The notes: generated by a model from the sequence alone, not told the origin. A stretch of DNA of 42,649 nt from Bacteroidota bacterium (GCA_021794075.1 JAJYRM010000022.1:1-42649); one strand, 5' to 3'; shown: positions 1-42,649, numbered from the stretch's first letter. Program-made: numbers and translations.

Positions 1-320
1 CACGGGGGCATTTCACCGCATACACATTCAACGCGTGTCTATTTTCGGCTTGAAAAAGCGGGAAAGCCACGGCACGCCAAATGTATCTTATTTGTCCGAC
101 AATTGAGTTTACCTGGATCCGGCATAAGAGGCACCGAAGAAATTTGTGGTCCGGAAAATCTTTGGGAACTTTATTGACCGTTATTTTGTCTGTCGATTCT
201 TGACTATTGAGGAACCGGCCTGTAAATTTAACGCGATAATTTTTCAGGAGCTGCAAAGTGCAAGTCCGAACGATTATAGATCAACTTGCATTCGTACCAC
301 AGGAAAGGGATTAGAGACGA
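1..320. other. upstream region of nuo operon, no gene seen
   Basis: I see no convincing coding region, RNA gene or repeat in these 320 bases. The only open frame of note here (146-448) runs out of frame into nuoA and has no family resemblance. The stretch ends in a purine-rich ribosome binding site (around 301-309) in front of nuoA and holds a sigma70-like promoter at 200-228, listed separately. Confidence 0.6.
200..228 (+). promoter_or_regulatory. candidate sigma70-type promoter of the nuo operon
   Basis: TTGACT at 200-205 and TAAATT at 223-228 are separated by exactly 17 bases, close to the primary sigma-factor consensus. It lies about 90 bases ahead of nuoA with no gene between, so it is the best visible promoter for the eleven-gene operon. 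Assignment is by consensus only. Confidence 0.45.
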
Positions 321-803
321 ATGCTTTCTCACTTTGGAATTATCCTCCTATTTTTCATCGTGGCGGCAATGTTTGTCGCCGGTGGAATGTTTTCCTCGAG
401 ATTGTTGAGGCCGAACCGACCGAGTGCGGAGAAATTGAGCACGTATGAGTGCGGCGAAGAACCGATTGGGGACTCGTGGGTTAAGTTTAATTTCAGATTT
501 TATGTCGTGGCCCTTATTTTTTTGATCTTCGATGTCGAAGTGGTCTTTCTCTTTCCTTGGGCATTGGTGTATCGGAACCTCGGCGCGTTTGCTTTCATTG
601 AGATGATGGTGTTTCTCGCGATCCTCATCGCGGGTTACGTCTATGTCTGGGTGAAGGGTGATTTGGATTGGGACAGGCCTCAGCCGCGATATATCGATTA
701 TGTCCGCAAGAACCTGGCGGACGAACGTGTTTCCGAATTTCATAAGACACCTCAGGCTCAGATCGCATCTGAAGCATCTTTGGGAGGCAGCGAGATTAAA
801 TAA
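321..803 (+). CDS. nuoA: NADH-quinone oxidoreductase subunit A (NuoA)
   Basis: Small membrane subunit of respiratory complex I at the junction of the peripheral and membrane arms, next to the quinone chamber. The 160-residue protein has three membrane segments (about 5-27, 58-80, 92-112) and the family hallmark YECG at residues 42-45 in the loop after the first segment, followed by a conserved stretch around 55-80 with the buried acidic pair DVE. The C-terminal tail is somewhat longer than usual and hydrophilic. The ATG at 321 follows a purine-rich ribosome binding site. It is the first gene of the operon and its stop codon abuts the nuoB start directly, so the two are probably translationally coupled. 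Confidence 0.96.
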
Positions 804-1334
804 ATGGGACTCCTTGATAAGCAATTTGAAGACGGCAACATAGTAATTACTTCGATCGATAACCTTCTCAACTGGGCTAGGTTGTCCTCTCTCTGGCAGA
901 TGCAGTTCGGTCTGGCGTGTTGTGCTATCGAAATGATGGCCGCGTCTGCCTCTCACTTCGATATGATGAGATTCGGCGTTATTCCGCGCGCCACTCCTCG
1001 TCAATCAGACGTAATCATAATATCCGGTACGGTATCTATGAAGATGGCTATCCGCATTAAGAAGCTTTACGAGCAGATGGCGGAACCGCGATACGTTATT
1101 TCGATGGGTTCGTGCTCCAACAGCGGCGGGCCTTACTGGAAGTACGGATATAGCGTGCTCAAGGGCGTCGATCGCATTATTCCTGTCGATGTCTATGTCC
1201 CCGGCTGCCCTCCGAGGCCCGACGCGCTTCTGGAAGGCCTGATGAGATTGCAGGAGAAGATCCGGAAAGAGAGCAGGGTGAAGAAGAACGTTGAAGGTCT
1301 TATTCAGCCGGCACCGAAAGTTGAGGCTGTGTAG
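804..1334 (+). CDS. nuoB: NADH-quinone oxidoreductase subunit B (NuoB)
   Basis: Peripheral-arm subunit that carries the terminal [4Fe-4S] cluster N2, which passes electrons to quinone. All four ligands expected for N2 are visible: the adjacent pair Cys39-Cys40 in ACCAIEMM, Cys104 in MGSCSNSGG and Cys135 in VPGCPPRPD. At 176 residues it is of normal size. It starts with no gap after the nuoA stop codon and is followed three bases after its stop by nuoC. The integrity of the ligand set says the quinone-reducing end of this complex I is functional even though the NADH module is not encoded here. Confidence 0.97.
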
Positions 1335-1337
1335 GTT

Positions 1338-1817
1338 ATGAACGCTAACGAGATTCACGATAGAATTAAGGATCGCTTTCCCGACGGTATTGTCGAGTTT
1401 AAGATCGATGCGACCGTCGACCCGTTCATAGTCGTCCGACCAGAGCTGATTCGCGATATTGCGGTATTCCTCTCGTCTGATCCGGAATTGAAGTTCGATT
1501 ATCTGATGTCTATCTCTGGTATGGATTATAATGACGGTAATCTCGGTGTCGTGTACCATATCTCTTCTATGGAAAAGCGCCACAGGATTACGTTGAAGGT
1601 GAAATTGCCGAAAACTGACGCGCAGGTCCCGTCGGTTGAAAGTATTTGGAAGACGGCGAACTGGCACGAACGCGAATCGTTCGATCTGTTCGGAATAGTA
1701 TTCCAGGGTCATCCCGATATGCGCAGGATACTCCTTCCCGATGACTGGGAAGGGAATCCTCTGAGAAAGGATTACAAGGCTCAGGAGTACTATCACGGAA
1801 TGAAGGTGCCGTACTGA
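1338..1817 (+). CDS. nuoC: NADH-quinone oxidoreductase subunit C (NuoC)
   Basis: Peripheral-arm subunit of complex I equivalent to the mitochondrial 30 kDa protein; it holds no cofactor and scaffolds NuoD and NuoB. The 159-residue protein has the family block from about residue 108 to 150, with ANWHERESFDLFGI, HPDMRRILLPDDW and NPLRKDY. It is a separate gene here, unlike the fused NuoCD of enterobacteria. The ATG at 1338 is three bases beyond the nuoB stop. A 114-base spacer with a perfect hairpin separates it from nuoD. Confidence 0.96.
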   Translation: MNANEIHDRIKDRFPDGIVEFKIDATVDPFIVVRPELIRDIAVFLSSDPELKFDYLMSISGMDYNDGNLGVVYHISSMEKRHRITLKVKLPKTDAQVPSVESIWKTANWHERESFDLFGIVFQGHPDMRRILLPDDWEGNPLRKDYKAQEYYHGMKVPY

Positions 1818-1851
1818 ATGGCGGCCGCCGGTGTTTTTAGTCAAATCTCAG

Positions 1852-1873
1852 TAGTCCCTCAGCGGCGGGACTA
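1852..1873 (+). other. perfect RNA hairpin in the nuoC-nuoD spacer
   Basis: TAGTCCC at 1852-1858 and GGGACTA at 1867-1873 form a seven-base-pair stem with an eight-base loop. No run of T follows, so it is unlikely to be an intrinsic terminator. It could act as an mRNA processing or stabilising structure between nuoC and nuoD, but that is only a guess. Confidence 0.4.
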
Positions 1874-1931
1874 AATCCCAGAGCGAGCAACTGAGAAGTG
1901 ATTTTCTTATTAGAAAACTATAGAGGAATAA

Positions 1932-3050
1932 ATGGCTGAGCTGCGTACCGAAGAAATGGTCCTCAATATGGGGCCGCAGCACCCTTCCACTCATGGAGTT
2001 CTTCGGGTTGAATTGGTGGTCGACGGAGAAGTTGTAGTCGACGCTATTCCGCATATTGGTTATCTACATCGATGTTTCGAGAAACATGCCGAGGCTTTGA
2101 ACTATCAGCAGATAGTGCCGTATTGCGATCGTATGGATTATCTCGGTTCGATGAACAACGATCACGCGTACGTCCTCGGCGTGGAGAAGCTCCTCAATAT
2201 ACAGGTCCCCGAACGAGTCGAATATATTCGCGTCATCATGGCCGAGTTCCAGAGGATCGCGAGTCACCTCGTGTCGATCGGGACTTACGGCCTTGACATC
2301 GGCGCCTTCACCCCATTCCTCTTCTGCTTTCGCGATCGCGAGATGATTCTCGACTTGTTTGAGATGACCTGCGGGGCAAGGCTTCTTTATAATTACATGT
2401 GGCCAGGCGGACTCTCCCATGACCTTCCTGCCGGCTTTGTCGAAAAGGCCAGGGCGTTCATTAAACACTTCCGCCCGGCGATGAAGGAGCTTAACGATCT
2501 TCTCAGCTATAACGAAATCTTCGTGAAGCGGACCGCCAATGTCGGTGTCCTCCCGGCCGATATCGCCATTAATTACGGGGCGAGCGGACCCACACTCAGA
2601 GGATCTGGCGTCAAATGGGATTTGCGGAAATGCGAGCCTTACTCCGTTTACAACAAATTTGATTGGGATATTGTAGTCGGTACCGGCGAGATGGGAACAC
2701 TCGGCGATTGCTGGGACCGGTATATGGTGAAGGTTTGGGAGATTGAGCAGAGCCTTCGAATCATCGAGCAGGCGCTGGACACGCTTCCCGAAGGCGATGT
2801 GCAGGCCGCGATTCCCAAAAGAGTCAGGCCCCCTGTCGGCGAAGTCTATGTGCGGAGCGAATCGCCGCGCGGCGAACTTGCCTACTACATCGTCAGTGAC
2901 GGCAGCCAGAAGCCGTACAGAGTGAAAGGACGCGCGCCGTCGTTCTCGAATCTGAGTCTACTCCCTGAAATCTCGCGCGGTTATCTCATCGCTGATATGA
3001 TTGCCATTATCGGCAGCGTTGACATCACTCTCGGCGATGTGGATCGGTAA
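1932..3050 (+). CDS. nuoD: NADH-quinone oxidoreductase subunit D (NuoD)
   Basis: Peripheral-arm subunit that together with NuoB and NuoH forms the quinone-binding site. The 372-residue protein starts with the conserved block [13 protein letters not shown] (residues 13-25), which carries the quinone-site histidine loop, and ends with the typical ITLGDVDR. Like other complex I proteins, and unlike the hydrogenase large subunits it descends from, it has no N- and C-terminal CxxC nickel ligands, which rules out a group 4 hydrogenase. The start ATG at 1932 follows AGAGGAATA, a good ribosome binding site. It is separated from nuoH by one of the AT-rich repeat elements. Confidence 0.97.
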
Positions 3051-3067
3051 TTCATAATGTTAATTGT

Positions 3068-3145
3068 TGAATTATGAATTTTGAATTGAACGGCAAGCGG
3101 TTTGAGGTCGCGATATTCGGAATTGAAAATTTAAAATTGAGAATT
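3068..3145 (+). repeat. AT-rich imperfect inverted-repeat element, nuoD-nuoH copy
   Basis: Arms at 3068-3087 and 3121-3140 are complementary at 16 of 20 positions and enclose a 33-base GC-richer loop. The right arm runs into AATTGAGAATT (3135-3145), seven bases before the nuoH ATG. The same word precedes nuoL and nuoN at almost the same distance. The surrounding sequence is strikingly AT-rich and looks unlike the coding regions. Confidence 0.6.
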
Positions 3146-3152
3146 CTTGGAA

Positions 3153-4178
3153 ATGCATAATTTCATCACATACTATCTCGGCACCGGCTTCTGGGGAAGT
3201 CTCGTCTCGAGCATAATACCGCTTGTGTTTATCCTGCCGTATGCGCTGGTGGCGATCTGGCTCGAGCTGAAGATCTCGGCGCACATGCAGGACAGGGTGG
3301 GACCGATGCGGACGGGAAGGTGGCACGGTTGGGCCCAGCCTCTGGCGGACGTGACGAAGCTAATACAGAAGGAAGATATCATCCCAGCGGCAGCGGAAAA
3401 GGTGTTGTACGTACTCGCTCCCGCGCTGGTCTTCGTCGGAGCGTACGCCGCGTACGCGGCAATCCCGTTCAGCCCGGCTTATATAGGTTCCAACATCAAT
3501 CTCGGAATCTTCTACGTCGTCGCCGTAAGTGCTGTTGTCGTCATCGGAATTCTGATGGCGGGGTGGTCTTCGAACAATAAATGGTCGCTTCTCGGAGCCA
3601 TGAGGACGGCGGCTCAGCTGGTAAGCTATGAAATACCTTCGTCGCTGGCGATTCTCGCCGTGGTGATGGTGGTGGGGAGTCTGAACCTCAACGACATATG
3701 CGCAGCGCAGTCAGGATGGTTCTGGAACTGGTTCGTCTTCGGCAAGTTTCCGTTTCTCTTCATTACGTTCTTTATTTATTTCATCGCGTCTCTCGCGGAG
3801 ACAAACCGTTCGCCGTTCGACATACCGGAAGCGGAGTCGGAGCTTGTTGCGGGTTATCATACCGAGTACAGCGGAATGCGATTCGCGTTCTTCTTTCTCG
3901 CGGAATACGCAAACATGTTCGTGGTCGCGGCCATAGCTGCGGTTCTATTCTTCGGCGGTTGGAACAGCCCCTTCGGTACTTTTCTTTCCGGGCCTGTCTG
4001 GGGAGCTTTCTGGCTGATAAGCAAGGGAATGGTCCTGGTGTTCATTCAGATTTGGCTTCGCTGGACGCTGCCGAGATTCCGCGTTGACCAGCTCATGTAT
4101 CTAAGTTGGAAGATACTGACGCCGTTCGCGCTACTGAACATTTTCGCTGTCGGACTCTGGGTAGTATTGCGCGGTTAA
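3153..4178 (+). CDS. nuoH: NADH-quinone oxidoreductase subunit H (NuoH)
   Basis: Membrane subunit that docks the peripheral arm and lines the quinone channel; it starts the proton pathway. The protein is 341 residues from the ATG at 3153, with about eight membrane segments. It contains DRVGPMRTGRWHGWAQPLAD near residue 47-66 and the highly conserved acidic loop AETNRSPFDIPEAESELVAG followed by YHTEYSGMRFA, which lines the quinone cavity. An in-frame TTG six bases upstream (3147) could also initiate, adding two residues, but I prefer the ATG. There is no clear Shine-Dalgarno site; the leader is an AT-rich repeat arm. The nuoI start follows 13 bases after the stop, preceded by GGAGGT. Confidence 0.96.
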   Translation: MHNFITYYLGTGFWGSLVSSIIPLVFILPYALVAIWLELKISAHMQDRVGPMRTGRWHGWAQPLADVTKLIQKEDIIPAAAEKVLYVLAPALVFVGAYAAYAAIPFSPAYIGSNINLGIFYVVAVSAVVVIGILMAGWSSNNKWSLLGAMRTAAQLVSYEIPSSLAILAVVMVVGSLNLNDICAAQSGWFWNWFVFGKFPFLFITFFIYFIASLAETNRSPFDIPEAESELVAGYHTEYSGMRFAFFFLAEYANMFVVAAIAAVLFFGGWNSPFGTFLSGPVWGAFWLISKGMVLVFIQIWLRWTLPRFRVDQLMYLSWKILTPFALLNIFAVGLWVVLRG

Positions 4179-4191
4179 TGGAGGTCATAAG

Positions 4192-5016
4192 ATGAGTTCT
4201 GTAGATACATATTTCAAAAATATAGGCAAAGGATTCTGGACGGTTCTTATTGGGATGAAGGTGACGATGAGGCACCTGTTCATGCCCGCCGTGACCATTC
4301 AATATCCGGATGCCAGGATGCCGATACCCGAACGTGGTCGCAATCGTCTCTACGTCAATATGGACGACTGCATCGGATGTAACCAATGCGGCATGGCGTG
4401 CCCGGTTGGTTGCATCACGATAGAAACTGCGAAGTCTCTTCCGACGGAAGATCTTGGGATGACATCGACCGGCCAGAAGAAAAGACTCTGGGTGACCCAG
4501 TTCGATATTGATTTTGCCAAGTGTTGCTACTGCGGTCTCTGCGTGCCGCCATGCCCGACCGAGTGTATTTACATGACGGATGTCTTCGAGTTTTCAGAAT
4601 ACGACAGGGAAAAGCTGAATTACAGCTTCATAACTCTCACACCACAGGAAGCGGCTCAGAAGGTTGAGCAGGCAAAGGCAGTTGAGAAGGAAGCCGCGGC
4701 AAAGAAGGTCGCCGCTGCCGCCGCGGCTGCTGCGCAGAAAGCCGCCCAGGCACAGAGTGCACCACAACCTGTGGCTCAACCGGCTCCAACTGCTGCACCG
4801 AAACCGGCGCCATCCGCCGCGCCTGCACCTCAGCCATCGGTCAGGCCGGAACCTGCCGCAGTGCAAATGGCTGAGGCCGATCCGTTGCCCGCGGATCCTA
4901 AGAGTGAAGCTGCGTCATCGCCTGTACAGGAGACTCCGCAGAACCAACAGGGACAAGCGGCTCAGGCATCGCAGGAATTGAAACCCAACGATAATCCAAA
5001 AGGCTCTGCCGATTAA
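4192..5016 (+). CDS. nuoI: NADH-quinone oxidoreductase subunit I (NuoI) with long Ala/Pro-rich tail
   Basis: Ferredoxin-like subunit carrying clusters N6a and N6b, which relay electrons to N2 in NuoB. Two CxxCxxCxxxCP motifs are intact: Cys60, 63, 66, 70 and Cys111, 114, 117, 121. The usual NuoI ends near residue 160; this one is 274 residues long. From about 150 the extension starts as a charged helical stretch rich in Ala, Lys, Glu and Gln (roughly 150-188), then becomes an Ala/Pro/Gln-rich, low-complexity and probably disordered tail to the end. The reading frame is continuous and stops two bases before nuoJ, so the extension is not a frameshift artefact. With no NuoE, F or G gene in the operon, the tail could bind a substitute electron-input partner; that is inference. 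Confidence 0.95.
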   Translation: MSSVDTYFKNIGKGFWTVLIGMKVTMRHLFMPAVTIQYPDARMPIPERGRNRLYVNMDDCIGCNQCGMACPVGCITIETAKSLPTEDLGMTSTGQKKRLWVTQFDIDFAKCCYCGLCVPPCPTECIYMTDVFEFSEYDREKLNYSFITLTPQEAAQKVEQAKAVEKEAAAKKVAAAAAAAAQKAAQAQSAPQPVAQPAPTAAPKPAPSAAPAPQPSVRPEPAAVQMAEADPLPADPKSEAASSPVQETPQNQQGQAAQASQELKPNDNPKGSAD

Positions 5017-5017
5017 A

Positions 5018-5524
5018 ATGAACTGGTATGATATAACATTTTACGCTTTTGCGCTCGTTACGATCGTGAGCGCGATCGGCGTCGTCTTCTCCAGGAGCAT
5101 AGTCTATGCGGCTTTCTCGCTCCTCTTCGCCTTTTTCGGCGTTGCCGCACTGTACGTGCTTCTAGCTGCTGACTTCATCGCGATTACTCAAATACTCCTC
5201 TATGTGGGGGGGATACTTGTGCTTATCATTTTCGGCATAATGCTTACAAGCCGGGCTAACAGCGTCGAGATGAAGAAAGGCCTGCTAAGCATCGCCCCGT
5301 CGGTAGTGCTAGCCGGAGTGATAGCCGGGACTCTTATTGGTGTTCTGACAACGACCAAGTGGCCTTCCGCAGGCACCGCGCCAGCCGAGGAAACGGCGAA
5401 ACCAATCGGCGCTTTACTTATGACGAAATTCGTCCTGCCTTTCGAGCTTGCATCGGTTCTGCTCCTGGTGGCATTGGTCGGAGCTGTGATAATAGCGCGG
5501 CGTGAAAAAGGAAGGAAGGCGTAA
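5018..5524 (+). CDS. nuoJ: NADH-quinone oxidoreductase subunit J (NuoJ)
   Basis: Membrane-arm subunit linking the quinone region to the antiporter-like subunits. The 168-residue protein has five predicted membrane segments and the characteristic third segment with its glycine-rich bulge, ITQILLYVGGILVLIIFGIM (about residues 56-75), including the conserved tyrosine. The ATG lies one base after the nuoI stop. It ends one base before the nuoK start, so I, J and K are packed for coupled translation. Confidence 0.95.
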   Translation: MNWYDITFYAFALVTIVSAIGVVFSRSIVYAAFSLLFAFFGVAALYVLLAADFIAITQILLYVGGILVLIIFGIMLTSRANSVEMKKGLLSIAPSVVLAGVIAGTLIGVLTTTKWPSAGTAPAEETAKPIGALLMTKFVLPFELASVLLLVALVGAVIIARREKGRKA

Positions 5525-5525
5525 G

Positions 5526-5840
5526 ATGAGTCTACATGTAGAGCTTGGACAGTTCTTAGTCGTCAGCGCCATACTCTTTTCCCTTGGAATATACGGCGTG
5601 ATCTCGAGGAAGAACGCGATCATGGTGCTCATGGGTATTGAACTCATACTCAATGCCGCCAACATGAATTTCATAGCCTTCGCGCGATTCGGTGTCATGA
5701 ATCTTAGCGGACAGGTCGTAGCCGTGTTTGTGATCATACTCGCCGCGGCGGAGGCCGCTGTTTTGCTGGCCATCGTGCTGAACATCTATCAGCAGCTTAA
5801 CACCGTAAACGTTGACGAAGTAGATAAACTGAAGAACTGA
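5526..5840 (+). CDS. nuoK: NADH-quinone oxidoreductase subunit K (NuoK)
   Basis: Small MrpC-like membrane subunit of the proton path. From the ATG at 5526 it has 104 residues and three membrane segments, with the two membrane glutamates that matter for pumping visible at Glu39 (GIELILNAAN) and Glu76 (AAAEAAVLLA), matching E. coli Glu36 and Glu72. A longer frame opens upstream inside nuoJ, but AAGGAAGG ahead of 5526 and the family length support this start. After it comes a 94-base spacer with a repeat element. Confidence 0.95.
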   Translation: MSLHVELGQFLVVSAILFSLGIYGVISRKNAIMVLMGIELILNAANMNFIAFARFGVMNLSGQVVAVFVIILAAAEAAVLLAIVLNIYQQLNTVNVDEVDKLKN

Positions 5841-5860
5841 GACCGGAATTTTGAAGGTTG

Positions 5861-5928
5861 AATTGTTAATTCCTGATCATGGCACACTGTCTGAACGAAT
5901 TCACGTTTAAAATTCACAATTGAGAATT
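5861..5928 (+). repeat. AT-rich imperfect inverted-repeat element, nuoK-nuoL copy
   Basis: AATTGTTAATT at 5861-5871 pairs with AATTCACAATT at 5911-5921 at 10 of 11 positions, around a 39-base loop. The word AATTGAGAATT follows at 5918-5928, six bases before the nuoL ATG. Architecture and words match the nuoD-nuoH and nuoM-nuoN spacers. Confidence 0.55.
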
Positions 5929-5934
5929 TAGAAA

Positions 5935-8058
5935 ATGGCGTCCATGGAATCGTTGCTAATACACTTATCCCTCGTAGTTCTCTTTCTCCCTCTCGCGGGA
6001 TTCACGCTCTTGATATTTTTCGGGAAGCGTATACCACGCCAGGACCTTGTGGAGACCGGCATCCTGTTTACGGCGCTGGCTATCTCCATCTACATAATGG
6101 TACAGAAGGTCTTCTTCCTGAATGTCCCCAGAATCGACCTGACATTCAGGTGGCTCGACCTGGGAGCAATGGTAGGGCATCCGGGTTTCACGATTGACCT
6201 TGGCATCGCCATCGACAATATCACGGCCATCATGCTGGTGGTCGTAACGCTGATCAGCTCTCTCGTCCATCTCTTCTCACTTGGTTACATGGAAGGGGAC
6301 GTAAGGTACACGCGGTATTACGCATATCTCGGATTCTTCAGCTTCTCGATGCTCGGGATCGTCCTCTCGAATAACCTTCTCATGATGTATGCTTTCTGGG
6401 AGCTCGTAGGAATAAGCTCCTATCTGTTGATCGGCCACTGGTATGAAAAGAAATCGGCCAGCGACGCGGGGAAGAAAGCGTTCATCGTTAACAGGGTTGG
6501 CGACGTTGGTTTCTTCATAGGTATAATGATTGTTTTCACCCAGCTCCACACGTTTCTTCTGACGGATGTTTTCGGCGGCATTGCTGCCGGTCATCTTTCA
6601 GGTCCGCTTCTGACGGCAGCGGGAATCTTGATATTCTGCGGCGCCGTCGGAAAGTCTGCCCAGTTCCCGTTGCATGTGTGGCTTCCCGATGCTATGGAAG
6701 GTCCCACTCCGGTGAGCGCTTTGATCCACGCTGCGACGATGGTGGCGGCTGGCGTTTATCTTGTCGCGCGCGTCTACCCGATGCTAACTGCAGGCGCGCT
6801 GACAGTCATCGCGTACATCGGCGCGATCACCGCTTTTCTTGCGGCTACGATAGCGATCACCCAGAATGACATCAAGAAAGTTCTGGCGTATTCGACGGTC
6901 AGCCAGCTCGGTTATATGGTGATGGCGCTCGGCGTCGGCGCCTTCTCGGCAGGCTTCTTCCACCTTGTTACGCACGCCGCGTTCAAGGCGGGACTCTTCC
7001 TTGGTTCCGGATCGGTTATTTATGCCATGCACCACGAGCAGGACATGCGAAAGATGGGGGGCCTCCGCAAGAAGATGCCGATAACCTATTGGAGCTTCGT
7101 TATCTTCAGCCTTTCGATCTCCGGTATCCCTCTGACGTCGGGATTTCTGAGTAAGGACAACATTCTTGCCGGATCGTTGGCGTACGGAATGCTGACTGGT
7201 AATTACCTCATCCCGATTATAGGGTACGCGGTCGTTTTCCTAACGGCGGCTTATATGTTCCGGTTGATCATCATGACATTCCATGGCGAGCCCCGCGACC
7301 ATCACGCGTATGAGCACGCGAAAGAATCTCCGAAGGTGATGACGATTCCTCTTATCGTCCTAGCGTCTCTCTCGATCTTCGTTTTTTACAGCTTCAACCC
7401 CTTTAACCCCGACAACGGGTGGTTCTTGAAAGCGGTTACGCAGCCGGCTTCCGTTGTACCGGCCTCGCAGAGCTACGGTTTCAATCAGCCGGTAAACCTG
7501 ACTATGGTTGACTCGGCCCAGGCAGGCGCAACTCTGGCAGGGGCGAGCTTCGTCGAGCAACCCGCGGTTCCGACCGCCGAATATCACGAAGTGATGGAGG
7601 AAATACACTATCCAGGCCTGGCCCTTTCGCTGACGCTCGCCCTCCTCGGGATTTTTATGGCGTTCTTCGTCTACGAGTGGAAGAAGTTGGACGCGGAGAA
7701 GCTCAAACAGCGGGTCCTGCCGGTTTACAACTTCCTGTACAACAAATGGTATTTCGATGAATTGTACGGCGCTACGGCCGTCGCCGGAACGATGATGCTG
7801 AGCAAGTCTCTTGCTTGGTTTGACTCGCATGTGATCGACGGCGTCGTCAATGGTGCTGCCTCGTTTACCCGGCTGTGGTCTACGCTCAGCGGGCAATTCG
7901 ACCACTATGTTGTCGACGGGCTCGTCAATTTCTCCGCTTGGTTCACCGGGCTCCTCGGAAGGGGAGTGAGGAAGGTGCAGACGGGAAAGGTGCAGACATA
8001 CATCGTGTTCGCCTTACTCGGAGTGATCGTGATTTTCTATGTGTTCAGGCAGTTATGA
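5935..8058 (+). CDS. nuoL: NADH-quinone oxidoreductase subunit L (NuoL)
   Basis: Largest antiporter-like proton-pumping subunit at the distal end of the membrane arm. The 707-residue protein has the antiporter core with the key glutamate Glu156 in MYAFWELVGISSYL, the discontinuous helix region QFPLHVWLPDAMEGPTPVSA with the following LIHAATMVAAG, and NDIKKVLAYSTVSQLGYM. After the core it carries the long C-terminal region expected of NuoL: a helix near 555-580, and the lateral helix and final membrane segment at the end. The ATG at 5935 has no Shine-Dalgarno site but an A-rich leader, typical of Bacteroidota-like translation; ATG 5944 is an alternative start. Confidence 0.96.
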   Translation: MASMESLLIHLSLVVLFLPLAGFTLLIFFGKRIPRQDLVETGILFTALAISIYIMVQKVFFLNVPRIDLTFRWLDLGAMVGHPGFTIDLGIAIDNITAIMLVVVTLISSLVHLFSLGYMEGDVRYTRYYAYLGFFSFSMLGIVLSNNLLMMYAFWELVGISSYLLIGHWYEKKSASDAGKKAFIVNRVGDVGFFIGIMIVFTQLHTFLLTDVFGGIAAGHLSGPLLTAAGILIFCGAVGKSAQFPLHVWLPDAMEGPTPVSALIHAATMVAAGVYLVARVYPMLTAGALTVIAYIGAITAFLAATIAITQNDIKKVLAYSTVSQLGYMVMALGVGAFSAGFFHLVTHAAFKAGLFLGSGSVIYAMHHEQDMRKMGGLRKKMPITYWSFVIFSLSISGIPLTSGFLSKDNILAGSLAYGMLTGNYLIPIIGYAVVFLTAAYMFRLIIMTFHGEPRDHHAYEHAKESPKVMTIPLIVLASLSIFVFYSFNPFNPDNGWFLKAVTQPASVVPASQSYGFNQPVNLTMVDSAQAGATLAGASFVEQPAVPTAEYHEVMEEIHYPGLALSLTLALLGIFMAFFVYEWKKLDAEKLKQRVLPVYNFLYNKWYFDELYGATAVAGTMMLSKSLAWFDSHVIDGVVNGAASFTRLWSTLSGQFDHYVVDGLVNFSAWFTGLLGRGVRKVQTGKVQTYIVFALLGVIVIFYVFRQL

Positions 8059-8122
8059 GCGGCGAAAATCATTCAATGAAAGCCGCAGGCGGACATCGCG
8101 CTTAACTTTGTCCCACCGGAAA

Positions 8123-8153
8123 TAGAATTTGTGAATTGAGTATTTCGAATTTA
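8123..8153 (+). repeat. reduced copy of the AT-rich nuo spacer element (nuoL-nuoM)
   Basis: This piece contains AATTGAGTATT at 8134-8144, which differs at one position from the AATTGAGAATT word before nuoH and nuoL, with further GAATTT words on both sides. A clear left arm is missing, and here the downstream gene does have a proper GGAGGA ribosome binding site. Confidence 0.35.
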
Positions 8154-8173
8154 GACATATCGTTGGAGGAATA

Positions 8174-9778
8174 ATGCAGTATCAGTTCCTAGGAATTGGA
8201 TACCTGACTTGGATTACGTTCTTGCCTGTATTAGGAATGGCCGTCGTGTTGCTCATTCCGAAGGGTAATTCAAACGCAATGAAGTGGACCGCGCTGGCTG
8301 TTACGGTGCTCCAGCTCGTCGTCGCGGGTCTCATTTGGATAAATTTCAAATCGGCTCTCACCGGCATAAACGACCCGAGCGGATTCCAGTTCATCGAGAA
8401 GACGAAATGGATCGACCTACCGGGCGTTGCATGGTTCGGCCATGTTTCAATCAATTATTATCTCGGGATCGATGGGCTTAGCCTACCGATGATAGTTTTG
8501 ACCGCCTTGATTTCATTCGTCGGCGTGATAGCATCCTGGAACATCAACAAGTCGCACAAAGGCTACTTCGCTCTTTACCTCCTTCTTGATACCGGAATGA
8601 TGGGAGTGTTTGTGGCGCTGGACATGTTCCTTTTCTACGTCTTCTGGGAAATCATGCTACTCCCGATGTACTTCCTCATCGGAATATGGGGCGGACCAAG
8701 GAGGGAATACGCGGCAATCAAGTTCTTCCTCTACACGCTCCTCGGCTCAGTTCTCATTCTGCTGGTAATGCTGGCGCTGTACTTCAGCGTAAGCGTAAAG
8801 GATCCCGCGACCGGACAGATGATGCACACGTTCGACATGCTTGCGATGATGAACCCGCAGAATTACGATCCGAATTCGCTCCTCGGCGGGATAGGGACTT
8901 ACTGGCGTTACGTGGCGTTCATCGCTCTATTCATCGGATTCGCGATCAAGGTGCCGATATTTCCTTTCCATACATGGCTTCCCGACGCGCACGTGGAGGC
9001 TCCGACCGCCATCAGCGTCATTCTGGCAGGCGTGCTTCTGAAAATGGGGACATATGGTCTGCTCAGGATCAGCTTCCCGATCTTCCCTGATGCGATGCTG
9101 AAGTTTGCCTTCCCGCTCGCGATACTTGGTTTCATCAATATTGTTTACGGCGCTCTTTGCGCGATGGCACAGACGGATTTCAAGAAGATTATAGCTTACT
9201 CAAGTATCAGCCACATGGGAGTTGTACTCCTCGGCATCGCGGCTCTTAACAGCCAAGGGATGGCCGGAGGAGTCTTTCAGATGTTCAATCACGGCGTCGT
9301 CACCGCGATGCTCTTCCTTATCGTCGGAGTGATTTACGACCGCGCTCACACGAGAGGCGTCAACGATTTCGGCGGACTCGCCAACCAAATGCCGGTTTAC
9401 ACAGGCATCATGACAGTCGCGTTCTTTGCGGCCATCGGGTTGCCGGGATTGAATGAGTTCGTCAGCGAACTCTTCTCTTACCTCGGCGCTTTCGCCGCAT
9501 TCCGCTGGGTGGCAATTTTCTCAAGCATCGGAATTGTGCTTACCGCGGGTTATATGCTCTGGACATTGCAGAGGGTATTCCTCGGCCAGCTTCCTGACAA
9601 ATGGAAGGGGCTGCCCGACGTCAATGGCAGGGAACTTGTCGCTCTCGTCCCGCTGATGGTCGTCGTGATAGTGCTGGGAGTGTTCCCATCTATCATGCTC
9701 CACCCGATGAATGCCACGCTGAACCATTTGGTGAATTTTGTTCATAGCTTCGGCGCAGGAATGACGGCAGCGAAGTAA
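8174..9778 (+). CDS. nuoM: NADH-quinone oxidoreductase subunit M (NuoM)
   Basis: Second antiporter-like proton-pumping subunit of complex I. The 534-residue protein, with about fourteen membrane segments, has the pump glutamate Glu159 in YVFWEIMLLPMYFLIG, the FPFHTWLPDAHVEAPT block of the broken helix, and the TDFKKIIAYSSISHMGVV segment with its central lysines. ATG 8174 is set by GGAGGA a few bases upstream, the clearest ribosome binding site in the distal half of the operon. NuoL, M and N are in the usual order. Confidence 0.96.
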   Translation: MQYQFLGIGYLTWITFLPVLGMAVVLLIPKGNSNAMKWTALAVTVLQLVVAGLIWINFKSALTGINDPSGFQFIEKTKWIDLPGVAWFGHVSINYYLGIDGLSLPMIVLTALISFVGVIASWNINKSHKGYFALYLLLDTGMMGVFVALDMFLFYVFWEIMLLPMYFLIGIWGGPRREYAAIKFFLYTLLGSVLILLVMLALYFSVSVKDPATGQMMHTFDMLAMMNPQNYDPNSLLGGIGTYWRYVAFIALFIGFAIKVPIFPFHTWLPDAHVEAPTAISVILAGVLLKMGTYGLLRISFPIFPDAMLKFAFPLAILGFINIVYGALCAMAQTDFKKIIAYSSISHMGVVLLGIAALNSQGMAGGVFQMFNHGVVTAMLFLIVGVIYDRAHTRGVNDFGGLANQMPVYTGIMTVAFFAAIGLPGLNEFVSELFSYLGAFAAFRWVAIFSSIGIVLTAGYMLWTLQRVFLGQLPDKWKGLPDVNGRELVALVPLMVVVIVLGVFPSIMLHPMNATLNHLVNFVHSFGAGMTAAK

Positions 9779-9798
9779 ATAATAAATGTTGAATTGAA

Positions 9799-9864
9799 AA
9801 TTTTGAATATCGCCCGGACTAATATTCGCGCCAAATCAAAATTCATGATTAAGAATTGAGAATC
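9799..9864 (+). repeat. AT-rich inverted-repeat element, nuoM-nuoN copy
   Basis: AATTTTGA at 9799-9806 pairs perfectly with TCAAAATT at 9836-9843; an inner stem of GAATAT (9805-9810) and ATATTC (9822-9827) is an alternative fold. AATTGAGAATC follows at 9854-9864, five bases before the nuoN ATG. Same architecture as the copies before nuoH and nuoL. Confidence 0.55.
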
Positions 9865-9869
9865 TAAAA

Positions 9870-11366
9870 ATGGCACAGACCATATATCAGAGTTTCGGCT
9901 ACGTGATTCCGGAAACCGTGCTCTCAATATTCTTCATCCTGACCTTGTTGACCGCACTCATAAAGAAGGGAAGGAGCAGACATCTTCCTGCTTATATCGC
10001 GCTGGCGGGATTCGTCGTCGCGGGAGTATTTGTCTTGGAACAGGCAGGTGTCGATCAGTTGATCTTTAACGGTATGTATGCGGTGGATCCGTTCAGCTGG
10101 TTCTTCAAGATAATTTTCCTGGTCACCGGAATTCTGATAGTCGTATTCTCAATGCAGAGCCGCGAGCTCGCTGAAGGCTCCACGAAGTATTCGGAGTACT
10201 ACAGCTTGATAATATCTCTGACGATCGGCGCGTTCTTCATGGCGGGGGCTTCCAACCTCTTGATGATGTACCTTTCGCTAGAACTGGTAAGTATCTCCTC
10301 TTATATACTTTCCGGTTTCACGAAGGAAAATCCGCGCGCAAATGAGGCGTCTTTAAAGTATGTGATATACGGCGCTTTTTCTTCGGGACTCATGCTTTAC
10401 GGTATTTCGATACTTTATGGATTAACGGGCAGCCTGAATTTCTATGCATTGAACCAGGTCTTTGCCTCAGGCACGGCGCCGCAAATCACCGTGCTCGTTG
10501 CCATCGTCCTTATGCTGGTTGGTCTCGGATACAAGATCAGCGCGGTCCCCTTCCATTTCTGGACGCCCGATGTTTACGAGGGAGCTCCGGTGACCGTGAC
10601 AGCTTTTCTGTCGGTTACGTCAAAAGCGGCCGGTTTCGCGCTCCTCATCAGGTTTTTCAAGATCGGATTCATAGATGTCGCCGCTCAGCCCGCCGTCGCG
10701 GGGATGTGGGAAATCTTCCGCGGACTCAACTGGACGGACATAATTGCCGTGCTCTCCGTCCTAACGATGACCGTCGGCAACCTGGTCGCGCTCTGGCAAA
10801 CCAATATCAAACGTCTTCTCGCCTACTCTAGCATTGCCCACGCGGGCTACATCCTGATGGGCTTCGTAACTCTCACGGACCAGGGAATATCGGCGATGCT
10901 GATGTACTTTGTCGCTTATCTCCTCATGAATCTTGGCGCATTCTACATAGTGATGCTTGTCGCAAATAAGTATCACACAGAAGATATAGACGGATACGCC
11001 GGACTTGGCTACAGGTCACCGTACGCCGCGTTTGCACTTGCAGTGTTCCTCTTCTCGCTCACCGGTATTCCTCCCACGTTTGGGTTCATCGGAAAGCTCT
11101 ATCTATTCGCCGCGCTCATCAAGACGAACTACATTTGGCTGGCTATCGTCGGTGTTCTTAACAGCGTAGTCTCCCTTTATTATTACGCGAAAGTCGTCAA
11201 GAGTATGTACCTGGATTTGCCAAAGGAGGAGACCAAGGTTGAATTCGATTTCGGCACCAACCTGATGATGACAATCCTCATGGTCCCTAACTTAGCCCTC
11301 ATGCTTTATTTTACTCCGATACTAAGTTGGGCGGAGCAATCCGTCCGAATGTTCGGGTTACACTAG
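9870..11366 (+). CDS. nuoN: NADH-quinone oxidoreductase subunit N (NuoN)
   Basis: Third antiporter-like proton-pumping subunit of complex I. The 498-residue protein carries the pump glutamate Glu138 in MMYLSLELVSISSYIL, the VPFHFWTPDVYEGAPV block and NIKRLLAYSSIAHAGYILMG. It closes the operon: a perfect nine-base-pair inverted repeat follows 23 bases after the stop. The leader is A-rich without a Shine-Dalgarno motif. No nuoE, nuoF or nuoG gene occurs on either side in the window. Confidence 0.96.
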   Translation: MAQTIYQSFGYVIPETVLSIFFILTLLTALIKKGRSRHLPAYIALAGFVVAGVFVLEQAGVDQLIFNGMYAVDPFSWFFKIIFLVTGILIVVFSMQSRELAEGSTKYSEYYSLIISLTIGAFFMAGASNLLMMYLSLELVSISSYILSGFTKENPRANEASLKYVIYGAFSSGLMLYGISILYGLTGSLNFYALNQVFASGTAPQITVLVAIVLMLVGLGYKISAVPFHFWTPDVYEGAPVTVTAFLSVTSKAAGFALLIRFFKIGFIDVAAQPAVAGMWEIFRGLNWTDIIAVLSVLTMTVGNLVALWQTNIKRLLAYSSIAHAGYILMGFVTLTDQGISAMLMYFVAYLLMNLGAFYIVMLVANKYHTEDIDGYAGLGYRSPYAAFALAVFLFSLTGIPPTFGFIGKLYLFAALIKTNYIWLAIVGVLNSVVSLYYYAKVVKSMYLDLPKEETKVEFDFGTNLMMTILMVPNLALMLYFTPILSWAEQSVRMFGLH

Positions 11367-11389
11367 CGACCGAATCTCTTCTGTCCTGG

Positions 11390-11421
11390 CGCACGCCGTA
11401 AGTGTTTTGTTGCGGCGTGCG
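11390..11421 (+). terminator. possible 3' hairpin terminator of the nuo operon
   Basis: CGCACGCCG (11390-11398) and CGGCGTGCG (11413-11421) form a perfect nine-base-pair stem with a 14-base loop. The next bases are TTGAAAG, so the usual run of U is missing; it may terminate weakly, be factor-assisted, or protect the mRNA 3' end. Confidence 0.45.
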
Positions 11422-11541
11422 TTGAAAGTGAGTGACCTCCTTCCGTATCTTAACCTCTGTAACCATTACAATAGCTGAAACCCGGGGTCGGAGCGACCTC
11501 TGTGTCGACCGGAGTCCCGCCTAAGTTGAAGGAGTAGCACA

Positions 11542-11979
11542 TTGGGACAGCAGCAATTATTGCTAATTGTATTGGGGGTGATAATTGTGGGCATTGCGAT
11601 CGCGGTCGGTCTCGCCGTATTTAGAAGCGAAAGCCAGAGTTCGAACCGCAACAATCTGATAACCGATCTTGAGAGGCTCGCGTCGATTGCTCAGGTGTAT
11701 TACAGGAAACCGTCGAGCATGGATGGCGGTGGAATGAACTTCATGGGCTTCGCGCTTTCGCCGAGCGACACGGGAAACGCTGACGGAAGTTTTTCTTTGA
11801 GTCTGCAGCCGCCCAACGATGCCGATTTCAAGAGAGGAAGCATTTCGCCGATAGGGAGCCCCGCCTCAAAGATTTATATAATCGGCTGCGGAAAAGAAAC
11901 GGGGAACGACGATGTGCGTGCCGTGAAGGCATACGCGATGGTCACGCCGGATTCCGTGGACATAACCAAAATGAATTGA
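11542..11979 (+). CDS. small pilin-like membrane-anchored protein of unknown function
   Basis: The 145-residue protein starts MGQQQLLLIVLGVIIVGIAI, a single hydrophobic helix right at the N-terminus that resembles a type IV pilin helix but lacks the cleavable leader and the usual G-F/M-T-L-E site. A pilin-like soluble region follows, with NLITDLERLASIAQVYYRKP (helix and early domain), a GGGMNFMGFALS motif and a beta-rich end. I recall similar short proteins from Ignavibacteria and relatives, usually uncharacterised, but cannot confirm it here. The start is TTG at 11542, supported by AAGGAG seven bases upstream; no ATG fits. It is a single gene between the nuo terminator hairpin and convergent rpsU. 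Confidence 0.75.
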   Translation: MGQQQLLLIVLGVIIVGIAIAVGLAVFRSESQSSNRNNLITDLERLASIAQVYYRKPSSMDGGGMNFMGFALSPSDTGNADGSFSLSLQPPNDADFKRGSISPIGSPASKIYIIGCGKETGNDDVRAVKAYAMVTPDSVDITKMN

Positions 11980-12009
11980 TTCAACCGGTGATTTCTTAGC
12001 TAGTCCCAT

Positions 12010-12042
12010 AAAAAAATCCGTCCCGGAATTTCCGGGACGGAT
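12010..12042 (-). terminator. intrinsic terminator of rpsU
   Basis: On the minus strand an 11-base-pair perfect stem (12042-12032 with 12026-12016), built on ATCCGTCCCGG and its complement, has a five-base loop and is followed directly by a run of seven U (12016-12010). It begins six bases beyond the rpsU stop. It also separates rpsU from the convergent pilin-like gene. Confidence 0.9.
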
Positions 12043-12047
12043 ACTAA

Positions 12048-12242
12048 TCAACCGAGTTCCGATGCAAGCTTCTGAGAGCGGCGTATCGCTTTCACGCGCT
12101 TCATTCGCTTGCGAACCGAGGGCTTAGTGAAGTAGGTTCTCTTCTTGAATTCTTTCAGAATTCCCGAGCGCTCATACTTCTTCTTAAAACGCCTCAGTGC
12201 TCTGTCGATCGGCTCATTCTCTTGAACAACGACGCCGACCAA
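12048..12242 (-). CDS. rpsU: 30S ribosomal protein bS21
   Basis: Small basic ribosomal protein bS21 of the 30S subunit. The sequence has the family core ENEPIDRALRRFKKKYERSG (about 8-27), a region rich in Lys/Arg, and KAIRRSQKLASELG at the end. I place the start at the TTG codon 12242-12240 because GGAAGG lies eight bases upstream and MVGVVVQENEP matches the family N-terminus; the upstream in-frame GTG at 12251 touches the GGAAGG and would leave no spacing. This gives 64 residues. Its presence matters because many Bacteroidota that make little use of Shine-Dalgarno sites still keep bS21. It is followed by a very strong terminator. Confidence 0.92.
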   Translation of the reverse strand: MVGVVVQENEPIDRALRRFKKKYERSGILKEFKKRTYFTKPSVRKRMKRVKAIRRSQKLASELG

Positions 12243-12251
12243 TCGAATCAC

Positions 12252-12575
12252 CTTCCTTTGTTTTTTTTATTAGGAACTTCTGAAATCAAGATAATAAATG
12301 GCTCCTGAACTTCCAACTTGAATGGGATTACTGATAATGGCCTTTATGTATCGGCCCGAAGGCTAGGCCTTATTTCGGTGATAGACACGAATGGAAAGGG
12401 AATGCGCCATTTACGGCAAAAATATCCCGGATTTTCCACAAATGAACATATTCCGGTTGAATCCCTCGCTCTTGATCCAAATTGGCGCTGCACGAAAGGG
12501 AATCCCCGGCATCGAGACATCACGACGCCGGGGTGTAAACCCGAAACAGGTCTGTTTGCTGTTAATCGGTGGTGA
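12252..12575. other. intergenic region between rpsU and the P-type ATPase, no gene seen
   Basis: This 324-base stretch lies upstream of rpsU and downstream of the ATPase on the minus strand. The open frames in it have no start signals or family resemblance. The one structure I see is CCCCGGC (12504-12510) with GCCGGGG (12527-12533), a seven-base-pair stem with a 16-base loop, which could be a weak terminator for the ATPase transcript on the minus strand. The rpsU promoter must lie in the AT-rich part near 12260-12300 but I cannot fix it. Confidence 0.5.
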
Positions 12576-15080
12576 TTATGTGGTCTGATAAGCCGCCGCC
12601 AAAGCATTTGAGTCCAGGTGCTTCTCAAAATAATCGTATACCTTCAGCTTAGCCCAATCTTCAACGAAGATCCAAACCAGACAGTATAACCAAATGTAAC
12701 CGACCCAAGTCCACGGTATGGCCGTCACCAGCCAACCGAAGCCTACTATCATAGAGGCAATAGCTTTCGTGATGACCAGAGCAAATAAAAGTATGGGGGC
12801 GGGATATGGCTTTGCGTAGAATGGCTTCTTGCTCCGCGCTACGAAAAGGGTGAGATGTCCGGCAATTGCAAGCTTCAAGAAAATAATAGACTGTATTTGC
12901 GCGAGGTCGACGTGAAAGAAAACTCTCGCTGCGTAAAGAAGGCCGAAAGTCTCGATCACTCCGATTGTCCCGAGAACAGTCGAAGTAACAAGTACCCTCC
13001 GCATGTCCCATCTGACAGGCTTTGGGTCCAGCCATGTATTATCATATGCGATTGTCATGATTGGCACGTCGTTTAGGATGGCGAGAAGTATTATCATCAA
13101 GGCGGTGATCGGGTAGAAATCGAAGACAATCATCGCCAGGACGACAAAAATCATAATCCTGATCGTCTCGGTGATTCTATAAATAGCATAGCTGTTCATT
13201 CGTTCGAAGATTCGGCGCGCTGCCTCAACAGCTCTCACAATAGTTGAGAGTCCCGGCGCAGTTAGGACCAGATCCGCCGCGGCGCGCGCAGCATCCGTTG
13301 CTCCGCTGACAGCGATGCCGACGTCGGCCTGTTTAAGAGCGGGCGCGTCATTTACGCCATCGCCTGTCATTCCGACGATGTGGCCATTTGTCTGGAGCGC
13401 CTTAACTATTTCGAACTTGTGCTCTGGGAATACTTGAGCGAAGCCGTCCGCGCTCTCAATCGCCTTCACGGCTCCATGCTCAATCTGATCCGTTTTGCCG
13501 AAGAACTTATCGGCTGGGGTTATTTTCGTGCCGAGTCCGAGTTGTCCGGATATTTCGCGCGCTATGGCCGCATTGTCACCGGTTACCATCTTCACGCTGA
13601 CGCCATGTTCACGAGCTTGCTTAACAGTCGAGGCGGAATCTTCACGCGGTGGGTCGAACAGGGGAAGAAGGCCAAGAAAATTCCAACCGCCGTTTTTGTC
13701 AGTGCGTGCGACGCCGATTGTTCGATAACCCTTACGCGCGAATTCTTCTACACGACTATCGACTGGGGCCGCCTGTCCATTGTTCATGTGGCATAGATCG
13801 AGTATTACTTGCGGTGCCCCTTTTGTTACTTTGAAGCCGTACCCATCGGGTGAGGATACTTCAGCCTCTGTCCTCTTCTTAACAGGGTCGAAGGGGACGA
13901 ACCTTGTCTGTTCATACCGCTCGAATCCCCATTCCGGCTTGAGTCCTGCCATTACTGCGAGATCCAGAGGGTCACGGTTTTCTTCCTTAGAGGCGAGAGA
14001 TCCCGCAAGGATAAGATCTTTCACGGAAGCATTTCCGAAGACAACCGGGTCTCCTAGCTTCAGCCGGTTTTGCGTCAGCGTTCCTGTTTTATCAGAGCAG
14101 AGTATATCCATACCAGCCATTTCTTCTATCGACTCGAGTCGCGATACAATTGCCTTCATCCCGGACAAGGCAACTGCGCCGACAGCCATTGTAACGGAGA
14201 GAACTGCCGGCATCGCGACCGGTATAGAGGCGACTGTGAGTATAAGGGCAAATTCCAGTATTTTCAAAACCTGGGACCCCCTGATCAGCTGAACTCCAAC
14301 CAGAACAACCACGAGACCGAGGCTAAGCTTGATAAGATAGTTCCCGATGTTAAGCACTGCTTTTTGAAAATGTGAGGGCGAACTGGCATCCGATACTAGT
14401 TTTGCTGTCCGTCCAAAGAACGTGTTGGAACCCGTGCCCACCACCAGAGCCAACATCTCTCCTTGCTTGACCACGGACCCGGAGTATGCGCTTTCACCAG
14501 GTTTCTTATCGACCGGAAGTGATTCTCCGGTCAAAGCGGACTGGTCCACGCTTAAGTATTCGCCGTCAAGCAACTTGACATCGGCGGGAACAATGTCGCC
14601 AAGCCGGAGTCTTATGATATCGCCGGGAACCAGGGTTTCCGAATTAACTTCAATCCATTTGCCGTCACGCTTTGCCCGTGACTTTATGGCGAGTTGTCTC
14701 TTCAACGCGTCAACTGCACTGGCCGCCTGGCGTTCTTGCCAGAATCCGACCATGGCGTTGAAGGCGAGGAGTATTGTTATTATCGTAAAATCTGTCCAGT
14801 GGCTGATCAGCGCCGAAAGCATAGCGGCGATTTCAATCATCCATGGTATTGGGCCCCAGAAATATGTGAGGAGTTTTAGTATTGGGCTTTCTTTCTTCTC
14901 CGCCAGCGCGTTGCGGCCGAATCGTGCGAGCCGCTTTTCTACTTCCGATTGATTGAGCCCTTCCTGGGTTGCATCCAGCTTCTTAAATAGATCTTCAGTG
15001 GACAAGCTGAGATCTGTTTTACTTCCTAAGTCGGGATCATCCGACTGACTTTCATCTGATTGTTGATTCGAATGTTTCAT
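12576..15080 (-). CDS. P3A-type plasma-membrane H+-ATPase
   Basis: Cation-pumping P-type ATPase of the plasma-membrane proton pump group, which couples ATP hydrolysis to H+ export. From the ATG at 15080 it has 834 residues. An acidic soluble N-terminus (1-40) precedes the first membrane pair; the actuator motif LTGES is at 183-187, the M4 motif PVAMPAV near 287, the phosphorylation site Asp330 in DKTGTLT, KGAP and TGDNAAIA in the nucleotide domain, MTGDGVNDAPALK in the hinge, and ILNDVPIMTIAYD in M6, whose aspartate corresponds to the proton-binding one of plant AHA2. There is no heavy-metal domain and no Ca/Na-site signature. An upstream frame adds 39 residues, but AGAGGTG ahead of 15080 supports this start. 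It stands alone, unlinked to its neighbours. Confidence 0.93.
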   Translation of the reverse strand: MKHSNQQSDESQSDDPDLGSKTDLSLSTEDLFKKLDATQEGLNQSEVEKRLARFGRNALAEKKESPILKLLTYFWGPIPWMIEIAAMLSALISHWTDFTIITILLAFNAMVGFWQERQAASAVDALKRQLAIKSRAKRDGKWIEVNSETLVPGDIIRLRLGDIVPADVKLLDGEYLSVDQSALTGESLPVDKKPGESAYSGSVVKQGEMLALVVGTGSNTFFGRTAKLVSDASSPSHFQKAVLNIGNYLIKLSLGLVVVLVGVQLIRGSQVLKILEFALILTVASIPVAMPAVLSVTMAVGAVALSGMKAIVSRLESIEEMAGMDILCSDKTGTLTQNRLKLGDPVVFGNASVKDLILAGSLASKEENRDPLDLAVMAGLKPEWGFERYEQTRFVPFDPVKKRTEAEVSSPDGYGFKVTKGAPQVILDLCHMNNGQAAPVDSRVEEFARKGYRTIGVARTDKNGGWNFLGLLPLFDPPREDSASTVKQAREHGVSVKMVTGDNAAIAREISGQLGLGTKITPADKFFGKTDQIEHGAVKAIESADGFAQVFPEHKFEIVKALQTNGHIVGMTGDGVNDAPALKQADVGIAVSGATDAARAAADLVLTAPGLSTIVRAVEAARRIFERMNSYAIYRITETIRIMIFVVLAMIVFDFYPITALMIILLAILNDVPIMTIAYDNTWLDPKPVRWDMRRVLVTSTVLGTIGVIETFGLLYAARVFFHVDLAQIQSIIFLKLAIAGHLTLFVARSKKPFYAKPYPAPILLFALVITKAIASMIVGFGWLVTAIPWTWVGYIWLYCLVWIFVEDWAKLKVYDYFEKHLDSNALAAAYQTT

Positions 15081-15451
15081 TTTCTTTGCACCTCTGAAAT
15101 AAAGAGCTCTGAATGCGCTCGCTTCGACCAGCACGGCATTCAAAGTCATAATTGTCTTTTTAATTAATAGTCGATAACCACGATACGCGCCGCACATTTA
15201 GTTCCATGATATCGGCTGAATCGTGTGTCAGTCTGAATTCTGGCAGGCAGTTGAGCACTAACAGTTGGTTGGGTATCCTACACCAGCCTTAACGTATCTG
15301 GGGCAGAACTGTCGTAACTCATTCAATATAATATATTTGTCCCGTCGTTGTTCGGCTTGAGTAGCGAATTGTCGAGCGAATGGCAAGAGTGAGCGATCGA
15401 AACAATGAAAATACGACGCACTATTCTTATATTAACCGCGTTGAGGGATCA
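15081..15451. other. divergent promoter region between the H+-ATPase and folP
   Basis: This 371-base gap separates two divergent genes and must hold both promoters. Toward folP, TATATTTG at 15332-15339 fits the Bacteroidota -7 element (TAnnTTTG), though no matching upstream TTTG is evident. Toward the ATPase I cannot name a convincing promoter; an AT-rich patch at about 15150-15165 is the most likely site. ATG 15380 also opens a frame in phase with folP and could make its start 24 codons longer. No RNA gene or repeat is seen. Confidence 0.4.
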
Positions 15452-16300
15452 ATGAGCGACGCTAAAGTCACATATAAATTCGGCGAAACGACTGTCGAGT
15501 TCGGATGCCGCACATATTTGATGGGTATTCTGAACGTCACGCCGGATTCGTTTTCGGATGGCGGAGCGTTCTTCGACCAGACGGATGCTATACTCCACGC
15601 GTTCCAGATGGTGAAGGACGGCGCTGACATCATCGATGTTGGAGGGGAATCGACACGGCCTGGAGCCGAACATGTCACGATGGAAGAGGAAACAAAGCGA
15701 GTCGTACCGGTCATTCAGAAACTCAGGCAAAGGACTAAAATCCCCATCTCTGTGGACACGTATAAAGCGAAGGCCGCTGCCGAAGCATTGAAGGCGGGCG
15801 CAAATATCGTAAATGATATAACCGGGCTGCACGCCGATCCGGAAATAGCGGAAGTGATTGCCCGAGCCGGGGCGTCGGTCGTCGTCATGCATATGAAGGG
15901 CACTCCCAAAGACATGCAGATTAATCCGGTGTATGACGATCTTGTTGGCGAAGTGTACGGCTATCTGGCAGGCGCGGTCGAAATGGCGCGTTCGAAAGGA
16001 ATCAATCAGATAATGGTGGATCCGGGCATCGGTTTCGGCAAGACCGCAGACCACAATCTGGAACTAATCAATCGCCTTTCCGAGTTCAGGAAGTTGGGCG
16101 TGCCGGTACTGATAGGCGTGTCTAGAAAGTCATTCATCGGAAAGATACTTGATACGCCTGTTGAGTCGCGACTCGAAGGGACCGCGGCAGCGGTCACGGC
16201 AAGCATCTTGCGCGGAGCGGACATCGTTCGAGTTCATGACGTGAGAGAGATGCGCAGAGTCGCGATGGTGGCAGACGCCATACGGAGGCAGAAGGTCTGA
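15452..16300 (+). CDS. folP: dihydropteroate synthase
   Basis: Joins p-aminobenzoate to dihydropterin diphosphate in folate synthesis, in the cytoplasm. The TIM-barrel protein shows both family signatures: MGILNVTPDSFSDGG (24-38) and DIIDVGGESTRPGAE, followed by SVDTYKAKAA, NDITGL, MHMKGTPKDMQ, DPGIGFGKT, GVSRKSF and the closing IVRVHDV. I choose ATG 15452 (282 residues) because GAGGG precedes it and the distance to the first motif is normal; ATG 15380 would add 24 residues without a ribosome binding site. Its stop overlaps the cdaA start by one base (TGATG), a pairing seen often in Bacteroidota-like genomes. Confidence 0.95.
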   Translation: MSDAKVTYKFGETTVEFGCRTYLMGILNVTPDSFSDGGAFFDQTDAILHAFQMVKDGADIIDVGGESTRPGAEHVTMEEETKRVVPVIQKLRQRTKIPISVDTYKAKAAAEALKAGANIVNDITGLHADPEIAEVIARAGASVVVMHMKGTPKDMQINPVYDDLVGEVYGYLAGAVEMARSKGINQIMVDPGIGFGKTADHNLELINRLSEFRKLGVPVLIGVSRKSFIGKILDTPVESRLEGTAAAVTASILRGADIVRVHDVREMRRVAMVADAIRRQKV

Positions 16301-17115
16301 TGGACCTCTTTCACATCGGGTTTATACCCGTTTCGGTGATAGACATTATCGATATCGCCATCGTCGCCTTCATTTTCTACAAGCTTTACCAGGTGATGCG
16401 CGGGACGGTCGCGGCTCAGATTTTCATCGGCCTTCTCATGATCCTTGCGCTCTCATTTGCGGCCCAGGCTCTCGGCATGCGTGCGCTCGGTTGGCTCCTC
16501 GGAACGCTGACAAATATTTGGGTCATCGCCTTCATCGTGCTTTTCCAACCTGAGCTTAGGAGATTGTTTCTTTATTTTGGGAAGAACAGCTTCGTAAGGT
16601 TCTTCATTCATATTGACATCAGCGAGACCGTTGACGAGATTGCCGACGCCGCTACGGAGCTGAGCAACAGGCAGCACGGCGCGTTGATCGTCATAGTTCG
16701 TGGGAGTGCGCTCCGCACGATAATTGAGACGGGCGAGGAGATACGCGCCAAGGTTTCCAAAGGCCTCCTCGTGACGATATTTAATCCGAAGGCTCCGCTT
16801 CACGACGGGGCAGTGGTGGTGAGAGGGGACACGATCGAAGCCGCCCGGTGCACACTTCCCTTGAGTTCCACGACAAAGCTCGGCGGCTACGTGCTCGGCA
16901 TGAGGCATCGCGCGGGGCTTGGTATGTCGGAACAGAGCGACGCTCTCATCGTCATAGTTTCGGAAGAGACCGGCACGATATCCGTGGCGGAGGACGGCAT
17001 TCTTACCCGCGGCCTCTCGCCCGAAGGTTTGCGTCGGCGGCTTAAGGAGACTCTGCCTCGACCGTCCGATAAGGGGGCGAAGTCGATACTTAGGCGCGCG
17101 ACCGAAGATGCCTAG
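16300..17115 (+). CDS. cdaA: diadenylate cyclase CdaA (c-di-AMP synthase)
   Basis: Membrane-bound diadenylate cyclase that condenses two ATP into the second messenger c-di-AMP, which governs osmolyte transport and wall homeostasis. The 271-residue protein has three N-terminal membrane segments (about 10-30, 35-58, 65-85) and a cytoplasmic DAC domain with both catalytic motifs, DGA at 169-171 (LHDGAVVV) and RHR at 202-204 (GMRHRAGLGMSEQSDA). The short C-terminal tail is typical of CdaA. No cdaR- or glmM-like gene follows, in contrast to Firmicutes; its regulators, if any, lie elsewhere. It overlaps folP by one base and the next gene by eight. Confidence 0.95.
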   Translation: MDLFHIGFIPVSVIDIIDIAIVAFIFYKLYQVMRGTVAAQIFIGLLMILALSFAAQALGMRALGWLLGTLTNIWVIAFIVLFQPELRRLFLYFGKNSFVRFFIHIDISETVDEIADAATELSNRQHGALIVIVRGSALRTIIETGEEIRAKVSKGLLVTIFNPKAPLHDGAVVVRGDTIEAARCTLPLSSTTKLGGYVLGMRHRAGLGMSEQSDALIVIVSEETGTISVAEDGILTRGLSPEGLRRRLKETLPRPSDKGAKSILRRATEDA

Positions 17116-17794
17116 GGTTGCGGTAGTCATCCCCGCTCATAACGCGTCACGAACCCTAGCGGAGCTCATATCGCGGGTCTCCCGGCAGGTGCAGCCGGAA
17201 GACATCTTCGTAGTCGATGATGGTTCGACAGACGGGACCGAGCTCATTGCCCGAGACCTCGGAGTCTGGCTCCTCAGGCATTCGGCTAAGAAGGGAAAGG
17301 GAGTCGCGCTCAGGGATGGCGCTATGAAGGCCCTTGAGTTGAATTATGAGATGGTTATCACGATGGACTCGGATCTGCAACACGATCCGGAGGAAATTCC
17401 GGCTTTCATAGATGCCGCTTCAAGGTTTGATCTTGTCATTGGCAAACGTAACATCTCCACGAAAGATATGCCGGTCCACAGATTTCTATCCAATTCACTA
17501 ACTTCACGCATACTTTCGTCAAGGACGGGAGCCAACATCGAAGACAGCCAGTGCGGTTACAGGCTATATAAATCCGAAGTCCTTAGGAAGGTCGATTCGA
17601 GTTGCCGCCATTTCGATTACGAATCCGATATGCTGCTCAAAACTGTGTTGGCTGGTTATCGCGTCGGGTTTATTCCCGTTAAGACGATTTATAACGAATC
17701 AGTAAGCTACATCAGGATAATTGACATACTTCGTTTCATCAGAGTTTATTTAAAATCATTCCTAAGATTAAATGACAAAATCCGGACTGCTTGA
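17108..17794 (+). CDS. family 2 glycosyltransferase, dolichyl-phosphate-mannose-synthase-like
   Basis: GT-A-fold inverting transferase that would move a sugar from a nucleotide donor to a lipid carrier or glycan on the cytoplasmic face of the membrane. In 228 residues it shows the N-terminal VVIPAHNASRTL, DDGSTDGT (37-44), KKGKGVALRDG, the metal-binding DSD at 87-89, and QHDPEEIP. There is no obvious membrane segment at the C-terminus, so it resembles the compact DPM1-type enzymes rather than GtrB. Substrate cannot be told from sequence. It overlaps cdaA by eight bases and pcm by 23, so expression is coupled to its neighbours. Confidence 0.88.
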   Translation: MPRVAVVIPAHNASRTLAELISRVSRQVQPEDIFVVDDGSTDGTELIARDLGVWLLRHSAKKGKGVALRDGAMKALELNYEMVITMDSDLQHDPEEIPAFIDAASRFDLVIGKRNISTKDMPVHRFLSNSLTSRILSSRTGANIEDSQCGYRLYKSEVLRKVDSSCRHFDYESDMLLKTVLAGYRVGFIPVKTIYNESVSYIRIIDILRFIRVYLKSFLRLNDKIRTA

Positions 17795-18443
17795 TAAATT
17801 CCGCGAAGCTCGCGAGGAAATGGTACAGTTGCTCGCGGACCGCGGAATTTCTGACGAACGCGTGCTAGCGGCGATGCTGCAGGTGGAAAGACACCTGTTT
17901 ATACCGATCCCGCTGCGCAATCATGCCTACGACGATGTGGCGCTTCCGATCGGCGAAGGGCAGACGATATCCCAGCCTTTCACCGTCGCTTTTATGACCG
18001 AGGCTCTCCATGTTCAAAATCTTGACAAGGTGCTGGAGATAGGAACGGGAAGCGGTTATCAGACGGCGATCCTTGCTGCAATGGGGGCGAGGGTTTTTAC
18101 TATCGAAAGGATACCTGCTTTACTTAAGAGCGCGAAGGTGGTGCTGGACAGCATGGATGTCCGGTACATTTCGAAATGCAGCGACGGCTCGATCGGTTGG
18201 AAAGAATCTTCACCATTTGATGGAATAGTCGTGACCGCCGGAAGTCCGGCCGTGCCCAAATCTCTAGTCGAACAACTGAGAGTAGGTGGAAAACTGGTAG
18301 TGCCGGTTGGGCCCCAGGATTTCCAGCAGATGAACATCATTACAAAGACCAACGAAGACAACGAATATTCGGTTGAAGAAAAATCGGATTTTAAGTTCGT
18401 TCCATTGATCGGGAGGGATGGCTGGCCCGAACACGATGGCTGA
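17772..18443 (+). CDS. pcm: protein-L-isoaspartate O-methyltransferase
   Basis: Uses S-adenosylmethionine to methylate isoaspartyl residues in damaged proteins, beginning their repair. The 223-residue protein has the PCMT-specific segment RHLFIPIPLRNHAYDDVALP and GQTISQPF (about 40-70) ahead of the SAM motif I, VLEIGTGSGYQTAIL (87-101), then the family's late GGKLVVPVG. Length and order match the family. It starts 23 bases inside the glycosyltransferase gene and itself overlaps miaA by 26 bases at the chosen miaA start. Confidence 0.93.
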   Translation: MTKSGLLDKFREAREEMVQLLADRGISDERVLAAMLQVERHLFIPIPLRNHAYDDVALPIGEGQTISQPFTVAFMTEALHVQNLDKVLEIGTGSGYQTAILAAMGARVFTIERIPALLKSAKVVLDSMDVRYISKCSDGSIGWKESSPFDGIVVTAGSPAVPKSLVEQLRVGGKLVVPVGPQDFQQMNIITKTNEDNEYSVEEKSDFKFVPLIGRDGWPEHDG

Positions 18444-19413
18444 CGGCGCCGGTTTCACAAATCAAAAATTCGCGGTGGCTATTGTTGGACCGACTTGCAG
18501 CGGAAAGACGGCCATCAGTATGGAGCTGTCCAAGCTTGTCGAATGTGAGATAGTTTCCGCCGACTCACGACAGGTGTACAGGCTGATTGACATCGGGACA
18601 GCGAAACCGACGGCGGATGAGATGTCGATCGTTCCTCACCATCTGGTCGACATAGCCCCTTTAGATGAATTGGTGAGCGCGGGCGTCTATGGAAAGTTGG
18701 CACGGGATACAGTCGCGGAAATTTTCGCTAGACACAAGTTACCTCTAATCGTTGGGGGGTCAGGTTTGTACATCAGGGCAATTGTAGACGGCCTTTTTGA
18801 CGCGCCCGAGATAGACATGGGAATTAGAGAAGAGTTGAGAGGCAGGCTTAAATCGGAAGGGGCAGGGAAATTGCTCGAGGAGCTGAAGCTTGTTGATCCC
18901 GACGCGGCCAAAGGCCTTGTCCCTCAGAATTACAAGAGAATTCTCAGGGCCCTTGAGGTCTATCGGACGTCAGGAAAAAAGATATCGACCCTTCGTGTCG
19001 AACGCACCCAAAAGCCTGACTTCGAGACAATTCAGTTCGGTATTGTTCTGGAAAGGAATGAGTTGTACAGGAGAATCGAAAGCCGCGTGGACGAAATGAT
19101 AGCGGCCGGTCTGATCGAGGAAGTTAAGGAGCTACTGCGAAGGGGATTTGACCCGGAACTGAATTCTCTCCAGACGGTCGGTTACAAGGAATCAATTGGT
19201 TATGTGCAGGGGAAGTTAAGATTTGAGGACATGGTATCGCTCATAAAAATGAACACCAGGAGATATGCCAAGCGGCAGCTGACGTGGTTCAGGAAGGACC
19301 CGAGGATTATTTGGCTGAATGCGGATGGGAAAAGTGCGAAGAGCTTGGCTAGGGAGATTTATGAAAATTTCGAATCCGCGCCTTGGGCGCTAAAAGACCT
19401 TACGCACCGTTGA
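18418..19413 (+). CDS. miaA: tRNA dimethylallyltransferase MiaA
   Basis: Transfers a dimethylallyl group to N6 of adenosine 37 in tRNAs that read UNN codons. The 331-residue protein has a P-loop GPTCSGKT (24-31), the DSRQVYR motif (49-55), GTAKPT, HHLVD, and GGSGLYIRA; then QTVGYKE and the C-terminal RRYAKRQLTWFRKD. The first ATG (18418) overlaps pcm by 26 bases; a second ATG at 18436, six codons on, is possible. Its stop lies 14 bases inside the convergent LOG gene. It uses DMAPP, which dxr (about 6 kb further on) helps to supply, a metabolic link rather than an operon. Confidence 0.95.
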   Translation: MAGPNTMADGAGFTNQKFAVAIVGPTCSGKTAISMELSKLVECEIVSADSRQVYRLIDIGTAKPTADEMSIVPHHLVDIAPLDELVSAGVYGKLARDTVAEIFARHKLPLIVGGSGLYIRAIVDGLFDAPEIDMGIREELRGRLKSEGAGKLLEELKLVDPDAAKGLVPQNYKRILRALEVYRTSGKKISTLRVERTQKPDFETIQFGIVLERNELYRRIESRVDEMIAAGLIEEVKELLRRGFDPELNSLQTVGYKESIGYVQGKLRFEDMVSLIKMNTRRYAKRQLTWFRKDPRIIWLNADGKSAKSLAREIYENFESAPWALKDLTHR

Positions 19414-19972
19414 GGGACTTAATCATCATGGCCGCCGCGTCTGCCGCATCTTTCGCGATCTTCACATAGCTCGCGGTGGATTTCATACCTTCTGACACCA
19501 GTTCATTCCCGAGCAGATCGACAACAGGCTTCCAGAAATCCGATACTACAATGATCGGTTTCTTAGTAATCATCTCTTTATTCATGAGTTCCCACACCAT
19601 CGACAACTCCACCATAGTTCCTGTTCCGCCTTTGAGCACAACGTACCCGTCTCCGAGTTCAATAAGCTTTTGCAATCGCTCAAATATGGTCCTGGTGTGA
19701 ACCTGAACATTAACGTACTGGTTTGGCGAGGGGGAGAATACAGCGGAAGTGACGCCTATTATCTTCACATCGCATTCAGCGGCGCCCCTTGAGATGGCTT
19801 CCATGGTTCCGCGATAGCCGCCTGTGCAGACAGACAATCCCTTTTTGGCAAGGAGCCTGCCAATTAAAACGGCGTCCTCGTATTCGGGAGAACCTTCTAC
19901 CGGCTTGCTGCTCCCGAAGATGGTGACGATTTTCCCGGGTGCGGGTGGGATTGTTTGGTCTGCTTCAGACAC
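19400..19972 (-). CDS. LOG-family (lysine decarboxylase-like fold) protein
   Basis: Rossmann-fold protein related to cytokinin-activating LOG phosphoribohydrolases and TIGR00725/TIGR00730 proteins. The 190-residue sequence has FGSSKP (19-24), GGYRGTMEAISRGA (about 51-64) and KGGTGTMVEL in place of the usual PGGxGTxxE; the active-site Glu is kept but the Pro is Lys. Many relatives are LOG-type nucleotide 5'-monophosphate hydrolases, but bacterial members outside the true LOGs are poorly known. It starts with GTG five bases after the stop of the LysM transglycosylase, so the two are an operon. Its end overlaps convergent miaA by 14 bases. Confidence 0.85.
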   Translation of the reverse strand: MSEADQTIPPAPGKIVTIFGSSKPVEGSPEYEDAVLIGRLLAKKGLSVCTGGYRGTMEAISRGAAECDVKIIGVTSAVFSPSPNQYVNVQVHTRTIFERLQKLIELGDGYVVLKGGTGTMVELSMVWELMNKEMITKKPIIVVSDFWKPVVDLLGNELVSEGMKSTASYVKIAKDAADAAAMMIKSLNGA

Positions 19973-19977
19973 AGATG

Positions 19978-22332
19978 TCAGTTATAGATTACGAGCCTCT
20001 GGCCGGGATGAATGTCCGGAGCTGTTCCGTTCCATTCTCTCAACTGGTTCATGCTAACTCCAAACTTTCTGGCTATGCTCCAAAGCGAATCGCCCCTGCG
20101 AACCCTGTAAATGGTCTTGGAGTCTGTCGTCTCGGCCAGCATGTTGCCGGTGCCTTTGTTCCCAGCCAGGTAAGGTGAACTTACTCGAAGTCGAGCGCCT
20201 GCTTGTATTCTACTTCCGCCGAGATTGTTCCAATCTTTGAGATCGGCCACCGTGATTCCGTACCGGAAAGCAATACTGCTAAGCGTCTCTCCACTTCTAA
20301 CAACATGGTACTGGGAGCGGGTACCGGTTGGATTACTGGGTTTGACCATCGATATCGCGGCTGGAGTTTTGTGACTGGGTGGATCTGCCGTGACAGCTGC
20401 CACCAGCAATCTCATCCTTGGCCGGATAAACGAGTTTCTCAGATGGTTGAGCCTCTTCAGCTTTGCAACGGACATTCCATAAGCCGCAGCGATGCCGCTA
20501 AGTGTCTCACCCCTTTTGACGACGTGATACCGCGAACCAGTGCCTGTTGCGTTCTTGCGCTTGACTACCTGTATCACCGAGGCGCTCTGGCTGGGAGGAT
20601 CCGGCGTGACCGCTGCTACCAATAGTCTCATCCTCGGTTTGATGAATGAGCTGCTGAGATGGTTGAGCCTCTCCAGTCTCGCGACCGATATTCCGTAAGC
20701 CGCGGCAATGCCGCTCAACGTCTCGCCTCTCCGGACGATGTGCACGCCCGAGTTGCTTCGTCTCGCGGAAGCAAGACGGCCAAACCTGATCTGGGCTTCA
20801 CGTTGGTAGTAAGAGCTGTTGACGGGGATAATCAACCGCATTCCGGGATATATCCGGCTACGTCGCCACGAAAGATGGTTCGCCATGCGAAGCGATGTGA
20901 GGCTTACTCCGTAATCATGGGATATAGTCCAGAGAGTCTCGCCATATCGCACTGTGTGGAATGCCCATGTAAGTCTTTCGGACGCCGGGAGCTTTTGATA
21001 ATCGGCGGCGAAAACCGGTCCCATTCCCTGCGGCACCAACAGAGGATAGCCGTTCTCACCATATTGAGGAGGGGTTACTCCGTGGACGAGCTCCGGGTTC
21101 ATAGCCATCAAAGAATCATAATCCATACCTGCCGCGTCCGCGAGGACCCTTAAGTCGACACTTTCTGGGATTCTGACGGTATCACACGGCGGAGGAGCCG
21201 GAGCGAGGCTGTCCGCAAAGCCATATTCCTTTGGATTCAAGGCAATCATTGTGACTGCTATGTACTGAGGAACATAGTTCCTTGTTTCCCGAGGGAGATA
21301 TCTTTCGATCTTCCAAAAATCTCTGTACCCGCCGCTTCGCCAGATCGCCCTGTTTACCGATCCCGTGCCGCAGTTGTACGCGGCAATCGCGAGGTACCAG
21401 TTCTTGTAATAGTTGTATAGATCCTTTAGGTGGCTTGCCGCCGCTTCCGTTGCCAGAACAGGATTGCGTCTCTCATCGTACCACCAGTTCGAGCGGAGTC
21501 CATAGAGAGCTCCGGTCGAACGAATAAATTGCCACAGGCCGACCGCTCTCGCCCACGACCGCGCATCAGGGTTAAGTCCGCTCTCAGGCATCGAGAGGTA
21601 TGCAATTTCCGGGGGAAGAGAATCCGCCATAAAAATCTTCTTCATCATTGGAATGTATATGCCGGATCGGTATATCCATTCCTGCATATGCCAGCGTCCT
21701 CTTGTAGTGAAGAATTTCAGGTTCTGCTCGACATACCTGTTCATTACAAGCGGGACCTTCACGGTCGCGAGGTGCTCCGGCTTCGGAAACTTTGTTCCAT
21801 TCACATTAATTGAATCGACAATCTGCGAAAGCTTTTCCTGGAGGGCAAATACCGACGTGCCGGGACCAAGGTTTTGGATTGTGGATATATATTTCTCATA
21901 ATCCCCGATGATCCTTTGGCTGAGATCCACAAAATCAGAATCGCTCTCAATCCCGGGGTAGTAACTCAGGTCATTGAGCACGTTGATTGCTTTTTCAAAT
22001 TCGATGGCAGAAGAGTCCTGATTCCCGACCACCTGCAGCCTGAGCGCATTCGAGTATCTGTCGCGAGCGATACCCATCAGTCTGTCGACCGCGTCGTCAT
22101 CAGTTAAAATTGAATCGAGCCCGTCTCTATACAATGATTGAAGTTTCGATTGCTGGACGATTGCCTTTCGGCTCATTTCGATGGACGACTTCAAGCTCAT
22201 GGTGTCCAACGCCGCAAGCCTGTCGCCTGATGGCTTTTCGAGTCCTCTATTCGAGGAGCACGAAAAAGAAATGACTGCGAATAGCCCCCCAATTACCAAT
22301 AAAACTAAACGATTTCTAAGCATTTGCCTCAT
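19978..22332 (-). CDS. MltD-like lytic transglycosylase lipoprotein with five LysM domains
   Basis: Cleaves the glycan strands of peptidoglycan. The 784-residue protein begins with a lipoprotein signal peptide with lipobox SFSC (Cys25). After a helical region of about 200 residues comes the SLT domain: catalytic Glu250 in MPESGLNP, the GLWQFI motif near 265, and AYNCGTGSVNRAI near 318. Five LysM peptidoglycan-binding domains follow at about 458-503, 530-573, 602-645, 675-718 and 741-784. E. coli MltD has two LysMs, so this one is unusually long. A sigma70-like promoter lies just upstream. It forms a two-gene operon with the LOG protein. It could be called mltD, but orthology is unproven. Confidence 0.93.
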   Translation of the reverse strand: MRQMLRNRLVLLVIGGLFAVISFSCSSNRGLEKPSGDRLAALDTMSLKSSIEMSRKAIVQQSKLQSLYRDGLDSILTDDDAVDRLMGIARDRYSNALRLQVVGNQDSSAIEFEKAINVLNDLSYYPGIESDSDFVDLSQRIIGDYEKYISTIQNLGPGTSVFALQEKLSQIVDSINVNGTKFPKPEHLATVKVPLVMNRYVEQNLKFFTTRGRWHMQEWIYRSGIYIPMMKKIFMADSLPPEIAYLSMPESGLNPDARSWARAVGLWQFIRSTGALYGLRSNWWYDERRNPVLATEAAASHLKDLYNYYKNWYLAIAAYNCGTGSVNRAIWRSGGYRDFWKIERYLPRETRNYVPQYIAVTMIALNPKEYGFADSLAPAPPPCDTVRIPESVDLRVLADAAGMDYDSLMAMNPELVHGVTPPQYGENGYPLLVPQGMGPVFAADYQKLPASERLTWAFHTVRYGETLWTISHDYGVSLTSLRMANHLSWRRSRIYPGMRLIIPVNSSYYQREAQIRFGRLASARRSNSGVHIVRRGETLSGIAAAYGISVARLERLNHLSSSFIKPRMRLLVAAVTPDPPSQSASVIQVVKRKNATGTGSRYHVVKRGETLSGIAAAYGMSVAKLKRLNHLRNSFIRPRMRLLVAAVTADPPSHKTPAAISMVKPSNPTGTRSQYHVVRSGETLSSIAFRYGITVADLKDWNNLGGSRIQAGARLRVSSPYLAGNKGTGNMLAETTDSKTIYRVRRGDSLWSIARKFGVSMNQLREWNGTAPDIHPGQRLVIYN
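20314..20748 (-). repeat. tandem LysM-plus-linker duplication inside the transglycosylase gene
   Basis: Residues 529-600 and 601-673 are two consecutive units of about 72-73 residues that match over both the LysM domain and its linker. Both share GETLSGIAAAYG, the RLNHL turn, RPRMRLLVAAVT or KPRMRLLVAAVT, then DPPS and a closing TGT. The linkers are normally variable, so their similarity suggests a recent duplication of one LysM-linker module. Confidence 0.75.
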
Positions 22333-22352
22333 TCATTAGAGAAATTCTTTCA

Positions 22353-22381
22353 AATATATGGCCATAGCATGGCTTTGTCAA
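22353..22381 (-). promoter_or_regulatory. sigma70-type promoter of the LysM transglycosylase-LOG operon
   Basis: On the minus strand TTGACA (22381-22376) is a perfect -35 and TATATT (22358-22353) a near-perfect -10, separated by 17 bases. The ATG at 22332 would then have a leader of only about 14 bases. The -10 continues as TATATTTG, which also fits the Bacteroidota -7 element. Confidence 0.7.
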
Positions 22382-22476
22382 GAACGAGTTTAAACGTCGG
22401 GTGGAACTGATTATCCTACTAAGACTTAACTCTCGTCCGTCCTAATATCGGATTTCCTCCGCTTTGCTACAGTGGC

Positions 22477-24138
22477 TCAGAACACAACCGGTTCTTCGTA
22501 AACTCCGAAAACTTCCTTCAACGTATCGCACATCTCTCCGATTGTGACGTATGCCCGTGTCGCGTTTATCAGTTCCGGCATGAGGTTGCTCCCGTCCCTC
22601 GCCGCCGCCAAGAGGTTGCTGATGGCCTTCTTTGCGTCCGCCTCGCTGCGTCCTGTTTTAACTTCTGCTACGCGGGTTCGCTGTTTGGTTTCAACTTCCT
22701 TGGAAATCTCAAGTATTGGTATCGAAAGTTGTTCGTCCTCCTGGACGAATTCATTGACCCCAACGATAATCTTTTCTTTTCGGTCGAGCTCCTGCTGGTA
22801 TCTGTATGCCGCCTCGGCAATCTCTCTCTGGAAAAAGCCCTGTTCTATTGCGGGGATTACGCCGCCAAGCGACTCGATTTTCACAAAGTAACTTTCCGCT
22901 TCCGCCTCCAGCCTGTTCGTCATGCTCTCTATGAAGTAGCTTCCTGCCAGCGGATCGATGGTGTTTGCAACTCCAGTCTCGTACGCGAGTATCTGCTGTG
23001 TGCGAAGCGCTATCGTCACCGCCTTCTCGCTTGGAAGGGCGAGCGTTTCGTCCATAGAATTGGTATGCAGTGACTGAGTCCCGCCGAGCACGGCCGCGAG
23101 TGCCTGATAAGCGGTACGGACAATATTGTTCTCCGGCTGCTGAGCTGTCAGGGAACAGCCGGCGGTCTGCGTGTGAAACCTGAGTGCGAGCGTCCGTGGA
23201 TTCTTCGCGCCATATTTCTCTTTCATTCTCCTCGCCCAGATTCTCCGAGCCGCGCGATACTTGGCTATTTCCTCGAAGAAATCGATATGGGAGTTGAAGA
23301 AGAAAGAAATCTGTGGGACAAATTCATCGACATTCAAACCGGCTGCCATCCCAGCTTCAACGTAAGCGAAACCATCCGCGAGCGTGAAGGCGAGCTCCTG
23401 TGACGCCGTCGACCCTGCCTCACGGATGTGATATCCACTCACGGAAATAGGATTCCACTTTGGCATCTCCTTGACGGTGTAGCCGAACATATCGGTTATG
23501 ATTCTCATCGAAGGCTCGGGTGGGTATATCCATTCCTTCTGCGCGATATATTCCTTCAGGATGTCGTTCTGTATCGTTCCGCGAAGTTGACTCGGCTTTA
23601 CTCCCTGTTTTTCGGCGACGACGATGTAGAATGCGAGGAGCATGGCCGCGGGGGCATTGATCGTCATCGACGTCGATACCTTGTCGAGAGGAATACCTTT
23701 GAAGAGTATTTCCATGTCTGCGAGCGAGCTTACGGACACTCCGCAGACGCCGACTTCGCCTTCTGATAGTGGATCGTCCGCGTCCCGCCCCATAAGAGTC
23801 GGGAGATCGAACGCGACGCTGAGGCCCGTCTGACCGTTTTCGAGAAGGTAATGGTAACGGCTGTTGGAGTCTTCGGGAGTGCCGAATCCGGCGAACTGTC
23901 TCATTGTCCACAGTTTGCCGCGGTACATTGTCGCGTGGATGCCACGTGTATACGGGAATTCCCCCGGGAAACCGAGGTCAGTCTCGAAATTCATTTGCGC
24001 AGTGCTCTCAGGCGTATAAAGCATGTCGACCGGTTCGCCGCTCACGGTAGTGAATTTTACCGGCCGGATCTTGTTCCCCCTGACTTTTTCTTCCCACTCG
24101 AGCTTCAGTTTCTTGAATTGTTCAAGCGATTGTGTCAT
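22477..24138 (-). CDS. B12-dependent acyl-CoA mutase large subunit, isobutyryl-CoA-mutase-like
   Basis: Large (TIM-barrel) subunit of an adenosylcobalamin-dependent acyl-CoA mutase. At 553 residues it ends before the B12-binding domain, so it needs a separate small subunit, not encoded here. It would usually be labelled methylmalonyl-CoA mutase, but the residues that read the substrate differ: RQFAGFGT has Phe82 where methylmalonyl-CoA mutase has Tyr89, and [11 protein letters not shown] has Gln200 where it has Arg207. Phe plus Gln is the known isobutyryl-CoA mutase pattern, as is LMGRDADDP at 115-123. The conserved active-site His237 in SGYHIREAG is kept. The gene overlaps the preceding membrane-protein gene by four bases (ATGA). 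Related mutases of other branched acyl-CoAs cannot be excluded. Confidence 0.88.
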
Positions 24139-24848
24139 CCATTCACCTCGTTAGGTTCTTCTCCCGTGGTGCCGGGAATACCGGATCTCATTTTGTGAGA
24201 AGAATCCGATAATATTCTGAAAACCGCCGCGCTCATCGTAAGGTAACCGACAGAAAACAGCAGCCAGTCGTACGTTTTCGGCGTGTAATTTTCCAGGCCT
24301 TTTGGGCCACTGATATACAAGATATGAAAAACTCCCGCGGTAAACGAGTAAAGAACTACGGCACATCCGATGACAAAGATCAGTATGTCCAATTTCCTCA
24401 TACGTAGGTCCGGCAATCTTCCGTGCAGTGAGAGCAGCGCAGCTGAAGCGAAGGCGAGCAACCCTGCGATGAGTAGCGGCGCAATCACAGGTCCCACCCA
24501 CATCACAGGTATGAGGAAAAGAACGTCGAACGTCGTGAACGATGGAGGCCAACCGACCGCAGCTTTCAGCACTACATAGTAGAAGATATCCCAGATCGCG
24601 AAGGCGTATATAAAGTACATGCTTCTGTCAAACTTGTTCTTGCCGGCAAGTACCGCAACCATCGCGAGCATCACGATGGTCATACCTTCACGAACTATCT
24701 CTACAATCGCAAACCTGGGGTCCAAGGTTCTGAGGGGGAAGAGCTGTTGTGCGTTCGCAAACAACATCTCGCGGAGGTAAATTACGACTGCGGCTTCGAC
24801 ATATCCCATCGCGATAGAATAGACGGTGACTGTGGATAATTTTCTCAT
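24135..24848 (-). CDS. conserved six-helix membrane protein of unknown function
   Basis: I do not recognise a characterised family. The 237-residue protein has about six membrane segments (roughly 10-28, 50-68, 77-97, 108-135, 154-176, 192-212). Charged residues sit inside or beside the helices: Glu18 in [15 protein letters not shown], Glu50 and Glu54 in IVEIVREGM, and Asp87 in IWDIFYYV, next to [13 protein letters not shown]. This pattern suggests a transporter or small-molecule-handling membrane protein rather than an anchor. Its stop overlaps the acyl-CoA mutase start by four bases, so the two are translated together. It starts with ATG 24848 in a leader without Shine-Dalgarno motif. Function is not inferable from sequence alone. 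Confidence 0.8.
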
Positions 24849-24879
24849 ATTCGAATTTCAAAAAGTCGCCCGACTGATT

Positions 24880-24893
24880 CAATGTTAACATTG
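24880..24893. promoter_or_regulatory. perfect 14-bp palindrome, candidate operator
   Basis: CAATGTTAACATTG is its own reverse complement and lies 32 bases upstream of the membrane protein-mutase start, in the region divergent from dxr. A dimeric repressor (for example a TetR- or GntR-like one) commonly binds such sites. A smaller hairpin, AGTCG-CC-CGACT, sits at 24864-24875. No regulator gene is adjacent. Confidence 0.4.
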
Positions 24894-24993
24894 GCACTTT
24901 ACATCAAATGCATGAAAGGCGACGAATTCATCGGACCTGCCATGATTCACGCTAATCTTCCACCGAGCCGCGGTTTACGGATCTTATCGTTTC

Positions 24994-25022
24994 TTGCTTT
25001 GCGAAAACGGCTTATTTAAATT
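24994..25022 (+). promoter_or_regulatory. candidate promoter of dxr
   Basis: TTGCTT at 24994-24999 and TAAATT at 25017-25022 are 17 bases apart, giving a short leader of about ten bases to the dxr ATG at 25040. The same TAAATT box appears in the candidate nuo and ruvB promoters. Confidence 0.45.
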
Positions 25023-25039
25023 GGTTCACGGCAAATCAG

Positions 25040-26212
25040 ATGAGGAAAAAAACAGGAATCGCCATACTCGGCTCCACGGGGTCGATCGGAAGGAGTAGTC
25101 TTGACGTCATCACCAGTATGAACGAACACGGTGAGGACTTCTACGTCTCCTATCTTGTCACGAACAAGAACGTCGATTTGCTATACCAGCAGGTAAAGAA
25201 GTATAATCCCGCCGGAGTCGTAATAATTGACGAAAAGAGAGCCGATCAATTCAGGTCTTATCTGAACGGTGACAAGCTGAAAGTTTACGCGGGCGAAAAG
25301 GGACTCATGGATGTAATGTCCGGAGGCGAATTTGACGTCCTCATAAGTTCGCTCGTTGGCTTTGCCGGACTCCGGCCTACCTTGAAGGCGCTTGAAGCAG
25401 GGAAGACCGTCGCGCTTGCCAACAAAGAGACGATGGTTGTTGCCGGCGAGATAGTAAACGAGACTGCGCGAAAGCATCACGCTAATCTCCTTCCCGTCGA
25501 CAGCGAGCATAGCGCGATCCTTCAATGTTTCACGGGGGAGGGGAAACAGTCAGTTGCGAAACTCATCCTCACAGCTTCGGGGGGGCCCTTCCTAAATCGC
25601 ACCAAAGAAGAACTCGCGAATGTGACTGTTGAAGAGGCACTCAACCATCCGAACTGGAAGATGGGGAATAAGATCACGATCGATTCCGCTACCCTGATGA
25701 ACAAGGGGCTGGAAGTCATAGAGGCGTCTTATCTTTTCGATTTGCCCGCCGAGAAAATTGAGATTGTCGTTCATCCGCAGTCCATCATACATTCTATGGT
25801 CGAATTCGTCGACGGCTCCATCAAGGCGCAGCTCGGCATGCCGGATATGAAGATCCCAATCCAATATGCGCTCACGTATCCCGAAAGAGTCAGATCAAAA
25901 TATCAGAGAATAGATTTCAACAAGGTAGGGCAGCTGACGTTTATGCCGCCCGACACTGATAAATTCACTCTTATCAAATCGGCTTATGAGGCTTTGCGTC
26001 AGGGCGGCACCTCCACAGCCATTCTCAACGCGGCGAATGAGGCGGCTGTCGACCTCTTCCTTCAGCGCAGAATCAGGTTCATGCAGATACCTGAATTTGT
26101 CGACGGCGCGTTAGGAGCGATTGAGTCGAAGGCATCTCCGGACATCGATGAGATATTCAAGGCGGATCGGGAAGCGAGAAAGTTTGTGTACGCGGAGGCG
26201 GAGCACGTTTAG
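25040..26212 (+). CDS. dxr: 1-deoxy-D-xylulose 5-phosphate reductoisomerase
   Basis: Rearranges and reduces 1-deoxy-D-xylulose 5-phosphate to 2-C-methyl-D-erythritol 4-phosphate with NADPH, the second step of the MEP isoprenoid pathway. The 390-residue protein has the NADPH-binding GSTGSIGRSSLD (11-22), ANKETMVVAGE, the metal ligands in PVDSEHSAI (Asp154, Glu156), TASGGPF, NHPNWKMGNKITIDSATLMN, GLEVIEA and HPQSIIHSMV. Length and motif order are normal. It lies 67 bases upstream of rseP, in the same orientation, as is common in bacteria. Confidence 0.97.
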   Translation: MRKKTGIAILGSTGSIGRSSLDVITSMNEHGEDFYVSYLVTNKNVDLLYQQVKKYNPAGVVIIDEKRADQFRSYLNGDKLKVYAGEKGLMDVMSGGEFDVLISSLVGFAGLRPTLKALEAGKTVALANKETMVVAGEIVNETARKHHANLLPVDSEHSAILQCFTGEGKQSVAKLILTASGGPFLNRTKEELANVTVEEALNHPNWKMGNKITIDSATLMNKGLEVIEASYLFDLPAEKIEIVVHPQSIIHSMVEFVDGSIKAQLGMPDMKIPIQYALTYPERVRSKYQRIDFNKVGQLTFMPPDTDKFTLIKSAYEALRQGGTSTAILNAANEAAVDLFLQRRIRFMQIPEFVDGALGAIESKASPDIDEIFKADREARKFVYAEAEHV

Positions 26213-26279
26213 AGTCGGCCTATTTCCCGGGACTGTACAGTCTGCCGGGAACATAGAATTTGAAAATTAAACCAGAGAA

Positions 26280-27587
26280 ATGTGGATGGCTTATATATTT
26301 TATTTCATAATCACCGTTGGCGTTCTGGTCCTGGTGCATGAGTTCGGCCATTTCATAGCGGCCAAATTGTCAGGGATGAAGGTTGACACGTTTTCGATCG
26401 GTTTTCCGCCGCGGGCGTTCGGCAAGAAGATCGGCGACACCGACTATTGCGTTTCATGGATCCCGATCGGGGGCTATGTTAAGATCGCTGGAATGATCGA
26501 CGAAAGTTTCGATACCGATTTCGTGAACAAACCTCCGCAGCCGAATGAGTTCCGCTCCAGGCCGATGTACCAGCGAATGATCGTTGTCTCCGCCGGAGTA
26601 ATAATGAATTTCCTCCTTACTTTCCTGATCTTCTACGGCATAAATCTCGCCAACGGCAAGATGTTTCAGGCGACCACGACGGTTGGATTGGTGCGCGCGA
26701 ATACCGCCGCGCAGAAACTCGGCTTCGAGAGCGGAGACAGTCTCATCTCCATCAACGGGAAGGGAGTCAAGAACTGGGAAAACGTTCTGACCGACCTCTA
26801 CCTCGATAACGTTGCCAATCCTCTATCAGTAAAAGTCGATCGCGGTGGGAAGATTTCGGACATCACCGTTCCTAAAGGAGCGGTGCGGCCCGATAAAGAC
26901 TTCGGCCTTTACCCGAATCATATGCGTGTTCAGATCGACGCTGTTGAACCTGGATTGCCAGCCTCAAAAGTTGGAATCGAGCCGGGTGATTATGTCCTGT
27001 CAGTTGATGGGGTCAGCGTCGCGGCCGACACGCAGCTCGTGGAAATGGTAAAGTCCAGCAAGGGCAAGCCGATTCAATTAGGAATCGAACGGGGAAATAA
27101 AGTAAGTACCATTTCGGTGGTGCCCAATTCGGATGGAAAGATCGGTGTTGGGATTGTTATGGCCTACACCGGCCCGATTGAAAGATTCAGGTACAACGTT
27201 ATTTCTGCCATACCGGCGGGTTTTGATCAAACAGTCGGTGCCACCGGACTACTGCTGAAATCCATCTATCAGATGATAGCGGGGAAAGTGTCTTTCACGA
27301 AATCAATCGGTGGTCCAATCAAGATTGCTCAGCTCGCTACTCAGAGTGCCGAGATGGGGCTTGTCAGTTTCCTCGGATTCATGGCACTTCTCAGCATAAG
27401 TCTGGCCGTGCTGAACATACTTCCTTTCCCAGCACTTGACGGCGGTCATCTCGCGTTTCTTGTGTACGAGTCAATATTCAGAAAGGAAGTACCGACAAAG
27501 GTGAAGCTTGTTGCTCAGCAGGTCGGCTTCGCGGTGCTTCTCTTATTCATGGCCTTTGTAATATACAACGATATAGTGCATTTCTGA
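26280..27587 (+). CDS. rseP: RIP metalloprotease RseP (site-2 protease)
   Basis: Zinc intramembrane protease that cuts anti-sigma factors and leftover signal peptides within the inner membrane. The 435-residue protein has the active-site HEFGH at residues 20-24 in the first membrane helix, two PDZ domains between about residues 125 and 300 (with GLVRANTAAQKLGFESGD and PGLPASKVGIEPGDYVLSVDG cores; only part quoted), and the second zinc-site motif NILPFPALDGGH in the third helix. Signal-peptide or anti-sigma substrates cannot be read from this. It follows dxr with a short AT-rich leader that again carries GAATTTGAAAATT. A strong terminator follows. Confidence 0.96.
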   Translation: MWMAYIFYFIITVGVLVLVHEFGHFIAAKLSGMKVDTFSIGFPPRAFGKKIGDTDYCVSWIPIGGYVKIAGMIDESFDTDFVNKPPQPNEFRSRPMYQRMIVVSAGVIMNFLLTFLIFYGINLANGKMFQATTTVGLVRANTAAQKLGFESGDSLISINGKGVKNWENVLTDLYLDNVANPLSVKVDRGGKISDITVPKGAVRPDKDFGLYPNHMRVQIDAVEPGLPASKVGIEPGDYVLSVDGVSVAADTQLVEMVKSSKGKPIQLGIERGNKVSTISVVPNSDGKIGVGIVMAYTGPIERFRYNVISAIPAGFDQTVGATGLLLKSIYQMIAGKVSFTKSIGGPIKIAQLATQSAEMGLVSFLGFMALLSISLAVLNILPFPALDGGHLAFLVYESIFRKEVPTKVKLVAQQVGFAVLLLFMAFVIYNDIVHF

Positions 27588-27596
27588 GATCGTTTA

Positions 27597-27629
27597 AGGC
27601 CATTCGATGAATCGGATGGCTTTTATTTT
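27597..27629 (+). terminator. intrinsic terminator after rseP
   Basis: AAGGCCATTCG (27596-27606) pairs with CGGATGGCTTT (27613-27623), eleven base pairs counting two G-U wobbles, around a six-base loop, and is followed by TTTTATTTTG. It separates the dxr-rseP unit from the FecR-CHASE2 operon. Confidence 0.8.
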
Positions 27630-27676
27630 GCAACTCGCCTGATGCCTTATACCTAGGAGAGGGGGCTGGCTCCGGC

Positions 27677-27706
27677 TTGTTCTGAAGATCGCGTCCAAGA
27701 TAATTG
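27677..27706 (+). promoter_or_regulatory. candidate promoter of the FecR-CHASE2 cassette
   Basis: TTGTTC (27677-27682) and TAATTG (27701-27706) are 18 bases apart. Between it and the first gene sits a short hairpin, GCCGAA (27724-27729) with TTCGGC (27740-27745), followed by the GGGAGGAG ribosome binding site, so the leader could fold close to the start. Confidence 0.35.
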
Positions 27707-27761
27707 TCAAACTGTGAGTCTTTGCCGAATAGGACACTCTTCGGCGAGAAGGGAGGAGCTT

Positions 27762-28865
27762 ATGAGACGTTTTGACATTACCGTTTTGTCCATCAGTCTG
27801 CTTTTGCTTTCAGCCTCTGCGAAGGCGCAGACTTCCAACAGCCTCGTTAATATCACCCTCACTGTTCCCCAGACAAATCAGATTTATGTGGCAGATTTGG
27901 ATATGCAGCATATACAGAGCTCAGGAGTCCTTTTCTCGGCCACAATACAGTCACTCGCGTCAAGTCCGATTCAAGTTAAGCTTAGAATGACGGTCAATGT
28001 GACGCTCACCGATGGAACATCCTATCCGGACATCGCCGACGCGACCACGAACCCATTCACGCTCCAACCGGGACAAGTAAGAGTCATAACAAATGTCGAT
28101 TTGTCCGGCAGCAATCCGGCAATCAGCGTAGAGAGTTCTCATTTCAATTCCGACCAGGTAGACAAGCTCAAGAGCGTCGCCCTGGCTACGGGAAAGGCGC
28201 CGGCTGGAGTTTATCAATTTGTGCTGCAATGTCTTGACCAGAACAGCATGCCTGTCTCTGAAGAGGCTCAGGGGAGCATCATCGTGACGAACCCAAGCAG
28301 GATAGAGCTCGCGCTCCCTATGGACCAGGGAAATGTTTCGACGCTTTTTCCTCATTTCCAATGGATGGCGAATGTCGATACCGTAGTGCTCTCGGTGTAC
28401 GAGAAGCTACCGAGCCAGGTGAGCCCCGAGGATGTCGTCTCAGGAGTTCCTTACTTGAGAGTAACAGTGCCAAACTCGACTTCCCCGGCTCCAGGGTCCT
28501 TCAATTATCCACCATCCGGTCCGGGGGTTAGGCCATTGCAGAATGGGAGAACTTACTATTGGTACGTTCAGGTACCGGGCTCTGTGTCGCGCGGAAGCGG
28601 GCTGAGAAGCGACATTTGGAGTTTTACTATCGGGAGTATGGGCTCTGCTGCGGAAAGCGGGACACAAAGCGGCAACATAAACAGCGAGGCCACCGCAGCG
28701 TTAAAGAGCTTCCTTTCGGGTACACCATACAGCTACCTTGCGTCACGGATCAGTATGCTTACCGGCCAGGCAACGTACGACGGCAACGAAATTTCGATCG
28801 ATGAGCTGATTGATATCCTGAAGAATATGGATAGGTCCAAAGTCACAAGTGTAATTGTTCACTAG
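27762..28865 (+). CDS. secreted beta-rich protein with C-terminal Fn3-like domain, first gene of FecR-CHASE2 cassette
   Basis: No characterised family is recognised. The 367-residue protein starts at ATG 27762, set by GGGAGGAG; a longer frame from 27714 has no ribosome binding site. It has a Sec signal peptide with probable cleavage after AKAQ (residue 23). Residues 25-175 look like beta-sandwich sequence; 180-291 resemble an Fn3-like module with FPHFQWMANVDTVVLSVYE and a run ending GRTYYWYVQVPG and SDIWSFTIG, as in surface proteins that present a repeat of Fn3. A final helical segment (about 308-365, with ISIDELIDILKNMD) may dock a partner. Ten bases separate it from the FecR gene, so it belongs to that system. 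Confidence 0.75.
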   Translation: MRRFDITVLSISLLLLSASAKAQTSNSLVNITLTVPQTNQIYVADLDMQHIQSSGVLFSATIQSLASSPIQVKLRMTVNVTLTDGTSYPDIADATTNPFTLQPGQVRVITNVDLSGSNPAISVESSHFNSDQVDKLKSVALATGKAPAGVYQFVLQCLDQNSMPVSEEAQGSIIVTNPSRIELALPMDQGNVSTLFPHFQWMANVDTVVLSVYEKLPSQVSPEDVVSGVPYLRVTVPNSTSPAPGSFNYPPSGPGVRPLQNGRTYYWYVQVPGSVSRGSGLRSDIWSFTIGSMGSAAESGTQSGNINSEATAALKSFLSGTPYSYLASRISMLTGQATYDGNEISIDELIDILKNMDRSKVTSVIVH

Positions 28866-28875
28866 GGAGGCGGCA

Positions 28876-29559
28876 ATGAAAAAGAGGAACGCTGTGATAA
28901 TTTTCGCGCTGTTCGTGTTTGCCGCGACCCTTGCGTTTAAAGAAGCGGCGACGAGCAACGTAGCACTCTTCTGGATTATCAAAAACAAAGTTGAGAAGAG
29001 TCCTACTTCAAAGGTGTGGAAAAACGCCAAGAAGGGAGAGCTAATTTACGGAGGTGACTACGTCAGGACACTTCCCAAATCTTTCGCTCTGATTAAATTC
29101 AACGATTCCAGCACCCTTCGCCTCGGGCCCGAATCAGAAGTGCAAGTGAATGGCTTGGACAATCCGTCGAACATGTACGTCAACAACGGCGACGTCGGAT
29201 TCTCTATGGCCAAAAGGAAGGACAAGCCTTTTGAGTTCACCACGCCTACGAGTGTCGCGTCGATTCGGGGCACACAGGGCATCCTGGTGGTCGGGCTTAA
29301 TAATTCCGATTTCCTTACGATTGTTGAGGGGCTCGTCAGGTTCGTGAACAACTTCTCGCACGATTCGGTAAACGTCGGCGCCGGTGAGACCGGGGTCTCC
29401 TCGTCAAACGGCAGTATCTCAATTCATAAGTCAACTCAAGCCGATCTGGAGAGGCTGGCGCAATTGAACGACCAGTTCGGCAGGAAACATGAACTAAAGA
29501 TCCAATACCGTGACAGCAACGGACAAATGCGTGAGATCATAATCAATACTCAGCAATAA
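28876..29559 (+). CDS. FecR-domain protein
   Basis: The 227-residue protein has an N-terminal signal anchor or signal peptide (about 5-21) and a periplasmic FecR domain from about residue 60 to 155. The family marks are GDYVRTLPKSFALIKFNDSS, LRLGPESEV, and FTTPTSVASIRGTQG with its TP...RGT core. Classical FecR proteins pass an outer-membrane signal to a sigma factor; here no sigma or anti-sigma gene is near and the next genes are a barrel and a CHASE2 cyclase. FecR-domain proteins beside CHASE2 cyclases are known from other bacteria. ATG 28876 is set by GGGAGGCGG. A helical tail (about 185-227) follows the domain. Confidence 0.88.
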   Translation: MKKRNAVIIFALFVFAATLAFKEAATSNVALFWIIKNKVEKSPTSKVWKNAKKGELIYGGDYVRTLPKSFALIKFNDSSTLRLGPESEVQVNGLDNPSNMYVNNGDVGFSMAKRKDKPFEFTTPTSVASIRGTQGILVVGLNNSDFLTIVEGLVRFVNNFSHDSVNVGAGETGVSSSNGSISIHKSTQADLERLAQLNDQFGRKHELKIQYRDSNGQMREIIINTQQ

Positions 29560-29603
29560 GCGGTCACGGTTCAAACTACAGAGCAGTGTTGGTCGGAGGC
29601 ATT

Positions 29604-32027
29604 GTGAGCAAATCTAACAAGATTATTGCGGGGGGCAGAACTGCGCTCACGCTGTTGTGGCTATCCTTTCTATTCCTCGGGCGAACTGCCTTCGCGCAGC
29701 AGGGGCTCGTGATGAACCTTACAGCTACATCCGGAGCGGTGGAGAACAGCCCTGTTGTAGTCAAGGCGGAAGTTAAGAGCCTGACGAACATCTCTCAGGC
29801 GCTTCTTTTCTACCGGAACGACCTGTCCACCGACTTTCAGCAAACCGAAATGAGTTTCCAGGAATCCTCGATGACTCTTTCTGGGACAGTGCCTTCGTCG
29901 TATGTCGTCAGTCCGTATATCGAAGTCTATGTCAGGCTAATAATGAGGGATGGAACTACAGAGACTTATCCTAGCGAGAGCCCCACGGAAAATCCAGTTC
30001 GCATAAGCGTCGGTAGGTCCGAATCCGAGAAGGATATCCTGATAATAAGTCCTGATCGAGACCAGCGATTGACCGTTGACAATCTAATGATAGCGGCCTC
30101 CATGCTCTTCGCGCCTAAGTCCGTCGACAGGAAAAAAACGCGACTCTACTTTGATGGTTTGGATGTTACCGGAGACGCTGTTGTGAGCGGACAGGTTATC
30201 GTCTATTCGCCGTCAAAGTTCCCAATGCCGATCACCGGTGGGATTCACACAGCCAAAGTCGTGCTGTACGATTCAAGCGGCTCGCGGGCCGCGAGTCTGG
30301 AATGGAGTTTCTATATCATCGCGCCGGGCGAAAAGCAAGGCTCCGGCTTCTCTTACCAGGGGTCAGGGAAGATCGAACTGAGGAACGAGACGATCAGCGG
30401 AGTCTCGACGTGGTACAACAGGGGAGATCTGAATCTTAACGGCACGGCGCTCGGCATGAACATGGGAGCAAATGTGCACGTCACCTCCGAGGAGAAGTCC
30501 TACCGGCAGCCGCAGGATAGGTTTGGCATTTACGCTTCCACTTCATGGCTCAGCCTGAGATTGGGAGACAGTTATCCTGCGTTCAGTCCGCTCATCATGA
30601 ACGGACTCCGAGTCCGCGGGGTATCCGGGATGTTGTCTCTCGGATTTTTCAACCTGCAAGCGGCCTACGGTCAGACCGTCAGAGGCATCAACGGACAATA
30701 TCTTGACACCGTCGTCGTGGCTCCGGGCTCAGGGCTTCAGCTTACGGGCGCGAACTACATCAGGCTGGATGATTCTACTTTCATCGGCGTGAACTACGGC
30801 ACATATTCAAGAAATCTTCTCGCCGTCCGCCCCTCTTTCAACTTCGGAAGCCATGCGAGTGTCGGTTTCACTTTTCTCAAATCGTCTGATGTCCTTAGCT
30901 CTGTAAACTTTGGGAGTGATCCTAACCAGAATGTTGTCCTCGGAAGCGATTTCTCTATGAATTTCGACAACAGGAGAATAAACTTCCTGGCCGAGGGGGC
31001 GATGAGCATGCTTAATCAGAACACAGCGGTCGGCAGCAGGTCCGCGGCGTTCATAGATTCAGTATCTCAGTCTAATACCGGCACGCAGATCAACAACATC
31101 GTTCCGCTAACGACTTTGTCCCAGCTCATCACGATAAACGAGTACCTAGTGCCGCTCGACCCGACCAAGCTTTCGTCTCTCGCCTGGGACGTGGGCCTCA
31201 GCCTCAATTACTTCAACACATTCGCGAAGGTCGGATATGTCTACCGGGGACCCGATTACGCTTCTTTCGGGCAGCCATTCATAAGAACCGATATTCGGGG
31301 ACTCGATTTCTTTCTGCGGCCGCGCCTGTTCAGCAACCAGGTGCTTCTCTCCATTTCATATGAGAACCTTTTCGATAACCTGCAGCATCAGAAAGTTGCC
31401 ACGACGAATTTCGTTAACTCGAACGTGGCGGTTTCGTATTTCCCGATAGCGTCGCTGCCGGGTTTGACTTTAGGTTACTCATCCTATTACAATATAAATT
31501 CGCTTTCTCCCGATTCCGCTTACGCGATCGATAACCTGACATACAGGTACTATATCGAGTCGAACTATTCGTTCAAATACCTGGGTCAGCAGAATCTCGC
31601 CGTGAGCTTTGGTATAAGCAAGCGGAAAGACAAGGTCCTTCTCGGAATAAACATGGTCAACTCCAATGTGTCGTTCATGTTGAATTCCAGTTTCGGCAGC
31701 GTGCCTCTGAGGACGACAATCGGTTTCAACTTGAACGGCAACCGCACCGCCATGAAAGACACCACGGCTTTGGTGCTTTACGAGCAGATACAGACTTTCA
31801 ATTACACATTCATCACGCTCGGCGCTTCATACGGATTTTTCAAAGATAGATTGAATGTCGGCGCCAATTACACACCCACGTTTGGCGCGTTTACGAGGAA
31901 CGGTTACGGCTTCACGGCTAGTTACCTCGTGGCACAGGCACAGTCAATCAATCTCAACGTGAGTTATTTTGCCGCCACAGGCTCGGACGATCTTATAGGT
32001 TCTCTCGTGTACGCCGTGGATTTTTGA
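29604..32027 (+). CDS. outer-membrane beta-barrel protein with N-terminal Ig-like domains
   Basis: The 807-residue protein starts at GTG 29604, with GGAGG at 29595-29599, and has a signal peptide with probable cleavage after AFA (about residue 28). Two beta-sandwich (Ig-like) domains occupy about residues 30-240, the second with FDGLDVTGDAV and GGIHTAKVVLYDSSGS. From about 245 to the end, alternating amphipathic strands with aromatic girdles (for example GKIELRNETISGVSTWYNRG and LSFY-type turns) indicate a large beta-barrel, and the last residue is Phe, as the BAM machinery prefers. No TonB box or plug domain is visible, so it is not a TonB-dependent receptor. Function is unknown; its place between FecR and the CHASE2 cyclase suggests a sensor or signal gate. 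Confidence 0.8.
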   Translation: MSKSNKIIAGGRTALTLLWLSFLFLGRTAFAQQGLVMNLTATSGAVENSPVVVKAEVKSLTNISQALLFYRNDLSTDFQQTEMSFQESSMTLSGTVPSSYVVSPYIEVYVRLIMRDGTTETYPSESPTENPVRISVGRSESEKDILIISPDRDQRLTVDNLMIAASMLFAPKSVDRKKTRLYFDGLDVTGDAVVSGQVIVYSPSKFPMPITGGIHTAKVVLYDSSGSRAASLEWSFYIIAPGEKQGSGFSYQGSGKIELRNETISGVSTWYNRGDLNLNGTALGMNMGANVHVTSEEKSYRQPQDRFGIYASTSWLSLRLGDSYPAFSPLIMNGLRVRGVSGMLSLGFFNLQAAYGQTVRGINGQYLDTVVVAPGSGLQLTGANYIRLDDSTFIGVNYGTYSRNLLAVRPSFNFGSHASVGFTFLKSSDVLSSVNFGSDPNQNVVLGSDFSMNFDNRRINFLAEGAMSMLNQNTAVGSRSAAFIDSVSQSNTGTQINNIVPLTTLSQLITINEYLVPLDPTKLSSLAWDVGLSLNYFNTFAKVGYVYRGPDYASFGQPFIRTDIRGLDFFLRPRLFSNQVLLSISYENLFDNLQHQKVATTNFVNSNVAVSYFPIASLPGLTLGYSSYYNINSLSPDSAYAIDNLTYRYYIESNYSFKYLGQQNLAVSFGISKRKDKVLLGINMVNSNVSFMLNSSFGSVPLRTTIGFNLNGNRTAMKDTTALVLYEQIQTFNYTFITLGASYGFFKDRLNVGANYTPTFGAFTRNGYGFTASYLVAQAQSINLNVSYFAATGSDDLIGSLVYAVDF

Positions 32028-32052
32028 TGGGCTCGGGTATTACATTTCACCA

Positions 32053-34254
32053 ATGAAAACAGTCGGCGGCGCAATTTCGAGAACGCGAAAGCTACTGCTG
32101 CCGCTCTTGATAGCCGTGCTCTCTTCGGGCGTCGCTTTCATGCTGTCCCGTGATATTCCATTCGATGTACCCTTTCTGAAGACTGCCCAGCTAAGGACGT
32201 TGGACCAGCGATTCGAGGCGAGAGGGCCTGTCAACATCCATGACACTTCCAAAGTGGTGATTGTAGCGCTGGACGATCAATCGTTCCAGGCCCTACCAGA
32301 CGAAATAGTTTTCCCGCGGAGTTATTATGCGATGGCGATAAAGAACCTTTACGCCGCCGGAGCGAAGGTTGTGTGTGTCGACGTCGTGTTCGACGGCCGC
32401 TCTCCGATAAAAGGTGACGACAGCGCTCTTGCCGCCGTCTTGAAAAAATACCCGTCAACCGTTCTTGCCGTTAGAAATACTATCTCAGTTTCAGGAAGGG
32501 TCACGGTGCTCAAGAGCCGCGACTATTTCCACAACATATTCTTAAGAAATGACAGCTCGATGGGTACCGTGTTGCTGCCGAACGATCCGGACGGCGTTTA
32601 TCGTAGATATATGCCGTATGTCGATTTCCGCACGGGAGCAAATACTTACACGCCGGTCCCTTCATTCGGATTTGAGGCCGTATCAAGGTATTGGGGACTT
32701 GGGAATAAGGTGGCTTCGGACGGTCCGGGGTACTTCAGATTGGGAGGAATGAGAATACCGAAGTACAGCCGTTCTTCGATGCTGATCAACTATCCCGGTC
32801 CGGCAGGAAGCTTTCCGACCTATGACCTCTGGCAGGTACTCGACGACTCCTCATTCCAGACTCGCGACGAGAAGGACTTCGGACTTCAAATAAACGCCTA
32901 CTACCCATTGAAGAGCAGCGGAGTTTTTAAGAATAAGATCGTGCTCATCGGCGCGGAATATCCGGAATCGGGTGATCTGAAGCCGATACCTTTCCTAAAG
33001 AACAAATCAGAAGAGCAGAGCAACATGGCCTACGGGGTTGAGATACACGCCGCCGCCATTCAGACCCTTTTAGACGGAGATTTCTATTACAACTCCGCCG
33101 CATGGGTGGATTTCCTTGAAATGTTTGTCGGAGCCTTCCTGATAGCCATGACTTCGTTCCTTTTCAAGTCTGCCAAACATTCGAGGATGTTCCTGGTAAT
33201 CTTTATTCCGCTTCTTGTAACTGCGGGAGTTGTGGCTGCATCTCTTGAAGCCGCGTTTGCGCTCTTCATAAAAGACAGGATAATCCTTAAGATCATATAT
33301 CCTATCCTCGCCTACTCGTTCAGCTATGTCTCCGTTGTCGTCTATCAATTTGTGTCCGAACGCAGGGCCAAGGCGGCAATCAAGTCACTCTTCAGCAGGT
33401 ATGTCGATCCTTCTGTCGTGAACCAATTAGTAGGTAACCCGGCTCTCGTGAGGCTCGGCGGAGAACGCAAAGAGCTTACAGTCCTTTTTTCCGATATTGC
33501 CAGCTTCACCTCGGTAAGTGAAAAACTGTCGCCTGATGATCTAGTCGCTCACTTGAACGATTACCTTTCGTCGATGACGGAAGTTGTCTTCCAGAACTCC
33601 GGGACCCTGGACAAGTACATCGGCGACGCGATAATCGCTTTCTGGGGGGCGCCTCTGGATGTCAAAGACCATGCTTACCGCGCGTGTCAGACGGCGATCG
33701 AGATGACAAGGCGGCTGGACACTCTCCACGAAAAATGGAAAAGCGAAGGGAAGCCGCTTCTGAACTTCAGGATCGGAATAAACTCGGGCGAGATGGTGGT
33801 TGGAAATGTTGGCGGCAGGGATAGGTTCGATTACACGGTCATAGGCGACAACGTTAACCTTGCTTCTCGTCTTGAGTCGGCGAACAAAATGTATCGTACC
33901 AGGTTGATGTTGAGCGAGTATGCTTACGAGCTGGTGAAAGATAGGGTGTTTGTCCGCGAACTCGATTTGATAATCGTGAAAGGGAAGACCAGGCCGGTGA
34001 AGATATACGAGCTGATATCGGACAGGATTGACAATGTAACCGAAGAGAAGAAGAAGCTCGTCGAGATTTATTGCGCGGGGTTGGCGGCGTATCGTGGCCG
34101 TCATTGGAAGGCGGCAAAGAGCCTGTTCGAGAAAGTCCTCTCGATGGATTCGGCGGACTATCCTTCGGAGATGTATCTCGAGAGGTGCATGCTTTACGAG
34201 ATAGAACCTCCCCCTGATGAATGGAACGGCGTTTTCATAATGCAGACAAAATAA
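32053..34254 (+). CDS. CHASE2-domain class III adenylate cyclase
   Basis: Membrane receptor-cyclase predicted to make cAMP from ATP. The 733-residue protein has an N-terminal membrane helix (about 14-32), an extracytoplasmic CHASE2 sensor domain (about 45-345, with VVIVALDDQSF and GAKVVCVDVVFDG), three closely spaced helices (about 352-370, 380-404, 411-433) and a cytoplasmic class III cyclase domain. Every catalytic residue is present: metal Asp481 (FSDIASFTS) and Asp525 (GDAIIAFWG), adenine-selecting Lys521 and Thr595, and transition-state Asn602 and Arg606 (NLASRLES). The Thr points to class IIIb and ATP rather than GTP. A helical tail follows. It is the last gene of the four-gene cassette. 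Confidence 0.93.
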   Translation: MKTVGGAISRTRKLLLPLLIAVLSSGVAFMLSRDIPFDVPFLKTAQLRTLDQRFEARGPVNIHDTSKVVIVALDDQSFQALPDEIVFPRSYYAMAIKNLYAAGAKVVCVDVVFDGRSPIKGDDSALAAVLKKYPSTVLAVRNTISVSGRVTVLKSRDYFHNIFLRNDSSMGTVLLPNDPDGVYRRYMPYVDFRTGANTYTPVPSFGFEAVSRYWGLGNKVASDGPGYFRLGGMRIPKYSRSSMLINYPGPAGSFPTYDLWQVLDDSSFQTRDEKDFGLQINAYYPLKSSGVFKNKIVLIGAEYPESGDLKPIPFLKNKSEEQSNMAYGVEIHAAAIQTLLDGDFYYNSAAWVDFLEMFVGAFLIAMTSFLFKSAKHSRMFLVIFIPLLVTAGVVAASLEAAFALFIKDRIILKIIYPILAYSFSYVSVVVYQFVSERRAKAAIKSLFSRYVDPSVVNQLVGNPALVRLGGERKELTVLFSDIASFTSVSEKLSPDDLVAHLNDYLSSMTEVVFQNSGTLDKYIGDAIIAFWGAPLDVKDHAYRACQTAIEMTRRLDTLHEKWKSEGKPLLNFRIGINSGEMVVGNVGGRDRFDYTVIGDNVNLASRLESANKMYRTRLMLSEYAYELVKDRVFVRELDLIIVKGKTRPVKIYELISDRIDNVTEEKKKLVEIYCAGLAAYRGRHWKAAKSLFEKVLSMDSADYPSEMYLERCMLYEIEPPPDEWNGVFIMQTK

Positions 34255-34300
34255 CGGACAACCTTAAACGATCTTGATAAGTTTAGCATCCGTGGTCAAA

Positions 34301-34329
34301 TTGCCTTTCACTTCACGTGGGTTTAAATT
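34301..34329 (+). promoter_or_regulatory. candidate promoter of ruvB, possibly leaderless
   Basis: TTGCCT (34301-34306) and TAAATT (34324-34329) are 17 bases apart. Transcription would begin about seven bases on, at or beside the ruvB ATG (34336), so a leaderless mRNA is predicted. No ribosome binding site precedes the ATG, which fits. Confidence 0.4.
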
Positions 34330-34335
34330 GACATC

Positions 34336-35427
34336 ATGAGCAAATCAAAAGAGAAAAATCAAAGAGTTTCCAAACCTGATCGCGGCGTTTCTCCGGAGCA
34401 GGTCGGCGACGACGTCAACTTCGACAGGGCACTTCGCCCGAGATTCCTCAACGAATTTGTCGGACAGAAAAAGATCGTTGACAAGCTCGACGTCTTTATC
34501 AAGGCTGCTAGGAAACGGCGAGAACCGCTGGACCATGTGCTACTCATGGGCCCGCCAGGACTTGGCAAGACTACGCTTGCCAACATAATCGCGAATGAGC
34601 TCGAATGCGAAATAATCTCCACAACCGGGCCATCGCTAGAGAAGGCCGGCGATTTGGCAGGCATACTCACCTCCATCACAGGTAAGGTGGTTGTGTTCAT
34701 AGATGAGGTGCACAGAATGCCTGCGTCGGTGGAAGAGATGCTGTATGGCGCAATGGAAGACTACAAGCTTTCCATCGTTGTTGATCGCGGTCCCGGCGCG
34801 AGGAATGTCCAATTGAACGTGAGCCCGTTCACGCTTGTCGCGGCTACCACGCGGGCCGGTCTTCTTAGCAATCCTTTCAGGTCTCGATTTGGGATTATTG
34901 AAAGGCTGGAATATTACGACGAAGAATACCTCGAGAAAATCGTTAAGAGATCCGCATCCCTGCTGAAAGCGCGTATCGACGGCGATGCTGCCATCGAGAT
35001 AGCGATGAGAAGCAGGGGCACGCCTCGCATAGCGAACAGGCTCCTCCGGCGTACCAGGGACTACGCCGACGTGAATGCCAAGAGCTCCATCGACATTGAA
35101 ATTGCGAAGCACGCGTTGGACCAGCTCGAAGTAGACAAAACCGGTCTCGATGAGATGGACCGGAAAATACTCGCCACAATAGTCGATTATTACAAGGGCG
35201 GACCCGTCGGCGTAAACTCGATTGCCGCTGTGGTAAGCGAAGATGCGGGTACAATTGAAGAGGTCTATGAACCGTTCCTTCTTCAGAAGGGTTACTTGCG
35301 GAGAACGATGAGGGGGCGAGAAGCCACTGAAAAAGCCTACGAATTCCTCGGGAAACAAAAGCGAAACGTTCCCACCCGACAGGAGGAGTTGTACGCAGAC
35401 GACCCGGCGAAAAAGCCGGATGCCTGA
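34336..35427 (+). CDS. ruvB: Holliday junction branch-migration helicase RuvB
   Basis: AAA+ motor that drives branch migration of Holliday junctions with RuvA. The 363-residue protein has Walker A GPPGLGKTT (72-80), Walker B VVVFIDEVHRM (118-128; the family usually has DEIHRL), the RuvB beta-hairpin around GPGARNVQLNVSPFTLVAATTRA (parts), and the arginine-finger region NPFRSRFG. The C-terminal winged-helix domain ends GYLRRTMRGREAT. An N-terminal extension of about 25 charged residues precedes the fold. ruvA and ruvC are not in the window. It overlaps the glycosylase gene by eight bases. Confidence 0.96.
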   Translation: MSKSKEKNQRVSKPDRGVSPEQVGDDVNFDRALRPRFLNEFVGQKKIVDKLDVFIKAARKRREPLDHVLLMGPPGLGKTTLANIIANELECEIISTTGPSLEKAGDLAGILTSITGKVVVFIDEVHRMPASVEEMLYGAMEDYKLSIVVDRGPGARNVQLNVSPFTLVAATTRAGLLSNPFRSRFGIIERLEYYDEEYLEKIVKRSASLLKARIDGDAAIEIAMRSRGTPRIANRLLRRTRDYADVNAKSSIDIEIAKHALDQLEVDKTGLDEMDRKILATIVDYYKGGPVGVNSIAAVVSEDAGTIEEVYEPFLLQKGYLRRTMRGREATEKAYEFLGKQKRNVPTRQEELYADDPAKKPDA

Positions 35428-36100
35428 TCCGATTTCTAATTCCAAAATTAAATTGATGTCTCATCGGCCTTCTCAAGAAGCGGTGATCGGCCATCCAGCT
35501 ATCAATGAATACGAGCCGCTCCCTCTAGACTTCTACCGGCATGATACTTTCGCGCTGGTTCCGAAGGTACTCGGCAAAATCCTGGTGCGAAAAATCGGTA
35601 GCAAGTATCTGGCGGGGAGGATAGTCGAAGTCGAAGCTTATGTCGGTAGCGATCCGGCCAGCCATGCCGCGAACGGGATGACGGAAAGAAACAGAGTCAT
35701 GTTCGAAGCCGGTGGGATGGCGTACGTCTACTTCACTTACGGCATGCATTTCTGTTTCAACATCGTCACTGAAAGAGAAGGCTTCCCGGCGGCGCTTCTT
35801 GTCCGCGCGCTAGAACCTCTATCAGGGATTGAGGAGATGAAAAAGCGCAGGGAAAAGGATGCCATGACGGAGCTGACTAACGGTCCCGCGAAGCTTTGTC
35901 AGGCAATGGGAATCGACCGTTCGTGCAATGGACTTAAACTCGACGGGAAAAGTCTCTTCATCGCGGATGACGGGTTCGTGGTAGGGCATGCCGACGTAAT
36001 ATCATCCACGAGGATCGGGATAAGGGTCGGGACGGAATCAGAGTGGAGATACTACCTGCGAGGAAATGGGTTCGTCAGCAGGCGTCAGCCGAGGAAGTAG
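35420..36100 (+). CDS. DNA-3-methyladenine glycosylase, AAG/MPG family
   Basis: Base-excision repair enzyme of the mammalian-type AAG family, which removes alkylated purines such as 3-methyladenine. The 226-residue protein has the active-site Glu72 in VEVEAYVG, the DPASHA and MTERNRVMFEAGG motifs, and AYVYFTYGMHFCFNIVT (101-117), plus LTNGPAKLCQAMGI. The fold is of the usual length. The ATG lies eight bases inside ruvB, so the two DNA-repair genes are coupled. Its 3' end overlaps the convergent lipid-kinase gene by 16 bases. The conventional symbol mpg or aag is not asserted here. Confidence 0.92.
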   Translation: MPDPISNSKIKLMSHRPSQEAVIGHPAINEYEPLPLDFYRHDTFALVPKVLGKILVRKIGSKYLAGRIVEVEAYVGSDPASHAANGMTERNRVMFEAGGMAYVYFTYGMHFCFNIVTEREGFPAALLVRALEPLSGIEEMKKRREKDAMTELTNGPAKLCQAMGIDRSCNGLKLDGKSLFIADDGFVVGHADVISSTRIGIRVGTESEWRYYLRGNGFVSRRQPRK

Positions 36101-36819
36101 AGGTTGATATGTGGCAGGAACACGACGTAGAGCGCCCACATGCTTAGCCCGAACGCTATAGGGACGGCGATATTGTCGTCCACGATCTTGTATGACAACG
36201 CCTCCGCCGCCGCGGCGACGACCGCCGCCGCGCCACCTATCAGATATTCAGTGAGCAAGTAATCTGCCTTCGGCGTGAGCGCCACCGCTACTATACCGGC
36301 TATCACGAACGCGAGACTTCCTTCATAGCTTTTGGGGATCGATTTGTCGGCGAATATCCTGTGCCTGCCGAATCTCTTCCCGAAAACGGCCGACGACGCG
36401 TCCGCGAGTATCAGTACAGTGAAACTGCTTATCATTATGAATTTCGGGAAGATGATTACACAGATCACCGCCGAGATGAGCAGGTTCGTGGCGCCATTCA
36501 GCGCGTGTCGCTTGTGATCCACTTCGTGCTTCCTGAGGAGAAAGCCGAAAAATCTGTAGAAGAACCTTGAGACTGCCGGGACTTCATAGCGCGCGAGGTC
36601 TATAGTGACGAATATCAGAGTCATGGGAACGAGTATCCACAGCGCTATCACCTTAGGAATGAAATAGTATACCGCCGGTATTACCAGCGAGAGAAGGTGG
36701 ATCCCCTTCCTGACCAGTTCAGCCTTGAAGTCGATTGTGTCCCGCACCGCGGCTTGCTCCATCAAATTGTTCGATGAGTCCGCACTGCTGAATCTTGCCC
36801 AAAATTGCCCGCTGTCCAT
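36085..36819 (-). CDS. SEC59/DGK1/VTE5-family polyprenol (dolichol-like) kinase
   Basis: Integral membrane protein of the CTP-dependent lipid kinase/phosphatidate cytidylyltransferase-like family, which phosphorylates a polyprenol, phytol or diacylglycerol. The 244-residue protein has about seven membrane segments; the family motifs are ADASSAVFGKRFGRHRI and KSYEGSLAFVIAG, of the DxxAxxxG...KSxEG type. Such genes are common in Bacteroidota and are often listed as phosphatidate cytidylyltransferase; the true CdsA signature is absent. Its start could be ATG 36819 or Met20 (ATG 36762). It follows ftsH by 24 bases, so the two are probably co-transcribed. Confidence 0.82.
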   Translation of the reverse strand: MDSGQFWARFSSADSSNNLMEQAAVRDTIDFKAELVRKGIHLLSLVIPAVYYFIPKVIALWILVPMTLIFVTIDLARYEVPAVSRFFYRFFGFLLRKHEVDHKRHALNGATNLLISAVICVIIFPKFIMISSFTVLILADASSAVFGKRFGRHRIFADKSIPKSYEGSLAFVIAGIVAVALTPKADYLLTEYLIGGAAAVVAAAAEALSYKIVDDNIAVPIAFGLSMWALYVVFLPHINLYFLG

Positions 36820-36843
36820 TTGTGATTGTGATCCGGAAGATGC

Positions 36844-38895
36844 TCAGGCGGCTTTAGGCGCACCCGGCGCTGGAGCGGATTTGCTGTCTGAAATACTCTC
36901 CGGACTTTTGCCGTTGCCGTTTGGCTTCACGAACGGAGGCAGTTCTTCGTCTTTGATGCATTTCTCGATCTCGTCCGCATCCAATATCTCTCGTTCCAAG
37001 AGGGCATCTGCAAGCCTGTTCAGCGCGTCCTTGTGTTCCACAATAATTCCTTCCGCGCGATTCATGCACTTGAGAACGATCGACCTTATCTCTTCGTCGA
37101 TATCAATCGCTGTCTTTTCACTGTAGTTGCGATGCTTTGTTATCTCCCTGCCAAGGAAGAGCTCCTGTTCATTTTCGCCCCATGTAAGCGGGCCCAGCTT
37201 GTCGCTCATCCCCCATTCGCAAACCATCTTGCGGGCGATATTAGTCGCTTTCTCGATGTCGTTACCCGCTCCGGTGGTGAACTTGTCAAAAATAATCTTC
37301 TCCGCGGCGCGTCCGCCGAGAGCATAAGTTATCATCGCAAGAAGATATTCGCGAGAATAAGTGTGCTTCTCGTCTATCGGGAGGTAAGTCGTCACGCCAA
37401 GAGCCCTCCCGCGAGGGATGATGGTAACCTTATGGACAGGATCCGCCTCCGGAACCATTCGAGCTACAAGCACGTGCCCAGATTCATGGAATGCCGTGAC
37501 CCTCTTCTCGTCGTCTGAAATGATGGTACTCTTTCTTTCCGGTCCCATCATCACCTTGTCCTTGGCCTCTTCCATATCAGACATGGTGACGCTGGCGCTG
37601 TTCCTGCGGGCTGCGAGGAGAGCCGCTTCGTTGACGAGATTAGCAAGTTCGGCGCCGGCGAATCCAGGCGTCTCCTTCGCAAGTATACTCAAGTCGACAT
37701 CCGTACCGAGCGGAATATTGCGTGTATGAACTTTTAGGATACCTTCTCTTCCCTTGACGTCAGGCCTGTCTACAACCACCTGCCTGTCAAATCTACCGGG
37801 GCGAAGTAGGGCAGGGTCGAGCACGTCCGGGCGGTTTGTAGCCGCAATTATGATGGTGCCGCTGTTTTGTTCGAAGCCGTCCATCTCGACAAGGAGCTGG
37901 TTCAGCGTCTGCTCGCGTTCGTCGTGGCCGCCTCCCAGGCCTGCGCCGCGGTGCCTGCCTACGGCGTCGATCTCATCTATGAAGACGATACATGGAGAAT
38001 TTTTCTTTGCGGTATCGAACAGGTCTCTCACACGGCTGGCTCCCACACCGACGAACATTTCGACGAAGTCCGCCCCGCTTATGGAGAAAAATGGAACGCC
38101 TGCTTCGCCCGCGACCGCGCGCGCGAGAAGTGTCTTTCCGGTCCCCGGAGGGCCGAGGAGCAATACGCCGCGTGGGATCTTGCCTCCAAGCCGCTGGAAC
38201 TTGGCAGGCTCCTTCAGAAACTCTATTATTTCAGCCAGCTCTTCCTTTGCCTCATCCGCGCCGGCGACATCATGGAACGTCACCTTTATCTGGTTCTCAG
38301 TCATCAACTTCGCGCGACTCTTTCCGAAGCTGAAAATACCTTTCGTGTTGTTTCCCTGCATCCTTCGCATGAACACCAGCCAGATGCCAAGGATGAGCAC
38401 CCACGGGAGGAAGTTAATGAGGCCATTGACCCATTCGTCGCTCTCCTTGACGAAGTTAAATTTCACCCCGGCCTTTTCCCACGAGTCGACGACGTTCTGG
38501 TCGGCCGCCTGCGGCAGGAACACGACGAACCGGGTTATCTTGATTCTTTTCCCGGTATCGGTAGTGATTTCAGTCGGTTCTTTCAACACGCCATGGAAAT
38601 CATAATTATTGACGTCGGACTTCTTTATTACCGCTTCTTTGATGAGGTTTGAATCGAGAAGAGTCTGGTACTGAGTATATGTTATCTCGGTCTCAGGGTT
38701 ACTATTTCCACGAAAGAGGGTCATTATCAGAAACACCGCCAGAATAATCGTCGCCCACCCGATGATGATCTTGCCTGTCCGCCAGTTGAAATCGTCCTCC
38801 GGCGGCTGGCTAGATTTTCGCTTAAGGTTCGGAGGTGCAACCCGTCTCTTTTGCTGTTGGCCGCTCTTGTTTTTGTCGTTCTGCGAATTTGGCAT
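36844..38895 (-). CDS. ftsH: ATP-dependent zinc metalloprotease FtsH
   Basis: Membrane-anchored AAA+ protease that degrades misassembled membrane proteins and regulators. The 683-residue protein has a basic, disordered N-terminus, a first membrane helix (about 43-61), a periplasmic loop, a second helix (about 158-176), Walker A GPPGTGKT (248-255), Walker B near IVFIDEID (303-310), the arginine-finger motif RPGRFDR (365-371), and the zinc site HESGH at 470-474. A Pro/Ala-rich tail ends it. AGGAG nine bases before the ATG supports the start. A CCGCC-GGCGG hairpin lies in the 42-base gap after hpt. Confidence 0.97.
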
Positions 38896-38937
38896 TTAAG
38901 AAAAACTCCTGTTTATATCCCGCCTTTGGCGGTCGAG

Positions 38938-39501
38938 CTATTTATCCAAAATATATATAGATCGTAGGTTCCTTGCTTTTTGCGCATAATCCAGTCCGTA
39001 GCCGATGACGAAGTGGTTGGGAATTTGGAATCCTATATAATCTACCTTAAAATCGATTTTAACGCAATCACTCTTGTAGAGGAGGGTTACGACCGCGAAA
39101 GACCGTGGATTTTGTTTTGCCACCAGCTTCTTTATGAAGTCCATCGACAAACCGGAATCTATGATATCTTCCACGATGATTATATCCCTGTCGGTTACTT
39201 GACAGTTCAAATCCTTTAAAAGTTTCACGTTTCCGGAAGAAATTTTAGCGTCACCGTAACTTGACAGCTTGAAGAAGTCTATTTCACAGTCAACTGTTAT
39301 GTTCCGGATTAAATCGGAGAAGAAAATGAAGGATCCGTTCAGGACGCCTATGAATATCGGGGTCTTTGAAGCATAGTCCCTGTTGATTGTCGATGCAAGT
39401 TCCTGAACGCGTTTTTGAATCTCTTCTTCCGAGATGAAAACGCGGAATTTCTCGTTGTTGACGGTTATCGTGCGGTCGGGGTCATTTATAACCGAATTCA
39501 A
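38938..39501 (-). CDS. hpt: hypoxanthine phosphoribosyltransferase
   Basis: Salvages hypoxanthine (and often guanine) by adding phosphoribose from PRPP. The 187-residue protein has the PRPP-binding motif VEDIIDSGLS (110-119), the substrate-site motif around SYGDAKISSG, and the family's N-terminal VFISEEEIQKRVQELA. It has no ATG in frame: the start is TTG at 39501, with CAAGGAG about ten bases upstream, which places 20 bases of it inside the end of tilS. An ATG just inside belongs to another frame. tilS-hpt-ftsH is a widespread bacterial order. Confidence 0.94.
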   Translation of the reverse strand: MNSVINDPDRTITVNNEKFRVFISEEEIQKRVQELASTINRDYASKTPIFIGVLNGSFIFFSDLIRNITVDCEIDFFKLSSYGDAKISSGNVKLLKDLNCQVTDRDIIIVEDIIDSGLSMDFIKKLVAKQNPRSFAVVTLLYKSDCVKIDFKVDYIGFQIPNHFVIGYGLDYAQKARNLRSIYILDK

Positions 39502-40858
39502 GTTTAAGTATTCTCCTTGTTTCTTCTTTGAGTTTGAATCTGTCGTCGACCCTGAGGCCGCAGACCCATATTATTCCGTCCTTGTTTGAGAGGACGAAGA
39601 CATTGTTCTTCTGGTATACCGGTATCTTCGAGTCGATCAAGAAATCGCTTATCTTTTTGTGGCCTGCCATTCCGAGGGGGATAAACCAATCGCCCGGGTG
39701 CCAGTTGCGTAATGTAAGTACCTCGCCCGCCGAGTCCGCATCAATAAACTCAACAACGGGAGAGAGGGAAAAGTGCACTTCTTCCCGCCCCACTATTTCA
39801 CTGCTGAAGTAAAAATCGTCGAACTCATACTTCTTTCCCGGGATGATCTCAGCGACAAATTCCGTCGGCTCCTTCGGATTCCTTATGAAGACGAGATTGT
39901 ACCTATCCCTGTAAACCACCACCTCGTTGCCTATTTCGATAGAACTTCCGGTCTCCGATTCAAGTAGGTCCATGATGCTGTGAACCCGAGCATGGTCGAT
40001 TTCCCCGTGGACAAAATTGCGAAGCGCCTGTAGTATGACGTTTTCCTGAATGAAGAGTAGCGAGTTCCGGAGTTTGAAGATATCGAGAACGAGCTTACCT
40101 TCGCCGAAATCTTTTGCGAGGTTTTGGTACAGAGATCGCACTTCGTTGTTGATGAATGTGCTGAGTTCCTGGAAAATCTCCCCGGCTCGGTTCAGCGTGT
40201 TGATCACGCCGGGGTTAATCTTTTCCTTGACTTGAGGGAGTATTGAATGGCGGATGAAGTTGCGCGTGTAGTAGCTCTTGAGATTGGAAGAATCTTCCCT
40301 GAACTTGAGGCTCTTGAGTTTCGCGTACTGCTCGATCTCACTTCTCTCCGCGAAGAGGAGCGGCCGGATGATGGCTTCGCGATTGACCGGTATACCGCCG
40401 AGGCCGTTCGCGCCGGCGCCTCGGAGGAGGTTGAAGAGAATCGTCTCGGCGTTATCGTTGGCATTATGCGCCGTGGCAATCTTCGTGAAATTCTTGAGGA
40501 TCTTCACCGTATCGAAAAACTTGTACCTGATATCTCTGGCCCCTACCTGCAGGGAAGCCTTATGTTCGAGCATGTACGCGCGAGTGTCGGCGCCGTGGAC
40601 GAAGCATTCTATTTCGTAGCCATCGGCGAGCTTCTTGACGAAGGCCTCGTCTCCATCCGATTCCTTGTCCCGCAGATGATGATTGATGTGTGCGACCGAT
40701 ATCTCGATGCTCCGACGGCTCTTCATCTCCATTAGAAGATCAAGCAACACGACCGAGTCGATCCCGCCCGAAACGCCCACGAGTATCTTGTCGCCTTCCG
40801 AGATGAGTTGATGCTTCCTTGAGAAAGCCTCGAATCTATTGTAAAAGTCGCGTAGCAT
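39482..40858 (-). CDS. tilS: tRNA(Ile)-lysidine synthase TilS
   Basis: Adds lysine to C34 of the tRNA-Ile that reads AUA, so its anticodon becomes lysidine and decodes AUA. From ATG 40858 the protein has 458 residues. The ATP-binding SGGIDS is at 30-35, the HINHHLR and DNAETILFNLLRG blocks follow, then RNFIRHSILP and a C-terminal domain with LRNWHPGDWFIPLGM. A longer frame from 40933 would add 25 residues, but these come from the hairpin region at 40868-40891 and have no family match. It overlaps hpt by 20 bases. Confidence 0.94.
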   Translation of the reverse strand: MLRDFYNRFEAFSRKHQLISEGDKILVGVSGGIDSVVLLDLLMEMKSRRSIEISVAHINHHLRDKESDGDEAFVKKLADGYEIECFVHGADTRAYMLEHKASLQVGARDIRYKFFDTVKILKNFTKIATAHNANDNAETILFNLLRGAGANGLGGIPVNREAIIRPLLFAERSEIEQYAKLKSLKFREDSSNLKSYYTRNFIRHSILPQVKEKINPGVINTLNRAGEIFQELSTFINNEVRSLYQNLAKDFGEGKLVLDIFKLRNSLLFIQENVILQALRNFVHGEIDHARVHSIMDLLESETGSSIEIGNEVVVYRDRYNLVFIRNPKEPTEFVAEIIPGKKYEFDDFYFSSEIVGREEVHFSLSPVVEFIDADSAGEVLTLRNWHPGDWFIPLGMAGHKKISDFLIDSKIPVYQKNNVFVLSNKDGIIWVCGLRVDDRFKLKEETRRILKLEFGYK

Positions 40859-41145
40859 CGTCCATTGAAAAAAATGTCCCGCGTGGCGGGAAAAGTTTTT
40901 TATGAAGTTATTAATCCGTCGCATGAATTGCAATTTGCGTGCCCACGCTTTTCAGTCCACGGAGGATGATGGTAGGCGCGCGGATCCGATCCGAAGGGGA
41001 TTGAGTAGAGTCGCACCGGAGATCAGCTCTCTTTTTCACACATAATCGGTCAACCTAGTTCTCAACCTCACTCATTGCTGCGGGAGGGAAGGGAATATCT
41101 TTCGATTTTGGATTGAGAGAGTTATATTGAATCGCAATTTTTGAT
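40859..41145. other. tilS leader and spacer to the tRNA cluster
   Basis: This 287-base gap holds the divergent promoters of tilS (minus) and tRNA-Pro (plus) and no gene that I can support. On the minus strand TTGCAA and TAACTT (17 bases apart, near 40911-40938) could be the tilS promoter. For tRNA-Pro, TATATT at 41123-41128 is a fair -10 box, but its -35 (around 41100) is weak. Confidence 0.35.
40868..40891 (-). terminator. terminator-like hairpin in the tilS leader
   Basis: On the minus strand GCGGGA's partner TCCCGC forms a six-base-pair stem (40891-40886 with 40882-40877), with a three-base loop; two bases later seven U follow (40874-40868), ten bases before the tilS ATG. On the plus strand the mirrored run of T after the stem (40896-40901) makes it usable in both directions. 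If the tilS promoter is upstream, it would act as an attenuator. Confidence 0.5.
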
Positions 41146-41220
41146 CGGGGTGTGGCTCAGTCCGGTTAGAGCACCTGCCTTGGGCGCAGGGGGTCGGAGG
41201 TTCGAATCCTCTCACCCCGA
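41146..41220 (+). tRNA. tRNA-Pro(UGG)
   Basis: Acceptor arms CGGGGTG (41146-41152) and CACCCCG (41213-41219) pair perfectly, with discriminator A and no encoded CCA. The anticodon arm CCTGC-CTTGGGC-GCAGG gives anticodon UGG with G37, the proline pattern. The T loop is TTCGAAT. It decodes CCA and probably other proline codons. Confidence 0.95.
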
Positions 41221-41381
41221 CTAATTGTAAAGTCTAAATTGTTGGGCACGGAAGACTCGAAGAGATAATCCATTTAGATGGAGAGTATTGAGGATATCAT
41301 TCCCATGGCCATGTTTTTCAACCTGTGGTACTTATTTGCTCGTTCTTTATCTTGCGGGCCACATTGGCGCCTCGCAAGTCC

Positions 41382-41410
41382 TTGACTTTTCTTCGCTTTG
41401 CGGCTATATT
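41382..41410 (+). promoter_or_regulatory. sigma70-type promoter of tRNA-Gly
   Basis: TTGACT (41382-41387) and TATATT (41405-41410) are separated by 17 bases, ending 11 bases before the tRNA-Gly gene. Transcription would start a few bases ahead of the mature 5' end. tRNA-Cys downstream may be read from it too. Confidence 0.75.
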
Positions 41411-41421
41411 TTCAACGCAAT

Positions 41422-41494
<73 letters not shown>

Positions 41495-41591
41495 CAAATG
41501 GTAGCTCATAGCTGATATCCTAATTGCTCAAAGCAATATGCCCCGTATGCAGTGAGTTTTGATGTCGACTGTGAGCTATTAACATTATGAC

Positions 41592-41666
41592 GGCGACGTA
41601 CCCAAGTGGTAAGGGAGAGGTCTGCAAAACCTTTATGCGGCGGTTCGAATCCGCCCGTCGCCTCCA
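41592..41666 (+). tRNA. tRNA-Cys(GCA), CCA encoded
   Basis: Acceptor arms GGCGACG (41592-41598) and CGTCGCC (41656-41662) pair perfectly. The discriminator is T, the identity element of tRNA-Cys, followed by an encoded CCA at 41664-41666. The anticodon loop CTGCAAA gives anticodon GCA. Of the three tRNA genes here only this one carries CCA. Confidence 0.95.
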
Positions 41667-41751
41667 AAACTCGAACCGGATCAGGCAGTAAAGAAACGGA
41701 ACCGGTGAAAGTACTCCCATCCTCTTGCCCCTTAAAATTAAGGAGCCTCTT

Positions 41752-42435
41752 ATGAAAAGCGTTCTGGTAGTCGACGATGAGAAAGACATCGTCCAGATGA
41801 TTCGTTATAACCTGGAAAGGGAGGGGTTCAAGGTCGAATCGGCCTCGGACGGCAACGAAGCTCTCAGGAAAGCCGTCGAGGTCAAGCCAGATCTCATCCT
41901 GCTGGACATCATGCTTCCGGGAAAGGATGGATACGAGGTGATGAAATCGCTCAATCAGAGCGAGAAGACTTCCAAAGTGCCGGTGATTTTCCTTACCGCC
42001 AAGAGCGCGGAATTCGACGAGGTGCTCGGCCTGGAGTTAGGCGCGGACGACTATATTGTAAAGCCCATTAGTCCCAGGAAACTCATTTCTCGAATACGCG
42101 CTGTTCTCAGACGCTATGAGGGAGTGAAGAATGAAGAAGGAAAGAACCTCGATTTCGGCCAGGTCATCATCGACAGGGAAAGCTACACGGTGAGGATAGG
42201 AGGAGAGCAAGTCTTCTTTCCAAGGAAGGAATTCGAGATACTGTATTATCTCGCGTCTCACGAGGGGAAAGTGATTTCCCGCGAAACGCTGCTCAGCAGG
42301 GTTTGGGGGGCCGATGTCTACGTTGGTGACAGGACTGTTGACGTCCATATCAGAAAAATCCGGGAGAAGCTCGGGAGACATGCCGAGATGATTGAGACTA
42401 TCAAGGGCGTCGGGTATAAATTTAAGATCGAATGA
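41752..42435 (+). CDS. PhoB/OmpR-family response regulator
   Basis: DNA-binding response regulator of a two-component system. The 227-residue protein has a receiver domain with acidic residues Asp8-Asp9, phosphorylation site Asp52 in LILLDIMLPG, VIFLTAKS and the lysine in YIVKPIS, and then a winged-helix trans_reg_C domain ending RTVDVHIRKIREKLG and IKGVGYKFKIE. ATG 41752 follows AAGGAG; a longer frame from 41725 has no such site. Its stop overlaps the next start by four bases (ATGA), the usual coupling with a kinase gene. Targets cannot be inferred; PhoB itself is one option. Confidence 0.93.
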   Translation: MKSVLVVDDEKDIVQMIRYNLEREGFKVESASDGNEALRKAVEVKPDLILLDIMLPGKDGYEVMKSLNQSEKTSKVPVIFLTAKSAEFDEVLGLELGADDYIVKPISPRKLISRIRAVLRRYEGVKNEEGKNLDFGQVIIDRESYTVRIGGEQVFFPRKEFEILYYLASHEGKVISRETLLSRVWGADVYVGDRTVDVHIRKIREKLGRHAEMIETIKGVGYKFKIE

Positions 42436-42649
42436 ATACGCTCATCTATTCGTACAAGGCCAGAATTATTTTGGCGCTTCTGATAGGGAGCGTGGTCTAT
42501 TTCCTTCTCCTGATTGTGGAGAACACGTTTCGTCTCCAACCGTCGGTTCTGGAACACTATCTCTTCATAACGGCGGCGGTGAGCTCCATCCTTTTCTTCT
42601 CGTTCGAGGAAGTTCTCGTAGCCTTCAGGCGCCGGCAAACCAAAATCAT
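42432..42649 (+). CDS. N-terminus of membrane protein, probably sensor histidine kinase (truncated by window end)
   Basis: An open frame from ATG 42432 runs off the end of the window after 72 codons. It begins MNTLIYSYKARIILALLIGS and shows two membrane segments (about 12-30 and 44-64) with a short loop between, followed by a basic stretch VAFRRRQTK, the usual shape of a small-sensor kinase N-terminus. The four-base overlap with the response regulator gene supports a cognate pair. The kinase core is beyond the window, so the call is by context. Confidence 0.65.
   Translation, partial: MNTLIYSYKARIILALLIGSVVYFLLLIVENTFRLQPSVLEHYLFITAAVSSILFFSFEEVLVAFRRRQTKI

Follow-up and report, generated by a model that had tools for sequence, protein, structure and literature searches.

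FecR-domain proteins encoded beside CHASE2 receptors are already known from Burkholderia and Campylobacterota (PMC5192318; PMC9239204). The BiofilmReg operon of Burkholderia comprises genes for a response regulator, a LysM-FecR protein, a CHASE2 histidine kinase and a DUF4136 protein (PMC5192318), and a cluster in Campylobacterota, reported from genomes only, encodes a CHASE2 adenylate cyclase, a phosphodiesterase, a FecR-domain outer-membrane protein and a TPR protein (PMC9239204). A barrel upstream of CHASE2 cyclases is known as well: in Sinorhizobium meliloti, the outer-membrane barrel NsrA is required by the CHASE2 cyclases CyaK, CyaD1 and CyaD2 to answer a protein signal from outside (PMC7529298; PMC13001267). 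The factors recognized by CHASE2 domains were described as unknown (PMC5192318), and the gene cassette described here bears on what CHASE2 senses and why FecR genes adjoin it.

The cassette was found in 42,649 nucleotides of DNA from a Bacteroidota bacterium (the window, i.e., the whole stretch that was analyzed) and consists of four plus-strand genes, SEC, FECR, BAR and CYC, which occupy positions 27762-34254 between rseP and ruvB (Table 1). The intergenic gaps are 10 (SEC/FECR), 44 (FECR/BAR) and 25 bases (BAR/CYC), and an earlier reading of this locus from the sequence alone (the sequence-only reading) had given strand, gaps and coordinates correctly. Relative to the two nearest congeners, dN/dS was 0.03-0.05 for all four genes (about 0.04 for SEC), rough ratios at a dS of 1.4-2.0; they are therefore real genes under strong purifying selection.

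Table 1. Positions of the four cassette genes and of the features at the left edge.
Feature	Position	Strand	Description
SEC	27762-28865	+	ATG start, 367 aa; ORF with Shine-Dalgarno
FECR	28876-29559	+	ATG start, 227 aa; Pfam FecR
BAR	29604-32027	+	GTG start, 807 aa; AlphaFold model; without Pfam family
CYC	32053-34254	+	ATG start, 733 aa; Pfam CHASE2 and Guanylate_cyc
Terminator-like hairpin	27596-27623	+	12-pair stem, T-rich tail; downstream of rseP at the cassette's left edge
rseP (site-2 protease)	26280-27587	+	Pfam M50 3e-63 and PDZ; neighbor, not counted as a member

Some details of the sequence-only reading need correction. The hairpin that it took for a strong left terminator is there, yet the region holds no more sites of this type than shuffled sequence does (seven found against 7.5 expected), and this one is present in the nearest relatives only. 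A promoter for ruvB had been placed at the right edge, and a search for a sigma-70-like promoter upstream of ruvB found none. Good ribosome binding sites had been noted for all genes; the Shine-Dalgarno sequences before SEC and FECR are clear, but that before BAR is less so and none is evident before CYC. It also holds that the four genes include no peptidase, yet the site-2 protease gene rseP ends only 174 bases upstream of SEC. This spacing shrinks to just 22 and 44 bases in two congeners, where the cassette may therefore be co-read with rseP. For a conserved operator upstream of the cassette, sequences aligned well enough only among the nearest relatives.

SEC carries a signal peptide and is a secreted or periplasmic protein with two Ig/Fn3-like domains (approximately residues 28-178 and 182-292), followed by a small alpha/beta portion at the C-terminus. 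The best structural matches to its AlphaFold model (pLDDT 83.5, built, like that of BAR, on a shallow alignment) were Fn3/Ig domains, such as RbmA (4be6, Z 9.3 over 103 residues, VIA-align). Neither a significant Pfam or NCBIfam family nor any sequence match was found for SEC, and the structural matches are generic to Fn3/Ig domains, so its assignment to a known family was rejected. FECR is a short periplasmic protein with a FecR domain (PF04773, residues 62-152, E 3.1e-11 in Pfam) and an N-terminal hydrophobic segment (residues 3-26 by hydropathy) that only a few residues precede; it lacks a cytoplasmic anti-sigma domain. Intact FECR was seen in L042, L061, L089, L150 and L203, and intact SEC in L203.

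BAR is predicted to be an outer-membrane protein. A signal peptide is followed by two Ig-like domains (residues 36-139 and 140-248) and by a predicted beta-barrel (249-806), for which DSSP assigned 26 long strands, a count taken from an AlphaFold model built on the shallow alignment of 26 family sequences (pLDDT 81.5, pTM 0.57). The protein ends in Phe, and all 26 family sequences have Phe, Ile or Leu at the C-terminus. By our reading of the strand list of the model, most of the longer loops follow odd-numbered strands and the shorter ones even-numbered strands, which is what a barrel with both ends in the periplasm would show. The closest solved barrel was MtrB (6r2q_B, Z 20.8 over 447 residues, rmsd 4.8, VIA-align), followed by the ushers FimD and PapC, OprD-type porins and TonB-dependent receptors. 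The likeness to MtrB of the Mtr complex (6r2q) is one of fold only, without any sequence match; MtrB has a multiheme cytochrome as partner, whereas the cassette encodes no heme cytochrome, and a CxxCH heme motif is impossible in SEC, FECR or BAR, since FECR and BAR contain no cysteine and SEC a single one. Searches of Pfam and NCBIfam gave no significant family for BAR, and the barrel had no match among PDB sequences, so that membership in a known family was rejected for BAR, too. The sequence-only reading would have been undermined if the barrel or the secreted protein had belonged to well-characterized unrelated families, and neither matched any characterized family.

The first Ig-like domain of BAR (Ig1) also occurs inside FECR proteins, with one copy each in L066 and L156 and three in L065 (i-E 2e-11 to 2e-16). 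This sharing suggests a periplasmic location for Ig1 and a common site of action for FECR and BAR.

In CYC, hydropathy placed a transmembrane segment at residues 12-33 and three more within 348-430, between which lies the CHASE2 domain (PF05226, residues 36-363, E 7.5e-44), and the cyclase domain (PF00211, 473-652, E 8.5e-26; both Pfam) follows. D481, K521, D525, T595, N602 and R606 were invariant in 24 of 24 sequences and make the catalytic set complete, with the metal-binding Asp pair, the substrate-binding Lys and Thr, and the transition-state Asn and Arg; Thr595 is the signature of class IIIb. The nearest solved relatives are class III enzymes, CyaB (3r5g) and the adenylate cyclase 1wc1. 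On these residues and domains, CYC is predicted to be a catalytically competent CHASE2 class IIIb adenylate cyclase, which agrees with the extracytoplasmic sensor and intact cyclase described before. The genome encodes seven cNMP-binding proteins that could read the cAMP.

Each of the described systems shares part of this design. In the Campylobacterota cluster, too, a CHASE2 cyclase neighbors an envelope protein with a FecR domain, but the cluster includes a phosphodiesterase and a TPR protein, and neither an Ig-barrel nor SEC is mentioned (PMC9239204). In BiofilmReg, the FecR gene directly precedes the CHASE2 receptor gene as in the cassette, whereas the output is a histidine kinase and there is no barrel (PMC5192318). 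In FecA-FecR-FecI, a FecR domain also relays between outer membrane and cytoplasm, but this system has a TonB-dependent receptor, a transmembrane FecR with a cytoplasmic arm and an ECF sigma factor, none of which is found in the cassette (PMC9249621; PMC8144685). Within the window, no sigma gene separates the four genes or directly adjoins them, and the genes are mutually adjacent in 60 loci; BAR gave no Pfam match and carries Ig-like domains in place of the plug and signaling domain of TonB-dependent receptors. The absence of sigma factor and TonB receptor noted earlier was thus borne out, and FecIRA signaling was rejected as a description of the cassette, there being no sigma factor, no anti-sigma arm and no TonB-dependent receptor. 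A literature search that took in few of the subscription journals found no description of the four-gene set. The exact set thus seems to be undescribed, in agreement with the sequence-only reading, but its general kind, FecR with an outer-membrane protein and a CHASE2 cyclase, had already been noted in Campylobacterota (PMC9239204).

The comparison with S. meliloti extends to the genes. On pSymB (L213), a 1219-aa ORF has its stop codon overlapping the start of a CHASE2 cyclase that is named cyaK in the records of other S. meliloti strains. This ORF contains a FecR domain (residues 85-179) and TPRs and matches the FECR profile (E 4e-16). Its C-terminal part (about residues 600-1200) agrees with the published barrel span of NsrA, residues 600-1200, and by size, barrel span and position the ORF, unannotated in the record, is presumably NsrA. 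The same pair of a FecR-TPR ORF and a CHASE2 cyclase occurs on a Methylocystis plasmid (L215). Both the NsrA-CyaK type and the cassette encode an outer-membrane barrel, a FecR domain and a CHASE2 cyclase together; they differ in that FecR, TPR and probably the barrel share one chain in the former, whereas the cassette uses separate genes and has no TPR in FECR or BAR, its barrel carries Ig domains, and SEC is an extra, fourth, secreted member. Aligned with the C-terminal portion of this NsrA-like protein, BAR gave an hhalign probability of about zero, a weak comparison of a profile with a single sequence. The combination of FecR, barrel and CHASE2 cyclase thus appears to recur with another kind of barrel and with its domains distributed differently over the chains.

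Conservation of the gene order was examined by searching for BAR in 61 relatives, for its profile across the phylum (392 genomes), and in named contigs of Ignavibacteria, Melioribacter, Stygiobacter, Kryptonium and others, which yielded 91 distinct loci, 69 of them flanked on each side by 2.3 kb or more. Stygiobacter electus 09-Me (L109) is a named strain that carries all four genes. The order SEC-FECR-BAR-CYC on one strand was kept in 60 of these 69, which span several classes and unrelated neighborhoods, and this supplies the synteny that the one-system idea called for. The other nine comprise three loci with SEC-FECR-BAR and CYC elsewhere in the genome, five with BAR alone and one distant case; the loci cut by contig ends hold nothing that contradicts the order. 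Upstream, dxr-rseP was found in 26 of 68 four-gene loci and other genes in 42, neighbors being identified only where they matched genes of the window.

Co-occurrence was scored with cut-offs of E <1e-100 for BAR and E <1e-200 for CYC, both set after the gap in scores had been seen, and the genomes counted are not independent draws, so that a hypergeometric p value cannot be taken at face value. Within the own class, BAR and CYC orthologues were found in the identical 48 genomes, and SEC in 47 of them by scan and in the 48th (G282) on inspection. Among the 392 genomes of the phylum, CYC was present in 93 of the 94 with BAR, and the remaining one (G126) has CYC at 1.8e-119, just below the cut-off. 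Rare co-occurrence of the four families would have spoken against the proposal in the sequence-only reading that they form one envelope system, which is well supported by so tight an association.

The exceptions are themselves instructive. CYC without BAR was found in G307, G345, G360 and G279; the first three, of one genus, keep FECR-CYC and lack both SEC and BAR, and the inner pair can therefore persist without the receptor. Single events say more than the counts. In two congeners of the bacterium studied here, G002 and G006, rseP is followed directly by ruvB, all four genes are absent, and a search for a CHASE2 cyclase anywhere in the two genomes gave no match. In another class (families f30, f45 and f57), the set is dispersed to three loci and all four genes are retained: SEC and FECR form a pair in all eight genomes inspected, BAR stands apart beside HIT and TPR genes at the loci inspected, and CYC, of about 780 aa, is solitary. 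Retention of all four after dispersal points to a joint function and not to a shared address or linkage alone.

Pairwise evolutionary distances of the genes remained correlated after those of rseP and dxr had been removed (partial r 0.37-0.66, Mantel p <=0.002), most strongly for SEC-FECR, a signal to which common evolutionary rates or movement of the whole block may have contributed. A passive neighborhood kept by descent was rejected, since the block occurs in several contexts and all parts are kept where it is broken. There was likewise no sign of a recent horizontal island or phage cargo, and the cassette distances track those of rseP and dxr. The four genes are a conserved system, which about a hundred genomes of one large lineage retain or lack as a set.

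We consider it probable that the products of the four genes make up a single trans-envelope receptor with cAMP as output, in which the signal would pass from BAR and SEC through FECR to CHASE2. As an outer-membrane protein, BAR would extend its two Ig-like domains into the periplasm and form, with the secreted SEC, the module that acts as receptor. Whatever changes at the surface, be it a ligand, a particle or the state of the outer membrane, would reach the periplasmic FECR by way of the Ig domains; FECR would touch the periplasmic CHASE2 domain of CYC, CHASE2 would make the class IIIb cyclase on the cytoplasmic side more or less active, and the cAMP may then reach CRP-family regulators. The computation establishes the genes, their domains and topology signals, the intact catalytic site, the co-conservation and the domain sharing, and from these we infer the protein contacts, the direction of the signal, the ligand, and activation as against inhibition; the route from barrel through FecR and CHASE2 to cAMP is favored by analogy with NsrA and its CHASE2 cyclases in Sinorhizobium and by the domain shared between FECR and BAR. 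Retention as a unit, dispersal without loss and this domain sharing lead to the testable claim that the signal reaching CHASE2 comes from the outer membrane and is carried by a protein. More tentatively, CHASE2 might be the place at the inner membrane where a periplasmic FecR messenger docks, and an environmental molecule would then not be sensed by CHASE2 itself, the cassette representing a phylum-wide receptor class in which an Ig-domain 26-strand barrel and SEC gate CYC via a free-standing FecR, without TonB, sigma factor or two-component kinase. If the relay is true, Ignavibacteria and their relatives, a lineage known mostly from metagenomes, would have a surface-signaling pathway, and two unannotated protein families, SEC and BAR, would gain a probable role.

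Other readings were weighed. BAR could be a transporter, which counts against the relay. More generally, BAR might be a channel or might assemble or export something (a polymer, a protein or a nutrient), with SEC as an accessory in the periplasm or at the surface; FECR and CYC would then report its working state, and cAMP would be feedback on transport or biogenesis instead of the perception of an outside ligand. The best structural neighbors of the barrel (the conduit scaffold MtrB, the ushers FimD and PapC, and transporters) agree with such a role, as do the frequent position after rseP (26/68) and the resemblance of the first SEC domain to RbmA and other Ig/Fn3 modules. Generic barrel similarity, however, says nothing on function; the missing CxxCH motif excludes an MtrCAB-like conduit, and no secretion, transport or polymer-synthesis gene travels with the cassette on the partly annotated gene maps, so that we regard this reading as rather unlikely. 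The genes might instead fall into a signaling unit, FECR-CYC, and a separate outer-membrane structure, SEC-BAR, placed under its cAMP control in the same operon. The joint absence of SEC and BAR where FECR-CYC is kept (G307, G345 and G360) would fit, and FecR-CHASE2 pairs without this barrel exist elsewhere, such as the LysM-FecR protein and CHASE2 histidine kinase of the Burkholderia operon (PMC5192318). Yet Ig1 of BAR occurs in FECR proteins, SEC pairs with FECR and not with BAR where the genes are scattered, and the S. meliloti barrel acts upstream of the cyclase, all of which makes such a division improbable.

Least probable of all is regulation by proteolysis, in which RseP would cut the N-terminal membrane segment of FECR, and the release or degradation of FECR would change the activity of the CHASE2 cyclase. 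FecR is cleaved by RseP of Escherichia coli (PMC8144685), rseP adjoins the cassette in many genomes, and FECR does have an N-terminal hydrophobic segment; but the few residues before this segment leave no cytoplasmic domain to release, signal peptides are generally also removed by RseP, and dxr and rseP are not both present in 42 of the 68 four-gene loci. The genomes in which CYC is unlinked, three in number, were counted against the receptor relay, as were the FECR-CYC pairs kept without SEC and BAR and the weak negative comparison of BAR with the NsrA-like protein.

Two minor features of BAR may be added. Ig1 shows a weak similarity (E 6e-4) to the C-terminal region of peptidylarginine deiminase. 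The greater variability that extracellular loops have in many surface proteins was not seen in BAR (mean conservation 0.464 vs 0.481 for strands, p 0.42), and loops 2, 3 and 7 are more conserved than the strand mean, which, while not proof, is suggestive of a conserved ligand or of loops folded into the lumen.

Copies of the first Ig-like domain (Ig1) of the outer-membrane barrel protein BAR were also found in FECR proteins, and relatives encode a second, more distant barrel family of about 570-780 aa, which has the motif around BAR residues 286-365 in common with BAR (see table). All four cassette genes are present in G277 (L204), and in three genomes of the same genus, G307, G345 and G360 (L200, L201, L202), the FECR-CYC pair is present and SEC and BAR, which seem to have been lost jointly, are absent.

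The rseP gene lies upstream of the cassette in 26 of the 68 four-gene loci. FecR is a substrate cleaved by E. coli RseP (PMC8144685), but FECR of the window is without a cytoplasmic arm.

The second CHASE2 cyclase of the source genome shares 39% identity with CYC in its C-terminal part. Its gene is flanked by a small lipoprotein gene on one side and an SH3-M48 peptidase gene on the other; a gene of the CRP family lies some 4 kb downstream of it. A comparable pair, cyclase and SH3-domain protein, was observed in G134 (L189).

In two plasmid loci, the CHASE2 cyclase gene is directly preceded by a FecR-TPR gene (product about 1220 aa); the S. meliloti protein is probably NsrA, the outer-membrane barrel required by CHASE2 cyclases. 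The FhaC/ShlB-type protein of Azospirillum is a further barrel type adjoining a CHASE2 cyclase.

Coordinates of the features discussed
Feature	Location	Remark
rseP	window 26280-27587	upstream neighbour of cassette
Second CHASE2 adenylate cyclase, 717 aa	C168:9846-11999	source genome (L072, L002)
FecR-TPR protein and CHASE2 cyclase	L213:4162-9770	S. meliloti pSymB
FecR-TPR protein and CHASE2 cyclase	L215:2180-7716	Methylocystis plasmid
CHASE2 cyclase, then FhaC/ShlB-type outer-membrane barrel gene	L214:5223-9869	Azospirillum plasmid
Member of second barrel family	G002:C9:106832-108250	one example among many in relatives
FECR protein with three Ig1 copies	L065 ORF 6	
FECR protein with one Ig1 copy	L066 ORF 4	
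FECR protein with one Ig1 copy	L156 ORF 6
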